Origin: Cenarchaeum symbiosum A
GTDB lineage: Archaea; Thermoproteota; Nitrososphaeria; Nitrososphaerales; Nitrosopumilaceae
DNA: 64,000 nt
NCBI GenBank assembly: GCA_000200715.1
Contig: DP000238.1
Coordinates: 132,832 to 196,831, forward strand
Direction: 5' to 3'
This document shows positions 1 through 64,000 of the stretch, piece after piece (position 1 is the first letter of the stretch; each line of letters begins with the position of its first letter). The translations under genes were made by a program, and so were the position numbers. The notes below the pieces were generated by a model. It ran no database searches. It had not been told where the DNA came from and saw only the letters and a list, made by a program, of their open reading frames with translations.

Positions 1-132
1 TATAGCGTACATCGCGTCGCCAAAGGGCAACTGATCCAGGTACAGTCAAAGAATTTTAGCAAATACAATAATGTGACAAACTGCAAAGTATACGAGGGTG
101 ATGAGATCCCACTCGAATGCTCTGAATCATGA
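1..132 (+). CDS. C-terminal end of an unidentified protein (cut by window edge)
   Basis: The first frame is open from base 1 to a TGA at 130-132 and gives 43 residues of ordinary mixed composition ending DEIPLECSES. Its start lies outside the window. No domain can be recognised from so short a tail. The stretch is somewhat less GC-rich than the genes further right. It may be the end of another surface or accessory gene upstream of the surface-protein pair. That it is coding is an inference from the open frame and its composition only. Confidence 0.4.
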   Translation, partial: YSVHRVAKGQLIQVQSKNFSKYNNVTNCKVYEGDEIPLECSES

Positions 133-270
133 CAGTGGCAGCATTAGAATCTGACACAAAATGACATTCACGTGAAAATCATCTGTGCTATAGTTCATGT
201 ATGATCTCTCTGATCTACAGAATAAAACTATGATGAATAATGTGCAATTATCTCATTAATTCTTACGATA

Positions 271-3200
271 ATGACGATCATGGTCGCAGGAGGGGTGACG
301 TTCGCGTTCCCGCCTGCGATACCGGCATACGCACAAAGCAGCGCAGAATACCTGTTTGTATCCGCAGAGAACTCAGATTTCGACAACAGCTTTGCTGGCC
401 CGATGGTCATCGAGGTTGTTGTAAACGATCCGGATCTCAAGGAGATAGACGAGGTAGAAAGCGAGCCAGACGTTACCGTCAACGGCCAGGACCTTGAAAT
501 GGTCCAAGCTACCGACGGCAACTGGTATGCATACTTTGCAGATCGGACTATGGCTACAAGAGCAGACAATCTGACAGATGTACCAGACACCGGCTTGGAC
601 TTTGGCGATGGATGTATGGCACCAACCACCGGTCGATATAGCGACAGTGATGGTGTTTTCTTCCCAAAAATTGGATCTCATGCCGGAAATGGTAAGGGGT
701 TACAAGCTTGCGAGGCTATGGATGCCGTTGATACCGAGAACAGTATGAACGTAATAAGAGAGCCCAAAGAACCTACAAATGCTATAACGGGAACAATGTC
801 AAGAACAGCAGTACTAGAAGGTCAAGTCGGAATTACATCCGGCGAATTCCCCGCAATACAGCTGTATGACTTTACAGTAGACGGCGACGTCGAAGTAAAA
901 TACAACAGAGGTGGTGGAGTTCAGCAGATTGATCTGGCATACCTAGACGACACCAGCGATCTTGTATCTTGGAGTCCTGACAGGTCGGAATATCCTTCGG
1001 ATGCACATGTCCATGTAACAATTACTGACATGCAGCTGAACATTGACCCGACAGACGAGGATTCATGGACGTTCAACACATGGCCTGAGGAGACGCGCAC
1101 ATACTACCAACTATTCGATGAAAATGGGGACTTCGCACCTAATGTTGACCCTAGTGCTAATCCTGATAGCGTAACAGCAATTAATGGTTCAGACCTAACT
1201 GCACTAAACTTCGAGGACAATGGCGTACTGGAAGTGGATATCAACCCCCAAGGTGGGGCTGCGGTGCTGGCACTGGCCGACAATGATGACCAAGAACTTA
1301 CCGATGCTGGCATGATTGTTGGTCTGGATAATGATATGCTTCCAATAACGTTTACCGAAACACAGTCCAACTCGGGTATTTTCGTGAATACTGACGAGGG
1401 CGACCAGGCCAACATCCGGATAGCAGAGGATCCCCCCAGGGAGACGACTGCAACTGTCGAGTATAACGACGAGGCAGGATCCGTGCTTGTAACCGACTTC
1501 TTTGCCAACATAGAGATAGACGAGGATCACGTGGGCGGCACTTGGAACTCCGGCGAGGAGATCCACGTGACGCTTACCGACCAGGATGCAAACAAGAACT
1601 CTCTTGTAGACGAGGACTTTGACCTGTATGAACCCAATGTACTACTGATACCTTCGGTCAGGATAGGCAGCCCGATTACCGGCGCCGATCTGATTGAGGG
1701 GACAGTTCTTGCTGTAGGAGGCGCACAGACAATTACTGGCGTCACGTTCCATACCAGCTCTGATCTTCCCAACGTCATCATTCCCGGCGCTCAGGCTTCA
1801 CTCAACTCTGTTGAGAACCACGATTGTGCCGATCTTGTGGCTAACAGCTTCTGTGTAGAGGCCTTTAGCGATAGGATCAGGATAAACCTAGACCAGGCTA
1901 CAACGTTTGGCGACAATACGCCTAACGACGAGGCAGAGATAGGCTTCACATTTGATCGTGATATTCAAGCTGACATAGTGGAGGATTGGCTAGCACCCGG
2001 CACTGCCGATGCAAAGCACCACTACCTCAACTACGACCTCAGGACCTTTGAGCTCTTGGGCGACGACGGTCAGAACTTTGCAGGCGGAGAGATCGAGATC
2101 ATCGTAGCTGGCACTACAACTGGCCACGCTGGTCCCGATAACATCCACGTGATTGAAGCAGACAGCTTTGCGGGACTGGTCAGTCTTGATGAAGAGGATG
2201 CACGTCCAGGCAATACCAATCGGATATTGGATTCTCTGGATGACGACACCGCACCAGCAACGGGCAATCTGCACGTGCACTTCACCATAGACAGCTTTGG
2301 AGACAATGCTGAGCTACAAAAGGGAGAGTACCCAATGGCAGTAGACCTCTTTAGGTTCGGCCAGACAGGCGATGGTGACGACTTTGACGACAGGTTCAAC
2401 GATGCGATATACCGGATCGAGCTGGAAGAGAGCGGTGATAACACCGGCGCCTTTGAAGGCAGCATGGAGTATATCATGCTCAACCAGATCAACGTAAACG
2501 ATACAACAACATATGATGCAGTCACTCCTATCGACGATGAGATAGAGCTCATAGTCCACGAGGATCTTACCGACGAGGACTCTGTCAGGGTCAACTACCT
2601 TGACCTCGGCGGTGACGGTGTATCCACTCAGGTCGCAGACCAGGTGGCGGCACCGACCCACTCGGGCTCGGTAACCTTTGACGCTGACAACTACAAGGTC
2701 GCAGACACCGTCACAGTGACGGTCGACGATCCGGATCTCAACATAGACGTGGAGACCATAGATGTCTTTACTGTCGTGGATGTGAGCAATGATCCCGCCG
2801 AGGATGCAGTCGGTGCTCCCGGCTACGGAATGAACAGCAAGGAAGAGCCCTTTGGGCGCCTGCTGGACATTACGTTTGACGACGAGACATGGACCGCTAA
2901 CGAGTGTGGCCTAACTGGAATTGACACGGGTCTTGCTTCAACCGGCTTTACATTAAAAGAGACGGCCGCTGATTCAGGGCTGTTTACCGGAGACTTCCAG
3001 ATACCGACACGATACTGTCCCGTAGACCCAGACTTTGGCGATGAAGATGGAGTCACGACCACTGGTACCGACATGGAAGTCAACTATGTTGACTACCGTG
3101 ACGCATCCGGCGAGATAATCGAGGTAGGTGATTCTGTGGGCATCAGGGCCAACACCGGCTCTGTAAGCCTTGACAGGACTGTCTACCCCGTTCCGTTCGG

Positions 3201-5313
3201 CGATTACCTTGACCGCGAGTTCAACTTCCCGATACATGCTGAAGGACAAATCCCTCTCCCCAATAACGCCATTAACCCCGATAACTTCCTTCCCGAAGGA
3301 GTTCTTACCATACACGCCCGGATAAACGATCCGGACTTTGACGTATCTGCAAGCGGTGAGGATAACATTGCGGTTACAACCAACAGGGACGACGGAAACA
3401 GAAACAATGATGAAGGCGATGACATCGATGGTATTGACTTTAACAGTGACGGTACAGTAGACATGGACAACGGTCCACACGGCCCGGTATTATTCACGAT
3501 ATCAAGGGGCGGTACTACCGTATACCACGCAACTGCTGGCGCTCCAGTTGAGCGGGAATTCAATCCTCTCACTCTGGACGAGTCAGACAGGTTTGAGTCC
3601 ACCCTAACACCGGATAACGCCGTCTTTCCCCCAGAATTGGGTCCAATAAACGAGATTGCCCCAGATGCGGGCATCTTCGAGGTGGACCTTGCTATAGCTT
3701 GGAATGACGGCCCCGATGACATGGTTCTGCAGGGAGACATACTCACAGTAGAGTATACCGACCCGACAGACGCATCAGGTGACCCGAATACTGTAACCGA
3801 TTCCGCAACCTTTGACCTCAGAAACGGCGTGCTCCAGTCAGACAAGTCAGTCTACATCATAGGCAGTGACATGATCATCACCCTGATAGAGCCTGACTTT
3901 GACCTGGACAACGATGCCGCAGAGACGTACCCGCTGACTCTCATAGAATGGGATTCCGATGCGGGTTCGGCCACTCTTGGCAGCAACGAAGAGGACTTTG
4001 ATCCTGAACCATCCGATCTCAGGGAGACCGGTGACAGCACTGGCATATTCCAGTCTGTCATAGAGATTCCAGAAGAGGTCGAGAATGACAGGATTGAGAG
4101 AGGCGAAGAGGTAGAACTCGAGTACACCGACTGGGGGCCCGCAGGGGCCGACTTTGTCGGTGAAGAGGACGAGGACATCAACCTGACTATCTTCACGTCA
4201 AACTTTGGAGCGACCATCGAGCTTGACCAGAAGGTCTACTCATGGACGGACAAGGTGTACATTACCATAGTCGCACCCGACCACAACTTTGATGACGACC
4301 TGATAGACGAGATTGGCGAGACCAACCTGGACGAGATTACGGTCTCTACCAGGGAGGACGACCTTGACAACTACAAGCTTGACGAGACGGGCCCCGACAC
4401 CGGCATATTCACGGGTGAGGTAATCCTTACAGGGTTCCCCCACGACGCGGACGGTGACGGCGACTTTGACGCAGGCATGATTGAGACAAGAGGTACAGGA
4501 CCGACAGACGGCTTCCTTGCTTCCGACGAAGATGACGGTCTTACCGTCTCCTTTGAATTCTCGGAAGACGAGACCGTAATAGGCTCCGCACTGATCCGCT
4601 GGAATATAGGTGAATCACAGTGGCTCGAAGCAGCATACCCGGCAACAGGCACAGGCGTGGTCCGCATTGTGGACCCAGATCTGAACCTGAACCCGGAGGC
4701 TGTGGACAACTTTGGTGTGGACGTGTGGTCCGACTCTGATGCAGGGGGCATAGACCTTACTGTAACAGAGACCAACGAGGCCACCGGCATATTCGAAGGA
4801 ACTGTCTCTTTCACTGTCAATGATCAGTCATCAGGCCACAGGCTCAGGGTCGCCGAAGGCGACACTGTGACTGCAAGGTATGAGGACAATACTCTTCCGG
4901 ATCCATTCACTACCGCGGACAACCTCGACATCACGGGAACTGCCATAATCGGCACGATAGTACCTCCCCTCGAAAGGGTGGATATCATCGATGCCAGATT
5001 GGTAGACTCGTTTGGCGGGGCATTGACTACCGTGGCAGTCGATCAGCAGGTGCAGATCACAGCCGATCTGGCAAGCGGCCAGGACAGGGACCAGACATTT
5101 GCGTACCTGCTCCAGGTTCAGGATGCCAACGGCGTGACAGTATCACTCGCATGGATCACAGGATCGCTCGCGGCTGGACAGTCGTTCAGCCCGGCGCTAT
5201 CCTGGATACCCGAGGAAGCAGGTTCGTATACGGCAACCATATTCGTCTGGGAATCAGTTGACAACCCAACGGCGCTATCCGCGCCAGCAACGGTCCAGAT
5301 AACAGTAGCGTAA
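271..5313 (+). CDS. Giant secreted S-layer-like surface protein, copy 1
   Basis: This is a 1680-residue, very acidic (Asp/Glu-rich), lysine-poor protein. The N-terminus is a signal peptide (PAIPAYA then Q, cleavage near residue 21) with no obvious basic n-region. The body holds about seven or eight Ig-like repeats. Each has a strand motif such as DPDLNIDVE, EPDFDLDND or APDHNFDDD, followed some 70-100 residues later by an E-T/S-x-x-x-(S/T)G-(I/L/A)F-x-G motif (for example ETAADSGLFTGDF). The many Asp/Asn residues suggest calcium binding. There is no C-terminal membrane anchor; the end is a beta-rich domain closing in QITVA. Such proteins form or decorate the surface layer of ammonia-oxidising archaea. 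Its paralogue faces it at 6123-11336. ATG 271 is chosen because it is the first start conserved in both copies; the next in-frame ATG is at 280. Confidence 0.85.
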   Translation: MTIMVAGGVTFAFPPAIPAYAQSSAEYLFVSAENSDFDNSFAGPMVIEVVVNDPDLKEIDEVESEPDVTVNGQDLEMVQATDGNWYAYFADRTMATRADNLTDVPDTGLDFGDGCMAPTTGRYSDSDGVFFPKIGSHAGNGKGLQACEAMDAVDTENSMNVIREPKEPTNAITGTMSRTAVLEGQVGITSGEFPAIQLYDFTVDGDVEVKYNRGGGVQQIDLAYLDDTSDLVSWSPDRSEYPSDAHVHVTITDMQLNIDPTDEDSWTFNTWPEETRTYYQLFDENGDFAPNVDPSANPDSVTAINGSDLTALNFEDNGVLEVDINPQGGAAVLALADNDDQELTDAGMIVGLDNDMLPITFTETQSNSGIFVNTDEGDQANIRIAEDPPRETTATVEYNDEAGSVLVTDFFANIEIDEDHVGGTWNSGEEIHVTLTDQDANKNSLVDEDFDLYEPNVLLIPSVRIGSPITGADLIEGTVLAVGGAQTITGVTFHTSSDLPNVIIPGAQASLNSVENHDCADLVANSFCVEAFSDRIRINLDQATTFGDNTPNDEAEIGFTFDRDIQADIVEDWLAPGTADAKHHYLNYDLRTFELLGDDGQNFAGGEIEIIVAGTTTGHAGPDNIHVIEADSFAGLVSLDEEDARPGNTNRILDSLDDDTAPATGNLHVHFTIDSFGDNAELQKGEYPMAVDLFRFGQTGDGDDFDDRFNDAIYRIELEESGDNTGAFEGSMEYIMLNQINVNDTTTYDAVTPIDDEIELIVHEDLTDEDSVRVNYLDLGGDGVSTQVADQVAAPTHSGSVTFDADNYKVADTVTVTVDDPDLNIDVETIDVFTVVDVSNDPAEDAVGAPGYGMNSKEEPFGRLLDITFDDETWTANECGLTGIDTGLASTGFTLKETAADSGLFTGDFQIPTRYCPVDPDFGDEDGVTTTGTDMEVNYVDYRDASGEIIEVGDSVGIRANTGSVSLDRTVYPVPFGDYLDREFNFPIHAEGQIPLPNNAINPDNFLPEGVLTIHARINDPDFDVSASGEDNIAVTTNRDDGNRNNDEGDDIDGIDFNSDGTVDMDNGPHGPVLFTISRGGTTVYHATAGAPVEREFNPLTLDESDRFESTLTPDNAVFPPELGPINEIAPDAGIFEVDLAIAWNDGPDDMVLQGDILTVEYTDPTDASGDPNTVTDSATFDLRNGVLQSDKSVYIIGSDMIITLIEPDFDLDNDAAETYPLTLIEWDSDAGSATLGSNEEDFDPEPSDLRETGDSTGIFQSVIEIPEEVENDRIERGEEVELEYTDWGPAGADFVGEEDEDINLTIFTSNFGATIELDQKVYSWTDKVYITIVAPDHNFDDDLIDEIGETNLDEITVSTREDDLDNYKLDETGPDTGIFTGEVILTGFPHDADGDGDFDAGMIETRGTGPTDGFLASDEDDGLTVSFEFSEDETVIGSALIRWNIGESQWLEAAYPATGTGVVRIVDPDLNLNPEAVDNFGVDVWSDSDAGGIDLTVTETNEATGIFEGTVSFTVNDQSSGHRLRVAEGDTVTARYEDNTLPDPFTTADNLDITGTAIIGTIVPPLERVDIIDARLVDSFGGALTTVAVDQQVQITADLASGQDRDQTFAYLLQVQDANGVTVSLAWITGSLAAGQSFSPALSWIPEEAGSYTATIFVWESVDNPTALSAPATVQITVA

Positions 5314-5329
5314 GACTAGAAAGTTCACA

Positions 5330-5355
5330 TTATCTTTCTTTTTTTTATTTTGACT
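5330..5355 (+). terminator. T-rich terminator after surface protein copy 1
   Basis: A run of eight T after CTTTC, then ATTTTG, lies 15-40 bases after the stop codon, as at archaeal intrinsic termination sites. The identical sequence follows copy 2 on the other strand, so it is part of the duplicated unit. Confidence 0.6.
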
Positions 5356-5710
5356 AGACACAAGCGTATGCTGCGCGGCACACCATGCAGGTTGTCGCCT
5401 GATACGGCCATGACCTTTACACGCTCACCAGACGTTCGTCATGACGGCTTATGTTGACCTCCGACTGTGGGATACGAGAAAGGGCCGAGCGTAGGCGCAT
5501 GCCCTAGTTTGATGTAGCAGTTGGTACAGGCTGGATGGGGGGCACAGTCACTATCCGGGGGATTAACGACTCTACACGGCGAGGCCAGATGATGTTATGG
5601 CCACACGAGGGCAGATCTTAGCCGCGGCTGTACAGATTGGGGCCTCTCAAGCACTGCTTTCGCAGGAGGTATCATGCATGAGTTTTATTGTGCAACTGAC
5701 TGTGTCATAC
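5356..5710. other. Intergenic spacer, no gene seen
   Basis: This is the left half of the spacer between the two surface-protein arms. I see no credible reading frame in either direction. A frame open from 5597 in phase with the small membrane gene has a composition unlike a protein start. A TATA-like GTTTTATTGT at 5683-5692 sits about 24 bases before the ATG at 5711. Confidence 0.5.
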
Positions 5711-5911
5711 ATGCACAAGACCACCGTCATTAAAATCGGAGTCATCGTGGCCGTGGTCGGCGTTGCATACATGGCATTCAACATAACATCCAACTATGAG
5801 AATGGAAGGGAGCCGGAGCTCGGGGAGCGCGTCACATACTATGTGATACTAGTGGCCGGGCTTTTCATAGTGATGTTGGGGGCCACGCGTGATGAAAAGC
5901 CGCATACATGA
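5711..5911 (+). CDS. Small two-helix membrane protein, unknown function
   Basis: This 66-residue protein starts with MHKTT. Residues about 5-22 (IKIGVIVAVVGVAYMAF) and about 42-60 (VTYYVILVAGLFIVMLG) are hydrophobic helices. They are joined by a short polar loop containing an NGREPELGER stretch, and the tail is charged. The start is set by a TATA-like box centred near 5687; an ATG at 5678 in the same frame is possible. It lies alone in the spacer between the inverted surface-protein genes. The family is not recognised. Its location hints at a surface or envelope role, but that is only context. Confidence 0.5.
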   Translation: MHKTTVIKIGVIVAVVGVAYMAFNITSNYENGREPELGERVTYYVILVAGLFIVMLGATRDEKPHT

Positions 5912-6080
5912 GATTTGCCCCAGGTCTGCCTAAGACGACCACCCTGTCATAACCTATCCACCTCAGATCTATCATGCTATCTCCGCTGTCAAATCCAGCC
6001 TGTCAAACACCTGCTGGTCGGTAGCTGTAAGCAAATCAGAGAATAAATCAGGGCACGCCGCGCTGCATGAACCAAGGTTA

Positions 6081-6106
6081 AGTCAAAATAAAAAAAAGAA
6101 AGATAA
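6081..6106 (-). terminator. T-rich terminator after surface protein copy 2
   Basis: Read on the minus strand this is the same CTTTC plus eight-T element found after copy 1, located 17-42 bases past the stop codon at 6123. Confidence 0.6.
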
Positions 6107-6122
6107 TGTGAACTTTCTAGTC

Positions 6123-9100
6123 TTACGCTACTGTTATCTGGACCGTTGCTGGCGCGGATAGCGCCGTTGGGTTGTCAACTGATTCCCAGACGAATATGGT
6201 TGCCGTATACGAGCCTGCCTCTTCTGGTATCCAGGATAGCGCCGGGCTGAACGACTGTCCAGCCGCGAGCGATCCTGTGATCCATGCAAGTGATACTGTC
6301 ACGCCGTTGGCATCCTGGACCTGGAGCAGGTACGCAAATGTCTGGTCCCTGTCCTGGCCGCTTGCCAGATCGGCTGTGATTTGTACCTGCTGGTCCACAG
6401 CTACCGTGGTTAGTGCCCCGCCAAACGAGTCTACCAATCTGGCATCGATGATATCCACCCTTTCAAGGGGGGGTACTATCGTGCCGATTATGGCTGTGCC
6501 CGTGATGTCGAGGTTGTCCGCGGTAGTGAATGGATCCGGAAGAGTATTGTCCTCATACCTTGCAGTCACAGTGTCGCCTTCGGCGACCCTGAGCCTGTGG
6601 CCAGAGGACTGGTCGTTGACGGTAAATGAGACTGTTCCCTCGAATATGCCGGTGGCCTCGTTGGTCTCTGTTACGGTAAGGTCAATGCCTCCCGCGTCAG
6701 AGTCGGACCATATGTCCACACCAAAGTTGTCCACAGCTTCCGGGTTCAGGTTCAGGTCTGGGTCCACAATGCGGACCACGCCTGTTCCAGTCGCCGGGTA
6801 TGCTGCTTCGAGCCACTGCGTCTCGCCGATGTTCCAGCGGATCAGTGCGGAGCCGATTACGGTCTCGTCTTCAGAGAACTCGAAGGAGACGGTAAGCCCG
6901 TCATCTTCGTCGCTCTCCAGGAAGCCGTCTGTCGGTCCGGTGCCGGTGGTATCGATCAGGCCAGCATCAAAGTTGCCGTCGCCGTTGGCATCGTGCAAGA
7001 ACCCTGTAAGGATTACCTCGCCCGTGAATATGCCGGTGTCGGCGCCAGTCTCGTCAAGCTTGTACCCCTCGAGCTCGGCCTCCCTTGTGGAGACCGTTAT
7101 CTCGTCGAGGTCTGTCTCGCCTATCTCGTCTATGAGGTCATCATCGAAGTTGTGGTCGGGTGCGACTATGGTAATGTACACCTTGTCTGTCCACGTGTAT
7201 ACCTTCTGGTCCAGCTCTATGGTTGCACCAAAGTTAGATGTGAATATAGTCAGGTTGATGTCCTCGTCCTCGTCACCGACAAAGTCGGAGCCGGACGGGC
7301 CCCAGTCAGTGTACTCGAGCTCGACTTCCTCACCCCTCTCGATCCTGTCGCCTTCTATCTCCTCGGGGATCTCGATAACAGACTGGAATATGCCAGTGCT
7401 GTCGCCGGTCTCCCTGAGGTCGGATGGCTCGGGATCGAAGATGTTGTCGCCTGCCGTGCCCATGGATATGTCGCCTGCGTCAGAGTCCCACTCGATAAGA
7501 TCAAGGGGGTACGTCTCCGCCGCGTCATTGTCCAGGTCAAAGTCAGGCTCTATCAGGGTTATGATCATGTCGCTGCCTATGATGTATACAGACTTGTCAG
7601 ACTGTAGCACACCGTTTCTGAGGTCGAATGTAGCAGAGTCGGTTACTGTATTTGGGTCACCTGATGCGTCTGTCGGGTCGGTATACTCTACTGTGAGTAT
7701 GTCGCCTTGCATGATGCAGTAGTCAGGCTGTACAGTTCCAGTATTAGAGCTAGGGATGTTTGCAAACCTCACTTCATCATCGCCAAAGTTACCATTGGAT
7801 TGTCGTTCTCGTGCGTTGTCCGTCAGACTGGCGGCCTGTATGTTGTCTGCGTCTGTCTCATACGTTACCGTTTGTGGACACCTGTTGTCTGTTGGACCGT
7901 CAGTATGCCTGATCTTCATGTCCAGCTCAAAGATACCCGCATCGGGCGCGATCTCGTTTATCGGGCCGAGCTCACGGGTGTTATCTTCTACATCGTTACC
8001 AAGTGTGATGAGACCATCTGCTGCATTTTCAGCACCTGCAGTAGCAAGAACTACGGACTCTCCTCCCCTAGATATGGTAATCTTGAGGGGGCCACCCTTG
8101 TTGGTGTTGTCGCGTATGTTTCCTTCTTCTGCGATCTTGTCTTCACCGCTTGCTGAGAGATCATAGTCTGGATCGTTTACACGTACGTGGATTGTGAGAT
8201 CACCGCTGCCTAGCTCCCCATCTGCAGCTGCATGCTGCGGGAACCAGGATATTCTGTCGGGGAACCCGCCATTGGGCTCACGGAATTCTTCCGAAGATCC
8301 AAACGGCACGGGGTAGACGGTCCTGTCGAGACTTACAGAGCCGGTATTGGCCCTAAGCCCCACACTGTCGCCTACCTCGATTATCTCGCCAGACGCGTCA
8401 CGGTAGTCAACATAGTTGACCTCCATGTCCGTGCCTGTTACCGTTTTGAGAACCTCATCCACTGAACAGTAAGTCTTTGGAACCTGGAAGTCTCCCGTAA
8501 AGAGGCCCGAATCAGCCGCGGTCTCCTTTAGGGTAAACCCGGTGTACTCAAGCCCCCGGTCGGGGGATCCGTATATGCGGTTGCCATCGCTGTCATCGCC
8601 ACAGTTGTGTCTCTCTGTCCATATCTCGTCGTCAAACGTGATGTCCAGCAGGCGCCCAAAGGGCTCGTTCTTGCTGTTTACACCATATCCAGATGCGCCT
8701 ACGGCGTCCTGGGCGGGATCGTTGTCTACATCCACGATGGTAAAGACATCTATGGTCTCTACATCGATGTTGAGGTCAGGATCGTCGACCGTCACTGTGA
8801 CGGTGTCTGCGACCTTGTAGTTATCAGCATCAAAGGTTACCGAGCCCGAGTGGGTCGGTGCCGCCACCTGGTCTGCGACCTGGGTGGATACACCGTCGCC
8901 GCCGAGGTCAAGGTAGTTGACCCTGACGGAATCCTCGTCGGTAAGATCCTCGTGGACTATGAGTTCTACTTCATCGTCAATTGGAGATATTGCCTCATAT
9001 GTATCCGAATTGTTGACGTTGATCTGGTTGAGCATGATGTACTCCATGGTGCCTATGAAAGCCCCAGTGTTGTCACCACTCTCTTCCAGTTCGATCCTGT

Positions 9101-11336
9101 ATATGGCATCGTTATACCTGTCGGAGGCATCATCGCCGTCGCCTGTCTGACCGAACCTGAACAGATCTACTGCTATTGGGTAGTCTCCCTTTTCCAAGGT
9201 AGGTGTGCCAATGTTATCTATGGTGAAGTGCACGTGCAGATTGCCCGTTGCACTTTCCAAGGATTCTAGTATGAATCTGTCAGTTGGTCCGGCACCACTG
9301 CGTGGATCATCTTCGTCTAGACTGACCAGTCCTGCAAAGTCGTCCTGTTCTTCAATTCCGTGGGTTAGAGCAACATTACCGTGACCGGTTACAGTACCGG
9401 CTATGATGATCTCGATGTTTCCTCCTGCAAAGTTTGCCTCATCGCCATCGCCCAAGAGCTCAAACGCCCTGAGGTCATAGTTTAGGTAGTGGTGCTTTGC
9501 ATCGGCCGTGCCGTTGAGCAGCCAGTCCTCTACTATGTCTGATGTTATGTTGCGATCGAACGTAAATCCTATCTCTGCTGTACCTGCAACCGAGGCGGGT
9601 GCTGGACCTTGACCGACGCCGAACTCTGTATCATCTGCTAGGTTTATCCTGATCCTGTCGCTAAAGGCCTCTACACAGAAGCCGTTGGCCACAAGATCGG
9701 TACAGTCGTGGTCCTCCGCCCAGTCGAGCGAATGCTGTGTGCCAGGGCTTAGAACGCGGTCAGCGGCAAGAGTGCCAAGATTAGAGCTGGTATGGAACGT
9801 GACGCCAGTAATTGTCTGTGCGCCGTCTACAGCAAGAACTGTCCCCTCAATCAGATCTGCGCCGGTAATCGGGCTGCCTATCCTGACTGAAGGAATTATT
9901 AGCACCTCGGGCTCGTACAGCTCAAGGTCCTCGTCTACAAGAGAGTTCTTGTTTGCATCCTGGTCGCTAAGCGTTACGTGGATCTCCTCGCCGGAGTTCC
10001 AAGTGCCGCCCACGTGATCTTCGTCTATCTCTATGTTAGCAAAGAAGTCGGTAACAAGCACGGATCCTGCCTCATCGTTATACTCGACAATAGCAGTTGT
10101 CTCCCTAGGGGGATCTTCTGCTATCCGAATGTTGGCCTGATCGCCCTCGTCAGTGTTCAGGAATATGCCTGAATTTGACTGTGTTTCAGTAAACGTGATT
10201 GGCAGTCTGTCATTTTTGAAATCGGCAGTACCGAAGCTAACATCTGAATTGGTGCTGTTAGCTATACTTCCATCCACTAGTTCTTGGTCATTATTGTCGG
10301 CTAGTGTAAGCACAGCATCAGTAAGATCCTCACTTTGGGGACTTATGTCTACTTCTAGTACACCATTGTCCTCAAAGTTCAGCGCGGTTAGGTCTGCATC
10401 TTCGATGATCGTAGCATCGTTGGTATTAGTGGCATTCGCAAACTCTCCATTTTCATCGAATATCTGGTAGTAGGTGCGCGTCTCTTCTGGCCATGCGTTG
10501 AACGTCCATGAATCTTCGTCTGTCGGGTCTATGTTCAGCTGCATGTCAGTAATTGTTACATGGACATGTGCGCCCGAAGGATATTCCGACCTGTCGGGAC
10601 TCCATGATACGAGATCACTGATGTCATCCAAGTATGCCAGATCGATCTGCTGAACTCCGCCACCCCTGTTGAACTTTATCTCGACGTCACCGTCTACTGT
10701 AAAGTCATAGAGTTGGATTGCGGGGAACTCGTTAGGCAGGACACCGATCTGTCCCCTAGACACATCATCTACATCCTCTGTTCTGCTGTCTCCGTTGAAG
10801 TTAAAACCATCTTCATTGTCAGTTGGAACCTTTTCTTCCCTTATTACGTTCATGCTATCATCGTTGATGGTACCAAAGATAGTATTAGTTATAGTCGATG
10901 ATGTACAATCTACATTGTGCTGAAAGAACACACCGTCGGTATCTTGATAGCGGTCAAGCGCTTCAACCAACATGCTGTCTTCTTCACACATGTTGCCAAA
11001 GTCCAAGCTGGTTCCAGCATTATGATCTTCAACTAATTCATCAGCCGTCATCGCCATGGTCAGATCAGCAAAGTATGCATACCAGTTGCCGTCTGTCGCC
11101 TGAACCATTGTCAGATCCTGGCCGTTGACGGTAACATCTGGCTCGCTTTCTGTCTCGTCTATCTCCTTGAGATCCGGATCGTTGACAATTACTTCTATGA
11201 CCATCGGGCCAGCAAAGCTGTTGTCAAAGTCCGCATTCTCGGCGGATACAAACAGGTATTCTGCGCTGCTCTGTGCGTATGCCGGTATCGCAGGCGGGAA
11301 CGCGAACGTCACCCCTCCTGCGACCATTATCGTCAT
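6123..11336 (-). CDS. Giant secreted S-layer-like surface protein, copy 2
   Basis: This is a 1737-residue paralogue of the protein at 271-5313, read convergently towards it, with the same signal peptide, Ig-like repeats and QITVA end. The first 95 or so residues and roughly the last 330 are almost identical between the copies. Segments around residues 95-185, 305-365, 540-580 and the stretch near residues 1080-1240 differ in length and sequence. Copy 2 has an extra Cys-containing segment (about 60 residues, including DNRCPQTVTYE and QPDYCI) that copy 1 lacks. In the conserved end the proteins agree while the DNA carries clusters of silent differences. Function is inferred as surface layer or adhesion/host contact. 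ATG 11336 corresponds exactly to ATG 271. Confidence 0.85.
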   Translation of the reverse strand: MTIMVAGGVTFAFPPAIPAYAQSSAEYLFVSAENADFDNSFAGPMVIEVIVNDPDLKEIDETESEPDVTVNGQDLTMVQATDGNWYAYFADLTMAMTADELVEDHNAGTSLDFGNMCEEDSMLVEALDRYQDTDGVFFQHNVDCTSSTITNTIFGTINDDSMNVIREEKVPTDNEDGFNFNGDSRTEDVDDVSRGQIGVLPNEFPAIQLYDFTVDGDVEIKFNRGGGVQQIDLAYLDDISDLVSWSPDRSEYPSGAHVHVTITDMQLNIDPTDEDSWTFNAWPEETRTYYQIFDENGEFANATNTNDATIIEDADLTALNFEDNGVLEVDISPQSEDLTDAVLTLADNNDQELVDGSIANSTNSDVSFGTADFKNDRLPITFTETQSNSGIFLNTDEGDQANIRIAEDPPRETTAIVEYNDEAGSVLVTDFFANIEIDEDHVGGTWNSGEEIHVTLSDQDANKNSLVDEDLELYEPEVLIIPSVRIGSPITGADLIEGTVLAVDGAQTITGVTFHTSSNLGTLAADRVLSPGTQHSLDWAEDHDCTDLVANGFCVEAFSDRIRINLADDTEFGVGQGPAPASVAGTAEIGFTFDRNITSDIVEDWLLNGTADAKHHYLNYDLRAFELLGDGDEANFAGGNIEIIIAGTVTGHGNVALTHGIEEQDDFAGLVSLDEDDPRSGAGPTDRFILESLESATGNLHVHFTIDNIGTPTLEKGDYPIAVDLFRFGQTGDGDDASDRYNDAIYRIELEESGDNTGAFIGTMEYIMLNQINVNNSDTYEAISPIDDEVELIVHEDLTDEDSVRVNYLDLGGDGVSTQVADQVAAPTHSGSVTFDADNYKVADTVTVTVDDPDLNIDVETIDVFTIVDVDNDPAQDAVGASGYGVNSKNEPFGRLLDITFDDEIWTERHNCGDDSDGNRIYGSPDRGLEYTGFTLKETAADSGLFTGDFQVPKTYCSVDEVLKTVTGTDMEVNYVDYRDASGEIIEVGDSVGLRANTGSVSLDRTVYPVPFGSSEEFREPNGGFPDRISWFPQHAAADGELGSGDLTIHVRVNDPDYDLSASGEDKIAEEGNIRDNTNKGGPLKITISRGGESVVLATAGAENAADGLITLGNDVEDNTRELGPINEIAPDAGIFELDMKIRHTDGPTDNRCPQTVTYETDADNIQAASLTDNARERQSNGNFGDDEVRFANIPSSNTGTVQPDYCIMQGDILTVEYTDPTDASGDPNTVTDSATFDLRNGVLQSDKSVYIIGSDMIITLIEPDFDLDNDAAETYPLDLIEWDSDAGDISMGTAGDNIFDPEPSDLRETGDSTGIFQSVIEIPEEIEGDRIERGEEVELEYTDWGPSGSDFVGDEDEDINLTIFTSNFGATIELDQKVYTWTDKVYITIVAPDHNFDDDLIDEIGETDLDEITVSTREAELEGYKLDETGADTGIFTGEVILTGFLHDANGDGNFDAGLIDTTGTGPTDGFLESDEDDGLTVSFEFSEDETVIGSALIRWNIGETQWLEAAYPATGTGVVRIVDPDLNLNPEAVDNFGVDIWSDSDAGGIDLTVTETNEATGIFEGTVSFTVNDQSSGHRLRVAEGDTVTARYEDNTLPDPFTTADNLDITGTAIIGTIVPPLERVDIIDARLVDSFGGALTTVAVDQQVQITADLASGQDRDQTFAYLLQVQDANGVTVSLAWITGSLAAGQSFSPALSWIPEEAGSYTATIFVWESVDNPTALSAPATVQITVA

Positions 11337-11426
11337 TATCGTAAGAATTAACCGTTTACCATGAGCCTATTACGTCGTCAACCCCCCGGGGGGACAGATT
11401 ATTATGAATAGAAAACCGTGCTTGAA

Positions 11427-12098
11427 ATGCGGGCATATGCCGGCAAGACAAACCTACACTTGGATGTTCATAAGACGTTTATACGAAGTTGCTCCACCGC
11501 ACTCCCGTTGGGCAAAAAATGCTTTGTGTGCAAGCAGAAGATGGGCGGCAAAGATGAGTATCTGGAGCATACGATCAGGTATATAGGCGGCAGTAAGATT
11601 GGAGATCTGGCCTTTCACAAGGACCCCGCATGCTTCAACGAAGGAGCCGATATACTGGCCAGACAGCTGCGGGGAGATGGTGACAAGTATGCTCTGGTCG
11701 AGACGAATGCGGGGGGATGTGACTACGAGTACCATATGATGCTGAACGAATACGGCAAGATGATTTTGTTGTATATGATAGTTCGCCACGATGGCAAAAA
11801 GGAAGCAGAACCAACGACTCTCAAATTTCTAAGACAGTTTTACGATACAGATGAGCTCATATTTCTCGGTACGAGCTATACCATGGAAAAGAGCCATTAC
11901 TTCATGCTAGCCCATGTGTCAGACAGAATATTCAGCTCACACTTCAATGCAGAGAATTACAAGCGGGACAAAATTCGTCAGGAAGAAGTATGGCAAGATC
12001 TGCAGATCAGGGGAGAAGTTGAACTAGAAGAGGTTAAAATTCTCGCTGAGTTTGCCTTACAATGTATGGGTATAATCGCTGACAAGTCTGGGCAGTAG
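11427..12098 (+). CDS. Conserved-looking hypothetical protein with one CxxC pair
   Basis: This is a 223-residue soluble protein. Near the N-terminus KKCFVCKQK gives one CxxC pair, followed by YLEHTIRYIGGSKIGDLAFHKDPACF; together these could form a single zinc site (C-x2-C ... H ... C). The rest is mixed alpha/beta with no motif I recognise. The start at ATG 11427 rests on a TATA-like ATTATTATG at 11398-11406, about 25 bases upstream. A GTG at 11418 is in frame, and an ATG at 11404 is in another frame and yields an unconvincing protein. The gene diverges from surface protein copy 2 across a 90-base gap. A regulatory or processing role is possible but not shown. Confidence 0.55.
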   Translation: MRAYAGKTNLHLDVHKTFIRSCSTALPLGKKCFVCKQKMGGKDEYLEHTIRYIGGSKIGDLAFHKDPACFNEGADILARQLRGDGDKYALVETNAGGCDYEYHMMLNEYGKMILLYMIVRHDGKKEAEPTTLKFLRQFYDTDELIFLGTSYTMEKSHYFMLAHVSDRIFSSHFNAENYKRDKIRQEEVWQDLQIRGEVELEEVKILAEFALQCMGIIADKSGQ

Positions 12099-12135
12099 TA
12101 TATGCCGGCGTATAATCAGCACTGTCGCATGAAGA

Positions 12136-13665
12136 TCAGCACCCGGCATCTCTTGCCCACCGCTCAGTACCGAACCCCGTCTCCATACAGTGCGGCTTGT
12201 ACAGGCCGGCAAGACCCTCGTCTAACAGGATCTCGTTTATCGAATGAAGGGGGATCCCGCTTATCTTTTCCGTACACCAGACCTTGGCTATCATCTGGCC
12301 GTCGGATTCCGCCCCGTCTGTCTCATAGTATACCTCTGATCCCTGCGGGCAGAGCTGCTCGATGGCGGGCATGCCCACTCCGGGCCCCGCCCCGCCATCC
12401 ACAAGCGCGAGCGCAATTACCCCTGCCTCCGTGCCCATTCTGTTGATGCTGCTCAACTGGGCAATCCTGGTCAGCTCCACCGTTGCAAGGTCGGGCGGGT
12501 CATCGGGCCCCAGCCTCCCGCCTTCGGAGGTATCAGCAGATGGTACGGCATCCGGCGCGGGACCTCCGGGCGCCGCGTCATCCTGGACAGGGCCGGAGAA
12601 TCTCGGCTCATACATCATGCCGATAAGCGGCACATCATACCCCAGATAGACGGCAAATCCAAACAGGAAAAGGACTGTCATCCCGGCTGCAATGGCCACA
12701 TGGGACAGCGGCGGCCTTCTGCCGGGCTTGGCTTTCCCGGCAGGCTCCGCCTTTGGCGCAGGCGCGCTTGCCGCATGCGTGTATGGCTCAAGGCCGCGCA
12801 CCAGCTGGCCTGCGGGAGCCTCTGGATTGATCCCATCCTTCACCGGGGGTTCTGCGGCCTCTGAGAGATCCGGCCAGACCTCCTCCAGGGGTTTCTCCCA
12901 GTACTCTGTGTCTGTTGGCTTTGCAATGCCTAGCTCCCCCTCGAACCTGTCTGCAATGGAACCTATCTTTTCGTGTATGGCCTCCGAGCTGAGATTCTCG
13001 ACCTCCTCCGGGGCCCTCCTGCACGTATCATCATCGACTATCCTGTGCTCCCTTAGCGCCTTCTCGTGCCTCTCTCCGGGCCTGCCGCCGCCAAGAAAAG
13101 CCAGGACCCGCCCTTTCTCACCGCATATATCCGTGATCTTGCCAATGTGGGAGGCAAGGTCACTGCCGGCAAATGCCACCGCATTATCATATCCGGCACA
13201 GCCCATGTTCAGCACATCCCACCATCCGTCGACGAGTATGATCCATCCTGATGTAGAGGCCCCCGGGCCGCAGTCAAGACCGGCATCCTTGTACTTGACT
13301 GGCCTGCTGGTGCCCTCCGAGGGCACCCGCACTATGCGTATCTCCAGATCAAACATGTCCCTTTCGTAAATGTAAATCTTGTCGGCATCAGCCAGGACTT
13401 TCGACACCATCTTGCAGTAATTCTCGTCAACGACCGGTATCAGCATCTTCCCCGTCCACACGGGACTGCCGTCTTCTTCGCCGCCGGTGAACTTTTTGAC
13501 GTAAATGTCCTCTATCACCCCCGAGTTTTTCAAGTTGACCAGGGCTGTCTCTTTCAAACCACCGATCCCCATGTACAGGAGTGAATTGCGCACGTCTGTG
13601 CCCTCGATGGCCGCCTTGAACTTGTAGTGCACCTTTACACAATACTTGTAGCTCGTCCCGGACAT
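12136..13665 (-). CDS. Membrane-anchored protein with C-terminal SNase-fold domain
   Basis: The 509-residue protein starts MSGTSYKYCVK. About 320 residues of unrecognised N-terminal region, which begins with a ferredoxin-like run (VKVHYKFKAAIEGTDVRN), precede one transmembrane helix near residues 321-342. A Pro/Ala/Asp-rich linker follows, then a C-terminal domain (about 395-509) resembling thermonuclease/SNase proteins (EAGVIALALVD, GQMIAKVWC, SINEILLDEGLA, W-A-R-D-A-G-C end). The DTPE-like metal loop is not recognisable, and the usual GR before L-I-A-K is GQ, so nuclease activity is doubtful. The frame is open 87 codons further upstream, but that part is Arg/Pro/Gly-rich and implausible, so the internal ATG at 13665 is preferred. 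The gene diverges from the RecB-like gene. Confidence 0.6.
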   Translation of the reverse strand: MSGTSYKYCVKVHYKFKAAIEGTDVRNSLLYMGIGGLKETALVNLKNSGVIEDIYVKKFTGGEEDGSPVWTGKMLIPVVDENYCKMVSKVLADADKIYIYERDMFDLEIRIVRVPSEGTSRPVKYKDAGLDCGPGASTSGWIILVDGWWDVLNMGCAGYDNAVAFAGSDLASHIGKITDICGEKGRVLAFLGGGRPGERHEKALREHRIVDDDTCRRAPEEVENLSSEAIHEKIGSIADRFEGELGIAKPTDTEYWEKPLEEVWPDLSEAAEPPVKDGINPEAPAGQLVRGLEPYTHAASAPAPKAEPAGKAKPGRRPPLSHVAIAAGMTVLFLFGFAVYLGYDVPLIGMMYEPRFSGPVQDDAAPGGPAPDAVPSADTSEGGRLGPDDPPDLATVELTRIAQLSSINRMGTEAGVIALALVDGGAGPGVGMPAIEQLCPQGSEVYYETDGAESDGQMIAKVWCTEKISGIPLHSINEILLDEGLAGLYKPHCMETGFGTERWARDAGC

Positions 13666-13974
13666 TGTCGCTGTACCGTTTCTACGGGCCGCCTCTGCGC
13701 TAGTTAAGTCTGACTGTATGCGGCCTTGAAAGCCGGCCCCTGCGGGACAGGCAGGCGCGTGCCAAGGCCGGCGCGAGGCCCGCGGATCCCCGCCTGTGCG
13801 GGGGGCTCCTTGGAATACTTGAGCCGGAGTCTTCCCGACGCCGTGCTCCACAAGGCCGCCATGCAATGCACGGAGATCCCATGGATCCGCCGAGAACAGG
13901 CCCCTCTGGAGGCGCAGCCGGGGCACAAGGGGCTGCCAGATGCATTATATGGAATGCAATGCAGCCGGGCGTGC
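13666..13974. other. Divergent intergenic region, promoters only
   Basis: This GC-rich stretch lies between two divergent genes. Frames extend through it on both strands, but the translations are rich in Arg, Pro, Gly and Ala with no domain. The only signal I see is the TATA-like box for the plus-strand gene. Confidence 0.5.
13944..13952 (+). promoter_or_regulatory. TATA-like box of the RecB-like gene
   Basis: ATTATATGG stands out in a GC-rich region. It is centred 27 bases before ATG 13975, which predicts a leaderless message and fixes that start. Confidence 0.55.
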
Positions 13975-15249
13975 ATGAATGCCGATGAACTGTACAGCTC
14001 CTGCGTGGACGGCCCCGATTATTCCATTACGGGAGCAGAGGTGTTCAGGTATGCAATGAGTCCGTTCTTTTATTACTGTGAAAAGTTCGCCGACAGGGGC
14101 GGGGCCGACCCCCCGCCGGGGAACGTAAAGGGCGGTAGTCCCTATGTGGATGATATGGACCGCGGGACCGCTCTGGACTGTACAGGCGACAAAGACTGCT
14201 TTAGGGAATGCATACGGCTGATGTTCGACGGGCAAGATGAGATATGCAACGCCCCCCTGCTGTACCTGCCGGAGGGCATCGCCGGCAGGCCGGACATCCT
14301 AAGAAAGGCAGAGGGCAGATCCATATTCGGGGGCCACTATTACGCGCCCGCCCTGGTGATAATGGCGCTAAAGCCCAGGCGGGATCACGAGATGCAGGCG
14401 GCATTCTACTCTTATCTATTGCACAGGATACAGGGCAGGCGCCCCGAATTTACAGTGGTGGACGGGAGGGGGGGAATCCATGACAGCCCGGCGGGAGATA
14501 ACACGGACTCTGTGCCGGGGAACATCGAGGGCATGCGCCGGATAGACTCGGGGCACGTCCCCCCGGCCGAGGTGTTAAGGAGGCCGTGGACTTCATATTC
14601 GATAAAAAAGGCGCTAGAGACAGGCCATCTGAGCCTGGTCTTATGGCTGGACGGGAGCAAGATACGCAGGCTCGAGAGAAGCGGCATACGCGACGTATCC
14701 GCGCTGGCAGGCACCACCACGAGCACGATATCCTCGATATGCAGGGTGGACAGGCGCAAGGCCGGAATATTGAAGGGGATGGCCCGGGCCGCCGCGGAGC
14801 AAAAGCCCATCGTATTCAAGGACCCCGAGGTGGACGATACGGGCGCAAAGTCGTTTCTGGCGGTGGAGACTGAACGCATAGACAACAGGATAGAGATGAG
14901 CGGTGCGGCCGTCCTTGTGCGGGATGAATCCGGGGAGAGGCGCCGCACATTCGAGGGGGACGGCATGATGGACGGGATATCCGGGTTTGTCCGGGGCAGC
15001 ACGGTATACTATTGGGGCAGGAGGGCGCTCACCCTGGCAGAGTCATCCGGGGGACAGATGCCCCGCGGCATGCGAAACCTGATGGAGATATTCGCAGAAT
15101 CCATCACATTCCATCTCCCCCTTGTGGATCCCGAGCATATCTCCCGGGAGATGGGACACCCCGTCGAGAACAGCGTGCCGGGCGAGTGCATAGCTCTCAG
15201 AAACATACACGACTGGCTGCTCTCCAAGAGGGGCCAGGGCAGTCCCTAG
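13975..15249 (+). CDS. TM0106-type RecB-like/RNase H-like protein, active sites degenerate
   Basis: The 424-residue protein follows the domain order of the TM0106/RecB-like nuclease family. An N-terminal SITGAEVFRYAMSPFFYY block corresponds to the T-x-L/S-x-L-x-x-Y-x-x-C-P motif. GIAGRPDIL and KPRRDHEMQAAFYSYLL match the PDDEXK region. A helix-hairpin-helix section follows (GSKIRRLERSGIRDVSAL ... MARAAAEQKPIVF), and a C-terminal part starts FLAVETERIDNRIEMSG, like the D-x-E RNase H-like domain. The D/E-x-K pair expected before KPRRDHE is not visible, and AVETE lacks the first Asp of D-x-E, so catalysis may be lost. The start is set by the TATA box at 13944-13952. A role in DNA processing is inferred from the family only. 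Confidence 0.55.
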   Translation: MNADELYSSCVDGPDYSITGAEVFRYAMSPFFYYCEKFADRGGADPPPGNVKGGSPYVDDMDRGTALDCTGDKDCFRECIRLMFDGQDEICNAPLLYLPEGIAGRPDILRKAEGRSIFGGHYYAPALVIMALKPRRDHEMQAAFYSYLLHRIQGRRPEFTVVDGRGGIHDSPAGDNTDSVPGNIEGMRRIDSGHVPPAEVLRRPWTSYSIKKALETGHLSLVLWLDGSKIRRLERSGIRDVSALAGTTTSTISSICRVDRRKAGILKGMARAAAEQKPIVFKDPEVDDTGAKSFLAVETERIDNRIEMSGAAVLVRDESGERRRTFEGDGMMDGISGFVRGSTVYYWGRRALTLAESSGGQMPRGMRNLMEIFAESITFHLPLVDPEHISREMGHPVENSVPGECIALRNIHDWLLSKRGQGSP

Positions 15250-15452
15250 TATTGCAGGCCCATCTGACAATGCCCGCATTTTAGCAGCACAGTATTACAT
15301 GTGGGACCGGCCCCGCCAGAAAAAGATTGGACAAGATCCTATAATCAAAAGAGGCGGCCCGGAAGACGGCCTCTTCCTGTTTGCCGTTCTAAATTGACCC
15401 AAGTTAAAAAATCCGCGTAAAATACTACCTGACACTCTATCATGAACTTGCC

Positions 15453-16988
15453 ATGAAATTAATCTCGCCGACAGATTTGACAAAGTCTCGATCTTTTATC
15501 CGTGAATTTTTAGAACCTGTCGTGAACAACGTGTACACCCGTACGGCAGGTACGGCGCATGTGCGGGGCGAAAAGTACCGCAGAATAATGGAGATGCTCC
15601 CGCCGGACGAGCCGGTCCTCTTTGGAAATCTTTACGAGAACAACAGGACAGAGCTCTCATCCATGTATACAAAGAACACCCGCATAATGCTCAGCAGGGC
15701 CCTCAGCTGGGGCTGCAAAAACGGCATACTATCCAGGGACAACCCCGGCAGGGTCCCTGACTGGTTCTATGAGATAAAGTCAGTCTCCCGCTGGGCAGCA
15801 CAGCTCCAGGGCAGCAACATGAAGCACCCGGAAAAGAAATCCTACGACAGCAGCACAAGAAGGCAGTATGTGCAGTGCCTCTGGAACTTTAACCGGTGGA
15901 TAACAGGCAGAACCTTTGAGATCAGAGAGTACTGGCCCACCCCCGAGGGCACATACGCTTTGCGCTCCGAGACTAGAAACTTTGAGAACGTGGGGGACCT
16001 TCTAGACGTCCTGGAGAGGCCGCTCGCAGATTCCCGAAACGTATCCAGGATAGTAAAGGACTTTCTCCTAGACAGAATGGAGACGCACAGCGGCTCGTCC
16101 CATATCATGATGTACAAAAACTCGATCGTCTCATACTTTGACAAAAACGAGCAGCAGCTCAAGCTCTCGTTCAATCCTAGACTCAGCCGCGGCCGCTCCG
16201 CCTATGAACAGAGCATGGACCTGCCCGAGTTCCTCAGGTTCATGACCGACGGAGCGCCTTCTGTAATGGAGCGTGCCCTGTTCATGTGCAAGTTCCACCG
16301 GGGCCTGGACGTATCCACTTTAGTAGACGGCTTCAACTATGAGGTGTGGGACCAGCTTGTACAGTGGTTTCATACAGAAGACTATACCTCATGGGATCTT
16401 GGCAAATGCCCTGTACCCGTATCCCTCATCCGGGTCAAGACCGGCTACCGCCATATAGGATTCCTCGAGAGGGATTCCATGGTCTGCCTGACAGAGTACC
16501 TGGACTACAGAAGAAGAGCGACAGGCAGGCCCATGATATCAGGCGAGCCTCTATTCCTCAACAAGTTCGGCAGGCCTGTCACAAGATCGTGGACGTTTGC
16601 CAGCTTTGTCAGGATAGCAGACAGGGCAGGAATAAGAAAGCAGACCATCATAGACGGAAGAAGCAGGTACAATCTGGATTCACACGAGCTGCGCGATCTT
16701 CTAAAGTCCACCCTCATAGACTGTGGCTGCAGGCCCGATGTCGCAGACCACGTTATCGGGCACAAGCCCAGGGATTCATACGAAAAACAGGCCCGCCTCT
16801 ACCCTGAGACGTTAAGAAGGGAATACTCGAGAGCCTCCCCCCGACTGAACATACTCACGGGGAATGCCGCCGCCCCTGCAGGGGATGCCCTGGCCAGATG
16901 CGAAGCAGCAATAGGCGAGATCAAATTGCGAATGCAGGAATTTGACACACAGATTATCCGCATGAGGGAGATGGCCGCCCCCGGATGA
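15453..16988 (+). CDS. Tyrosine recombinase/integrase-family protein
   Basis: The 511-residue protein has the C-terminal catalytic layout of tyrosine recombinases. Arg283 lies in MCKFHRGLDVSTL, Lys329 in RVKTGYRHIGF, the H-x-L-R box in HELRDLL (His411, Arg414), His437 in VIGHKPRD, and the nucleophile is Tyr443 or Tyr450. The N-terminal 250 residues are helical and DNA-binding-like, and a short coiled coil closes the protein. Such enzymes cut and rejoin DNA through a 3'-phosphotyrosine, for integration or chromosome-dimer resolution. No attachment-site repeats or other mobile-element genes were seen beside it, so it may be a resident recombinase. A TATA-like GTAAAATACT at 15419-15428 supports the ATG. 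It converges on the hydratase gene with no gap (stop codons abut). Confidence 0.8.
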   Translation: MKLISPTDLTKSRSFIREFLEPVVNNVYTRTAGTAHVRGEKYRRIMEMLPPDEPVLFGNLYENNRTELSSMYTKNTRIMLSRALSWGCKNGILSRDNPGRVPDWFYEIKSVSRWAAQLQGSNMKHPEKKSYDSSTRRQYVQCLWNFNRWITGRTFEIREYWPTPEGTYALRSETRNFENVGDLLDVLERPLADSRNVSRIVKDFLLDRMETHSGSSHIMMYKNSIVSYFDKNEQQLKLSFNPRLSRGRSAYEQSMDLPEFLRFMTDGAPSVMERALFMCKFHRGLDVSTLVDGFNYEVWDQLVQWFHTEDYTSWDLGKCPVPVSLIRVKTGYRHIGFLERDSMVCLTEYLDYRRRATGRPMISGEPLFLNKFGRPVTRSWTFASFVRIADRAGIRKQTIIDGRSRYNLDSHELRDLLKSTLIDCGCRPDVADHVIGHKPRDSYEKQARLYPETLRREYSRASPRLNILTGNAAAPAGDALARCEAAIGEIKLRMQEFDTQIIRMREMAAPG

Positions 16989-17750
16989 CTATTTTTTCGA
17001 CTTGTTTACAAAAGCTGTCATTCTGTCGGTCCTGTCCTGGTGGGTAAAACAGTTCCTCCAGGCCAGCAGCTCTATTCCGAGGCCCGTATCAAGATCCGCG
17101 TTGCGGCCGGTATTCACGGCAACTTTGGACATCTGCACGCCCATTGCAGAGTTTGCCGCTATTATACCGGCCATCTTTGTAGCTTCCTCCATCAGCGTAT
17201 CAAGAGGGTATACCGCGTTGACAAGGCCCATGGATAATGCCTCGGCGGCCTTTACCTTGCGGCCCGTGTATATGATCTCCTTTGCCTTTGCAGTCCCCAC
17301 TATTCTCAGCAGGCGCTGCGTGCCGCCCCATCCGGGGGGTATCCCTATTGTCACCTCGGGCTGGCCTAGAACTGCATTCTCAGAGGCAAGCCGTATATCG
17401 CACGACATGGCGACTTCGCAGCCGCCTCCCAGTGCATACCCGTTGACTGCGGCTATAGTGGGCTGCTTTACTGATTCTATAGTATTTGTGACCAGCTGCC
17501 CCAGCTTTGCATATTCGACTGATTCATCGGGGGTGATCTTTGACATGTACTCTATATCCGCCCCGGCAGAGAATGCCTTCTCACCCTCGCCTGTCAGTAT
17601 TATCACCTTTGTGCCGTCCTGTTTTCCTAGCTCCTCAAATATGCGGACAAGCTCGGTAGCCACATCCACGTTCATGGCGTTGAGCTTGTCTGGCCGGTTT
17701 ATCTTTACCGTGGTTATGCCGTCAGATGCTGACGTATTTACCATCGACAT
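16989..17750 (-). CDS. Enoyl-CoA hydratase family; probable 3-hydroxypropionyl-CoA dehydratase/crotonyl-CoA hydratase
   Basis: This is a 253-residue crotonase-fold enzyme. Oxyanion-hole segments [11 protein letters not shown] and [14 protein letters not shown] are present. Both hydratase glutamates occur, in GGGCEVAM and in [10 protein letters not shown] followed by GWGGTQRL. In ammonia-oxidising archaea the homologous enzyme (Nmar_1308 in Nitrosopumilus) dehydrates 3-hydroxypropionyl-CoA and hydrates crotonyl-CoA in the 3HP/4HB cycle. The assignment here rests on fold plus the neighbouring ADP-forming ligase, the same pairing as Nmar_1308/1309. The start is ATG 17750, because the box at 17773-17781 lies about 27 bases before it; an in-frame GTG at 17762 is less likely. 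The enzyme is cytoplasmic. Confidence 0.85.
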
Positions 17751-17772
17751 GAGACCCGCCACATACCCCCGG

Positions 17773-17781
17773 CTTTAAAAT
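17773..17781 (-). promoter_or_regulatory. TATA-like box of the hydratase gene
   Basis: The minus strand reads GATTTTAAAGC here, centred about 27 bases upstream of ATG 17750. It gives the hydratase its own promoter within the 31-base gap after the ligase gene. Confidence 0.5.
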
Positions 17782-19899
17782 CTACCTGCGGACCTTGCCC
17801 CAGCGGGCAAGAGCGGAAGCTGCCGCCACCCAGTCCCTCAGGTCATCATACACGGGTATGCCCTTGTCTTCTACTCTCCGGGAGATCTTTTGAGTATACG
17901 GCCCGCCGTTGGCGCCAACCAGCAGGGGCTTTTTCCTCTTTTTGGAAAACTCTGCCAGATATTTCACTATTACCTCGTCTAATGGGTCATCCTGGAATAC
18001 AAACCACGGCATCACCACGTCTACTTTGGCCTCGTCCATGAACGTCTTTATGACAAACTTGTAGTCCTCGGCGGTCGCCCCGCCTGTCACATCTGCAGGA
18101 TTCCCCCTGCCTATCACATAGGTGGCAGGGAAATGATCCCTCATCTTTTTGAGCGACTTTCTCGATATTCCGGCAAGCTCAAGGCCGAGCCTATCAAAGT
18201 GGTCCATTCCTCCTATCATGGGGCCCGCACCATTGCTCGTCATGGCCACCCTATTCCCTTTGGCGGGCGGCTGCCATGCCAATGCCTTGGATACGGCTGC
18301 AAGCTCCTGATAACTGTCCACGGATATAATCCCCGCCTGCTTGAACGCCCCCATTATTATCGCGTTGGATCCCCCAAGCGAGCCTGTGTGAGAAGCGGCC
18401 TGTTTTGCGCCCATCTCTGTCCTCCCGCTCTTCCAGACGATAACGGGCTTTTTCTTCTCCTTCATGACCTTTTTCGCAGTCTTGATGAACTTGCGGCCAT
18501 CCCCAAAGCCCTCCACATACAGGGCTATCACCTTGGTCTGGGGGTCTCCTGCCAGATACCATATCATGTCCGCTTCATCCACATCCGACCTGTTCCCATA
18601 GCTTACCATCTTGGATAGCCCGAATGTATCTGCAGTCTCTAGGAAGCTAATCCCCATGGTCCCGCTCTGGGATAATAGCGCCACGGGCCCGAGCTTTGCG
18701 CGGACCATCCTGGCCTGGCCCTGGAAGGCGCAGTCAAGGCGGTTTGCCGCATTGAACATGCCTATGCAGTTGGGGCCGATTATCCTTATCCCGTGCTTTT
18801 TCGACAGGCGCCTCACCTTGGCCTCATATGATGCCCGCTTGCCGCCAAGCTCCTTGCCCCCTCCTGAGACTATAACCACATTGTGTATCCCCTTTGCGGC
18901 GCACTCTTCTAGAACAGGAGGGATGACCGATAGATCCACGGAAATTATCACAAGGTCTATCTTGCCCGGCAAGGCTGATACAGACGGATAGCACTTTTTG
19001 CCAAATATTTTTTTCGCCTTTGGATTTACCGGGTATACCTTGCCCTTGAAGTCGTGGTTTACCAGGCTATCTAGTATGGAATTTCCTATCTTTCCCTTTG
19101 ACGATGACGCGCCGACTAGCGCGACAGTCTTTGGCGTAAAGAACGATTCCATGTGTGTTTTATTCGGCTTTACCCTAGATACAGCCTTGCGCTTTGGCTT
19201 CTTTTTGAGTATTATCTTTGCATCCAGGACGGAATACGACTTTGGATATACCATTACGGGGTTAAAGTCGATGCTCTCAAAGTATGCGGCGCTCGCCATG
19301 CCCATTCTTCCTATCTGGACCAGGGCCTTTGCAAGCATTACCAAATCCACTGCCTTGCTGCCACGGAACCCCCGTAGCATGCGTGATCCTTTGAGCTCCT
19401 TTAGCATGGACCTTGCATCAGAGACAGTTATCGGGAGCATCCTGAATGATACGTCGCGCATCACTTCTGTTAGCACGCCGCCCATGCCGACCATTATTAC
19501 CGGCCCGAACTGGGGGTCGTTTTGCAAGCCCACTATCAGCTCGACGCCGTCCCGCGGCATCATCTTTTCTAACAGTATCCCCTTTACCTTTACGCCCCTT
19601 CTCTTTGAGAGGCGGCCATACATTTCAGTAAACGTCTTTTTTACATCGTTTACATTGTCCAGGCCGACCTTGACGCCGCCCACATCGGTCTTGTGCAGAA
19701 TCTGCGGGGAGACGACCTTCATGACCAGGGGAAAGCCTATTTTCTTGGCCTGGCGGGCGGCCTCGTCAGCTGATCCCACCAGGGCATAATCGGGCACCTT
19801 TAGCCCGTACGACTTTAGTATCGACTTGGCGTCCTCCTCGGTTATCACCTTGTGGTCTGTCTTTATCGTTTCTACGAATATCTTTTTGACTGCGGCCAA
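17782..19899 (-). CDS. ADP-forming acyl-CoA ligase; probable 3-hydroxypropionate-CoA ligase
   Basis: This 705-residue fused ADP-forming acyl-CoA synthetase has an ATP-grasp domain first (about 1-235, with [21 protein letters not shown] and [11 protein letters not shown]). A CoA-binding Rossmann domain (about 252-380, [14 protein letters not shown]) and ligase domains follow, with LLSQSG (409-413) and the phosphohistidine loop ASHTGSLGG (His504). The enzyme activates a carboxylic acid to its CoA thioester with ATP to ADP conversion. The thaumarchaeal relatives Nmar_1309 and Nmar_0206 act on 3-hydroxypropionate and 4-hydroxybutyrate. Adjacency to the hydratase favours the 3-hydroxypropionate enzyme, but substrate cannot be read from sequence. 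It begins with TTG 19899, 27 bases after the centre of a TATA-like box at 19921-19931. Confidence 0.85.
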
Positions 19900-19920
19900 C
19901 GCGGGATCGCCCGTGCCGGA

Positions 19921-19931
19921 ATTATTAAACT
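19921..19931 (-). promoter_or_regulatory. TATA-like box of the acyl-CoA ligase gene
   Basis: The minus strand reads AGTTTAATAAT, centred 27 bases upstream of TTG 19899. This is the main evidence for that non-ATG start. Confidence 0.5.
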
Positions 19932-19989
19932 TTGGCTGTAATATGATCCCCCTGACGGCACAATCCGGGGCCGCTGCCCCATATACAGC

Positions 19990-20670
19990 TCAGAGGCCAA
20001 ACTCTGACTTGAAATTGGCATAAAACCTCTCCATATTCTGGTTTACCACGGGCATCTGTTCTGCCATCTCTGAGCGGATTTTGCCGGCTGTATCTGTCGA
20101 TAATATGCCCTTTTGCTGGGCGCCATCAAGCCACTGTATCGCCATCTCTGTATCCACTTCGAGATGAAACTGCAGGCCGACTGCAGTCTTGTACCGAAAC
20201 GCCTGGTTTTCATAGTGTGTAGAGCTTGCAAGACGCGTAGAGCCCTGCGGCAGCTCAAATGTATCATTGTGCCAGTGAAATGCAGTAAACGGACTCTCAA
20301 AGCCTGCAAACAGGCCCTCGTTATCGCACTGTATATCATGATAGAAACCAATCTCCTTTTTGGGTCCCGTATACACCCTGCCCCCAAACGCCTTGGCTAT
20401 CAGCTGCGAGCCGAGGCATATTCCAAGCACGGGCCTTTTACTTTCTACAAACTCGCGTATTATCCCCTCTTCCTCCCTCAGATGCGGCAGGTCGTCGTTT
20501 ACGCTGTACGGGGCGCCGAGCACTACAAGCAGGTTGTACCCGTCCGACGGCGGGAGCTTTTCCTGCTTTGGGCGGACCGTCATTGTTTCATATCTGTCCT
20601 GGACTAGCAGCCCGCCGAGCATTCCCGGGGCCTCGCCGCGCGTATTCTGTATTATCAGGGCGCTGGGCAC
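19990..20670 (-). CDS. Class I glutamine amidotransferase-like protein (GuaA N-domain type)
   Basis: The 226-residue protein has the full class I amidotransferase triad. The nucleophile Cys85 lies in VLGICLGSQLIAKAFGG, and His169 and Glu171 in GLQFHLEVD. It is a stand-alone GATase like the GMP-synthase-related proteins of COG0518, not a GuaA itself, since no ATP-pyrophosphatase domain is fused or adjacent. The acceptor and pathway are unknown; some relatives hydrolyse gamma-glutamyl bonds. It begins with GTG 20670, about 26 bases after a TATA-like ACATATTAGG on the minus strand near 20691-20700. The gene is transcribed towards no close partner. Confidence 0.75.
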   Translation of the reverse strand: MPSALIIQNTRGEAPGMLGGLLVQDRYETMTVRPKQEKLPPSDGYNLLVVLGAPYSVNDDLPHLREEEGIIREFVESKRPVLGICLGSQLIAKAFGGRVYTGPKKEIGFYHDIQCDNEGLFAGFESPFTAFHWHNDTFELPQGSTRLASSTHYENQAFRYKTAVGLQFHLEVDTEMAIQWLDGAQQKGILSTDTAGKIRSEMAEQMPVVNQNMERFYANFKSEFGL

Positions 20671-20768
20671 GGCGTGATAATGCGTGCAGCGCCTAATATG
20701 TCAAGACGGTGGGGCCCTGCCGCTCCATACTGGATGGTTATTATACATCCGGCAGAAGATGCGGCAGG

Positions 20769-21263
20769 TTGGCCGCCAAGAAGACATATGAAGACTTTGA
20801 GATCGTCAAGGAGCCGTGGACCGTATACCTGCTAGATGACGGCACCAAACTAAAAACACGCACGACGATGAATACCATGTGGTATGTAATCAAGGGCGGC
20901 ACACAGAGCCATACCTACGAGAGCCAGGAAACAAACATCGTATTGTGCCATCCCTCCATGCAGGGCAGAAAAGACACCACAGTGCGCGCCAAAGAGCAGC
21001 TGGAGAAGAACACGGAAATAGAGGACTGCCGGTACGAGGTCATATCGGAGGAGCCGACAGAGTATCTGATGGAAGATGGCACAAAGGTGTTCATTTACCG
21101 AAAATTGTGCAAGATATCAAGGACCCGCTATAATGACAGGCACGGCAATCGAATTTACCTGTACTCGATAGACGAGTCATCAAAGTTCGATAGCCCGCCT
21201 CTGGGCACCTGCCCCACCTGCGGGCATGATCACTCACACGACCACTCACACGACCCACAATAA
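20769..21263 (+). CDS. Hypothetical protein with His/Asp-rich metal-binding tail
   Basis: The 164-residue protein is made of two similar beta-rich segments (EPWTVYLLDDGTKLKTRTTM near the start, and EEPTEYLMEDGTKVFIYRKL about 95 residues later), suggesting an internal duplication. The C-terminus has CPTCGHDH followed by repeated HSHD units, a probable metal-binding tail. No family is recognised. The frame is open from 20709, but a TATA-like TTATTATAC at 20735-20743 predicts transcription from about 20766, so TTG 20769 (giving LAAKKTYEDFEI) is preferred. The tail resembles metallochaperone-like His-rich ends, but which metal is bound, and why, is not shown. Confidence 0.5.
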   Translation: MAAKKTYEDFEIVKEPWTVYLLDDGTKLKTRTTMNTMWYVIKGGTQSHTYESQETNIVLCHPSMQGRKDTTVRAKEQLEKNTEIEDCRYEVISEEPTEYLMEDGTKVFIYRKLCKISRTRYNDRHGNRIYLYSIDESSKFDSPPLGTCPTCGHDHSHDHSHDPQ

Positions 21264-21425
21264 TGCTCCCCAAGGGGGATGCCACATGTGGGCCGGCAAA
21301 AACCTGTGCCCTGCATTGTGTCATTTGGGCGCAGACGGGGGCCCTGCCCCCCGGCGTGTGTGTTTGGGCTAGGCACGCGCTTGTCCCGGCAAAATCATTT
21401 ATAGAATAATTTTTGCCCCCTCAAT

Positions 21426-22619
21426 GTGAACTCTGGAGAGTACATGGAGACCCATGTCAACTTTGAGGACCTGCCCGATTTTGACAGCGTGGCAGGCATG
21501 CTGATACCCGAGGAACTAGCCGACAGCATCTCAGTGGACCGCGTTGTAGACGGGAAATTCTGGTATTTTAGCGAGCCCTGCGTCGCAGCATATGTCAGCA
21601 TGCTCGAAGCATCCAGCGCACATACCACCTACAAGGACAGCATGGACTGCCTCACGGATAATCTGACCGAGATTGTCGAAAAAATACTCGCAGAAATCCC
21701 GAAACAAGGCGGCGGGCCCCCGAGGCTCGACTTGGTTGCACTCGGAATAGGGACGGCGCGCAAGGAATGTGTGATACTCGGCAGGCTGCTCGAAGAATTC
21801 AAAAACACGGCCACCAGGGTGAGTCTTGTGGCGGTTGATTTTTCATACCCCCTGCTTATGCACGGAATTCGGAGGGTAAAGACCACGTTCGCATACGAGA
21901 AAGAGAGGTTTGATCTAAGACTGTATGTGGCCGACTATACAAAACGAGAGGCGGGTGACTTTGGGGGCACCGGCGACACCTTCACGCTGATCACGGCGCC
22001 GGGACTCTTGCACAACTCGCCCATCCCGGACATATTCTACAGCCTTCAAAAACTGATGACCAAGAACACACTGCTGCTGATTGACGCCGAGATGATAGGC
22101 GGGCGCACTGACGAGGAACTGTGCAGCCAGTACACCGACGAGCCCTCGAAGAGGTTCTTTTTTACCCCGCTCTCGCTGCTGGCCAGGGCATCCGAGGAGG
22201 AGCACAAGAGGATGGATGATCAAACAGGGGGCGGGCACAAGTATAAAGAATTCAAGTCAGTCGGATATGTTCCGGAGCGGATAACAGCCGCCGTGGTATG
22301 CGGCAACAATCTGGACGAGTTCAGGCAGTCCCATGGCCTCCCGCCTGGCACCCTGAACGGCATGAAATTAAGCCCCGGCCCGGGCTCAAAAACGGTGATG
22401 ATAACATACAAGCAGGACGGGAGCTTTTACGTGCTGGGCCACACCGCCAGGTTTCTGGAGATCGAATTTGCCGCCATGCTGGACAGGTACGGGTTTGAGG
22501 TGGTGTATGAGTGCGGCCACAAGCGCAAGCACACCCGGTACTATCTGCTAAAGATGAAGACGGGGGACTCCCCCGGGGCCGGCAGCGAAGATGACGATAA
22601 GTCGGACGCAAGCATCTAG
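21426..22619 (+). CDS. Putative SAM-dependent methyltransferase-like protein
   Basis: The 397-residue protein contains LDLVALGIGTARKE (around residues 101-115), a glycine loop in the position of methyltransferase motif I. VSLVAVDFSYPLLMHGIRRV, DTFTLITAPGLLHN and NTLLLIDAEMIGG follow, consistent with a Rossmann-type fold. The order resembles the EgtD/DUF2260 histidine-methyltransferase superfamily, but similarity is weak and the substrate is unknown. The tail is acidic (EDDDKSD). It starts with GTG 21426, about 28 bases after TATA-like CATTTATAGA (21393-21402); ATG 21444 is an alternative. The small membrane-anchored gene 41 bases downstream may be co-transcribed. Confidence 0.45.
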   Translation: MNSGEYMETHVNFEDLPDFDSVAGMLIPEELADSISVDRVVDGKFWYFSEPCVAAYVSMLEASSAHTTYKDSMDCLTDNLTEIVEKILAEIPKQGGGPPRLDLVALGIGTARKECVILGRLLEEFKNTATRVSLVAVDFSYPLLMHGIRRVKTTFAYEKERFDLRLYVADYTKREAGDFGGTGDTFTLITAPGLLHNSPIPDIFYSLQKLMTKNTLLLIDAEMIGGRTDEELCSQYTDEPSKRFFFTPLSLLARASEEEHKRMDDQTGGGHKYKEFKSVGYVPERITAAVVCGNNLDEFRQSHGLPPGTLNGMKLSPGPGSKTVMITYKQDGSFYVLGHTARFLEIEFAAMLDRYGFEVVYECGHKRKHTRYYLLKMKTGDSPGAGSEDDDKSDASI

Positions 22620-22660
22620 GGCCGGGATAGCGTGGGCGTCTTGCGGGTGGTGGCAAAAAG

Positions 22661-23134
22661 TTGACATACGATCTGATACTGACGATCACATCCATAATTG
22701 TCAGCGCCGTGCTTGCCGGAGTGGTGCTATACCAGGCATACCTGACCAGGCGGGACATAAACATCAGGCACAGGGCGTGGATAGGGAGGAACAGCGGCGA
22801 GAAACTAAGCCTGGAGCGCTATTTCATAAAAATGCCCATAAGCAGCTACGGCCCGGTGCCCGCCCGGGACATAACGATAACGCGCTACATCTCGGAAAAC
22901 AAGGGGGAGAAGAGCTTTGAAAAATCCGACAAAGAGCCGTTTGACATGTCCCCCGGCGAGACCATTAACCTCCACTTGCAGATCAGCGAGGACCAGTACG
23001 AAAAGGCCGTCGGCAGCACGATATACTTTGGGTGGCGCATAGAATACAGGACAGGCAACGGCAGCGGCGTCTATGAGATTGACCTGCGCTACAAAAAGGG
23101 AAACAACGACGTAGTCACGATAAAGTCAAGATAG
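22661..23134 (+). CDS. Small membrane-anchored protein, unknown function
   Basis: The 157-residue protein has one N-terminal transmembrane helix (about residues 4-24, LILTITSIIVSAVLAGVVLY). A basic stretch, TRRDINIRHR, follows, then a soluble domain of about 120 residues predicted beta-rich (ARDITITRYIS, TINLHLQISED, STIYFGWRIEYRTG). The form suggests a membrane-tethered beta-sandwich. It begins with TTG 22661, with no clear TATA box of its own and 41 bases behind the methyltransferase-like gene, so the two may form a unit. The family is not recognised. Confidence 0.55.
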   Translation: MTYDLILTITSIIVSAVLAGVVLYQAYLTRRDINIRHRAWIGRNSGEKLSLERYFIKMPISSYGPVPARDITITRYISENKGEKSFEKSDKEPFDMSPGETINLHLQISEDQYEKAVGSTIYFGWRIEYRTGNGSGVYEIDLRYKKGNNDVVTIKSR

Positions 23135-23431
23135 CCATCCCCGGACCGCAGATGCCCATGCGGGCAAGATCCCGCCTCCGGGGCCATGCCCGCCCTCTGA
23201 TCATGGGTTCTGCATGACCCGCCAGGGCCCCTGCGGAGTCGGCCCCTCCGCCCCCTGGCCATAATGTATACGCCAAACCATGAAAGGTACGAAACAGAAA
23301 TACACGCTCTGAGACTGCCAGAAAGTAATTCTCCCCGGGGTGGTTTTGGGCATGCAAGATGCTCCAGAGCCCGCATCGCCGGGGATGACTGTGCTCCCTA
23401 GATGCATCCCGCGCTGGGCAACATTGCTGGC
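23135..23431. other. Intergenic region, nothing recognised
   Basis: This is GC-rich sequence between converging genes. Frames crossing it give Arg/Pro/Gly-rich translations with no domain, and no promoter or repeat stands out. Confidence 0.4.
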
Positions 23432-24712
23432 TTACGGCCAGAGGCCGCGGTGCTCAAACGCCTTGACTACCCTGTCCACAGCTATCGCCATGGATGCCTT
23501 TCTCATATCGACCTTGTGCTTTTTGGCAAATTCATAGGAAGCCTTGAACCCCCTGACTATTGTAGTCTCCATCTTGCCTGCCACATCGTCAAAGCTCCAG
23601 TAATACCCCTGGTTGTTCTGGACCCATTCCAAATACGATATGCAGACGCCGCCAGAGTTTGCCAGTATGTCCGGTATGAGGAGGATCTTCTTTTTGAATA
23701 TTATCGGGTCCGCCTCCGGGAAGGTCGGGCCGTTTGCCGCTTCTGTAATTATCTTGCACTGTAATTTGGCTGCTATCTTTGCGTCTATCTGGTTCTCGAG
23801 GGCGCCGGGAACAAGTATGTCGCACTTTGCAGTCAATAACTCTGCTGCTGTGACTTTTTTGGAGCCGGGATAGCCCACTACCGTCCCCTTTTTTGATTTA
23901 TGCTCCATCATCTTGTCCATTTTAAAGCCGGCAGGAACCAGGACCGACCCCTTTGAATCGCTTGCCCCTATTACTTTGCAGCCCATCTTTTCAAGGTATA
24001 TGCCTGCGTATGTCGAGGCGTTTCCAAAGCCCTGCAGTACAACCTTTGCGCCCTTGAGCGGTATCTTGAGGGTCTTTGCAGCCTCCCTTGTACAGTATGC
24101 AGAGCCAAGACCTGTGGCTACGTTTCTTGCAAGGGATCCGCCCACTGGGACAGGCTTGCCAGTTATGACCCCCGGTGTATACCTGTTCCCGTTGAGCTTG
24201 CCAAACGTGTCCATTATCTGTATCATCTCTTTGCCTGTCGTGTACACGTCTGGCGCCGGTATGTCCTTTTCCGGGCCTATCACCTCTGATAGCATGTATG
24301 CAAACCTTCTCGTTATCCTCTCTTTTTCCCCTGCGCTTATCTTTTCTTCTTTTGGGTTTACGTATACTGCGCCCTTGCCGCCGCCAAGGGGCAGGTCCAG
24401 TATGGCGCACTTCCAGGTCATCCATGAGGATAGCGCCATCACTTCGCGCTCCATGTACTCGACACCGCCTTTCGGGTTAAAGTACCGGATTCCTCCCTTG
24501 TATGGGCCCTTGTCATTGTTATGCTGGCTGCGAAAGCCCGTGAATATGCGCAAGTTTCCATCATCCATCATGACTGGAATCTTGAACCTCAGCACCCTGT
24601 TGGGCATTACAAGGTATTCCCGCATTCCTTTGTCTGTGATATCTAGCAGGTCGCATGCATCATGGACCTGCTTTCTGGAGTTCTCAAACGGATCATTCTC
24701 CACCAAGGCCAA
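23432..24712 (-). CDS. gdhA: Glutamate dehydrogenase
   Basis: This 426-residue Glu/Leu/Phe/Val dehydrogenase is of usual length for the hexameric enzyme. The substrate domain carries RSQHNNDKGPYKGGIRY and LDLPLGGGKGAVYVNP (catalytic lysine). The nucleotide domain has VVLQGFGNASTYAG, a G-x-G-x-x-(A/S) fingerprint, and EAANGPTFPEAD follows. It interconverts glutamate and 2-oxoglutarate plus ammonium in the cytoplasm; for an ammonia oxidiser this is a direct assimilation step. The cofactor (NAD or NADP) cannot be decided here. It starts with TTG 24712, directly at the transcription start predicted from GATTATAAAG at 24731-24740. Confidence 0.95.
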   Translation of the reverse strand: MALVENDPFENSRKQVHDACDLLDITDKGMREYLVMPNRVLRFKIPVMMDDGNLRIFTGFRSQHNNDKGPYKGGIRYFNPKGGVEYMEREVMALSSWMTWKCAILDLPLGGGKGAVYVNPKEEKISAGEKERITRRFAYMLSEVIGPEKDIPAPDVYTTGKEMIQIMDTFGKLNGNRYTPGVITGKPVPVGGSLARNVATGLGSAYCTREAAKTLKIPLKGAKVVLQGFGNASTYAGIYLEKMGCKVIGASDSKGSVLVPAGFKMDKMMEHKSKKGTVVGYPGSKKVTAAELLTAKCDILVPGALENQIDAKIAAKLQCKIITEAANGPTFPEADPIIFKKKILLIPDILANSGGVCISYLEWVQNNQGYYWSFDDVAGKMETTIVRGFKASYEFAKKHKVDMRKASMAIAVDRVVKAFEHRGLWP

Positions 24713-24730
24713 CGGATCGCCGTCCGGCTA

Positions 24731-24740
24731 GATTATAAAG
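24731..24740 (-). promoter_or_regulatory. TATA-like box of gdhA
   Basis: The minus strand reads CTTTATAATC, centred about 24 bases before TTG 24712. It indicates a leaderless message and decides the start. Confidence 0.6.
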
Positions 24741-24947
24741 TTTTTTTGCAGAGAACCATGGCCCGCGGGCTTGTGCCGCAAACCATGGGCAGATGAATGG
24801 GCCTGCGATCTAGAACCGGCATATCTGGCAGAGCCCCGGAACAAGAATCAGGGGACTGGAAAAAACAGGTTTGAGCCCCTGATGGCCCCACGGCATCGGG
24901 CGTAGGCACTAGGGCATGTTCCCGGCAGGCGTGGATCGCTTGAAATA

Positions 24948-24960
24948 CCCTTAAATTTAC
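24948..24960 (+). promoter_or_regulatory. TATA-like box of the proteasome alpha gene
   Basis: CCCTTAAATTTAC is centred 26 bases upstream of ATG 24980, giving a leaderless transcript. Confidence 0.6.
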
Positions 24961-24979
24961 TAGAGAGGGCAGCGACAGC

Positions 24980-25699
24980 ATGATGGCATCACGCGGCTAC
25001 GACATGACGCCTACAATGTACTCGCCGGACGGCAGGATATACCAGGTGGAATATGCCATAGAGACAGTCAAGCGCGGCACGCTGGCCATTGGCGTAAGCT
25101 CGAAAGAAGGGGTCGTCATCGCCGTCGAGGAAAAGCCCCGAGCTTTGCAGACTGCCAATATAACGCAAAAAATATTCCAGGTGGACCGCCACATCGGCGT
25201 GGCTGCCGCAGGATACATCCCTGACGCCAGGATCCAGGTGGACAATGCACGGTTTTTCTCCCAGGGAAACCGCATCACCTATGACGAGCCGGTCGAAGTA
25301 GAGACTGTCGCGAAATACCTTGCCGATCAGTGCCACCAGTTTACCCAGTATTCGGGGGTCAGGCCGTACGGTGTGGCCCTGATAATAGCAGGAGTGGACA
25401 TAAAGGGCGAGGGCGTATACGTGACGGATCCCAGCGGGACGTTTGTTCCATATTCGGCAGTGGCCATAGGGGCGGGCGCCGACGATGTAAACGAGTTTCT
25501 CGAAAAACAGTACAAGCCGGATATGAGCCTCGACGATGCCGCCGCCCTGGCAGTAGCCGCTATAAACCTCAAGGATGAAGTCAAGGGCCCGGAAAGCGTG
25601 AGAATGGCCAAGGTGACCTCCAAGGACCGCACTGTCCAGAATGTCTCTGGCGCCGACATCGAGGCGCACATGCAGGCCTCGTCCAAGTTCTCAAAGTAG
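24980..25699 (+). CDS. psmA: Proteasome alpha subunit
   Basis: The 239-residue protein carries the alpha-type signature YSPDGRIYQVEYAIETVKRG with the N-terminal gate segment (RGYDMTPTMY) intact. RPYGVALIIAGVD and an acidic helix complete the Ntn-hydrolase fold. There is no catalytic Thr, as expected. Seven copies form each outer ring of the 20S core that gates entry of unfolded proteins. ATGATG at 24980 offers two equivalent starts. No beta-subunit gene is in the window. The downstream methyltransferase has its own TATA-like box, so psmA is probably monocistronic. Confidence 0.95.
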   Translation: MMASRGYDMTPTMYSPDGRIYQVEYAIETVKRGTLAIGVSSKEGVVIAVEEKPRALQTANITQKIFQVDRHIGVAAAGYIPDARIQVDNARFFSQGNRITYDEPVEVETVAKYLADQCHQFTQYSGVRPYGVALIIAGVDIKGEGVYVTDPSGTFVPYSAVAIGAGADDVNEFLEKQYKPDMSLDDAAALAVAAINLKDEVKGPESVRMAKVTSKDRTVQNVSGADIEAHMQASSKFSK

Positions 25700-25752
25700 G
25701 GGAAATAACCCCCCAATGAAAAAGACAAATTACTCCCGCCCGGGCCCTCCAC

Positions 25753-26433
25753 ATGGGATTGGCAGGATACTGGCCGGAGGTGCTAAACGTACTCCGGGAG
25801 ATAATCCCCGTCTATGATAGGGTCAACTCGTACATATCGCTCGGGCGCGACACGGTACACAGGCGCCGGGGTATCACCGGCAGGATCTCCCCCGGGGACA
25901 AGGTGCTCGATGCCGGGTCCGGCTTTGGGAACATGTCGGGGACCGCCCTCGATATATGCGGGGACCTTGACGTAACAATGTGCGATCCCCTGCTCCCCAT
26001 GCTCAAAAAGACCAACCAGGATACCCCAAGGGCGCTATCCTGCGGGGTATTCGAGCACATGCCGTTTAGGACAGGAGGGTTTGACGCAGTTCTATGCGGG
26101 TACTCGTTAAGGGATGCAATCAGCCTCAAGACGGCAATATCCGAACTGCACAGGGTGTTAAAGGACGGTGGCCGGCTGGTCATAGTGGATTTAGGCAAGC
26201 CGGACTGTATCGTATACAGGGCGGGCGTCTCTATATACCTGAGACTGGTCCTGCCTATAATAGCACTAATCGCAGGCGGCAGGCTGGGCCTGAAATTTGC
26301 CACTCTATACGGGACTTTTCAGAGGTGGCCTAGAAACAAAAAACTCGAGGAGATGCTGCTAGAAAAATTCTCCCGTGTAGAGTTTGAAAAGGATCTAAAA
26401 GGCGGGGCGATCATGGTCGCTGCATACAAATGA
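25753..26433 (+). CDS. UbiE/MenG-like SAM-dependent methyltransferase
   Basis: The 226-residue class I methyltransferase has motif I VLDAGSGFGN at 51-60, CDPLLPML as the post-I acidic loop, and GFDAVLCGYSLRDA with ELHRVLKDGGRLVIVDLGKP in UbiE/MenG style. A hydrophobic stretch (LRLVLPIIALIAGG) suggests membrane or lipid-quinone association. Demethylmenaquinone methyltransferase is a reasonable guess because menaquinone genes lie at 46-48.7 kb, but the substrate is not proven. A TATA-like ACAAATTACT is centred about 25 bases before ATG 25753. Its TGA overlaps the ATG of the MFS gene, so the two are translationally coupled. Confidence 0.7.
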   Translation: MGLAGYWPEVLNVLREIIPVYDRVNSYISLGRDTVHRRRGITGRISPGDKVLDAGSGFGNMSGTALDICGDLDVTMCDPLLPMLKKTNQDTPRALSCGVFEHMPFRTGGFDAVLCGYSLRDAISLKTAISELHRVLKDGGRLVIVDLGKPDCIVYRAGVSIYLRLVLPIIALIAGGRLGLKFATLYGTFQRWPRNKKLEEMLLEKFSRVEFEKDLKGGAIMVAAYK

Positions 26434-27686
26434 AGACCACCCTATTGCTGGTAAACGCAGTCGCCCTGTTAGTGGGCATAAGCTATGGAATGCACGGCCC
26501 CTCTCTTCCCATATTTGCAAAAAACGTGATAGGGGCCTCCTATTCTGATCTGGGCCTGATCGGCCTTGGCAACTTTATCCCGTACATGTTCATACCTCTA
26601 TTCGTGGGCCTGCTCCTCGACAGGTACAACAGGGGCCACCTGCTGTCCATAGGGGTGGTGCTCAACTCGGCATCGATATACCTGCTGTCGATAGCACAGA
26701 CCGTCCCCGAGGTGGCCGTATACCGGGTCATGACGGGGGCGGCCCATGCATTCTTCTGGCCCCCGTGCGTGAGGATCATATCTTCGGTCAGCACCGGCCG
26801 GGAAAGGGTGCTAAACGTGGGCCGGTTTACCGGGTTTTTTATCGGCGGGGTGACCATGGGGCCCCTGCTTGGCTCTGTATTACTGGAGAATGTAGACGTC
26901 ACATACAGGGCGCTATTCCAGATAACGGCATTTGTGCTGGCCGCCGCGATAATCGCGTCCATTTCCCTGTCTAGGCGGCACGCCCGGGACAGCGCGACAG
27001 GCCTTGCCACGCCTGCTGCCAGCGTCAGCATACATACCCCGCATTTCACGCTATCCGCGGTAAAGGCGATGGCCCGGTTCCCCGAGGTCATACTGGTCCT
27101 TGTATACTGTACAGCCTCGTTCGGCGTCATACTGGCCATATTTCCCGCATATCTGGATGACAACCTGTTGACCGGGACGGAAATAGGCATACTCTACTTT
27201 GTCTTCGGGCTCTCCCGGATAACCGCGCTGATAATGGTGGGCAGGCTGGCAAGGCGCACGGGCCATACGCTTGTGGCATCTACGGTCTCCCTTGTCATCG
27301 GCCTGGGCTTGGCCTACGTGGCAGGTATTACGGGGGGCGGCCTGTTCCTCTTTGCCGCCTCCCTGTTAATCATGGGCTTTGGGTTTAGCGTATTGTTCCC
27401 TCTTGCCCTCGAGGTCGTACTAAGCAGGACGCACAAAAAGATCACAGGTTCCATGATAGGCGCCTACGAGACTACCATCGGAATAGGGTGGGTCACGGGG
27501 CCGATCATCGTGGGGGTCATATCCGAGTTCTACGGGGGGGATCTGCCCTACCTTGTGCTCTGTATACTGGGGGCGGGCGTGGCGGTGCTATCTGCGGCCC
27601 GGCGGCACAGGCTGGAGCCTGCGCGCTCCCCCGGGGGGGCATCCCTGCACGGGGCGCCGCCGTCCGGACTCGACACGCCCTCATAG
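26430..27686 (+). CDS. Major facilitator superfamily transporter
   Basis: The 418-residue integral membrane protein has about twelve hydrophobic helices in two halves. The loop-2/3 motif appears as GLLLDRYNRGHLLSIG, with a matching second-half segment MVGRLARRTGHTLVAS. The C-terminus is a short Pro/Gly/Ala-rich cytoplasmic tail. The substrate cannot be read from sequence. The start ATG overlaps the stop of the methyltransferase gene by four bases (ATGA), so they form an operon; a joint role in modifying and exporting a lipid or small molecule is speculative. Confidence 0.85.
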   Translation: MKTTLLLVNAVALLVGISYGMHGPSLPIFAKNVIGASYSDLGLIGLGNFIPYMFIPLFVGLLLDRYNRGHLLSIGVVLNSASIYLLSIAQTVPEVAVYRVMTGAAHAFFWPPCVRIISSVSTGRERVLNVGRFTGFFIGGVTMGPLLGSVLLENVDVTYRALFQITAFVLAAAIIASISLSRRHARDSATGLATPAASVSIHTPHFTLSAVKAMARFPEVILVLVYCTASFGVILAIFPAYLDDNLLTGTEIGILYFVFGLSRITALIMVGRLARRTGHTLVASTVSLVIGLGLAYVAGITGGGLFLFAASLLIMGFGFSVLFPLALEVVLSRTHKKITGSMIGAYETTIGIGWVTGPIIVGVISEFYGGDLPYLVLCILGAGVAVLSAARRHRLEPARSPGGASLHGAPPSGLDTPS

Positions 27687-28029
27687 GCATTGAGGCAAGC
27701 CTTGACCTGCATCCTTGGCTTGCCTTCGGGATTCTGATCAGGCCATGGGGGCTGTTCTAGCATGGGATGACCGCCGGCAGAATCCATGCCTGAAAGACGG
27801 AGATACTAGGGGGGCAAACCCTAGATGTACGAGAAAAGAAAATGTAATATAGCTATACTGTATAATGTACACCATGAAGATGTCCCCATCCCGGAGATAT
27901 TTTCAATAGTCTTCTTGTAATTTCATTCTTTTTCTATAACAATCCTAGTCTTGCCCATGTCATGCCATAACAGGCGAACTGCAGGTGATCTCACATGACT
28001 TTAATTACAGGCCTAGCCTATATGGCTCA
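27687..28029. other. Intergenic region with AT-rich promoter-like half
   Basis: The left part is GC-rich without features. From about 27835 to 28010 it becomes AT-rich with several TATA-like runs (27845-27854, 27858-27867, 27999-28008). The last is placed correctly for the TatA start at 28030. Only tiny frames of 11 to 31 codons exist near 27824 and 27874, and I do not call them genes; an RNA could start here. Confidence 0.4.
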
Positions 28030-28368
28030 ATGCTCAGCCTTGGGCTCAACGTAGCTGGCAGCGAGTGGATTATAATCATATTTGCCGCGCTCGTCCTCAT
28101 ACTGGGGACAAACAAGCTGCCGGAAGCGGCCAAAAAGCTCGGCCGCGCGGTAAACGAGTACAACAAGGCAAAGCAGGACATGCAGAACCAGATGAAGGAC
28201 TACACCAGCCACGACATAGGGGTCAAAGGGCCCCTTGGCAACGAGCGGGACAAACTGGAGGCGATCGCAAGATCGCTTGGCGAGGACCCGTCTGGCAAGA
28301 CCACTGAACAGCTCAAAGACCTCATACAGGAAAAGATAGGCAGGCGTGACGACCCTGGCGCCGCATGA
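28030..28368 (+). CDS. tatA: TatA-type twin-arginine translocase subunit
   Basis: The 112-residue protein shows the TatA plan. One N-terminal transmembrane helix is embedded in EWIIIIFAALVLILGTNKLPEAAKKLGRAV, including the hinge with Leu-Pro and an amphipathic helix, followed by a charged cytoplasmic tail with KLEAIARSLG and a TEQLKDLIQEKI segment. It would form the pore of the Tat pathway for exporting folded proteins, many of them redox enzymes. ATG 28030 is chosen over ATG 27985 because TTTAATTA at 28000-28007 is centred about 26 bases before it and the earlier residues are not TatA-like. No tatC is in the window. Confidence 0.85.
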   Translation: MLSLGLNVAGSEWIIIIFAALVLILGTNKLPEAAKKLGRAVNEYNKAKQDMQNQMKDYTSHDIGVKGPLGNERDKLEAIARSLGEDPSGKTTEQLKDLIQEKIGRRDDPGAA

Positions 28369-28418
28369 CCGCCCTTGAATGGTGCTAAAAAACAACCGGA
28401 TAAACCCGGCGGATTGTG

Positions 28419-28613
28419 CTACCTTCTGGGAAGCTTTGACTTTACCTTGCGTACATCGGCAAGCTCTTCCTTGAGGTGCTTTTTGAGCATCTTGGAATGG
28501 TCCTTCTTGTGCTTGATGTAGGCCTTGGTAACTGCGCCTCTGGTTTGTGCTTTTTTCAGCTGCAGCGAGTATTTTTTGTGCATCGCTGTGAGCTGAGTCA
28601 AGTAATTCACCAT
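28419..28613 (-). CDS. Small lysine-rich helical protein, unknown
   Basis: The 64-residue protein is strongly basic (about one third Lys/Arg) and probably one long helix or helical hairpin (YSLQLKKAQTRGAVTKAYIK then HLKEELADVRKVKSKLPRR). A TATA-like GGTTATCTA on the minus strand near 28636-28644 sits about 27 bases before ATG 28613, supporting expression. It may bind nucleic acid or ribosomes, judging only from charge. It converges with tatA and diverges from the helicase gene. Confidence 0.6.
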   Translation of the reverse strand: MVNYLTQLTAMHKKYSLQLKKAQTRGAVTKAYIKHKKDHSKMLKKHLKEELADVRKVKSKLPRR

Positions 28614-28747
28614 GCAAAAATCAACAAAACACCCTTAGATAACCTTAACGCATGGAAAAATATCGGGGGTAAATGGGAAATAATTGACTAAATTCTGTCC
28701 ATATCATACCGCCAAGCAATAAATCCGCCCTGCCCCGGCTTTGTTCA

Positions 28748-31210
28748 TTGCAAAAGCACCCTTGCCCCTCATGCGGGTCGGCCCTAAAGATAGACAGGAC
28801 GTTTGACGGCAGGGCCCATGTGACTTGCACAGGGTGCAAGGTGGAGGATCTTATCGAGAATGCGGGGGATCCTGACGAGATCATACTGGAGATGGCGTAC
28901 AGGCTGGACAAGGGATCAGGCGGGGCCCCTCTTGACGGCCTCGTCCGGGAAAAAGCCGAGATAGACGAGATGATAGGGGGCATCAGGGTCGACGGGCTGA
29001 CCCGGGATATCCTGTATACAAAACAGGACTATATCGCCCATTATTCCAGGATATGCAGGCCCCCTCCGGAAGAAGGGCCGGAGGTGGAGAATATGAATCT
29101 TGATCCCCGCATATCGGCCCACCTGAAAAAGATCGGCATAGATAGATTTTACCGGTACCAGGCGGATGCACTGAATAGCATATCTGGCGGCAGGAGCACA
29201 GTGATCAGCGCGCCTACCGCATCTGGCAAGACCGAGGCGTTCTTGGTACCTGTCATACAGGGGATAGAGGGGGGCCGCGGCGTGCAGGCCCTGATAGTAT
29301 ACCCGACAAAGTCGCTTGCCCGGGACCAGGCATCCAAGATAGCATCGTTTTGCCGCAGCACAGATATCACCTCGGCAGTATTCGACGGGGATACCATCGA
29401 TGCAGAGCGCCGCGGCATGCTCGATTCCCCGCCGGATATCCTTGTGACCAACTTTGACGTACTGCACCACCACATGTGGAGGAACACGCAGCTGGCGTCT
29501 GTTCTAGGAGGGATACGGTATCTTGTGGTAGATGAGGCGCATTATTACTCCGGGATATTCGGATCAAACGTGCATCATATAATCAAGAGGCTGCGCAGGC
29601 TCGCCGGGGATATGACATGCGTGGCTGCATCTGCCACACTTGATGGAGCGGCAGAATTTTGCAGCTCGCTGTTTGGAGAAGAAATGCATCTTGTAGAGGG
29701 CGAAGGTGGCGGCGGCGAGACTGAATTTGTCATGGTGTTTCCATCGATGAGAAAGCAGAGGGCCCTGATGGTGGATCTTTTGCGCAGGCTCTCCCGGGGG
29801 CGCCACAAGACGATGGTATTCAACAGCTCGCACAAAAATGCAGAGCTGCTGGCGATACAGGCATCCAAGCAGGGCATGAGGATCAGGGTGCACCGGGCGG
29901 GCCTGTCTCCCGGGTACAGAAGGTCCGTCGAGCGCTCTTTCCGGGACGGCTCACTCGGGGCCATCTCCTGCACTCCGACGCTTGAGCTTGGAATAGATGT
30001 GGGCGATGTGGACGGGGTGGTCTCGTCGGTGGTCCCGTACAACCGCCTTATACAGAGGATGGGGCGGGCGGCCAGGCGCGGCCAGCGCGGGTACGCCTTT
30101 CTGGCACTGGGCAACGACCCCATATCGCAGTATTACAAGAATCATCCGTCTGACTATTTCGAGGATACAGAAAAGAGCTATATCGACCCAGAGAACCCAC
30201 TGGTAGAGGAATACCAGGTGCTGGCAATGGCGTGTGACAAACCGCTTGATAAACAAGAGGCTGCCGGCCACCAAGGGGTGGTGGAGGCGCACCAGAGGGC
30301 AGGCAGGCTGGAGCTGCGGGATGGAAGGTATACTCCACACAGGGCAAAAGCGGCCCAAATGCTGAAAGAATACAGCATAAGAGGGATAGGCGAATCACTT
30401 GGGATATACCACGGAAAAAAGAGGGTAGGCGAGAGGGCCCTTCCGATAGCCCTTGAGGAGCTGCACAGGGATGCCGTATACCTGATGGCAGGCTCGCGGT
30501 ACAGGGTGGTTGAATCGGGGTATCCCGAGGGGATGTACGCCCGGCTTGAGCGCCTGCCGCGGGACTATCCTTATTTTACAAAGGCACTAAAAATGGAGAA
30601 CCCGCTCATAGAGGAGGTCTACGAGAGCAGAAGGGTCTTTGGGACAGAGGTGGCATTTTGCAGGCTTCAGATACGCAAGATAGTCCACGGGTATGTCAAC
30701 GTGGAGCTAGGCCGGGACGAGGCGGTGGGGGAGCCCGTCGCGCTGGACTATCCCATGGAGTATGAATTTGTGACAAAGGGCCTGGCGTTCCGGGCGCCGC
30801 GGCCAGGCAAAGAGATTGAGACGGCAGAAGATCCTGCCGCGGCAGAAGCCGGGTGCTATCATGCCGCCGAGCACGTATTGATCGAGGGGAGCAACATGAT
30901 AACAGGCGGGGCTGCCCAAGACCTTGGCGGGATATCGCTTGGTGATACTGGCATGATATTCATCTATGATGGGGCGATAGGGGGCAACGGGGCAAGCAGG
31001 TCGCTCTACGGAAGGCTAGAGGCGGCAATAGGCAGGGGAGCTGCCATTCTCTCAGAGTGCCCCTGCGGTGATGATAGGGGCTGCCCCCGGTGCACGTTCT
31101 CTTATCGATGTGGAAACAACAACGACTACCTGCACAAGGAAGCGGCACTCGGGGTATTAGGGGAGATGCTGTCCGGGACAGAGTCCGGGCTGGGGGAGCC
31201 GGGCCTCTAG
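28748..31210 (+). CDS. SF2 DEAH-box helicase with C-terminal DUF1998-type zinc region
   Basis: The 820-residue protein begins with a zinc ribbon (Cys6, Cys9, Cys27, Cys30 in CPSC and CTGC). It continues with helicase motifs: Q-like FYRYQADAL, motif I SAPTASGKT (154-162), VVDEAH, SATLDG, and motif VI RMGRAARRGQRGYAF. The C-terminal third has a four-cysteine cluster (CPCGDDRGCPRCTFSYRCGN) typical of DUF1998 helicases such as MrfA and relatives of Hrq1, which repair DNA by 3'-5' unwinding. A DNA repair role is inferred from family. It begins with TTG 28748, about 26 bases past TATA-like AGCAATAAAT. Its end overlaps the small zinc gene on the other strand by four bases. Confidence 0.85.
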   Translation: MQKHPCPSCGSALKIDRTFDGRAHVTCTGCKVEDLIENAGDPDEIILEMAYRLDKGSGGAPLDGLVREKAEIDEMIGGIRVDGLTRDILYTKQDYIAHYSRICRPPPEEGPEVENMNLDPRISAHLKKIGIDRFYRYQADALNSISGGRSTVISAPTASGKTEAFLVPVIQGIEGGRGVQALIVYPTKSLARDQASKIASFCRSTDITSAVFDGDTIDAERRGMLDSPPDILVTNFDVLHHHMWRNTQLASVLGGIRYLVVDEAHYYSGIFGSNVHHIIKRLRRLAGDMTCVAASATLDGAAEFCSSLFGEEMHLVEGEGGGGETEFVMVFPSMRKQRALMVDLLRRLSRGRHKTMVFNSSHKNAELLAIQASKQGMRIRVHRAGLSPGYRRSVERSFRDGSLGAISCTPTLELGIDVGDVDGVVSSVVPYNRLIQRMGRAARRGQRGYAFLALGNDPISQYYKNHPSDYFEDTEKSYIDPENPLVEEYQVLAMACDKPLDKQEAAGHQGVVEAHQRAGRLELRDGRYTPHRAKAAQMLKEYSIRGIGESLGIYHGKKRVGERALPIALEELHRDAVYLMAGSRYRVVESGYPEGMYARLERLPRDYPYFTKALKMENPLIEEVYESRRVFGTEVAFCRLQIRKIVHGYVNVELGRDEAVGEPVALDYPMEYEFVTKGLAFRAPRPGKEIETAEDPAAAEAGCYHAAEHVLIEGSNMITGGAAQDLGGISLGDTGMIFIYDGAIGGNGASRSLYGRLEAAIGRGAAILSECPCGDDRGCPRCTFSYRCGNNNDYLHKEAALGVLGEMLSGTESGLGEPGL

Positions 31211-31395
31211 GCATTGGTATTCTTGGGTATGGTCCACGTGCTGCCGCCCTTTGATAGATAGGACTGGAAGGTCTTGCCGCAGGTGCATTCGTACCGGGAT
31301 ACCTTTACCGAGCCATAGCCCCATTCCTTTAGGAGGCTGTGGCCTGAGCTGCTATTGCAGTGGGGGCAGGCGGCCCCCTGCTTTGTACCTGCCAT
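31207..31395 (-). CDS. Small zinc-ribbon-like protein
   Basis: The 62-residue protein has ACPHCNSSSGHSLLKEWG and YECTCGKTFQSYL, giving two C-x2-C / C-x-C knuckles. They are spaced like a TFIIS- or transposase-type zinc ribbon and end in TWTIPKNTNA. It probably binds nucleic acid. The frame is open far upstream to 31659, but GTATATAC at 31419-31426 is a TATA box centred 28 bases before ATG 31395, so the short form is chosen. It diverges from the topoisomerase gene. Confidence 0.6.
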   Translation of the reverse strand: MAGTKQGAACPHCNSSSGHSLLKEWGYGSVKVSRYECTCGKTFQSYLSKGGSTWTIPKNTNA

Positions 31396-31418
31396 TGCCC
31401 GTATAACGGCGGCATCCC

Positions 31419-31426
31419 GTATATAC
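31419..31426 (-). promoter_or_regulatory. TATA box of the small zinc-ribbon gene
   Basis: GTATATAC is palindromic and lies 28 bases before ATG 31395. It shows that the longer open frame upstream is not coding. Confidence 0.6.
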
Positions 31427-31558
31427 ATGGCGGGGGGAGCGCCGGATGGATCCCGGGGCGCATATCCCGGGATATGCACAGTGGGACAGGGCGCATTAAC
31501 GTTGATATAATCATGGGCTGGACTTTGTTCAAATCTTGAAGTCTCGGAAGGAAGAGGG

Positions 31559-33118
31559 ATGAACTGGAAGACACTACAGCACAGCGGGATACACTTTCCC
31601 CCAGAGCACGAGGTCAAGGGCTTCAAGATAAAGGTCAAGGGAAAACAGGTGAATCTCACGCCCCTCCAGGAGGAGATGGCCTACCAGTGGGCCAAGAAAA
31701 AGGATACCCCGTACGCACAGGACAAGGTGTTCCAAAAGAACTTTGCACGCGACTTTGCCAAGGAGCTGGGCATCAAGCTGCTCTACAAGGATCTTGACTT
31801 TTCAGAGGCGTACCGGCTAGTCGACATGGAAAAGGACAAAAAAGACATGATGACAAAAGAGGAGAAAAAAGAGATCGCCGCCAAGAGAAAGGAGATAAGA
31901 GAGGGATTAAAGGCCAAGTACGGAATAGCCGTCATGGACGGCAAGGAGGTCGAGATAGCAAGCTACATGGCCGAGCCCCCGGGCATATTCATAGGCAGGG
32001 GCAAGCATCCCCTGAGGGGCAAGTGGAAGAGGCGTATTGGCCCCCAGGATGTAGTGCTGAACATGGGCACAAAGGCAAAGGCGCCCCCCGGCAAGTGGAA
32101 GAAGATAGTGCATGAAAAAGACGGCATCTGGATAGCAAAGTGGACCGACAACCTGGTCAAAAAGGACAAGTATGTCTGGCTTGCGGATACTGCCGGATTA
32201 AAGCAGGAGCGCGACAGGTCAAAGTACGAAAAGGCGGTGGCCCTGTCAAAAAAGATAGGCGAGATAGAGGCGAAGATCGTAAAGGACATGAAGAGCAAGG
32301 ATCCAAAGATAAGCAAGATTGCGACTGCGTGCTATCTGATATACAGGACCGCCATGAGGGTCGGGGACGAAAAGGACAAGGACGAGGCGGATACAGTCGG
32401 TGCCACCACCCTGCGTAAAGAGCACATCCGCATCAGCGACGGAGTCATCGAGTTTGACTTTCTGGGCAAGGACAGCATACGCTGGAACGAAAAGCTCAAG
32501 GTGACAGGGGATGACGAGCAGTTCAGCAGGAACCTGCAGGGTCTCGTCAAATCGATAAAGCCCAAGGACGAGATATTCAAAGATATAAGATCGTCTGACG
32601 TGAACAGGTACTATTCCGGGATAGTCAAGGGCGTGACCGCCAAGGTATTCAGGACGTACCTGGCGTCAAAAAAGGTCTCCGAGTACCTCCGCAAGAACGA
32701 CAAGATACGCTCAAAGTCGGCATTCTTCAAGCTGTACCATGCGAAATCCGCCAATCTTGAGGCTGCAATAATGTGCAACCACAAGAGGACCGTCCCCAAG
32801 ACCTTCAAAAAGGCGCTAGAGAAAAAGAAAGAGACACTCAAAAAGGCCAAAGGGGCCACGCCCAAGACCGACAAGCAAAAGGAGCGCAAAAAGGAGAGGA
32901 TAGAAAAGATCGGCCTGCAGATAAAGCTGGCCCAGAACACGCGGGACTATAATGTAGGGACGTCCCTGCGGAACTATATCGACCCCCGGATATTCAAGGC
33001 CTGGACCGACGAGGTGGGGGCCGAGTGGGAAAAGCTGTACACGACGGCCCTGCAGCGCAAGTTCCTCTGGGTCAGGGACGAAAAAGAGCCCTGGAAGAAG
33101 GTCTCAAAGCAGTACTAG
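31559..33118 (+). CDS. top1B: DNA topoisomerase IB (eukaryote-type)
   Basis: The 519-residue protein resembles the core and C-terminal domains of eukaryotic topoisomerase IB. It has IHFPPEHEVKGFKIKVKG near the N-terminus, GPQDVVLNMGTKAKAPPGKWKKI, the catalytic Arg in YRTAMRVGDEKD, the Lys in FLGKDSIRW, CNHKRTVPK, a Lys-rich coiled linker (about 400-455) and the nucleophile Tyr473 in TSLRNYIDPRI. It relaxes positive and negative supercoils through a 3'-phosphotyrosine. Among Archaea this enzyme is a hallmark of Thaumarchaeota. A purine-rich GGAAGAGGG lies right before ATG 31559, one of the few Shine-Dalgarno-like starts in the window. A TATA-like GATATAAT near 31504 suggests a short leader. 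Confidence 0.95.
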   Translation: MNWKTLQHSGIHFPPEHEVKGFKIKVKGKQVNLTPLQEEMAYQWAKKKDTPYAQDKVFQKNFARDFAKELGIKLLYKDLDFSEAYRLVDMEKDKKDMMTKEEKKEIAAKRKEIREGLKAKYGIAVMDGKEVEIASYMAEPPGIFIGRGKHPLRGKWKRRIGPQDVVLNMGTKAKAPPGKWKKIVHEKDGIWIAKWTDNLVKKDKYVWLADTAGLKQERDRSKYEKAVALSKKIGEIEAKIVKDMKSKDPKISKIATACYLIYRTAMRVGDEKDKDEADTVGATTLRKEHIRISDGVIEFDFLGKDSIRWNEKLKVTGDDEQFSRNLQGLVKSIKPKDEIFKDIRSSDVNRYYSGIVKGVTAKVFRTYLASKKVSEYLRKNDKIRSKSAFFKLYHAKSANLEAAIMCNHKRTVPKTFKKALEKKKETLKKAKGATPKTDKQKERKKERIEKIGLQIKLAQNTRDYNVGTSLRNYIDPRIFKAWTDEVGAEWEKLYTTALQRKFLWVRDEKEPWKKVSKQY

Positions 33119-33183
33119 GTCCTGCAGAGCAGGCACGGGTGTTTAGAATCATTTAATTTGAAAGGTTTTGCACGGCCTTTCGT

Positions 33184-33274
33184 GCCGGGATAGCTCAGCC
33201 GGTCAGAGTGCCAGCTTTCTCCAAAGGCAAGACTCATAATCTGGAGGTCGTGGGATCAAAACCCACTCCCGGCA
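33184..33274 (+). tRNA. tRNA-Met(CAU) with probable noncanonical intron
   Basis: The acceptor stem is GCCGGGA (33184-33190) with TCCCGGC (33267-33273) and discriminator A33274. The D-arm is 33193-33209, the T-arm 33250-33266. The anticodon loop CTCATAA gives CAT at 33235-33237. The 3' anticodon stem TCTGG (33240-33244) needs CCAGA, but the 5' side is CCAG, then 17 extra bases, then A. The intron is therefore 33215-33231 (or one base earlier), inside the 5' strand of the anticodon stem instead of the usual 37/38 site. No GGG/CCC stack is present in the anticodon stem, so this is elongator Met more likely than initiator; agmatidine-type Ile is not excluded. The T-loop begins with A. A TATA-like CATTTAATTT precedes it at 33149-33158. 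Confidence 0.85.
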
Positions 33275-33339
33275 TACACCACGGCATGCCTACCGTAGGG
33301 TGTGCACGGGCCCGCCTTGAGCATGGTAAAAAAAATGGA

Positions 33340-33459
33340 TTATTCTGAATCCTCTGTGTTTAGCTGCCTGCTGCGGTTGTCCGCAGAGGCCTTGTATGCA
33401 GCATTGTTGGAATTCTTGGCGTTCGACCTCTGGTTGTTAGAGGAGTTTCCTTTACCCAT
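33340..33459 (-). CDS. Very small Asn/Ser-rich protein (39 residues)
   Basis: On the minus strand, ATG 33459 opens a 39-residue frame beginning MGKGNSSNNQRSNAKN and continuing AAYKASADNRSRQLN to a TAA at 33340. The N-Q-R-S-N, A-Y-K-A and D-N-R-S-x-Q pieces resemble short conserved Asn-rich peptides seen in many prokaryotic genomes, which I recall without a named family. A TATA-like GCCTTAACT (33482-33490) is centred about 27 bases upstream, supporting a leaderless message. It sits between tRNA-Met and the next operon. Function is unknown. Confidence 0.55.
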   Translation of the reverse strand: MGKGNSSNNQRSNAKNSNNAAYKASADNRSRQLNTEDSE

Positions 33460-33645
33460 GCACGGGCTAGGGCCTGCCCGCAGTTAAGGCTTTTTGATGA
33501 TTTGTCCATGGCCCCTCAAAGATCTGCAGAGATCGCCCGTATACCGCGAGGGCCTGTTGGCAGTCCACAGCGATCCCCCCGGGCTGGTGCCGTCCCGGCC
33601 CAGAGCAGGATAGTGTTAAATCGTAGTGCGCCCGGCTGCCCACAA

Positions 33646-34842
33646 ATGGCAGAGCTCGACGAGTTTGCCGAGGCGCTATTCGGCCAGCTCGTGGTGGAGA
33701 CGGACGAGGAAAAGCAGATAGCCGACCTCGCCGAAAGGATAAGAGACGATGCAGAGTTTGACGTCTCTTTTACGGGGCTTGAAGATGCCGCCGGGAGGAT
33801 ATTCCCAGAGATGCGCAAGAGGCTGGCCGGCTTTCCCGGCATGGGCGTACAAGGGGAGATCTCCATCGAGCTTGCATCTTTGCGCGATTTCAAGCTGCTC
33901 AAGGGCAGAAAGGTGTTCACGGATAAAGACTCGCGGGGCTTTGTCGACGGGCTCTTTGAAGCTGTAGCTGACGCCGACGCGGGAGCCCTTGTCGGGCTGA
34001 TACGGCGGGACCTGGCCAAATACCTTGTATACTCTACATATGCGATACAGTACCTATCGAGGATATCGACCACCTATGGCGACTTTCTCGACGGCAAGAT
34101 ATACCTCAACGACTTTATCCTGTCCAGCTATCCCCAGATTATCCTGTACAGGCAGGGGCAGCCCTTCAAGGCCCGCTTTGGCGGGGTCGAATCGGGGTAC
34201 ATGGGGGCGCTCAAGATGACCATCCTCGAAGAGCTGATACACTCCCAGCAGGACCCGCTACACAGGATGAACACAGAAGCTGCAATACAGGTCAACTCGA
34301 TAAACGAGGAGCTCGCAGGAATAATCATAGGCCTGGAAGATGAGACGGCATCCTCCCTGTACGAGCATATGCAGCTCCAGGAGGTGCCAGACGACTTTCC
34401 CGTGGCCAAGAGGGCCAACCTGTTCTTTATGCTCAACCCGGACAATTTCATCGTAAACGTGCTGGGGCCCGACGTGATGACCTATGACAGGATAGAGATA
34501 GACCCCGAGATATCCCGGATGGTGCCGGAGCTGCTCGGGGTGTACCAGAAGTGGCTTGGGCCCATACAGCGGCACCATGCGGCGTTTACTACAATGGAGG
34601 GCATGGCCGGGTTTTTGGTCGAGGAGATACTCGGCGATGATCCCGACTTTCAGGCCTACCTTGGATCATTCATGGGAACAGACATGTCCTCGTACAGAGT
34701 CCGCAAGGACATGGGCCGGGACTTTACAAGGTCTGTCCACGAAAAGCTGGGCGCGGGCACATTTGAGATGCTGCTGAACAGCCCGCCAAATACAAAGGAG
34801 CTCAAGGATCCCGCAAGGTATCTCGGCAGGGTGGGAAGCTGA
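33646..34842 (+). CDS. Unrecognised conserved-type protein upstream of SirB1-like gene
   Basis: This is a 398-residue acidic soluble protein, mostly helical. ISIELASLRDFKLLKGRKVF, YAIQYLSRISTTYGDFLDGKIYLND and MTILEELIHSQQDPLH are the most structured parts. The E-E-x-I-H-S-Q-Q segment could hold a metal but is not a standard HExxH site. No family is recognised. ATG 33646 is preferred over ATG 33502, because TATA-like GTGTTAAATC (33613-33622) lies about 28 bases before it and the 48 upstream codons are Arg/Pro/Ser-rich. Its TGA overlaps the ATG of the SirB1-like gene (TGATG), so they are translated together and may act together. Confidence 0.6.
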   Translation: MAELDEFAEALFGQLVVETDEEKQIADLAERIRDDAEFDVSFTGLEDAAGRIFPEMRKRLAGFPGMGVQGEISIELASLRDFKLLKGRKVFTDKDSRGFVDGLFEAVADADAGALVGLIRRDLAKYLVYSTYAIQYLSRISTTYGDFLDGKIYLNDFILSSYPQIILYRQGQPFKARFGGVESGYMGALKMTILEELIHSQQDPLHRMNTEAAIQVNSINEELAGIIIGLEDETASSLYEHMQLQEVPDDFPVAKRANLFFMLNPDNFIVNVLGPDVMTYDRIEIDPEISRMVPELLGVYQKWLGPIQRHHAAFTTMEGMAGFLVEEILGDDPDFQAYLGSFMGTDMSSYRVRKDMGRDFTRSVHEKLGAGTFEMLLNSPPNTKELKDPARYLGRVGS

Positions 34843-35633
34843 TGGACTGGGCATCGATGGTGCGGGATCCCGGGACGGGGCTTGGGGCCAAGTGCCTCGA
34901 TACATCGCGGATCCTCGCGTATCCTGACCTTGATTCTGCCGTGTACTCTGCAAAGCTCGATGCCCTGGCAGAGGAGGCCCGCAGGGAAACAGGGGACAAA
35001 GGTGACAGGTACGCGCTCGCGGTCGCTTGCGAGATGCTTGCGCGGGTCGGATATTCGGGGAACAAGGATGACTATTACGATCCCCGGAACAGCCACCTCC
35101 ACGAGGTGATCGACCGCAGGACGGGCACCCCGATATCGCTGTGTATAGTATACGCGGAGGTGGCAGGCAGGCTCGGCCTAGAACTGAAGCTTGCCGGGTT
35201 CCCGGGGCATGTCGTGGCTGTATTGGGCGAGGAGACCGTCATAGACCCGTTCAACGGGGGCCGACTGGTGGGCCACGACGAGCTGCAGTCTATTCTAGAC
35301 GGCCTGTTTGGCGGCAGGCTGGTCATGAACCCGAGCTTTCTTGATCCCATGACCGACGAGGCGGTCCTGCTCAGGGTGTCGAGGAACCTGCGCAATTCTT
35401 ACGCCAATTCATACGACTATGGGAGGGCGTCTGCATGCGCGGACATGGCGCTGTCGCTGGAGCCTGATTCTCCCGGCGACATAAGGGACAAGGGGATAAT
35501 AGAGGAGAAGCTGGGCAACTATTCAAGCTCCCTTGAATACCTTGAGCGATACATCCAGAAGAGCCCGAGGGGCCGCGACGTGGAGGTTATAACGGAACTG
35601 GCAAGGGCGACCCGGGAAAAGCTCAGTCGATGA
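34842..35633 (+). CDS. SirB1-family protein (transglutaminase-like plus TPR)
   Basis: The 263-residue protein has the core YYDPRNSHLHEVIDRRTGTPISL, YAEVAGRLGLELKLAGFPGHVV and ETVIDPFNGG, characteristic of the SirB1/UPF0162 family, a circularly permuted transglutaminase-like fold. The C-terminal 75 residues form TPR helices (SACADMALSLEPDSPGDIR and SSSLEYLERYIQKSP). The catalytic Cys of true transglutaminases is not obvious (ISLCIVYAE is a candidate), while G-H and D-P positions are kept. The family's biochemical role is not settled. It starts inside the stop codon of the preceding gene and overlaps the converging coiled-coil gene by 11 bases. Confidence 0.75.
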   Translation: MDWASMVRDPGTGLGAKCLDTSRILAYPDLDSAVYSAKLDALAEEARRETGDKGDRYALAVACEMLARVGYSGNKDDYYDPRNSHLHEVIDRRTGTPISLCIVYAEVAGRLGLELKLAGFPGHVVAVLGEETVIDPFNGGRLVGHDELQSILDGLFGGRLVMNPSFLDPMTDEAVLLRVSRNLRNSYANSYDYGRASACADMALSLEPDSPGDIRDKGIIEEKLGNYSSSLEYLERYIQKSPRGRDVEVITELARATREKLSR

Positions 35634-35793
35634 TAGAGTCCACATCGGTGCCGTGCTTTATCATCTTTATCTCGTGGCGCGCTATCTTGTTGCGGAGGGC
35701 CCTTTTCAGCACGTTGACCTCATCTCTAAGCTCGGCACACTGGTCTTCTAGCTTTGCGACCCGCTCGTATATCGTCTCGCCTTCTTCGCCCAT
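35623..35793 (-). CDS. Short coiled-coil protein
   Basis: The 56-residue protein has a heptad-like helix (IYERVAKLEDQCAELRDEVN then VLKRALRNKIARHEIKMIKH) and an acidic end. It is probably a small dimeric coiled coil. ATG 35793 is fixed by a TATA-like CTTTTTAAGG on the minus strand near 35816-35825; the frame is open further upstream but in an unlikely composition. The 3' end overlaps the SirB1-like gene by 11 bases. Function is unknown. Confidence 0.6.
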   Translation of the reverse strand: MGEEGETIYERVAKLEDQCAELRDEVNVLKRALRNKIARHEIKMIKHGTDVDSIID

Positions 35794-35945
35794 GTAGATT
35801 GCCTGCAAAATTACCTTAAAAAGTTTTGGCAGAAAAGAATATCCACGGATGATGCGCGGTGCCGCCGGTTTGTGTAACCGCCGGGTGCGTGCCCCCGGAT
35901 ACACTTTGATGAAGCCGCGGCAGGCGTGTTGTACGGGATAATGTG

Positions 35946-36020
35946 CGGGCCCGACCGGATTCGAACCGGCGACCTATCGCTCCGCAAGCGATCGCACTAT
36001 CCATGCTATGCAACGAGCCC
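35946..36020 (-). tRNA. tRNA-Arg(GCG)
   Basis: On the minus strand the acceptor GGGCTCG pairs with CGGGCCC. The D-arm is GCAT/GTGC, the anticodon stem ATCGC/GCGAT with loop TTGCGGA (anticodon GCG, reading CGC and CGT). The T-arm is GCCGG-TTCGAAT-CCGGT, and the discriminator is G. The length is 75 bases and there is no intron. CCA is not encoded. Confidence 0.93.
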
Positions 36021-36239
36021 GACTGTCTTAGATTTCCAGCCTTAATCTGCATTTCGTATTGATGCGGGGTCTGGCCGGCCCGGCAGCCTTGTCCGGCGGT
36101 ACTGGCTTTGAGAAAACGGCCGGTTTGCACCTGCGGCAGGCGCATTCTCTCTCAAAGCAGGGGCTCTCTGACCGGGTGGCCGCGGCCCGGGCTGTCCATC
36201 AGGCACGGTGCATTCCGGGGTCTGCAAGGCCGCATGCGC

Positions 36240-36635
36240 CTAGCCTGTGGACTTGGGGTTTGCATGGGTCTTGTCGTAATAGTCGACTATGCTTTTTATG
36301 ACCGACTCTGGCGGTATTGCCTCTTTTCCACCGGGGCCCTGCGGCTGTGCCGCGCCATCATGCAGGCCCAGGTATTCCATGACGCGTGGGTGCACCATAC
36401 TATCAAAGCTTGCAACAACGTCCCTGGCCCATTTGCAGCATTTTGAAGACTCGTCATTTTGGTACCCGGGGTGCCCCTCTAGGTGGTTGATGTTGTTTCT
36501 GGCTATGCGGATTAGAAAATACCACTCGTCTATCCTGGAGACGGGCATATCACTGCCCTTCCATTCGGCGGATTTTACGATCTCTTCGACCTGCTTTACC
36601 TCTTCTGTGACATCTTCGAGCAGTCTCTCGGGCAT
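36240..36635 (-). CDS. Hypothetical helical protein
   Basis: The 131-residue acidic protein is largely helical (LLEDVTEEVKQVEEIVKSAEW, IDEWYFLIRIARNNINHLEG, SKCCKWARDVVASFDSMVHPRVMEYL), then a Gly/Pro-rich linker and a short C-terminal helix (ESVIKSIVDYYDKTH). No family is recognised. ATG 36635 is chosen because GGTATTTTACG (minus strand, about 36666-36675) would place transcription some 8 bases before it; ATG 36677 in frame would sit on top of that box. It has no operon partner. Confidence 0.55.
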   Translation of the reverse strand: MPERLLEDVTEEVKQVEEIVKSAEWKGSDMPVSRIDEWYFLIRIARNNINHLEGHPGYQNDESSKCCKWARDVVASFDSMVHPRVMEYLGLHDGAAQPQGPGGKEAIPPESVIKSIVDYYDKTHANPKSTG

Positions 36636-36845
36636 TGCAGATTCACACGGGATCAGCACACGCTCGTAAAATACCATTGCATGGCACTCAACGGGCAGGG
36701 ATGCAGGAGCCTGCCGGCACGAACCCGGATTTAGACATGAAGTCCATTCGGCTCCGTCCTGCACCGCCAGGCAAGGCCCTGGGCGTACAATGCTCCCCGG
36801 ATACACCGATCCAAAAAACATATACGCATACACTGGCAACTACAA

Positions 36846-36930
36846 ACGGGCATAGTATCTCACCGGTGGTATGCCCGCACACGCAACTAGTAACCAATAT
36901 GGCCGGGTTTTCGCATAGCCCGGCCTTTTT
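36846..36930 (+). ncRNA. Candidate structured small RNA (about 85 nt)
   Basis: AAAACATATA at 36815-36824 is a TATA-like box that predicts a start near 36846. The transcript would open with hairpin CGGGCAT (36847-36853) / ATGCCCG (36871-36877). It would end with hairpin GGCCGGG (36901-36907) / CCCGGCC (36919-36925) directly followed by TTTTT. No protein frame accounts for it. It is not a tRNA, since no T-loop or acceptor pairing is visible, and no family is recognised. The second hairpin alone could be a bacterial-style terminator. Confidence 0.35.
36901..36930 (+). terminator. Hairpin plus T5 terminator-like element
   Basis: A 7-bp all-G/C stem with an 11-base loop is followed at once by five T. 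Read on the plus strand it has the form of an intrinsic terminator, though no gene lies just upstream on that strand. Confidence 0.45.
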
Positions 36931-37067
36931 CCATACTGGGCAGATTCTGAACGGGCCGGCGCCCTGCCATGTATTGGCCTGTCGCCGAATTACCTGCGTG
37001 AAAGTTTTACGAGCTCAACTGTACGCTTGGACTGCCTGTTTATGATATTCTATATTTGCGGGAATCT

Positions 37068-37769
37068 TTACTCTTCTTCTGCCTTTTTGACAAAGATATA
37101 GTACATGGCAAAGGCGGCTATTATCCCGCCGAGTATCGGCGCCGCCCAGTATATCCAGTGGAACTCCCAGAACCCGGATATGAGTGCGGGGCCAAAGGTC
37201 CTTGCCGGGTTGACAGAGGCGCCAGTCAGGGGGATGCCCACCAGGTGTATGAGAAAGACCATCCCGCCTATGCTAAAGCCGTGCCATCCGGGGGATGCCT
37301 TTTTGTGCAGGACCGTCATGAATACCACTACTACAAGGAAGAAGGTCAGCACCGCCTCTACGGCAAATGCCGCCCCGATGCTCCCGTTTAGTATCTCGCT
37401 TGGGCCTCCCTGGGTGCCAAAGTTGACCCTTGCACCGAGCTCGGGCAGTATCGCCCACAGGGTGGCGGCTGCCACAACGGCGCCTGCAAGCTGGGCCCCC
37501 ACGTAGCCTATCCCGTCGGCCACGCCGAGCTTTCTTAACAGTATCAGGGGTATGGTTATTGCGGGGTTGATGTGCGCTCCGGAGACCTGGCCAAACGAGT
37601 ATACCATGAATGCGATGACGCTTCCGTGAGCGGCCGAGATGAACAGGACGGAGATCGTATTGAGCTCCTCTCCGAATGCGGCCACTGAGACTATCACGGA
37701 GAGCGGCCCAAAAAAGACCAGCCCGTACATGCATATGGCCTCTGCAAGCCACGCCCGGGGATTTACCAT
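37068..37769 (-). CDS. Aquaporin/glycerol facilitator (MIP family)
   Basis: The 233-residue integral membrane protein has six helices and both NPA half-helices (GAHINPAITIPL and GASVNPARTFGPALI). In the second, Arg follows the NPA as in all MIP channels. The length and lack of large loop-E insertions suggest a water-type channel over a glycerol facilitator, but the selectivity residues were not analysed. ATG 37769 is preferred to the upstream ATG because ATATAAAG at 37793-37800 lies 28 bases before it. It diverges from the peroxiredoxin gene. Confidence 0.9.
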   Translation of the reverse strand: MVNPRAWLAEAICMYGLVFFGPLSVIVSVAAFGEELNTISVLFISAAHGSVIAFMVYSFGQVSGAHINPAITIPLILLRKLGVADGIGYVGAQLAGAVVAAATLWAILPELGARVNFGTQGGPSEILNGSIGAAFAVEAVLTFFLVVVVFMTVLHKKASPGWHGFSIGGMVFLIHLVGIPLTGASVNPARTFGPALISGFWEFHWIYWAAPILGGIIAAFAMYYIFVKKAEEE

Positions 37770-37792
37770 AGACGGCACCAAATTATGTCTCC

Positions 37793-37800
37793 ATATAAAG
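37793..37800 (-). promoter_or_regulatory. TATA-like box of the aquaporin gene
   Basis: The minus strand reads CTTTATAT here, 28 bases from ATG 37769. It shows that the 15 codons open upstream are not translated. Confidence 0.55.
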
Positions 37801-37874
37801 ATTAGCCGTTGCATGCGCCAAATTCACCAAAGCGCGCGCTAAATGATTATAGGGAGCAATAATGAGCGGTGCAC

Positions 37875-38336
37875 ATGGCGATAAGCGAAGGCGACAAGGA
37901 GCCAAAGTTTGAAGCGCAGGATTCTGACGGCAAGACGGTAAAGTCGTCGGACTATGCCGGCAAGCGCCATGTGATCTACTTTTATCCAAAGAACTTTACC
38001 CCGGGCTGCACCATCCAGGCCGACGAGTTCTCTGTAAACCTTGCAAAGTTCAAAAAGGCGGGAATAGAGATCATCGGGGTCAGCCCGGACGATTCTGCAT
38101 CCCACAAAAAGTTCTGCAACAAAATGGGCGTAAAGTACACGCTTTTGGCCGATACCGATCACACCGTATCCAAGGGGTTCGGCGTCTGGGGGACCAAAAA
38201 GTTCATGGGCAAGGAGCACATGGGGGTAATCAGGAGCACCTTCCTGGTGGACGAAAAGGGCCTTGTCTTCAAGGTGTTCCCCAAGGTAAAGCCGGCGGGG
38301 CACGCAGCCGAAGTGCTCGATTGCTTCAAGAGCTAG
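37875..38336 (+). CDS. bcp: Peroxiredoxin of the BCP/PrxQ type
   Basis: This 153-residue thioredoxin-fold peroxidase has the active-site loop YPKNFTPGCTIQADEF with peroxidatic Cys45. The resolving Cys that usually stands five residues later in PrxQ (C-T-x-E-A-C) is Asp here. Other cysteines occur in KKFCNKMG and LDCFKS. It reduces hydroperoxides with thioredoxin or another thiol donor and protects the cell against oxidative stress. ATG 37875 follows a TATA-like GATTATAGG (37846-37854) by about 25 bases. Confidence 0.9.
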   Translation: MAISEGDKEPKFEAQDSDGKTVKSSDYAGKRHVIYFYPKNFTPGCTIQADEFSVNLAKFKKAGIEIIGVSPDDSASHKKFCNKMGVKYTLLADTDHTVSKGFGVWGTKKFMGKEHMGVIRSTFLVDEKGLVFKVFPKVKPAGHAAEVLDCFKS

Positions 38337-38397
38337 ATTAGAAAATCATAGTGCGAAAGGATTAACGTCCTGATATGTGCCTGTGTTAAAAACTGGA

Positions 38398-39516
38398 TTA
38401 GAAACCCTTTGGGAGTGTGCCGCGCGGTTTTGCCGCTGCCCCTTGGGCCTCTGCACGCTTTTTGGCTGCAAGCTCTGCCGCTGCTGCTGCCAGCTCGGCC
38501 GCCTCTTTTGCCTCCCTGTCAAGGCGTGCAAGATAGTCGCTTTCGTATGATGCCAGGTCGGACTTTGTCTCGGCCGGCTTGGGGGGCGCCTGAGCTGTTC
38601 CCTTTGGAAGCGTTCCCTTTGGCAGTGTGCCCTTGGGTAGCGTCTGTTTTGGCTTTTCAGGCTCTGGTGGCGGCGCCTTTGTTGCCTCCGGCTTTGCCTC
38701 GACTCCGGTAATCTTGTAGTCAAACCCGTTGAACTGCTTGTCGGCCGGGTGGTATGCAAGCCTCTGTCTGGTGGCAAAGTAGTTGTTGGACGGGGCTGTG
38801 TACCCTGTGACCTTTGCCTTTTGCATGTTCCAGTCGGATGTAGGCGCGCTGCCCATCGTTGCGTGCAGCCTGGCATAGTACCTGTTGGGGCTGGGTGTGT
38901 ATCCCGGAACCTTTGCCTTGTACTCGAACGGGTTCGTCATGGCCGAGTCCCTGTATATGAGCTCGAGCGCCTGTGCGTTGTTTGCCGGTGCCGCCTTTGC
39001 CTCTACCTTTTTGGCAGGATCCGGCTTTGGCGCGGCAGGCTTTGCCTCGCCCATTCCCTTGGGCAGTGTGCCTTTTGGTTTTTTCGGTGGTTCAGGCTGT
39101 GCTGCAGGCTTGGCCTCGCCCATTCCCTTGGGCAGTGTGCCTTTTGGCTTTGTGGGCTCTGGTTTTGGCTCTGCGGGTTTCGCCTCGCCCATTCCCTTTG
39201 GCAGTGTGCCTTTTGGTTTTTTCGGTGGTTCAGGCTGTGCTGTAGGCTTGGCCTCGCCCATTCCCTTGGGCAGTGTGCCTTTTGGCTTTGTGGGCTCTGG
39301 TTTTGGCTCTGCGGGTTTCGCCTCGCCCATGCCCTTTGGCAGAGTGCCTTTGGGCTTTTTGGCAGGCTCAGGCTCTGCGGGCTTTGGCTGCTCGGCAGGC
39401 TTGGCCTGTGCCGTGCTGGGCTTTGCCTCCAAGCCGGCGGATAGCTGATCGAGCTTTCTTTCTAGATCGGCAATCTTGTCTTCTAGCTCCTTCTTTGAGC
39501 CCTTCTTGGTAGCCAT
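38398..39516 (-). CDS. Low-complexity Lys/Pro/Ala protein with PKGTLPKGMGEAKP repeats
   Basis: The 372-residue protein starts with a coiled coil (KKELEDKIADLERKLDQLSAG). Five near-identical units of about 24-28 residues follow, each ending KPKGTLPKGMGEAKP (39040-39380 in DNA, with alternating PEPPKKPK and PKPEPTKPK variants). A central part has two related segments (NPFEYKAKVPGYTPSPNRYYARL and DWNMQKAKVTGYTAPSNNYFATR). More GTLPKG copies, an Ala/Glu-rich helix and a final RGTLPKGF complete it. It is highly basic and probably extended. No catalytic domain is seen; a structural or nucleic-acid-binding role is possible. A TATA-like GTAAATAAAG (minus strand) precedes the ATG by 26 bases. Confidence 0.7.
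   Translation of the reverse strand: MATKKGSKKELEDKIADLERKLDQLSAGLEAKPSTAQAKPAEQPKPAEPEPAKKPKGTLPKGMGEAKPAEPKPEPTKPKGTLPKGMGEAKPTAQPEPPKKPKGTLPKGMGEAKPAEPKPEPTKPKGTLPKGMGEAKPAAQPEPPKKPKGTLPKGMGEAKPAAPKPDPAKKVEAKAAPANNAQALELIYRDSAMTNPFEYKAKVPGYTPSPNRYYARLHATMGSAPTSDWNMQKAKVTGYTAPSNNYFATRQRLAYHPADKQFNGFDYKITGVEAKPEATKAPPPEPEKPKQTLPKGTLPKGTLPKGTAQAPPKPAETKSDLASYESDYLARLDREAKEAAELAAAAAELAAKKRAEAQGAAAKPRGTLPKGF
39038..39380 (-). repeat. Tandem coding repeats (PKGTLPKGMGEAKP units)
   Basis: Five tandem copies about 70-85 bases long, with two alternating spacer versions, are nearly identical at DNA level. An example is the core GGCAGTGTGCCTTTTGG, seen repeatedly on the plus strand. They encode the repeats of the 38398-39516 protein and are prone to slippage or recombination. 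They are not a CRISPR array, because the frame stays open and spacers are not unique. Confidence 0.85.
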
Positions 39517-39862
39517 CTGTTTTTCGTGAGGGTCGTGCTTTATTTACATTTTGTTTGGCCCCGTGCGTAGAATGGGCCAGACGGCCCTGATCCCTGCCTG
39601 TATGGGCCTCGGGGCCTGATCCCTAGGCACGGGGCATATAGCGGCCCGGGATCCCGGGATCTACAGAACCATGCCCGGAACATGACAGGCCACGCCTGAC
39701 GGCATGGCCTGCGAACTCAGAGCCATTGTGGCAATCATGCAGTCAGTACTCTAACTCCTCATCACTGTCCGCCTGCGCGGGGCCGGGGCCATATTTGTAC
39801 CAAGGTGCGGGGGGCCGTGCGATCAATGAATTTAAAGAGCCACGGGCGGACATCGATGGGAC
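39517..39862. other. Intergenic region, promoters only
   Basis: It lies between the divergent repeat-protein and helicase genes. GAATTTAAAG near 39828-39837 is the likely TATA box of the helicase gene. A minus-strand frame of 26 codons ending DSDEELEY near 39750 has no positioned promoter and is not called. Confidence 0.4.
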
Positions 39863-42800
39863 ATGTCTGACGGCGAGGATCTTGAGCGCCTGCAGAACAA
39901 CTTACGCGCATACCAGGAGAAGCTGCTTCACATCAACGCCGGGAACCGCTCGATACTGCTAAAAAAGATCCGCCCAAAGAACAACTTTGACCTTGCCGTG
40001 CTCGAGCAGTTCCGAAAGGGCACAGTAAAGAGGATCCTCAACAGGACGCTAGTCAGCGGCGCATCGCCCATTAGGGTGCTCCCTGACTCTGCAAAGGGAG
40101 ACGACGCAGATGCTGCCCGGTCAGACCTGCGCAAGCTCTCCTTGAACATGAACTCGATAGAGGAGGAGACCGGCGAGCGCGCATGCCACATAGGGTGGCC
40201 GTTTATCGAGGGCGGGGCCACGGAAAAATTCGGCGTGAGGGGGCCGCTTGTGTTGTTCCCCGCGTACCTAAAACAGAACAGGGGAGCGCAGAACCCGGGC
40301 TGGGAGATCCACTTTGTCGACGACAGGCCGGTGCTCAACGGGGCCGTAATATCTGCGATAAAGAAAAAAGGAGAAGTGGACATACCGGATGATCTTGATG
40401 AGCTGTTTGATGCCATGATGGAGGATGTGGTGTCAAACGGCGGGGCATGGTCGGAGTTTGAGTTTCTTGCAATGTTTGCCACTTGGATTGCCGGAATCCT
40501 GCCCATGGATGAATCCCTCAACGATCTCAGTTATGCGAATGCCACGGACATGGGAGCGGAAGATATCGGGGAAATGCGGGGCCAGGGACTCCACCTGAGA
40601 AACCACGCGGTAATAGGCAGCTTCCCCCAGGCAAACAACGAGATATTCAAGGACTATGTTAAACTGCAGGAGATTGACGGCGCGTCGGATCTGGGCGTAA
40701 TGGGGGAGCTGCTGGGAATACGGTCGGGCGCGGAGGAGCCGGGGGAAAAGGCGGACCTTGACAGGACACAGTCCATCGAGCTCAATACGGTATTTCTCAG
40801 TGATTCAAGCCAGGACGAAGTGATACTTGATTCCAAGAGGTCCGGCCTGGTGGTGGTCCGGGGCCCGCCGGGAACAGGCAAGTCGCAGGTGATAGCCAAC
40901 CTTGTTTGCGACGCGCTGACAAACGACAGAAAGGTGCTGGTGGTCTGCCAGAAGAGGGCCGCGCTAGATGTGGTGCACAGGCGCCTCGCAAAGGTTGGCC
41001 TGGATAGGTTCTCGATAATACTCGACAAGAACAACTCGAACAGGGCCCGCATGTACGGGCAGCTCGACGCGATAATCCTGGAGAGGAGGGAGCCCATCAA
41101 GGAGCACGAGGATATCATGCCTGTCTCAAAAAAGATAGACGAGACGGTGGGGCATCTCTCTGCACTGGGCGGGGCCCTGCATGCCGAGTACTTTGGCGGC
41201 GTGACCGCGCAGATGCTCTACTCCCGGCTCAAGCCCGGGTATGTATCCCGGCTTGACCTCGGCTCTATAGGGACCGGCGTGGGGTATTCAGATCTAGAGG
41301 GGTACATCAGCAGGATAAGGGGCCTTGAGGCGCTGTACAAGAGGCTCTCAAACGGCTCCCATCCGTGGCGCAAAAGAAAGAGCTTTGCCCACCACAAGCG
41401 CTCCTTCAAGCAGGAGATCCTCGATGATATCGCAAAGATGGCCTCACTGCTTGATACTGCCAGGATCATGGGGTCGCTGGACATGCAGGAGAAGCTCATA
41501 GTGAAACTGGAGGGGTATGAATCCAGCGGGGGCCTCATGGGCGGGTTCAAGCGGCGCGGCCTGTCCAAGGAGATAGCCGAGATGACCGGGGCGGACGTCT
41601 CTGAAGAGTTTGTCCGGAATGAGCTCCCCCGGGCCAAGGACGGGGCCATATTCTGGGGGATGCTAGGCGATCTGCTTGGGCTGTTCGATGGCAGGGCGCC
41701 GCCGGAGCCCGGCAAGGCTGCCTTGCGCTCCATGTTAGAAGAGCTCCGTACCTCGCTTGATGACTTTGACGACATGCAGGAGCTTGACCTGAGGCGGGAG
41801 GACAGCGGCGAAGTCTTTGCCATTTTGGACGAGTGCTCCCGCAAGCTCGAAGATGAAGACTGGTCGGAGGCTGTGCGGCAGGAGCTGATGTCGCACTGGC
41901 TGGAGCAGATAGAGGGGGACAATGCCGTGCTCCGGGGCAGCCCTTTCCGGGGGTACGAGGCGCATGTGGAGGAGCTCAAGGTGCTGCTAGAGAGGAAAAG
42001 GGAGGCTGTTGTCAAAAAGATCCAGCACGATATTGCCAATACCGTGACCGTTCCCGACATCAGCGGGTCCATGAGCCCCGATACGATAAAGTGGCGCGCC
42101 TTGCACGAGGAGCTAAAAAAGAAGCGCAAGGTGCTGCCGGTCAGGAAGCTCTTTAACATGTACTGGGACCAGCTGCTCCGGCTCTCCCCGTGCTGGCTGA
42201 CCTCGCCCGAGGCTGCATCAAAGACGTTTCCTCTCCAGAGGAACCTCTTCGACCTTGTGATAGTCGACGAGGCAAGCCAGCTTGCCGCAGAGCGCTCGCT
42301 GCCGTTTTTGTACAGGGCAAAGAATGTAGTGGTGGCAGGCGACGACAAGCAGCTCAGGCCGTTTGACCTGTTCCGGATAACCGACGAGGACGACGAGACA
42401 GAGCATGTATCCGCGGAAAAGAGCCTGCTGGATATAGCGGTGGTCCGGCATGATCCGCACCAGCTGGCCTGGCACTATAGATCAGAGTACCAGAACTTGA
42501 TAGACTTTTCAAACCATGCATTCTACGGGGGAAGATTGCAGGTGGCCCCGAATGTGAGCATGGATCCCTCGACGCCCCCCATACGGTGGATCCCGTCGAA
42601 CGGGACGCTGGTTAAAAAGCGCAACCATGTGGAGGCGGGCGATGTTCTAGACGAGGTGCAAAAGATCTGGGAGGGCTGCATGGGGGGCGAAGACTGGCCG
42701 TCGATGGCGGTAGTCACGTTCAATGAAAAGCAGCAGGAGCTAATAGAGAGGACCCATGAAAAGCGCAAGGATGAGGATCCCGAGTACTTGGAGCTCTTTA

Positions 42801-43513
42801 ACAGGTCCGAAGAGGCCAACAAGAGCGAGAGGTTTGCAGTCAAGAACATAGAGAACATACAGGGCGATGAGCGTGATATCATCATATTCTCGATAGGGTA
42901 CGCAAAGGACCCGGAGGGATCCTTTGCCAACAGGTTTGATATGCTGGGCATGGAGGCAGGCGAGAACAGGCTCAACGTGGCCATAACGCGTGCCCGGCGC
43001 TCTATGGTTGTAGTCTGCTCGATAGAGCCGTCGGAGATAAAAGAGACAAGCAAGAACCCGGGGCCGCGGCTTCTCCGGTACTTTTTGGAGTATGCAAAGG
43101 CTGTAAGTTCAATGGATGTAAAATCGCAAGAGGAGGTCCTGTCTAGATTGGGCGATCCCGCTGCTGTGAGAAAGGGGGCTGGTGAAACTGAGAGCTATTT
43201 CGAGGACAGGGTACTAGAGGGGCTTGTATCCCGCGGGTATGCTGTGCACGCGCAGATAGGCCAGTCCGGATACAGGATAGATCTTGCTGTTGTGCACCCG
43301 GATGACCCGGGAAAGTACGTGCTGGCCGTCGAGTGCGACGGGGCGTCGTATCATTCTGCAAAGAGCGTAATAGAGCGCGACATCAGCAGGCAGCGCTTTC
43401 TCGAGGCCAAGGGGTGGAAGTTTATGAGGGTGTGGTCGACCGACTGGTGGAGGGACCCCGAGGGGCAGCTCGACGACATAGAAAAGAGGATAGGCGAGCT
43501 TAGGAGTTCATGA
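39863..43513 (+). CDS. SF1 helicase with C-terminal Vsr/MTES_1575-type nuclease (defence-like)
   Basis: The 1216-residue protein has an N-terminal DUF4011-like region (HINAGNRSILLKK and the following 300 residues). An SF1 helicase core follows (Walker A RGPPGTGKSQ, 333-342; VIVDEASQLAAE; GDDKQLRPFD; GDERDIIIFSIGYAKD; NVAITRARRSMVVV). The helicase core is split by a long helical insertion. The C-terminal domain (about 1105-1216) is a PDDEXK/Vsr-type nuclease with SYFEDRVLEGL, GYRIDLAVVHPD, LAVECDGASYHSAKS and VWSTDWWRDP. This DUF4011-helicase-Vsr layout matches that reported for the Hhe antiphage protein. A defence role is inferred from architecture. The convergent HNH gene ends 16 bases away. 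The start ATG lies about 30 bases past a TATA-like box. Confidence 0.85.
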   Translation: MSDGEDLERLQNNLRAYQEKLLHINAGNRSILLKKIRPKNNFDLAVLEQFRKGTVKRILNRTLVSGASPIRVLPDSAKGDDADAARSDLRKLSLNMNSIEEETGERACHIGWPFIEGGATEKFGVRGPLVLFPAYLKQNRGAQNPGWEIHFVDDRPVLNGAVISAIKKKGEVDIPDDLDELFDAMMEDVVSNGGAWSEFEFLAMFATWIAGILPMDESLNDLSYANATDMGAEDIGEMRGQGLHLRNHAVIGSFPQANNEIFKDYVKLQEIDGASDLGVMGELLGIRSGAEEPGEKADLDRTQSIELNTVFLSDSSQDEVILDSKRSGLVVVRGPPGTGKSQVIANLVCDALTNDRKVLVVCQKRAALDVVHRRLAKVGLDRFSIILDKNNSNRARMYGQLDAIILERREPIKEHEDIMPVSKKIDETVGHLSALGGALHAEYFGGVTAQMLYSRLKPGYVSRLDLGSIGTGVGYSDLEGYISRIRGLEALYKRLSNGSHPWRKRKSFAHHKRSFKQEILDDIAKMASLLDTARIMGSLDMQEKLIVKLEGYESSGGLMGGFKRRGLSKEIAEMTGADVSEEFVRNELPRAKDGAIFWGMLGDLLGLFDGRAPPEPGKAALRSMLEELRTSLDDFDDMQELDLRREDSGEVFAILDECSRKLEDEDWSEAVRQELMSHWLEQIEGDNAVLRGSPFRGYEAHVEELKVLLERKREAVVKKIQHDIANTVTVPDISGSMSPDTIKWRALHEELKKKRKVLPVRKLFNMYWDQLLRLSPCWLTSPEAASKTFPLQRNLFDLVIVDEASQLAAERSLPFLYRAKNVVVAGDDKQLRPFDLFRITDEDDETEHVSAEKSLLDIAVVRHDPHQLAWHYRSEYQNLIDFSNHAFYGGRLQVAPNVSMDPSTPPIRWIPSNGTLVKKRNHVEAGDVLDEVQKIWEGCMGGEDWPSMAVVTFNEKQQELIERTHEKRKDEDPEYLELFNRSEEANKSERFAVKNIENIQGDERDIIIFSIGYAKDPEGSFANRFDMLGMEAGENRLNVAITRARRSMVVVCSIEPSEIKETSKNPGPRLLRYFLEYAKAVSSMDVKSQEEVLSRLGDPAAVRKGAGETESYFEDRVLEGLVSRGYAVHAQIGQSGYRIDLAVVHPDDPGKYVLAVECDGASYHSAKSVIERDISRQRFLEAKGWKFMRVWSTDWWRDPEGQLDDIEKRIGELRSS

Positions 43514-43529
43514 GATCCGGCCACATTGC

Positions 43530-44492
43530 CTAGGGCTCAAATAGTTTATCCCTGTTGTATTCTGCGGCGCAGTTCTTGTAGAGCAGATTGTACGAGTTTT
43601 CATCGTAGGGGCACTTCTTTTCTTTGAAATAAGACCCCTGGTAGTCGTTGCGCTCGAGCACCTGGCAAAATAGCCTCTCTATGGGTAGCTTGTCGGACTT
43701 TGTGCAGTTGCACTTCTGGCAGGCCAGCGTGCAGTTGTAAGAATCAGTAGAGAACACATAGTTGAAGGGGATCACGTGGTCCACGTGCGGCGAGGATAGA
43801 TCTCCCCTGCAGTAGAAACACTTGGAATCCTGCCAGTGCTTCATGCGGATCTTGGTATCTCTGTCCAGCTGAATCCTGGGCGGTCTTTCGGCGTCTATCT
43901 TGTTGGAAATCTGTGGTGTGAACCGGTTGATCTTCTCCAGATACCTTGTCAGGACGTCGTTTATCCCCCTCCTTAGCAGGGTCCGGTGCACATTCAGAAA
44001 CCCCACTATGTCCTCGTCAAGCGTTATGGTCCACCTGTCTTTTTCGTAGAGGCCCTCCATGTTGGTGAGCAGGTGGGTCCAAACATGTTTTTTGATGCTT
44101 TTCTGTATGGCCTCCCTCCGAAAAGCCTCCATGCTGCCGCCTGCTATATCGGCCGCAGTGGGCGGCTTTTCCAACCCTTCTTTCTTGTGTACCCTCTCGA
44201 TCATGTTGGTGATGCTGGCGCCCCTGGGCTCCTGGGCGTGTTTTAGATGGAAGCTGTATTCCATGTCCCAATAGTATTTCGCAAACCTTACGACGATAAA
44301 GTTCAGGTCGACGATGATTTTTCCATTTCTCTGCTCGACCCACTGTTTTCCAACCATCTTTCTGGCCTTTTGGGGATTCTGCAGATCTGCCAGGTCCAGC
44401 AGGGCCCTGAGAAATACGGGCTTGTACGTGCTGGACATCCTGTTAGCACTGCTGAAAAAGCGGTTGAACATGCCGAGATAGTCTTTGGCCAC
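43530..44492 (-). CDS. HNH endonuclease
   Basis: The 320-residue protein has a C-terminal HNH/His-Me finger around residues 225-270 (CFYCRGDLSSPHVDHVIPFN, then SYNCTLACQKCNCTKSDKLP). The D-H catalytic pair and two zinc C-x2-C knuckles are intact. The N-terminal 200 residues are helical and may recognise DNA; the form resembles HNH nucleases of restriction or defence loci. It is convergent with the helicase-nuclease gene with only 16 bases between stops. It starts with GTG 44492, about 27 bases after AATCATTATTA (minus strand, near 44515-44525). No methyltransferase partner is nearby. Confidence 0.8.
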   Translation of the reverse strand: MAKDYLGMFNRFFSSANRMSSTYKPVFLRALLDLADLQNPQKARKMVGKQWVEQRNGKIIVDLNFIVVRFAKYYWDMEYSFHLKHAQEPRGASITNMIERVHKKEGLEKPPTAADIAGGSMEAFRREAIQKSIKKHVWTHLLTNMEGLYEKDRWTITLDEDIVGFLNVHRTLLRRGINDVLTRYLEKINRFTPQISNKIDAERPPRIQLDRDTKIRMKHWQDSKCFYCRGDLSSPHVDHVIPFNYVFSTDSYNCTLACQKCNCTKSDKLPIERLFCQVLERNDYQGSYFKEKKCPYDENSYNLLYKNCAAEYNRDKLFEP

Positions 44493-44550
44493 TGTTCCCG
44501 ATGCAGGGCTGGCGCTAATAATGATTCTCCCCTGCCGTCCGTCTGTGCGC

Positions 44551-44560
44551 GCTTATATTC
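44551..44560 (+). promoter_or_regulatory. TATA-like box of the acetyltransferase gene
   Basis: GCTTATATTC is centred 25 bases before GTG 44581. It decides that start over the longer open frame from 44485. Confidence 0.55.
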
Positions 44561-44580
44561 GCGCCAGTAGCCGGGAGCCC

Positions 44581-45330
44581 GTGGAGATCAGGCCCGCATC
44601 GTCACAAGACCGCGAGTTTGTAATGTCGGTCTGCAGGGCGGAATATCCCGACGGCGACTATGTCGAGGACGTATGGGACATGTGGCTTGCCGCCGGCGGG
44701 ACTTGTATTATCTGGGAGAACGGGGAGCGCGCAGGATTGTTCAACGCGGTAGTCGAAGGGGCTCAGGGCTGGGTGGAGGGCACACGAATCCACCCGGATT
44801 ACAGGCGGCGCGGCCTGGGCACAGCCGTTCTAAAGTACGCCGAGCAGCTCACCGCGGGAGCAGGAGGAAGCACTGTCCGGTCGATTATCAGCCGGGAGAA
44901 TATGCCGTCTCTTGCGCGCTCTGAAAAGGCCGGCTGGAAGCGCGGGGACCTGTGGGGCTGGTACTCGCTCCGCCCCGGGGATCCCGTATTCGTAGAGCCC
45001 ATAGATGCAGGGGCCCCCGATGCCGCACAGTATGCGGACTCGTGGAGGTTCTATGACATGCCGCCGGGGTTTGCCGGCGCGAAATCCCTTCCGGGCTGCA
45101 CTATAACGATAATCCCAGCAAGGTACTATCCGGATACGGCCCTGGTTACGGTCCTTGACGGCGACGACCTCTCATCCCTTGCATCATACCTAAGATCAAT
45201 GGGAATAGGCAGAAGGCAGATGCATGGATGGGGCTCGGGCCTGCACATACTATCCAGGCTGGACCCGTCATTATTCAAGGCCGACTTTGAGCCCGTCGAA
45301 GAGTACCATCTCATGTCAATGGATCTATGA
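44581..45330 (+). CDS. GNAT-family N-acetyltransferase
   Basis: The 249-residue protein has a GNAT domain in its first half. GTRIHPDYRRRGLGTAVLKYAEQL contains the R-x-x-G-x-G/A acetyl-CoA loop, and MPSLARSEKAGWKRGDLWGWY fits the C-terminal strand region. The second half (about 150-249) is an additional domain of unknown role, also found in other GNAT proteins of this length. The acceptor is unknown. GTG 44581 is the start predicted by the TATA-like box at 44551-44560; the 32 codons open upstream overlap the HNH gene promoter. Its TGA overlaps an ATG-containing frame, but the next gene has its own promoter. Confidence 0.75.
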   Translation: MEIRPASSQDREFVMSVCRAEYPDGDYVEDVWDMWLAAGGTCIIWENGERAGLFNAVVEGAQGWVEGTRIHPDYRRRGLGTAVLKYAEQLTAGAGGSTVRSIISRENMPSLARSEKAGWKRGDLWGWYSLRPGDPVFVEPIDAGAPDAAQYADSWRFYDMPPGFAGAKSLPGCTITIIPARYYPDTALVTVLDGDDLSSLASYLRSMGIGRRQMHGWGSGLHILSRLDPSLFKADFEPVEEYHLMSMDL

Positions 45331-45392
45331 TCCCGCCGGGCTGCTCCCCAAGGCATGGCAGGGGCCTGACTTTTTATGGATCGGCCTGCCAA

Positions 45393-45402
45393 GTTTATAA
45401 AC
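45393..45402 (+). promoter_or_regulatory. TATA-like box of the Cys-rich gene at 45423
   Basis: GTTTATAAAC is a palindrome centred 26 bases before ATG 45423. Confidence 0.6.
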
Positions 45403-45422
45403 ATCCGTGGTTTACAGATCCC

Positions 45423-45797
45423 ATGGATGACTTTGAGAAAGAGTATCCGGGGTTTGACTGGCGGAACACGCCGGCGTACGAGCACCCCGGGGGCAAGGAC
45501 TGCCCCTGCCCCAAGCATGAATACATCAGGGAGCAGATCAACTTTACAAAGCAGGTCAATGAAAAGGGGAGCGACCACAGCAAGGTCACCCTAAAGTTCT
45601 GCCCCGAGCACTACAAAGTGTACAAGGAAGAGGTCATCCCGTCGATGCCCTTCAAGTACCGGCTTTTGACAAAGGTGGCGCTAAAGATGGGCGCGGTAAA
45701 GATAGAGCTGCTGACCCACATGCAGTCGGACAACTGCTTTTACTGCAAGTTCGGATCCGGCGGGCACGACAAAAAGAACGAGCTGCCCCCTATCTAG
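45423..45797 (+). CDS. Hypothetical Cys/His-containing protein
   Basis: The 124-residue protein has three possible metal-ligand groups: CPCPKHEYI near residue 24, FCPEHYK near residue 58 and CFYCKFGSGGHDKK near the end. They could form one or two zinc sites. MDDFEKEYPGFDWRN opens the protein. No family is recognised. The TATA box at 45393-45402 fixes ATG 45423; the frame open from 45327 is not used. It converges with the next small zinc protein, overlapping its stop by four bases. Confidence 0.6.
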   Translation: MDDFEKEYPGFDWRNTPAYEHPGGKDCPCPKHEYIREQINFTKQVNEKGSDHSKVTLKFCPEHYKVYKEEVIPSMPFKYRLLTKVALKMGAVKIELLTHMQSDNCFYCKFGSGGHDKKNELPPI

Positions 45798-46024
45798 ATC
45801 CGGCCGGCCAGTATCTTGGGCTTGTTTGGCGTGTCGTGATGGCAGCTCTTGCCGCAGAGCGGGCAGCGCTTTCTATCAAGCAGTATGCACTGGCATATGT
45901 GGGAATCAAGGTATGACTCTGCCGTCTTTGTGTACTCGCCGGTCCCGTTGCAGAACGGGCACTGCGAGCCCAGTAATACAATCCTGCCCTCGCCCCTGCA
46001 GACGGCGCATTTTTTGTCCCCCAT
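45794..46024 (-). CDS. Small DnaJ-like zinc-finger protein
   Basis: The 76-residue protein is packed with cysteine. CAVCRGEGRI and CPFCNGTGEY are two C-x2-C-x-G-x-G knuckles of the DnaJ zinc-finger type, followed by HICQCILLDRKRCPLCGKSCHHD. Stand-alone proteins of this kind can act as chaperone-like or metal-binding factors, but a function is not shown. ATG 46024 is chosen over GTG 46036, because a TATA-like CTATTTACA (minus strand, near 46047-46056) is centred about 26 bases before it. Confidence 0.65.
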   Translation of the reverse strand: MGDKKCAVCRGEGRIVLLGSQCPFCNGTGEYTKTAESYLDSHICQCILLDRKRCPLCGKSCHHDTPNKPKILAGRI

Positions 46025-46090
46025 GGGATGACGCACAATCCTACTTGTAAATAGATTTCATTTGGGCCCCTGGCAGGGGGCCTGCCAAAC

Positions 46091-46100
46091 TTTATACTTG
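46091..46100 (+). promoter_or_regulatory. TATA-like box of the UbiD-family gene
   Basis: TTTATACTTG is centred about 26 bases before ATG 46120, predicting a leaderless transcript. Confidence 0.6.
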
Positions 46101-46119
46101 AAGGGCGGTCCGTCAGGGC

Positions 46120-47562
46120 ATGCCCATAGAGGATACGGGGGGTCTCATAGAGGCGCTCGAAGAGGCAGGCGAGCTTCGGAGGGTGACAGGACAGGTCGAC
46201 CCCGATCTCGAGATTGCCGAGATACTGCGCAGGGTCATGTATTCAAAAGGCCCCGCCATACTATTCGAGGATGTAAAGGGCCACAGCATGCCAGTTCTGG
46301 GAAACGCGTTTGGCTCTGAAAAGAGGATGCAGATTGCGCTAGAGACCGAGGATTTTACAGAGATAGGCCAGAGGATTGTCGATATGACCAGAATGGAGGT
46401 GCCCCACGGGATGCTAGGCAAGCTGCGCAAGCTGCCCGAGTTATCAAAGATGGGCGGGGCGTTTCCGCATGTTGAAAAAGGCGGCCCCGTCACAGAGGTG
46501 ACAGGCGAGATACCTTCGCTTGATGCCTTGCCCGTGCTAAAGACGTGGCCTGGCGACGCGGGCAGGTTCATCACACTGGGGCTTGTCGCAACCAGGCACC
46601 CGGATACCGGGGTGCGGAATCTCGGGGTGTACAGAATGCAAGTTGTAGGCAAGAACCAGTTGATCATGCACTGGCAAAAGCACAAGCGCGGCGCCCACCA
46701 TTCGGAGATAGCCCGGGAGAGTGGCGGAAGGATAGAGGCCGCCGTGATAATAGGGGCCGAGCCCGCCACCGTCTTTTCTGCAGTCGCCCCCGTTCCCGAA
46801 GGGCTCGACAAGTACCTCTATGCTGGAATAGTCAGAAAAGAGGGTATACGGACCGTCCAGTGCAGGACCATCGACCTTGACGTGCCTGCAAACTCGGAGA
46901 TAGTCCTCGAAGGATATGTAGACCCGGCAGAGATGCTGGAAGAGGGGCCGTTTGGGGACCATACAGGATACTATACGCCCCCAGAAGAATATCCCGTGTT
47001 TACCATAACAGGTATGATGCGCCGCAAAAAGCCAGTCTACCTTACTACCATAGTGGGCAAGCCCGTGCTCGAAGACGCTTACATAGGCCGGGTGATCGAG
47101 CGCTCGTTTCTTCCCCTGATACGGATGCTGCAGCCCGAAGTGGTGGACTTTGCAATGCCTCCCTCCGGCTGGTTCCAGGGCATGGCCATCGCATCGATAA
47201 AAAAACAGTACCCGGGCCAGGCAAAAAAAGTGATGATGGGATTGTGGGGGACCGGACAGCTCTCCCTTACGAAAATGGTAATTATCGTAGACCATGATGT
47301 AAACGTCCATGATATCCACGATGTGATATGGGCTATGACGACAAGGGCCGATGCCGCCCGGGACATTACGATAATCCGGGATGCTCCAACAGATACGCTT
47401 GATCCCGCCTCCCCGATAGTCAATTTGGGCTCAAAGATGGGGATAGATGCGACCCAGAAAACGCCCGAAGAGGGCTATTCCCGGGTGATACAAGAGCAGG
47501 TGCAGTCCGACCCGGATACCGCCCAGATGGTGGATTCCCGCTGGGAATCCTACGGCATCTAG
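46120..47562 (+). CDS. UbiD-family prenyl-FMN decarboxylase
   Basis: The 480-residue protein covers the whole UbiD family. It has GHSMPVLGNAFGSEKRM, RNLGVYRMQVVGKNQLIMHWQ, the E-G-P-F-G-D-H-T-G-Y-Y active-site segment, PVYLTTIVGKP and a C-terminal DHDVNVHDIHDVIWAM. The family removes aryl carboxyl groups with prenylated FMN made by UbiX, which is not in this window. In archaea with menaquinone a UbiD member is proposed to decarboxylate the naphthoate ring, and the MqnC-like gene beside it supports that reading. Other aromatic substrates remain possible. Confidence 0.85.
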   Translation: MPIEDTGGLIEALEEAGELRRVTGQVDPDLEIAEILRRVMYSKGPAILFEDVKGHSMPVLGNAFGSEKRMQIALETEDFTEIGQRIVDMTRMEVPHGMLGKLRKLPELSKMGGAFPHVEKGGPVTEVTGEIPSLDALPVLKTWPGDAGRFITLGLVATRHPDTGVRNLGVYRMQVVGKNQLIMHWQKHKRGAHHSEIARESGGRIEAAVIIGAEPATVFSAVAPVPEGLDKYLYAGIVRKEGIRTVQCRTIDLDVPANSEIVLEGYVDPAEMLEEGPFGDHTGYYTPPEEYPVFTITGMMRRKKPVYLTTIVGKPVLEDAYIGRVIERSFLPLIRMLQPEVVDFAMPPSGWFQGMAIASIKKQYPGQAKKVMMGLWGTGQLSLTKMVIIVDHDVNVHDIHDVIWAMTTRADAARDITIIRDAPTDTLDPASPIVNLGSKMGIDATQKTPEEGYSRVIQEQVQSDPDTAQMVDSRWESYGI

Positions 47563-47593
47563 ATTGTAAAGTGATATTCTGACTGTGGGTATT

Positions 47594-48700
47594 CTAGACA
47601 GGATTGTAAAAGTTGTCCCGCTCGACTATCTCGTATCCTATCTGTTCGACAGATCTCCTTATGCTCTCGTCGGTCATCTCGGTTGCGCGCGAGCCGGTGC
47701 AGGATACTACCTCCTCGCCTATGAGGGTGCCGCCAAAGTCATCTGCCCCGTACTGGAGCGCCAGCTGGGCCATGCCCACGCCTGCAGTCAGCCAGGACGA
47801 CTGTATGTGATCTATCGAGCCGTCAAAGAACAATCTAGATATGGCTATCATCTTTAGCAGCTTTTCACCGCCGGAATCAAAGCGGACCGTCCCCTCTGAC
47901 TGCATCAGGGTGTTGTTGGGCTCGAATGTCCAGGGTATGAACGCCATGAACCCGCCTGTCTTTTCCTGCAAGTCGGCCAGTTTTTGCAGGTGATTGGCCA
48001 CGTCATTCTCGGTCTCTACATGGCCGTACATCATTGTTGCAGATGATTTTATGCCCTCCCTGTGGGCCTCTTCGGTAATGCGGAGCCAGTCTGCGGTGGA
48101 TATCTTTTTGGGGCTTATCTTTGCCTTTACCTCATCGTCGAGTATCTCGGCGCCTGCTCCGGGCATGCTCTGCAGGCCGGCCACCTTTAATCTTGACAGG
48201 ATCTCTTTTGTGGAGGATTTCTCCACTTTTGATATCATGTTTATCTCGGAGGCGGAGAGCCCGTGAACCCCCACTTCTGGATATTTTGAGCGGATCATCC
48301 TGAATGCGTCCTCATAGTATTCCAGCTTGAGCTTGGGATTGTGGCCGCCCTGTATGAGCACCTGCGTTATCTTGAACATCTCCCGGGCCGTCTTTACCCG
48401 CGCTTCTATCTCGTCCAGGGTAAGCGTGTATGCCTCCTCGTGGCCAGGGGACCTGTAAAAGGCGCAAAACTTGCAGTCGGTTATGCAGACGTTGGTATAG
48501 TTGAGTATGATATTGTTTACAAACGAGGCCTTTTTGCCAAAGCGCTGCTTTGTCAGGTGGCCAGCGACCAGGCCCATGAGCTGGACATCCTCGGAACGAA
48601 GCAGCCTCAGGCATGCCTCTTTGTCGGGCCGGACGCCCTTTAGGGAGTTGTCAAGTATGTCCTCTACGTCATCATGGAGCTGGCCGATTAACTGACTCAA
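47594..48700 (-). CDS. mqnC: Radical SAM enzyme, MqnC-like (cyclic dehypoxanthine futalosine synthase)
   Basis: The 368-residue radical SAM protein has cluster motif NVCITDCKFCAF (C-x3-C-x2-C), HGLSASEINM, GLQSMPGAGAEILDDEV and GGFMAFIPWTFEPNNT. The F-I-P-W-T-F-x-P-x-N-T segment is closer to MqnC than to CofH. MqnC closes the futalosine ring in the alternative menaquinone pathway; CofH (F420) is the alternative and cannot be fully excluded. TTG 48700 is preferred because ATTTAAT at 48725-48731 is centred 28 bases upstream; GTG 48712 would be too close. It converges with the UbiD gene. Confidence 0.8.
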   Translation of the reverse strand: MSQLIGQLHDDVEDILDNSLKGVRPDKEACLRLLRSEDVQLMGLVAGHLTKQRFGKKASFVNNIILNYTNVCITDCKFCAFYRSPGHEEAYTLTLDEIEARVKTAREMFKITQVLIQGGHNPKLKLEYYEDAFRMIRSKYPEVGVHGLSASEINMISKVEKSSTKEILSRLKVAGLQSMPGAGAEILDDEVKAKISPKKISTADWLRITEEAHREGIKSSATMMYGHVETENDVANHLQKLADLQEKTGGFMAFIPWTFEPNNTLMQSEGTVRFDSGGEKLLKMIAISRLFFDGSIDHIQSSWLTAGVGMAQLALQYGADDFGGTLIGEEVVSCTGSRATEMTDESIRRSVEQIGYEIVERDNFYNPV

Positions 48701-48859
48701 GTGATAATACACAACAGGGCTGGTATTTAATCTTTGGCGGGACGGCGGAGAAAACCCGTGCGGGAACAGGCGGCCCCGGCATGTTATTTTACAGAACGGG
48801 ATAGTGCTCCTGTCATACCACTCGCTATTTTTAAGTAGGGCGCGTAGGCGTGCACGCCT

Positions 48860-49642
48860 GTGGTATCGGCGCTAGAGATACGGCTGGGACGGATACTGCG
48901 CGACGGCAAGATGCTCTGCATACCCATGGACCACGGAATATCCAGCGGGCCGATAGAGGGCCTGGAGGATCCACACGCGCCGATATATTCATGTGAACAG
49001 CACGGGCTTACAAGCGTGATAATAAACAAGGGGGTGCTAAAGACGATGCCCCGGCCTGCAAAGATAGGCATACTGGTGCATTTTTCATCTAGCACGTCAT
49101 TATCCCTGGCGCCAAACAGAAAGATGCTCACGGGGACCGCGGCAGAGGCGGCAAGGATGGGAGCTGACGGCGTATCTGTCCACATAAACGTCGGGGGAAA
49201 AGAAGAGCCCGAAATGCTTGAACAATTAGGGGTGATATCCGGCCAGTGTCATAGATGGGGGATGCCGCTGATGGCGATGATGTATCCGAGAGGCGAGAAC
49301 ATCAAGGATCCCCATGATCCCGCAGTGGTGGCCCATGCGTCAAGGCTCGGGGCAGAGTGCGGCGCGGATATTGTAAAGACGCTGTATACTGGGGATCCGG
49401 ATTCATTCAAGACGGTAGTGCGGGGCACGCCTGTTCCCGTTGTTATAGCGGGCGGCCCGCAGATGGATTCTGACCGCGACCTGCTCAATATGACAGAAGA
49501 TGCGATGAGGGCTGGTGCCAAGGGTGTGACATACGGGAGGAACATATTCGGGCATGCCAACCCGCCGGCGGTGGTGCGGGCGCTATCCCGGGTGATATTT
49601 GACGGCGCGACTGCCGGGGAAGCTGCAAGCGAGCTTGGATAA
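48860..49642 (+). CDS. 2-amino-3,7-dideoxy-D-threo-hept-6-ulosonate synthase (archaeal AroA')
   Basis: This 260-residue class I aldolase-fold enzyme has [24 protein letters not shown] (Schiff-base Lys), [16 protein letters not shown] and [14 protein letters not shown]. It matches the MJ0400-type first step of the archaeal shikimate route, which joins a C3 donor with aspartate semialdehyde and replaces DAHP synthase. It is the first gene of the aro cluster. It starts with GTG 48860, 26 bases after the centre of ATTTTTAAGTA (48829-48839). Its end overlaps the start of the next gene. Confidence 0.9.
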
Positions 49643-50681
49643 GGAACTGGTCATACTGCCCAAGGTGCCGAGGGCTCAGCTGCAGCGGTTCCTATCAGGT
49701 ATATCCGCCGAAGGGATAAGGACCGTCTACCTTGATCCCAAAGATGCGGCAAAGGCAAAGCTGGATGCCATGCATTCATCGCCTTCCTCGAGATACGTTG
49801 TATTGGAGGGCCGCGCCGCCAAGCCGCGCGGAAAAAAGGTGGGCCGCCGGTTCAAGATACTCTCGAATAAAGATATAGACGGAGTACTCCAAGAGGCCCA
49901 AAAGGGCCTTGACTTTGTGATAACAGAGGTGCAGGACTGGAAGATAATCCCGCTCGAGAACATGATAGCAAAACTGCACAAGATACACACGAGACTGTAC
50001 GCGGTGGCCCGCAGCCCCGCCGAGGTGCGCAAGATGTTCTCTATACTGGACGTGGGTGTGGACGGGGTGATATTTACAGCCTCTACAGTGGGCGATGTAC
50101 GGGAGGCGCTTGTACACTTGGGCACAAAGAGTTTCCGCCTGCAGCCGGCCAGGATAACCGAGATAAGAGAAGTGGGCGATGGGGAGCGCGTCTGCGTTGA
50201 TACTGCCTCCATGCTGGAAAGAGGCGAAGGAATGCTGGTGGGCAGCAGGTCCAACTTTATGTTCCTTGTTCATAATGAATCCGTTGGCTCGTCGTTTACA
50301 TCGCCAAGGCCATTCCGGGTAAATGCCGGGGCGGTCCACAGCTATACGCTGGGGACCGACGGGAACACGCTGTATCTTTCAGAGGTGGAGACAGGCACCG
50401 AAGTGCTGGTGCTTGATTCCCACGGCAGGGCGCGCAGGGCCGCTGTCGGCCGCTCCAAGATAGAGCGGCGCCCGATGCTGATGATAAAGGCAGAGGCCGA
50501 CGGGGAGATAGGAGGGATAATCGCCCAGGATGCAGAGACTATACGGTTTGTGAGGCCCGGAGGGGGGCTCGTCTCGGTGACACACCTGAAGAAAGGCGAC
50601 AAGGTGCTTGTGCACTCAAAGCCGGCGGCAGGAAGGCACTTTGGAATGGAGGTCGCCGACGAGTATATCCTGGAAAAATGA
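49635..50681 (+). CDS. 3-dehydroquinate synthase II (archaeal AroB')
   Basis: The 348-residue protein corresponds to the MJ1249 family, which oxidatively deaminates and cyclises the AroA' product to 3-dehydroquinate with NAD. Typical segments are [60 protein letters not shown] and a C-terminal [16 protein letters not shown] 49635, inside the last codons of AroA', starts the protein at [10 protein letters not shown]; a longer in-frame TTG at 49599 would give an unlikely N-terminus. It is translationally coupled on both sides (the AroD start overlaps by four bases). Confidence 0.9.
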
Positions 50682-51331
50682 GGTACAGCACCTGCGTCTC
50701 CATAGCAGAAGAGGGGCCGGCAGAGATGGCAAAGGCCCTTAGAACAGCACTCAAAAAATCCGACTATGCAGAGCTCCGGCTGGACTATCTGGAACCAGAA
50801 GATGTGCCTAAAATGCTCAAAAAAGCCGGCACGATGCTGGGCCATTGCATCTGCACGCTGCGGCCTAGAATAGAGGGCGGCAGGTTCCCCGGGACGGAAA
50901 AAGAGCGGAGGGATATTCTGGCGGACATATCGCGGTACAAGCCGTACCTTGTGGACGTAGAATATGACACTATACGAAAAAGCCCTGCATTGCGCCGGCG
51001 CCTTGGAAGAAAAGTGCTGGTATCCTGGCATGATTTCAAGGGCACGCCGCAGACTGGAATGCTCCGCCGCAGATTGCGCGCAATGTCTGCATATTCCACG
51101 CATGTAAAGATGGTCTGTACTGCCAAAAAGCCGGCGGATTCGTCGCGCATGCTGGCACTGTATTCTGATGCAGGCAGGACAAAACTGGTCGCGTTTGCCA
51201 TGGGGGAGCAGGGGAAGATGTCGAGGCTGCTCTGCCTGTACCTTGGGAGCCCGTTTACCTACGTGTATGTTAGCAGGCCGACTGCACTGGGACAGTTCGG
51301 TCTAAAGGAGATAGGCAGGTACATTGCCTAG
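50678..51331 (+). CDS. aroD: 3-dehydroquinate dehydratase, type I
   Basis: This is a 217-residue type I dehydroquinase. ELRLDYLEPED gives the early Glu-Arg-Asp, CTLRPRIEGGRFPG the substrate loop, VLVSWHDFKGTP the catalytic His, and HVKMVCTAKKPAD the Schiff-base Lys. It converts 3-dehydroquinate to 3-dehydroshikimate. ATG 50678 overlaps the stop of the preceding gene by four bases. A 33-base gap with its own TATA-like box separates it from aroE. Confidence 0.9.
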   Translation: MRYSTCVSIAEEGPAEMAKALRTALKKSDYAELRLDYLEPEDVPKMLKKAGTMLGHCICTLRPRIEGGRFPGTEKERRDILADISRYKPYLVDVEYDTIRKSPALRRRLGRKVLVSWHDFKGTPQTGMLRRRLRAMSAYSTHVKMVCTAKKPADSSRMLALYSDAGRTKLVAFAMGEQGKMSRLLCLYLGSPFTYVYVSRPTALGQFGLKEIGRYIA

Positions 51332-51334
51332 GCG

Positions 51335-51342
51335 GGTTTAAA
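51335..51342 (+). promoter_or_regulatory. TATA-like box before aroE
   Basis: GGTTTAAATG lies in the short gap after aroD, centred 26 bases before GTG 51365. It suggests an internal promoter for the second half of the aro cluster. Confidence 0.5.
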
Positions 51343-51364
51343 TGCCGATTACCGGTCAGGTGAT

Positions 51365-52192
51365 GTGTTGACGCGGGTATACGCGGTGATAGGGGACCCC
51401 ATCAACCATTCACTTTCGCCGACCCTGCACAATGCTGCCTTTATGGAGCTGGGAATGGACTGTACGTATATCGCGTACAGGATACCGCGGGGGGAGCTCG
51501 AAGAGGGGATAGGCTCGCTCAAGGATACCGGGGTGGAGGGATTCAACGTGACCATCCCGCACAAGGTGGCTGTAATGAAGTACATGGACAGGCTTGATGA
51601 GACGTGCAGCATGGCGGGCGCGGCAAATACTGTATCGATAAAGGACGGCGTGCTCAAGGGGTACAACACCGACATGGGCGGGTTTTTGGACCCGATAAAA
51701 AAAAGGGGCATAGGAATAGAGGGGACAGAAGCGTTAGTCCTTGGCGCGGGAGGGGCGGCCCGGGCAGTTACTGTAGCACTAGCTGGCGAGGGCGCAAGGA
51801 GGATTACCATAGCCAACAGGACTCAACAGGGCGCAAGGGAGATAGCGCTGCTTGCCAGAAGATTGGGGGCCGATGCCGTGCCGGCGGATCTTGAGGATGT
51901 GGGGAGGCTTGCCCGCAGGTCCAAGTTTATTGTAAATTGTACTCCGGTGGGGATGGGGGGCGAGCCGTCCCTTGTGCCGGAGGAGTCGATACAGGATACA
52001 TCTGTAGTGTACGATATAGTGTACATGCCGCTCGAAACTGACATGATAAAAAAGGCAAAGGCCCGGAATGCCGTGTACATACGGGGCTTTGAGATGCTGC
52101 TGGGGCAGGCGTGCCGGGCCTTTGAGATATGGCATGAAGTGGAGGCGCCCTACAAGGCCATGAAGCAGATGATGGTGGGCGATCTGGCATGA
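51365..52192 (+). CDS. aroE: Shikimate dehydrogenase
   Basis: The 275-residue protein has YAVIGDPINHSLSPTLHNAAF (substrate site), GFNVTIPHKVAVMKYMD with the catalytic Lys, TDMGGFL with the catalytic Asp, the nucleotide loop ALVLGAGGAARAV, ITIANRT and GFEMLLGQACRAFEIW. It reduces 3-dehydroshikimate to shikimate; the N-R-T loop suggests NADPH. It starts with GTG 51365; TTG 51368 is an alternative. Its TGA overlaps the ATG of the kinase gene. Confidence 0.93.
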   Translation: MLTRVYAVIGDPINHSLSPTLHNAAFMELGMDCTYIAYRIPRGELEEGIGSLKDTGVEGFNVTIPHKVAVMKYMDRLDETCSMAGAANTVSIKDGVLKGYNTDMGGFLDPIKKRGIGIEGTEALVLGAGGAARAVTVALAGEGARRITIANRTQQGAREIALLARRLGADAVPADLEDVGRLARRSKFIVNCTPVGMGGEPSLVPEESIQDTSVVYDIVYMPLETDMIKKAKARNAVYIRGFEMLLGQACRAFEIWHEVEAPYKAMKQMMVGDLA

Positions 52193-53034
52193 GGGTCCGC
52201 GCGGAGGTGCACGGGGCCATATCGATAGTAAACGGGATAGCGGCAGGAAAAGGCGCTACACTCGGGATAGGCCTCCGTGTTATAGCGGAGGCTGAAGCTG
52301 TACCCGGAAGGGGAATAGTGATAGAGTCCCCGGGCAGAAGATTAAGTTCGAGACTGATAACTAAAACGATAGAAAGGTCGGTCCCCCGCAGGGAGCTCGA
52401 CAGGAACAAGCTGCGCATATCGCTTGATTCTGAGATACCTACAGGGTATGGCCTGAAGAGCTCTAGCGCGATATCGACATCAGTGGCGCTCGCTTGCATG
52501 GGGCTTTTTGGGAAACCTGAGGATTCAAAGGTGCTGATGGCAGGAGTCCGGGCGTCGATAGAGACCAAGGTGAGCATTACTGGCGCGTACGATGATGCGT
52601 GCGCCTGTTATTACGGGGGGTTTGCTGTCACGGACAACTACAAGAAGAGGCTGGTCCGCTCGGAGAAGGCGCCAAGCGACCTTGGGATACTGATATTCAT
52701 ACCGAGGGGCAAGCGGCGCGGCAAGCCGCTGAAGCTGCGCCCGATAAAGGGCGCCTTTGAGGCCGCATGGTCGATGGCAAAAAGGGCCGACTACTGGGGG
52801 GCGATGCTGGTAAACGGGCTGGCTGCCGCGCCGATACTGGGGCCGGATCCTGAGCTTTTGGTGAGGTTGATGGAGCGGGGTGCGCTTGGGGCATCTGTAT
52901 CTGGGAACGGGCCCGCAGTGGCCGCGGTGGTTAGAAAGGGCCAGATGGGGGCTGTAAGAAAGGTATTCTCAGATGAAGGGCGCATAATAACGTCTAGTGT
53001 AAACAACAGGAAGGCCGATGTCCGAGAGCTGTAA
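52189..53034 (+). CDS. aroK: Shikimate kinase, archaeal GHMP type
   Basis: This 281-residue GHMP-superfamily kinase is unrelated to bacterial AroK. It has AAGKGATLGIGL, the phosphate loop EIPTGYGLKSSSAIST, TGAYDDACACYYGG and a C-terminal GASVSGNGPAVAAVV. It phosphorylates shikimate at O3 with ATP. It overlaps aroE by four bases and aroA by 17 bases, so the three are one translational unit. Confidence 0.93.
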   Translation: MRVRAEVHGAISIVNGIAAGKGATLGIGLRVIAEAEAVPGRGIVIESPGRRLSSRLITKTIERSVPRRELDRNKLRISLDSEIPTGYGLKSSSAISTSVALACMGLFGKPEDSKVLMAGVRASIETKVSITGAYDDACACYYGGFAVTDNYKKRLVRSEKAPSDLGILIFIPRGKRRGKPLKLRPIKGAFEAAWSMAKRADYWGAMLVNGLAAAPILGPDPELLVRLMERGALGASVSGNGPAVAAVVRKGQMGAVRKVFSDEGRIITSSVNNRKADVREL

Positions 53035-54280
53035 AGTGGGCAAGTCCGAGTTACGCGGGACTGTATCATGCCCGCCAAGCAAGAGCTATACGCACAGGAT
53101 GGTGTTTCTTGCTTCTTTATCCGAGGGGACAAGCAGGATAAAAAATATCCTGCACTCTGAGGATGCAGAGGCTACAATGCGGGCCTGCAGGGGATTTGGC
53201 GCCGATATAACGGAGGATGGTAGCGACCTTGTTATACGGGGAAACCCGGAGGTAAAACCTGCCGATATAGACGTGGCAAACTCGGGGACTACGATAAGGA
53301 TTGCCGCGGCAGTTGCAGCACTTGCCGGCGGACGCTCTAACATGACGGGTGATTCGAGCATACAGAAAAGGCCGATGGGTCCTTTGCTGGAGGCGCTTGA
53401 AGCTATAGGCGCCCGGTGTGTATCCGAGGAGGGGAGTCCGCCATTATCGGTAGAGGGCCCCATCCAGGGCGGGGCCGCCTCGATAAGGGGGGATGTATCG
53501 AGCCAGTTCATATCGGCTTTGCTGATGGCTGCCCCGCTGACCCCCATGGGCGTGGAGCTGTCCATAACGGGCGAGCCCGTGTCTAGGCCGTATATCGGTG
53601 CCACCATATCCGCAATGGCAAAGTTCGGTGTACAGGTGGTTGCCGCGGCCGACCACAAAAAGTACGGGGTGCGGCCTGGCGGATACAAGGGCACAGAGGT
53701 TGTTGTTCCTCCGGATTATTCGACTCTTTCACTATTGCTTGCGGCATCCGTGCTTACCGGGGATGGGCTGGAGATAGAGGCAGAAAATTCCGACCTGCCC
53801 CAGGGGGACAAGGCATTTTTGGGCATCCTTGAACAGCTGGGAGTCACCTTGAGGCCGGGAAAGAGGATTGCCACCAGCTCCCCGCCGCGGCTAAACGGGG
53901 GAACATTTGACCTTGGGGATACGCCGGACCTTTTACCTCCTCTGTCCATACTGGCGCTAAAGTGCGATAGAATGGAGATTGTCAACGTGGGGCATGCCCG
54001 GCTCAAAGAGACCGACAGGATAGGCATACTGTGCAGGGAACTTGGCAAGCTGGGTCTGGACATAGAGGAGAGAAAAGATGGGATGCTGATACGGACCGGG
54101 GGCGGACTGCACGGTGCGGAGCTTGATCCAGAGGGAGATCACCGGCTGTTCATGGCATTTTGTATAGCGGGGATGCACCTTGGGGACTGTGTTATACGCG
54201 ATACAGACTCGGTTGCCGTCTCGTACCCTGGTTTCGTACAGGATATGAAAAGCGTCGGAGCCGTAATTAAACCGGATTAA
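53018..54280 (+). CDS. aroA: 3-phosphoshikimate 1-carboxyvinyltransferase (EPSP synthase)
   Basis: This is a 420-residue EPSP synthase. PPSKSYTHRMVFLASLS carries the PEP/S3P site, VANSGTTIRIAAAVAAL the Gly-Thr loop, SSIQKRPMGPLLEALEAIGA and RGDVSSQFISALLMAAP follow, and KETDRIGILCRELGKLG is near the end. It transfers enolpyruvyl from PEP to shikimate 3-phosphate. It ends at 54280, where the aro run is broken: the last four bases overlap the stop of an AT-rich minus-strand gene. Confidence 0.95.
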   Translation: MSESCKVGKSELRGTVSCPPSKSYTHRMVFLASLSEGTSRIKNILHSEDAEATMRACRGFGADITEDGSDLVIRGNPEVKPADIDVANSGTTIRIAAAVAALAGGRSNMTGDSSIQKRPMGPLLEALEAIGARCVSEEGSPPLSVEGPIQGGAASIRGDVSSQFISALLMAAPLTPMGVELSITGEPVSRPYIGATISAMAKFGVQVVAAADHKKYGVRPGGYKGTEVVVPPDYSTLSLLLAASVLTGDGLEIEAENSDLPQGDKAFLGILEQLGVTLRPGKRIATSSPPRLNGGTFDLGDTPDLLPPLSILALKCDRMEIVNVGHARLKETDRIGILCRELGKLGLDIEERKDGMLIRTGGGLHGAELDPEGDHRLFMAFCIAGMHLGDCVIRDTDSVAVSYPGFVQDMKSVGAVIKPD

Positions 54281-55206
54281 TTTTTATTGTCATCGTACAC
54301 CTTTGATACAAGAAACAGCATTTTTTCTACATCTGATTCTGATTTTATAGTAGATCTGTAACTCCCAATGCCGAGATTACCTTTTTTCTTCCCTAATTCA
54401 TCTATTAAAGACTCCACAAATGGATCTCCCGCAAATAGGTTAGCTTTAGTGGAATATGTTACGGATAGGCTTGTTGCTTTTGTTGATATGGTGCATACGT
54501 ATGATTTATTCTCGGTTGAATGGAATCCGGCGTACCATTTTCTCTGTCTGAATTCTATGTCCGGAAATCTCTCCATTATGATTTTTCTGATTGTATAGAA
54601 CAACTTTTTCCTATCCTCGTCCGTCCCGGTATTGTCATAATCCCCATTCAAGAACTTCTCGGTAGAGTATTCTTCCACAACACTCGTGCTCATTTTTCCT
54701 TCAGTCTTCTTTTCCAGCAACTCGAGTCCAAACACACCTCCCTCATATTTTGATATCCTGTATAACTCGATCGGCAACATCGCTAGGCTTGCAGCACGTC
54801 TTTGATGTATGGTATATTCTGGGGCTATGAATATTATACGTGCCTCATCCCAGTTTACATCCTCCCTGTTTATGTTTAGCTTTTTCTTTTGGGCAAGCAG
54901 CACAAAATCTGACGGCCGGTCCTTGATTAGCTTGTAATAGCTCATACCCTGGTCTACGACTCCCTTGTTTCTCACATTCTTGTACTCTATTATGGCAAAC
55001 GAGTTTGCATTATCATCATAGACGATTGAATCTGGGCGTATGTTGTCTATCGTGTATTCACTCTCCAGAAATTGAAGTCTTGGGAACATTGATGATAGAT
55101 TATTCTCTATGATGTTCTGGAGCATCTTTTCGGTATCTTCAACTTTACTGGCGCTGGTTTTCTCAATTTCGACAATCCTACCGTCTCCTGATTTGAATAA
55201 TTTCAA
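54277..55206 (-). CDS. AT-rich PDDEXK-like nuclease (DUF91/DUF5655-like)
   Basis: The 309-residue protein contains IRPDSIVYDDNANSFAIIEYKN. This fits the PDDEXK core (Asp ... E-x-K in IEYK), followed by QGMSYYKLIKDRPSDFVLLA. The C-terminal 110 residues (KKLFYTIRKIIMERFPDIEF, KWYAGF, SVTYSTKANLF) look like DUF5655-type domains that accompany such nucleases. DNA cleavage, perhaps defence, is inferred. Its codons use far more A and T than the flanking aro genes, a sign of transfer. It begins with TTG 55206, overlapping a small upstream frame, with no TATA box of its own. Confidence 0.65.
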   Translation of the reverse strand: MKLFKSGDGRIVEIEKTSASKVEDTEKMLQNIIENNLSSMFPRLQFLESEYTIDNIRPDSIVYDDNANSFAIIEYKNVRNKGVVDQGMSYYKLIKDRPSDFVLLAQKKKLNINREDVNWDEARIIFIAPEYTIHQRRAASLAMLPIELYRISKYEGGVFGLELLEKKTEGKMSTSVVEEYSTEKFLNGDYDNTGTDEDRKKLFYTIRKIIMERFPDIEFRQRKWYAGFHSTENKSYVCTISTKATSLSVTYSTKANLFAGDPFVESLIDELGKKKGNLGIGSYRSTIKSESDVEKMLFLVSKVYDDNKN

Positions 55207-55358
55207 TGCTTTCGCTCCCCAAAAACCCTTCCAACAAGATTTGACATGATCAAGCTGGGCTTCTTGACAGTAATTATACTTTTCACGCCTGGGGCCCCTG
55301 TCTCACACCATTCCACATGTTGCCGACCGATGCCTCCCTGACGGTTTACCACCAACAT
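55203..55358 (-). CDS. Possible short leader ORF before the nuclease gene
   Basis: A 51-residue frame starts at ATG 55358 (MLVVNRQGGIGRQHVEW) and ends in VFGERKH at the nuclease start, overlapping it by four bases. This arrangement suggests translational coupling. GATTAATATTAAC at 55386-55398 could be its TATA box. The frame is open upstream to 55475, so an earlier start is possible. No family is recognised, and it may be spurious. Confidence 0.35.
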   Translation of the reverse strand: MLVVNRQGGIGRQHVEWCETGAPGVKSIITVKKPSLIMSNLVGRVFGERKH

Positions 55359-55458
55359 GTGCGTCGGTTCTATTCTACCATCTGAGATTAATATTAACAG
55401 ATACCTAGCCATGACACGTATCGCATAACTCGTATCGGCTCTGTGTTGTTCGACTCGC

Positions 55459-57138
55459 TTACGAAAAGTGCTCAAACTTCAACACATCATGGTACGACTT
55501 GGGCACCATCCGCCTGGCCCTGCGTATCAGATCTTTTACACCCGAATCCAGGACATACGTCACAGCGCGGTCATCCTCGTTGCGTATCGACCTCCCAAAG
55601 CCCTGCAGCAGCTTTGTCAGCGCCTGCGAGCTGTACCACAGGGGGTATTTCTTCTGCTTTATCTTGGTCCTCTTGTCGCCGAGGCCCGGGTACGGCGCCT
55701 TTGCTATTATCTGGAACCTTGACCTGTCATCCTTGAGGTCTACTCCCTCCCACAAAGACGCGGACAGCAGCACGCTGCCGGGAGTATCCGCATGCTCTGC
55801 CAACACTTGATCCTGGGTGCGGCCGCCCTCGTTTGTCGAGTGACACAATCTTACCCTTGCCTTGCTTGACGGGGAGAGCCCTGCCAGTATGTCATAGCAC
55901 CGCTTTATCGACGATGTCAGTATGAGGCCCCTCTCCCCGGGATGCAGATCCTTCATTATCCCGTCTATGGCCTTGATCACCTTCTGCTCGTCACTGGGGG
56001 GAGAGCTGTAGTTGAGCCTGGCTATGTCCATGAACTCTATCCTGCGGCTCTCCATACTAAACGGCGAGTGCTCGACATCCACAAACGCAACCTTGTCCGG
56101 GTCAATGCCTGTAGTCTCGCAGAACGGATCCCTGCTTATAGTAGCCGACATGAACACCTGGTAGGGGGACAGGCAGAGGTCCTCGACATACCCGGATATG
56201 TCCAGGGGGGTGAGCGTTATGGAGCTGAACTCGCCCTGGGACATCTGCGGGTCGTTTACTACAAAGTTCTCGCCGTCTGAATACACCGATATCTTTGCAC
56301 GCGCGGCCCTCTCGTACTTGTTCTCTAAAGGAACAAGCTTGGAATAGTCGGGGTTGGGCCGGCGGGATTCGTGCTCTTGGACCTCCTGTATGGCCTTTGC
56401 ATAGCTTCCAGCCAGGTCGTCGAGCAGGGATGTCACCCCCTCTATCTCGCCCAGCTCATAGTCGCCCAGGATAAGCCCGCACTCCTCCACCTGGGATGCC
56501 CTTATTGTAATGCCCACAAAGTTGATTATCTGGTCCTCTATGCGGTGCGCCTCGTCGAATACGGCTACCTTCCTGTCCAGGTATGATTCGTAGGCCTTTC
56601 TTGTATACTTCATCATCTGAAAGTACGACGCATAGTTCCATATTGAATGCGGGGCCAAAAGGGCTGCATACTTTTGCCCGTAATACGGGCAGACGGTCCC
56701 CGACGGCCCCTTTTCATAGTCGGCTATGGCGGGCTTGAACCTGCAGGTCCTCTCGACCTCCTTGCCGTTCTCTACCCTCTTTTCTATGCATTCTCCCTTG
56801 TTGCATGTAAGCCCCGCTCGGATGGCCCCTGGATAGTCCCCCATGTCGAACTTGTCCTCTTCCATCAATTTGGGGCATGCAAAGTTGTCCTTTCCCTTGA
56901 CCGGCTTTAGCATTGGAAAGTCGCGCGAGTACTGGTCCTGGAGCGACTTTGTGGCCGTTACAACAAACGAGCTCTCAAACTTTGCTGCAAGGGCCACGGC
57001 AATGGGCGACTTGCCGGAGCCGGTGGGCGCGCATAATACTATCTTGGTATACCCGGATCCCAGCACAGAGTCTATCTCGGAGAGTATCTCTTTTTGTATG
57101 GGCCGGGGAACAAGCTCGCCCGGGAATGACTTGAGCAT
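55459..57138 (-). CDS. XPD/DinG-like iron-sulfur SF2 helicase
   Basis: The 559-residue protein has motif I LCAPTGSGKSP (about 35-45), VVTATKSLQDQY, DEAH at 195-198 (VAVFDEAHRIEDQ), MSATISRD, GVDLKDDRSRFQIIAKAPYPGLG and a motif VI-like LLQGFGRSIRNEDDR. Cysteines at about 88, 112, 117, 132 and 150 (FACPKL, LTCNKGEC, RTCRFK, TVCPYY) sit where XPD/DinG helicases hold a 4Fe-4S cluster. It would unwind DNA 5'-3' in repair or resolve structures. ATG 57138 is chosen because AATTTATACG (minus strand, 57161-57170) is centred about 27 bases upstream. That box lies in the end of the next gene upstream. Confidence 0.88.
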   Translation of the reverse strand: MLKSFPGELVPRPIQKEILSEIDSVLGSGYTKIVLCAPTGSGKSPIAVALAAKFESSFVVTATKSLQDQYSRDFPMLKPVKGKDNFACPKLMEEDKFDMGDYPGAIRAGLTCNKGECIEKRVENGKEVERTCRFKPAIADYEKGPSGTVCPYYGQKYAALLAPHSIWNYASYFQMMKYTRKAYESYLDRKVAVFDEAHRIEDQIINFVGITIRASQVEECGLILGDYELGEIEGVTSLLDDLAGSYAKAIQEVQEHESRRPNPDYSKLVPLENKYERAARAKISVYSDGENFVVNDPQMSQGEFSSITLTPLDISGYVEDLCLSPYQVFMSATISRDPFCETTGIDPDKVAFVDVEHSPFSMESRRIEFMDIARLNYSSPPSDEQKVIKAIDGIMKDLHPGERGLILTSSIKRCYDILAGLSPSSKARVRLCHSTNEGGRTQDQVLAEHADTPGSVLLSASLWEGVDLKDDRSRFQIIAKAPYPGLGDKRTKIKQKKYPLWYSSQALTKLLQGFGRSIRNEDDRAVTYVLDSGVKDLIRRARRMVPKSYHDVLKFEHFS

Positions 57139-57168
57139 CAGGTCTGCGCCCACTCTCCAGCGTATAAA

Positions 57169-58146
57169 TTACTTGAGGTACATCTCGCGGCCCCTCCCCC
57201 CGGGCCGCGCCCACTCGTCGTCCATCTCGCCTACCGACCTTCTCATCTGAACCTGGTTTTTTACGAATGCGTCGCAGTCGTCTATCTTGTGCAGGGCGGC
57301 AGCCTCTGGAAACTTTGGCTCGACTGGCGATCCGGCCATGAGGGATCCGTGGTGGCTCAGGATCATGTGGATAAGCTTGGTCTTGAGCCCCGGCGGAAAG
57401 TCTCCGAGCTCGTTCATCCTGCCCGATATCATCTCGGCCCCGATGGGTATGTGCCCGAGCAGCCTGCCATCGGTGGTATGCTCGATGAACGGCTTTACAT
57501 CGTATGAATAGATCTTGCCTATGTCGTGGAGTATGCAGCCGGCCACCATCAAGTCGACATCAAGCTCCGGCGAGTACTGGGCGGCTATCGTCCTTGACAT
57601 GGCGGACATGCTCAATACATGTTCCAGCAGGCCGCCCTTGTAGTTGTGGTGGTTCCTTCTAGACGCGGGGCATTCAGAGTATTTTTTTAACAGCTCTTTA
57701 TCCTTGAAGAGCGATTCTAGAAACCTGCGTATGTCATCATCCTTTATGCCTGCTATCTCCTCCCAGAGTTTTGTGACCATCCCGGCCACGTCCTTTTCGC
57801 CGGCGGCCACCAGCTCGTCTTCTTCATATTCGGCGGTCTTGGCCACCTGGCAGGCGCCCTCGCTGAGGTGTATGGCCAGCCCGCGGTCGAACTTGTCCAT
57901 CTTTACCGTTCCCCCGGATATGGTGACCACGTCGCCTGCCTTGAGGGTCCCGTACAGCTCTTCGGTGGTGTCTTTGTCCACGCCCCAGTATTTGACGCGT
58001 ATGGGCCCGGTCTTGTCGGCCACATCAAATGCAAACCACACCCCCGCCTTGCTAGAGTACTTTCTGGGGGCCTCCTTTGTCAGTATGGCAAAATAGTCGT
58101 TGACGGTCTGCCCCTCCTCGAGCTTTTTGACGTACTGGGCCTTCAT
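57169..58146 (-). CDS. OB-fold plus HD-domain exonuclease (YhaM-like)
   Basis: The 325-residue protein has an N-terminal OB fold (TVNDYFAILTKEAP, GVWFAFDVADKTGPIRVKYWG, GDVVTISGGTV). A metal-dependent HD domain follows: HHNYKGGLLEHVLSM, AGCILHDIGKIYSY, HIPIGAEMI, ILSHHGSL and KIDDCDAFVK. This layout is that of YhaM 3'-5' exoribonucleases, which also act on single-stranded DNA. All HD metal ligands appear intact. It lies directly upstream of the XPD-like helicase on the same strand, so a joint nucleic-acid role is possible. ACTCAAATAG (minus strand) precedes the ATG by about 26 bases. Confidence 0.85.
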   Translation of the reverse strand: MKAQYVKKLEEGQTVNDYFAILTKEAPRKYSSKAGVWFAFDVADKTGPIRVKYWGVDKDTTEELYGTLKAGDVVTISGGTVKMDKFDRGLAIHLSEGACQVAKTAEYEEDELVAAGEKDVAGMVTKLWEEIAGIKDDDIRRFLESLFKDKELLKKYSECPASRRNHHNYKGGLLEHVLSMSAMSRTIAAQYSPELDVDLMVAGCILHDIGKIYSYDVKPFIEHTTDGRLLGHIPIGAEMISGRMNELGDFPPGLKTKLIHMILSHHGSLMAGSPVEPKFPEAAALHKIDDCDAFVKNQVQMRRSVGEMDDEWARPGGRGREMYLK

Positions 58147-58487
58147 ACCCGCATCTGGCGATACAGGCTATTTGAGTTTAAGGTTGGGGAGGGCTATGGA
58201 TCGCCACCTATCCATTTTGGAAGAATTGCAAAGGCGGCGTATTCCGCTAATTGCATGGTCGGACTCGGGGTGTTTTCAACTGACGGTCTGGGGCCGCCTG
58301 TAGCCCCCTATGGAACAGCACTGATCCTACACGGGAACCTGTGGCCGGGCAAAACCCATAACGGGGACAAACCATGCGGATCTTTTCAATGCGATCTAGG
58401 CGTGTATCTGATAGATGGATTCCAGGTTGGCGGTGTAAAATACAGTATATGCTGATAATTTAAATAGCTCCGCGTTTTAACTAGTCC
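58147..58487. other. Intergenic region with promoters, no certain gene
   Basis: The left end carries the YhaM-like gene's promoter. Short plus-strand frames (58196-58303, 58256-58455) exist but lack positioned TATA boxes and domains. The right end carries the TATA box for the 40-residue gene. Confidence 0.4.
58457..58466 (+). promoter_or_regulatory. TATA-like box of the 40-residue gene
   Basis: AATTTAAATA is centred 26 bases upstream of ATG 58488, the best evidence that this short frame is expressed. Confidence 0.55.
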
Positions 58488-58610
58488 ATGGCACCCAAAG
58501 AAGAGAAAAAAGACAAGTATGATAGAGCACAGTTGGGCCTAGAACTACCTGATCCAGCAAATCCCAGAGTGACCACCGGCAAACTTCGACCTGAATCTGA
58601 TGACGATTAG
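58488..58610 (+). CDS. Very small charged protein (40 residues)
   Basis: ATG 58488 opens a 40-codon frame: MAPKEEKKDKYDRAQLGLEL, then PDPANPRVTTGKLRPESDDD and TAG. The composition (Lys/Glu start, Pro-rich middle, Asp end) is protein-like. The TATA box sits exactly where this genome places them for leaderless genes. It is probably unstructured, and no family is recognised. Its stop overlaps that of the converging AT-rich gene by four bases. Confidence 0.5.
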   Translation: MAPKEEKKDKYDRAQLGLELPDPANPRVTTGKLRPESDDD

Positions 58611-59173
58611 GACCAGAGTCTAACCCACATGCGTTTTGCAAATATGTGACGATATATTTCTAATTCTTCCATAACAACCGGAATTCTCTTTTTTAAGATT
58701 TTTTCGTGTTCGTTTAGCCATTTAGAATACATGCGATCATTCCGTATACGTTCCTCTTCAGTGGATCGACTGTTTGGATATAGCACTTGAACAATGTATT
58801 CATTACGCCGCTTGACAATTCTAAAGATATCCTGTATAGATTGTTGCAGTTTTGTTTCTAGGGAATTTATTATGCCAGAATATATCGCACTATCATAAAT
58901 GTCATGATTTAATAGCATCTTTTTAAAATAATAATCTGAATCTCTTCCCTCGTCATCTAATGTAATATTGCATTCGATAAGAGCATTTTTATCTTCTAGT
59001 GTGTCTCTACCATTCTTCATTTCAGCATACAAATTGCGTGATGTCATGACCTTCTCCATATCTTTATCATGAAAATATTTTACTGCTGAGCCAACTATTG
59101 TTGCTGTGGATATGATTAGGGTTATACTAGCTATAAATTCAGAAAAATTGGGGAAAATATACTCGAATATCAT
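58607..59173 (-). CDS. AT-rich membrane-anchored helical protein
   Basis: The 188-residue protein has one N-terminal membrane helix (FSEFIASITLIISTATIVGS) followed by about 150 mostly helical, charged residues (RRNEYIVQVLYPNSRSTEEE, KWLNEHEKILKKRIP). No family is recognised. The base composition is strongly AT-rich compared with the aro genes around it, like the nuclease gene at 54277-55206, so both may be recent arrivals. ATG 59173 is preferred to ATG 59179 because the TATATATA run at 59195-59204 is centred about 26 bases upstream. Confidence 0.5.
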   Translation of the reverse strand: MIFEYIFPNFSEFIASITLIISTATIVGSAVKYFHDKDMEKVMTSRNLYAEMKNGRDTLEDKNALIECNITLDDEGRDSDYYFKKMLLNHDIYDSAIYSGIINSLETKLQQSIQDIFRIVKRRNEYIVQVLYPNSRSTEEERIRNDRMYSKWLNEHEKILKKRIPVVMEELEIYRHIFAKRMWVRLWS

Positions 59174-59511
59174 ATCCATACCGTATATAATTAGATATAT
59201 ATACTATGCTCATGAAAAACCACTGTAGGATTACGGAATATGTTTGCACCAGTGGGTATGTGGCGAAGCGGATTTTTATCGCCTCTATGAACCACCTCCC
59301 GTGTTGGATAGTTTGATAGCATCAGAGGCACTGTCCGACGGTAGCCGTGAAACCTACGGCATGTTCAAAATATCTGACAAACAGTGTATCCGATCAGTAA
59401 TCGGGAACGGAATGAATCCAAGTAGACGCTGTATGTGTCACATGTTAATGTATGGCCAAGGCCCCTACCACGAATAAGAAGTTATAAGCTCCGGGCGGAC
59501 TCTTGCATGCA
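59174..59511. other. Intergenic region before the chorismate synthase gene
   Basis: It starts with AT-rich TATA runs (59183-59206) serving the minus-strand gene. A plus-strand frame 59244-59477 (77 codons, TTG start) has no positioned promoter or domain and is doubtful. GTTATAAGCT at 59481-59490 is the TATA box of the chorismate synthase gene. Confidence 0.45.
59481..59490 (+). promoter_or_regulatory. TATA-like box of the chorismate synthase gene
   Basis: GTTATAAGCT lies about 26 bases before ATG 59512. It shows that the second aro block has its own promoter after the insertion. Confidence 0.55.
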
Positions 59512-60603
59512 ATGCCAGGCAGTTCGATAGGTGAGAGGCTGGTGCTGACAAGCTTTGGCGAGAGCCACGGCCGGTGCGTCGGCGCAGTGCTTGACGGCTG
59601 TCCAGCAGGCCTCGAGCTCTCCGAGCGGGACATCCAGTACATGCTCGACCAGAGGAGGCCGGGTCAGTCGAGCATCACCACCCAGAGAAAAGAGGCCGAC
59701 CGTGTAGAGATAATCTCGGGCGTATTCCGGGGGCATACAACGGGCGCCCCGATAGCCACTGTAATATGGAATACAGACCAAAAGTCAGAAGCCTACGACG
59801 AGCTCGAGCATGTCCCGCGGCCAGGGCACTCGGACTATCCTGCGATGATAAAGTATGGCAAGTTCAACGACCACCGAGGGGGAGGGCGCTTTTCTGGCAG
59901 GCTCACAGCCACCCATGTAATGGGCGGAGCCATAGCAAGAAAGCTGCTCGAAAAGGCCCTGAAAGTGAGGACCATATCGTACGTTACCAGCATAGGAAAG
60001 GTCTCTGTCCAGGTCAAGCCCCCAAAGACATCAAAGCCGGTATACTCTAACGATGTAAGGTGCCCGGATGCTGCAGCTGCCGCCAGGATGAGAAAGGCCA
60101 TAGTATCTGCAAAGACTGGGGGCGATTCTCTTGGCGGCATAATCGAATCGGTAACGACCGGCCTGCCAGTAGGCCTCGGCGAGCCGGTCTTTGGCTCTCT
60201 GGAATCCGACCTGAGCAGGGCCATCTATTCGATACCGTCGGTAAAAGGTGTAGAGTTTGGCTCTGGTTTTGCAGGTGCGGCCAGCACGGGATCAGAGAAC
60301 AACGATCCATTCAGGATAAAATCCGGCAAGATAACCACTATCACCAATAATTCCGGGGGGATACTCGGGGGCCTATCAATAGGAACGCCCATAACAATGA
60401 GGGTGGCCTTCAAGCCGGTCTCATCGATACCGCAAAAACAGTCAACTGTAGATACAAAGGCAAACAAGCCTGCCGTGCTGCGCGTAAAGGGAAGGCATGA
60501 CCCGTGTGTCGTACCGCGCGCCCCCCCGGTGGTGGACGCGCTAGTCAGCCTTGTAATAGCCGACCATGCAATCCAGGGCGGGTTCATACGGGGCGTTCTA
60601 TGA
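59512..60603 (+). CDS. aroC: Chorismate synthase
   Basis: The 363-residue protein has family signatures GESHGRCVGAVLDGCPAG, QRRPGQSSITTQRKE, the FMN/EPSP site YGKFNDHRGGGRFSGR, GSENNDPF and a C-terminal RHDPCVVPRAPPVVDA. It eliminates phosphate from EPSP to give chorismate, using reduced FMN without net redox. ATG 59512 is set by the TATA-like box at 59481-59490; an in-frame TTG at 59503 is less likely. Its stop overlaps the start of the mutase-aminotransferase gene (ATGATG at 60600). Confidence 0.95.
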   Translation: MPGSSIGERLVLTSFGESHGRCVGAVLDGCPAGLELSERDIQYMLDQRRPGQSSITTQRKEADRVEIISGVFRGHTTGAPIATVIWNTDQKSEAYDELEHVPRPGHSDYPAMIKYGKFNDHRGGGRFSGRLTATHVMGGAIARKLLEKALKVRTISYVTSIGKVSVQVKPPKTSKPVYSNDVRCPDAAAAARMRKAIVSAKTGGDSLGGIIESVTTGLPVGLGEPVFGSLESDLSRAIYSIPSVKGVEFGSGFAGAASTGSENNDPFRIKSGKITTITNNSGGILGGLSIGTPITMRVAFKPVSSIPQKQSTVDTKANKPAVLRVKGRHDPCVVPRAPPVVDALVSLVIADHAIQGGFIRGVL

Positions 60604-61952
60604 TGCCGGATATAGAGGATCTCCGGAACAGAATGGACGATGTGACATTACTGATGGAGCGGCTCCTCAAGGAGCGAATAGAGATATCAAGAAAGATAGG
60701 CAGGATGAAGATGGATGCCGGCCTGGATGTTACAGACGGGCGCCGCGAGGCCGCCCTGCGTACCAAGGTGGCAGAGTTCTGCGATTTGGAAGGCCTTGAT
60801 ACGGCTGCAGCCGCAAGGCTCCTGGCGTTCCTGCTTGAAGAATCCGTGCATCTACAGGCAGAAGACAGGCCGTCGCATCTCTCGATATTTCTAAAGGCCA
60901 AAAAACTCGAGGAACAGGGCAGGCGCATAATACACATGGAGGTAGGCGATCCCGACTTTGGGCCGCCCAAGGGGGTGGAGCATGCGCTAGCAGAGGCCTG
61001 CAGGATGGGCCAGACGGGATATGGCCCCCCGGCGGGCGAGCCTGTTCTGCGTGCAGCTCTTGCGCACCATGCCAGGCGCTTTGGCCCCGTGCCGGGCCCA
61101 GAGAACGTCATAGTGTCCCCGGGTGCGCGCTTTGCCATATTTTCCGCCATGTCCCATCTATTGGGCCCCGGAGACGGTGTGATAGTGGTGGGCCCTGCAT
61201 GGCCTGCATATTCCGCATGCGCCGATCACGTAGGCGCCAAGGTGAGTGTAGTCGATACCCGCATGGAGGATAACTGGGATCCGAAAATAGCCGAGATCGA
61301 GGCCGCGATGGATCGCTCGGCCAAGATGATGGTCATCAACTATCCGAACAATCCAACAGGCAGGGTCCCGCCAAAGGGCACAATGGATGGTATAATGGGG
61401 CTGGCCCGGGAGCGCGGCCTGTATGTGCTATCCGACGAGATATACTCGTCATATTCGACCCCTGAATGGGCCAGCGTCCTAGAATATGGGTACGAGCGGG
61501 CCATAGCGGTCCAGTCGTTCTCCAAGTCGCACGCGATGACCGGCTTCCGGGTGGGGTATGCAGTGGCCGACCCAGGGGTGATACGGGGCATGGCCCGGAT
61601 TCATGCGCTCTGCCTTACGAGCGTGCCGGGGCCCATCCAGCATGCGGCCCTGCGGGCCCTCGACTATGACGTCTCTGAGTGGCCCGGGACGGTCAGAAAA
61701 AGGCTGGAGATGATGTCAGATGAGGCGGAATCCATGGGCCTCGAGTTTGTCAGGCCCGACGGGGCGATGTACCTGTTCGTAAAGACGGGAACAGACGGGT
61801 CCGCCCTTGCCGATACTCTTTTAGAGCAGGGGCTGGCAGTAGCGCCGGGTGAAGGTTTTGGCAAATACAAGGATTTCATACGGCTGTCGGCGTGCGCCGA
61901 CGAGGGGAGGCTCGCAGAGGGCATGAGGATACTTCGCGGGGCGCTGGGTTGA
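60603..61952 (+). CDS. Chorismate mutase-aminotransferase fusion
   Basis: The 449-residue protein has an AroQ-type chorismate mutase helix bundle in residues 1-88 (MPDIEDLRNRMDD, ERIEISRKIGRMK, TDGRREAALRTK). From about 92 on it is a class I aminotransferase: VGDPDFGPP, INYPNNPTGRVPP, LSDEIYSSY and PLP-Lys308 in QSFSKSHAMTGFRVGYA. The aminotransferase part probably acts on prephenate, giving arogenate, or on aromatic 2-oxo acids. The start is ATG 60603 or the adjacent ATG 60600; the 33 codons open upstream belong to aroC. It lies directly before prephenate dehydrogenase. Confidence 0.88.
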   Translation: MPDIEDLRNRMDDVTLLMERLLKERIEISRKIGRMKMDAGLDVTDGRREAALRTKVAEFCDLEGLDTAAAARLLAFLLEESVHLQAEDRPSHLSIFLKAKKLEEQGRRIIHMEVGDPDFGPPKGVEHALAEACRMGQTGYGPPAGEPVLRAALAHHARRFGPVPGPENVIVSPGARFAIFSAMSHLLGPGDGVIVVGPAWPAYSACADHVGAKVSVVDTRMEDNWDPKIAEIEAAMDRSAKMMVINYPNNPTGRVPPKGTMDGIMGLARERGLYVLSDEIYSSYSTPEWASVLEYGYERAIAVQSFSKSHAMTGFRVGYAVADPGVIRGMARIHALCLTSVPGPIQHAALRALDYDVSEWPGTVRKRLEMMSDEAESMGLEFVRPDGAMYLFVKTGTDGSALADTLLEQGLAVAPGEGFGKYKDFIRLSACADEGRLAEGMRILRGALG

Positions 61953-62809
61953 CCGCCAAAAAGATGGCCGTGATCGGGGCCGGAGGCAGGATGGGCAGCT
62001 GGTTTGCAAAGTTCTTTGCAGACGCCGGCTATGAGGTGACTGGATATGATTCAGAGAACAAGGTGACTGGACGCGCCGTCATAAAGTCAGAATCGCTTGT
62101 GGGATGCGTCCTCAAGGCAGACTATGTCCTGTTATGCACACCGACCCGCCGCACGCCTGAGATAATCCGCCTTATAGCAAAGGAGATGCGGCGCGGCGCC
62201 TACATGATAGAGATATCGTCGCAAAAGTCAAAGACTGTATCCGCGCTGTCCAGGATGCCCCCAAAGATAAACCCCATATGCGTGCACCCGATGTTCGGGC
62301 CCGGCACGCGCCGGATAGCCAACAGGAACATGATATCGATACCTGTCCGGGACGCCAAAAAGGAGCTTACTGTCGCAAAAGAACTCTTCCCCGGGGCGAG
62401 CTTTGTCACTATCGATGCCGCCGAGCACGACAAGAGGATGGCCGTGATACTAGGGCTCACACACCTGGTAAACCTGGTCTTTGCAAGCGTGATATCACGT
62501 GACGACAAGTCCGCTTTGACAGAGAGGATGTCGGGGACCACATTCAGGGCGCAAAAGATAATCTCAGAGAGCATATTGACAGAATCTCCGGAGCTTATAG
62601 AGACCGTAATATCCAACCCGGAGATACGCCGGTATGCTGAAGAGTTCTGGAAGGACATTGGTAGATTGCTCACCGCCATCCAGGAGGCCAAGACAGAAGA
62701 GATCACCGAGTATATCCGGGCCTGCCATGACAGGCTCACAGAGCACTCTGATCTTGATGATTCGTACAAGCGGCTCTATACCATGGTAAACGCGCTAGAC
62801 CGCAAATAG
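61949..62809 (+). CDS. tyrA: Prephenate/arogenate dehydrogenase
   Basis: The 286-residue protein has a Rossmann start KMAVIGAGGRMGSWFAKFFADAG, YVLLCTPTRRTPEII, the catalytic-His region CVHPMFGPGTRRI and a helical C-terminal dimerisation domain (GLTHLVNLVFASVIS, MSGTTFRAQKII). It oxidatively decarboxylates prephenate or arogenate on the way to tyrosine. It starts with TTG 61949, overlapping the stop of the fusion gene; ATG 61964 is an alternative. No ACT domain follows, so feedback control by that route is not expected. Confidence 0.9.
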   Translation: MTAKKMAVIGAGGRMGSWFAKFFADAGYEVTGYDSENKVTGRAVIKSESLVGCVLKADYVLLCTPTRRTPEIIRLIAKEMRRGAYMIEISSQKSKTVSALSRMPPKINPICVHPMFGPGTRRIANRNMISIPVRDAKKELTVAKELFPGASFVTIDAAEHDKRMAVILGLTHLVNLVFASVISRDDKSALTERMSGTTFRAQKIISESILTESPELIETVISNPEIRRYAEEFWKDIGRLLTAIQEAKTEEITEYIRACHDRLTEHSDLDDSYKRLYTMVNALDRK

Positions 62810-62810
62810 C

Positions 62811-63200
62811 TTGATAGAACACAGGGTATCCACCGCTTTTGTCTGCTGCCGCGGCAGATATCTGATAGTCAGGAGGAGCTCATCCGTGCGCACCATGCGC
62901 GGGCTGTGGGGCGGGATAAGCGGAAAAATTGAAGACGGCGAGGATCCATTGTACAGGGCAGTCACAGAAGTGTACGAGGAGGCGGGCATTGGCGATATGA
63001 TACTGTTGAAGAGCGCGGGTGGTGTTCCGATAGAGGGCGAGGGGAAAAAGTGGCTTGTACACCCGTTTCTATTCGGGGTCGATGATGATACAGTGCGGCT
63101 CAACTGGGAAAATGACGAGTACAAATGGGTGGGCCCCGACCTGTCAGGGCTTGCTACCGTCCCTGGCCTGCAGGGGCTTCTCCTGGGGCTTGTCGGCTGA
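62811..63200 (+). CDS. NUDIX hydrolase
   Basis: This 129-residue NUDIX protein has the box GKIEDGEDPLYRAVTEVYEE-A-G-I. It fits G-x5-E-x7-R-E-U-x-E-E-x-G-U, except that the Arg is Thr. It would hydrolyse a nucleoside diphosphate linked to another group; GLWGGISGKIEDGE resembles MutT/ADP-ribose types, but the substrate is open. It starts with TTG 62811, one base after the tyrA stop, so it is co-transcribed with the aromatic genes. Its 3' end overlaps the converging thiC end by 57 bases. Confidence 0.85.
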   Translation: MIEHRVSTAFVCCRGRYLIVRRSSSVRTMRGLWGGISGKIEDGEDPLYRAVTEVYEEAGIGDMILLKSAGGVPIEGEGKKWLVHPFLFGVDDDTVRLNWENDEYKWVGPDLSGLATVPGLQGLLLGLVG

Positions 63201-64000
63201 TTCGTCGTATTCGCGCTGTTTTGGCAGCATGATGTAGACGCAGGCGCTCCCGCACATTGTACAGGGGACGCCGTTGCCCGGGTGCTGCCCTGTCCTTGTG
63301 TGTATGCGGGCGGCTTCCTCAGGGTCTATCGACAGGGCCAGCTGCGATTCCCAGTCGAGTGTGCGCCGCGCTTCTGCCATCTTGATGTCCCACTTTATCG
63401 CCTTGTCCCTTAGCTTTACGAGGTCTCCCGCATGGGCAGCTATCCTGTATGCGATGAGGCCCGCCTTTACCTCTTCTGCGTTGGGCAGGGCCAGGTGTTC
63501 CGAGGGTGTAAGATAGCATAAAAGATCCACACCTTCTGCCGCCGATACTGCCGCCCCTATGGCGCTAGCTATGTGGTCGTGGCCCGATGCGATATCTGTG
63601 ACCAGCGGGCCCAGCACGTAATACGGGACTGCCCCTATGAGGGATTTTGCAAGCTTTACGTTGGCGGCCACCTGGTCTAGCGGTACATGGCCGGGGCCCT
63701 CCACCATTACCTGCACGTCGGATTCGTGCGCCCTCTTTGTCAGCCTGGCTATGTTGATCATCTCCTGCACCTGGAGCTCGTCATGGGAGTCCAGTATGGA
63801 GCCTGGCCTGAGCGCGTCTCCAAGGCTGAATGTCACATCGTACTTTCTAGCAATCTCTATGAGATAGTCATAGTTGGAATAGTACGGGTTCTCTTTGTTG
63901 TGCTTTAGCATCCATGCGGCGGTAATTGTTCCCCCCTTGCTGACTACGCCGCCGTGGCGCTTTACCTTCATTATCCTCTCGGCTATCTCTTTTGTTATCC
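63144..64000 (-). CDS. thiC: Phosphomethylpyrimidine synthase, C-terminal part (cut by window edge)
   Basis: The frame runs off the right edge; 285 C-terminal residues are visible. GGVVSKGGTITAAWML, NPYYSNYDYLIEIARKYDVT, SLGDALRPGSILDSHDELQ, MVEGPGHVPLDQV, YYVLGPLVTDIASGHDHIAS and AEGVDLLCYLTPSEHLALP are hallmark ThiC blocks. It converts aminoimidazole ribotide to the thiamin pyrimidine by radical SAM chemistry. The cluster motif reads CTMCGSACVY, so the third Cys is one residue closer than in the usual C-x2-C-x4-C. The tail after the cysteines is short and charged (ESADKPQEKPLQARDGSKP). It overlaps the NUDIX gene by 57 bases. Confidence 0.95.
   Translation of the reverse strand, partial: ITKEIAERIMKVKRHGGVVSKGGTITAAWMLKHNKENPYYSNYDYLIEIARKYDVTFSLGDALRPGSILDSHDELQVQEMINIARLTKRAHESDVQVMVEGPGHVPLDQVAANVKLAKSLIGAVPYYVLGPLVTDIASGHDHIASAIGAAVSAAEGVDLLCYLTPSEHLALPNAEEVKAGLIAYRIAAHAGDLVKLRDKAIKWDIKMAEARRTLDWESQLALSIDPEEAARIHTRTGQHPGNGVPCTMCGSACVYIMLPKQREYDESADKPQEKPLQARDGSKP

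Follow-up and report, generated by a model that had tools for sequence, protein, structure and literature searches.

Tail-to-tail S-layer gene copies in the sponge symbiont Cenarchaeum symbiosum: a probable expression site with three candidate silent donors

Introduction

Among bacterial and protozoan pathogens, it is characteristic that a surface protein is varied by gene conversion from silent copies. Variation of the S-layer itself is known from Campylobacter fetus, where the sapA system comprises one promoter on a movable, invertible segment and silent homologues with a conserved 5' end.

The silent-copy systems reviewed in PMC4534519 and PMC11276520, i.e., Neisseria pilE/pilS, Anaplasma msp2, Borrelia vls and vmp, and trypanosome VSG, resemble the gene copies described here in that one locus carries a promoter and a full start while the other copies carry neither, and in that conserved ends enclose the mosaic, variable interior of an abundant surface protein. 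In the vsa system of Mycoplasma pulmonis (PMC4534519), as proposed here, an expression site provides the promoter and the N-terminal coding part, and the silent genes are promoterless. Archaea possess efficient gene conversion (PMC11276520), and no case of antigenic or phase variation of archaeal S-layers, or of archaeal silent-copy conversion, was encountered in the full-text literature searched, coverage of which is incomplete.

The S-layer protein of Nitrosopumilus maritimus (NmSLP; PDB 8c8k) has N-terminal domains 1, 2 and 4 outermost and glycan-bearing, while its last domain lies in the pseudoperiplasm, faces the membrane and may anchor the layer (PMC11153153). The expanded S-layer set of C. 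symbiosum has been remarked on earlier (PMC6790972), and the passages found in that source mention neither truncation nor recombination.

Two pairs of facing S-layer gene copies

The window, i.e., the whole stretch of 64,000 nucleotides that was analysed, lies at positions 132832-196831 of a chromosome represented by a single contig of 2,045,086 bases and contains two facing, tail-to-tail ORFs, here called copies A and B. A preliminary description of this DNA had reported two giant facing paralogues of 1680 and 1737 residues, and both were confirmed as intact frames, at 271..5313 on the plus strand (A, 1680 aa) and at 6123..11336 on the minus strand (B, 1737 aa). Their identity amounts to 82% in aligned residues and 80% in nucleotides. 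The inverted repeat of more than 5 kb per arm described at the time is real, but it is not one uniform arm, being composed of 18 blocks of 73-93% identity (the largest of 1384 nt at 89%) separated by gapped or unalignable stretches.

The A and B proteins are homologous to NmSLP (phmmer E = 0, 1530 bits), a match to a solved S-layer protein for which chance is excluded; this homology extends over nearly the whole length, with the same order of domains by alignment (PDB 8c8k, PMC11153153). A Pfam search of the two giant proteins returned no family, while an NCBIfam search returned a weak match, far below cut-off, to an anammox S-layer family. AlphaFold prediction for residues 1-1150 of A, based on 13 sequences, gave a pLDDT of 41 and thus an unusable model.

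A further tail-to-tail pair of this S-layer gene lies elsewhere in the chromosome, approximately 155 kb from the A/B locus across the numbering origin and outside the window. It consists of copy C, which is complete (chromosome 2023760-2028928, plus strand), and copy D (chromosome 2030326-2035519, minus strand), whose reading frame shifts near residue 480 and is disrupted again by additional indels of lengths not divisible by three. These frameshifts may be sequencing errors, since fosmids from a natural population were combined to make the reference genome (PMC2704941); for the same reason, no switch would be visible in the reference.

A sister species (G001) possesses one full-length close S-layer homologue, which has the start MKDRNIYRKMTSIILATIM and a promoter box. 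The neighbours of this gene correspond to chromosome 2006519-2008599 and 2041444-2045052, i.e., to genes that flank the C/D locus with order and orientation preserved, although at a distance and with lineage-specific DNA between. Judged by this synteny, C occupies the ancestral S-layer position, and the A/B locus is derived. The left flank of the A/B locus is present in the sister species with no S-layer gene next to it, but synteny is lost on the right, so that a clean empty site did not emerge from the comparison. No tRNA was found beside either locus, which argues against a tRNA integration site, and no Rfam families were found in the first 20 kb of the window. A transposed element with terminal inverted repeats was also considered for the A/B locus: its ends are inverted gene starts, but no target-site duplication or transposase was seen.

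Several genes near the A/B pair were recorded. On the left flank (L012 407-6547) lie two helicase genes of the SNF2/ResIII type, defence-like in character, one of which has a C-terminal NO VEIN domain. Beside the pair, the ORFs at 12139-13926 and 13726-15246 exhibit partial similarity to DnaG primase and to a RecB-like TM0106 family nuclease, both below cut-off. In the S-layer region of another family genome (G019), a perfect 2.6-kb palindrome (L061 2454-5047) and an imperfect 2.1-kb one nearby (L062) were noted, which are probably assembly artefacts.

Start and promoter regions

The shared homology of A, B, C and D begins at TCTTACGATAATGACGAT, inside the signal-peptide codons, and the DNA upstream of this point is unrelated among the four copies. 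A 33-base pattern starting at TCTTACGATAATGACGAT has exactly four occurrences in the genome, which are the 5' ends of the four copies; in the window it opens the 5' block of A (261..339, plus strand) and that of B (11268..11346, minus strand). In copy C the frame runs upstream to ATGAACAACAAACTAGGACGAAAAATAACTAGT, giving MNNKLGRKITSLTIMTIMVAGG, and C is the only one of the four to carry the full signal-peptide start MNNKLGRKITSLT, which is conserved across the Nitrosopumilaceae. Copies A and B are truncated alike, with the first 14 signal-peptide codons and the S-layer promoter missing, and represent putative silent donors. An in-frame stop lies 11 codons upstream in A (TAA, with no start codon between) and likewise in B (TAG); in A, B and D generally, such a stop is reached within 10-11 codons or fewer, the intervening start codon is absent, and there is no positive charge ahead of the hydrophobic stretch. 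The identical 15-base 5' flank noted in the preliminary description (256-270 and 11337-11351) is correct, and is mostly a remnant of the signal-peptide codons that are complete only in C.

Most of the 21 inspected starts of relatives' S-layer genes read MNNEIGRKITSLTLMTIM, and a box, TTCGTCCATTAGNCTTWWATAC, is common to these genes and lies 30-50 bases ahead of the start. At the box position C carries TTCATTAGCCTTTTATAC, its only exact occurrence in the genome. With a promoter PWM built from 13 relatives, for which 426 null segments reached a maximum of 13.4, C scored 26.6, while A (-3.2), B (3.5, approximately the 95th percentile of the null) and D (-6.9) scored far lower. The ORF upstream of B (11418-12098) is divergent, and so no operon could supply a promoter to B. 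A promoter-like match with three mismatches near B was rejected, as it lies on the wrong strand and is no better than a reversed-pattern control.

Among the matches listed from 151 family genomes, long homologues match from query residue 1-7, whereas A, B and D match from 10-12; the only other exception (G124) possesses its own, complete signal peptide. The sampled NmSLP relatives possess one to few complete genes, and among their listed long homologues there are no start-less copies. Where a further close paralogue of the S-layer gene exists in Nitrosopumilaceae (L039, L040 and L045), its start is complete but its upstream region differs, MYNE replacing MNNE in two of the three. The family's conserved start, MNNxxGRKITSLT, and promoter are thus present in C and absent from A, B and D, and by these sequence characters A and B are gene bodies of the NmSLP family, not complete genes. 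Nevertheless, promoters that escaped recognition could drive their expression, the signal peptide then being shortened.

Conserved ends and spacer

Between copies, the 5' block of approximately 78 bases shows one to three differences. The 3' block of A (5224..5355, plus strand) comprises the last ~30 codons, the stop and a family-type 3' element with a T-rich stretch; that of B (6081..6212, minus strand) is identical to it over the 132-base tract, and both are 99-100% identical to C and D, the other pairs having identical 3' tracts of 130-139 bases. The practically identical last ~130 bases of all four copies reach 40 bases past the stop, where the DNA corresponds to an S-layer 3' element found across the Nitrosopumilaceae (ACTAG(T)..TTCACA..TATCC, followed by T runs). 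The preliminary description was right about a 42-base identical 3' flank (5314-5355 and 6081-6122); its suggestion that convergent transcription through this flank could yield double-stranded RNA is not borne out, since both arms look promoterless and the flank is this family-wide element with its T-rich stretch.

The 11-mer CTAGTCTTACG has five occurrences in the genome, all at the ends of A, B, C and D. Each of the four copies has it in inverted form at the 3' end, as CGTAAGACTAG at 5309..5319 (plus strand) in A and at 6117..6127 (minus strand) in B according to the genome-wide search, while at the 5' end it is complete in C only; A, B and D are truncated within it at their 5' ends, where TCTTACG remains. 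Across the Nitrosopumilaceae, the signal-peptide codons of S-layer genes include ACTAGTCTTAC, conserved at the nucleotide level, and ACTAG(T) recurs immediately past the stop (L038-L081 ends). The ends of copy C (L011 5287-5300 and 10424-10434) are exact 11-bp inverse complements, and in two divergent relatives 9 and 8 bp match their own other end best, while in most relatives the complementarity does not exceed that of shuffled controls. It is possible that S-layer mRNA ends pair with each other.

The spacer between the 3' ends of A and B (5356..6080) is, in its B-proximal part, homologous to the C-proximal part of the C/D spacer. A BLAST match (L012 13277-15542 to L011 11102-8828) extends from the spacer into the gene, and the orientation of the spacer relative to the B/C-type arm is the same at both loci. 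The A/B spacer contains a gene for a hydrophobic orphan protein of 66 aa (5711..5911, plus strand), which has a 97% identical copy in the C/D spacer (L011 10638-10838), the changes being mostly silent, and which is absent from 60 other family genomes searched.

Mosaicism and selection

Alignment of the four copies yielded 372 sites at which two copies share one base and two share another, 209 of these supporting AB|CD, 93 AC|BD and 70 AD|BC. Such sites are clustered by topology: 235 neighbouring sites had the same topology as against 153 +/- 8 in permutations (maximum 190), and third codon positions alone gave 118 as against 81 +/- 6 (maximum 104). A three-state path contained ten topology switches, with a log likelihood of -338 compared to a null maximum of -405. 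AU tests, whose p-values are optimistic in that segment 4799-4962 and some others were picked after the site pattern had been viewed (which leaves the permutation tests unaffected), favoured AD|BC in alignment columns 1000-1380 (others p = 0.016 and 0.020), AB|CD in columns 1460-2420 (others p = 0), AC|BD in columns 4799-4962 (others p = 0.021 and 0.025), AB|CD in columns 5100-5700 (others p <= 0.001), and AD|BC in the downstream flank and spacer (p = 1, others <= 0.0001). Each of the three topologies thus wins significantly in some segment. Furthermore, the flanks pair A with D and B with C, while the gene bodies mostly pair within a locus, a contradiction that points to exchange both between facing arms and between loci. 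As read from these patterns, the copies recombine within and between the two loci, and the exchange of segments between arms that had been suggested for A and B finds support in the mosaic trees and the permutation tests alike.

Pairwise dN/dS among A, B and C is 0.18-0.23, which indicates that A and B are not decaying freely, and dS ranges from 0 in the last 23 codons up to saturation in variable parts. The first ~1170 residues exhibit 73-76% identity among copies with many in-frame indels, as compared to 99-100% in the last 179 residues. Placed on the NmSLP topology (PMC11153153), this pattern would agree, if weakly, with a protein that is variable outside and constant inside. Comparison across genera also places the highest conservation in the C-terminal part, and so part of the pattern is ordinary constraint.

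Discussion

The observed anatomy, mosaicism and purifying selection of the four copies would be explained if C, the one complete gene, were the expression site, and if A, B and D were silent donors that exchange segments with it by gene conversion, which we consider the probable arrangement. According to this model, the start-truncated, promoterless copies would act as silent cassettes and would not be expressed, and homologous recombination, as gene conversion or as crossover between facing arms, would move internal segments between the four copies, with conversion running into C. The near-identical 5' and 3' blocks would supply homology on both sides of the exchanged segment, while start and promoter would stay in place at C as internal segments are replaced, and the tail-to-tail pairing of facing copies may favour exchange. 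The outcome would be changing outer S-layer domains with a constant secretion signal and membrane-side end. S-layer-targeting viruses or recognition by the sponge could drive such change, its presumed benefit being escape from viruses or sponge recognition. Surface variation in a host-associated archaeon, as envisaged in the preliminary description, thus appears a likely role.

At sequence level, this anatomy corresponds to that of the silent-copy gene conversion systems reviewed in PMC4534519 and PMC11276520: a single site, C, has a promoter and complete start (and is predicted to be expressed), the other copies, A, B and D, lack both, and all share conserved 5' and 3' ends with mosaic interiors. 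It differs from the Neisseria, Anaplasma, Borrelia and trypanosome systems in belonging to an archaeon and a symbiont, in involving whole 5-kb S-layer genes rather than short cassettes, in the tail-to-tail pairs and open frames kept, in having only three donors, which is few for silent-copy systems, and in that switching here is a prediction from sequence. With C. fetus sapA the present copies have in common an S-layer protein, one promoter, putatively silent homologues and a conserved 5' end; here, however, the promoter remains in place beside C and the 3' ends enclose the spacer. Homology between the two systems is not expected.

The preliminary description had proposed flipping of the spacer, beside exchange of segments, and an inversion switch, in which recombination between facing arms flips the spacer and thereby changes expression, might be expected from the inverted arms at both loci. 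A 511-aa ORF at 15453-16988 weakly resembles tyrosine recombinases (E 4e-5 to PF00589, which is below cut-off, and E 8e-4 to phrog_216), and no site-specific recombinase was recognised among the C/D locus neighbours tested; M. pulmonis vsa uses site-specific inversion (PMC4534519), whereas the present loci do not both have a recognisable dedicated recombinase. As the arms are tail-to-tail, no promoter in a spacer reads into the 5' end of an arm, the S-layer promoter box lies only upstream of C and not on an invertible segment, and the spacer has the same orientation relative to the B/C arm at both loci, so that by its sequence the anatomy fails to fit an invertible-promoter system. With the spacer at the 3' ends, and A and B without start and promoter, a flip would only swap gene tails; it is possible, but it would not switch A or B on. 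Inversion at C/D would exchange 3' halves, which is a form of the donor model rather than a separate on/off switch, and we regard a switch of the latter kind as highly improbable.

Purifying selection would likewise be expected of expressed paralogues that evolve in concert, in which case several or all copies would contribute to a mixed or condition-dependent S-layer and the patchwork would have arisen without switching. The intact frames of A and B at a dN/dS of ~0.2 speak for this, as do the two close S-layer paralogues, both with full starts, in several Nitrosopumilaceae, and the six S-layer proteins that, according to PMC6790972, a sponge symbiont relative expresses. Yet each paralogue of the relatives keeps a start and its own promoter region, whereas A, B and D lack both from one identical point and D is frameshifted, which makes expression of this kind unlikely. 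The same losses, and the frameshifts of D, could mark A, B and D as dead duplicates in decay among which recombination is incidental; against this stand frames of 1680 and 1737 codons that are intact despite synonymous divergence saturated in places, together with the dN/dS of ~0.2, and dead duplicates are in our view very unlikely. The reference was built from few fosmids of a mixed population with ~2% divergence within and 15% between subpopulations (PMC2704941), and population variants of one gene might in principle have been placed as separate loci. The four copies have different upstream flanks and different neighbours, however, their divergence is well above within-population levels, and each pair of ~11 kb should fit in one fosmid, leaving an assembly artefact barely credible.

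The donor model in its fullest form would be an antigenic-variation-type system in an archaeon, with one S-layer expression site and three silent 5-kb donors linked by gene conversion, evolved in a sponge symbiont and with cassette boundaries at the 11-bp end repeat; this combination of claims we put forward tentatively, as one that may well not hold in all its parts. If true, variation would affect the protein of the ammonium-sieving S-layer, which encloses the entire cell of this symbiotic ammonia oxidiser, and this would suggest that animal symbionts, or their viruses, exert on archaea the kind of pressure that pathogens experience from immunity.
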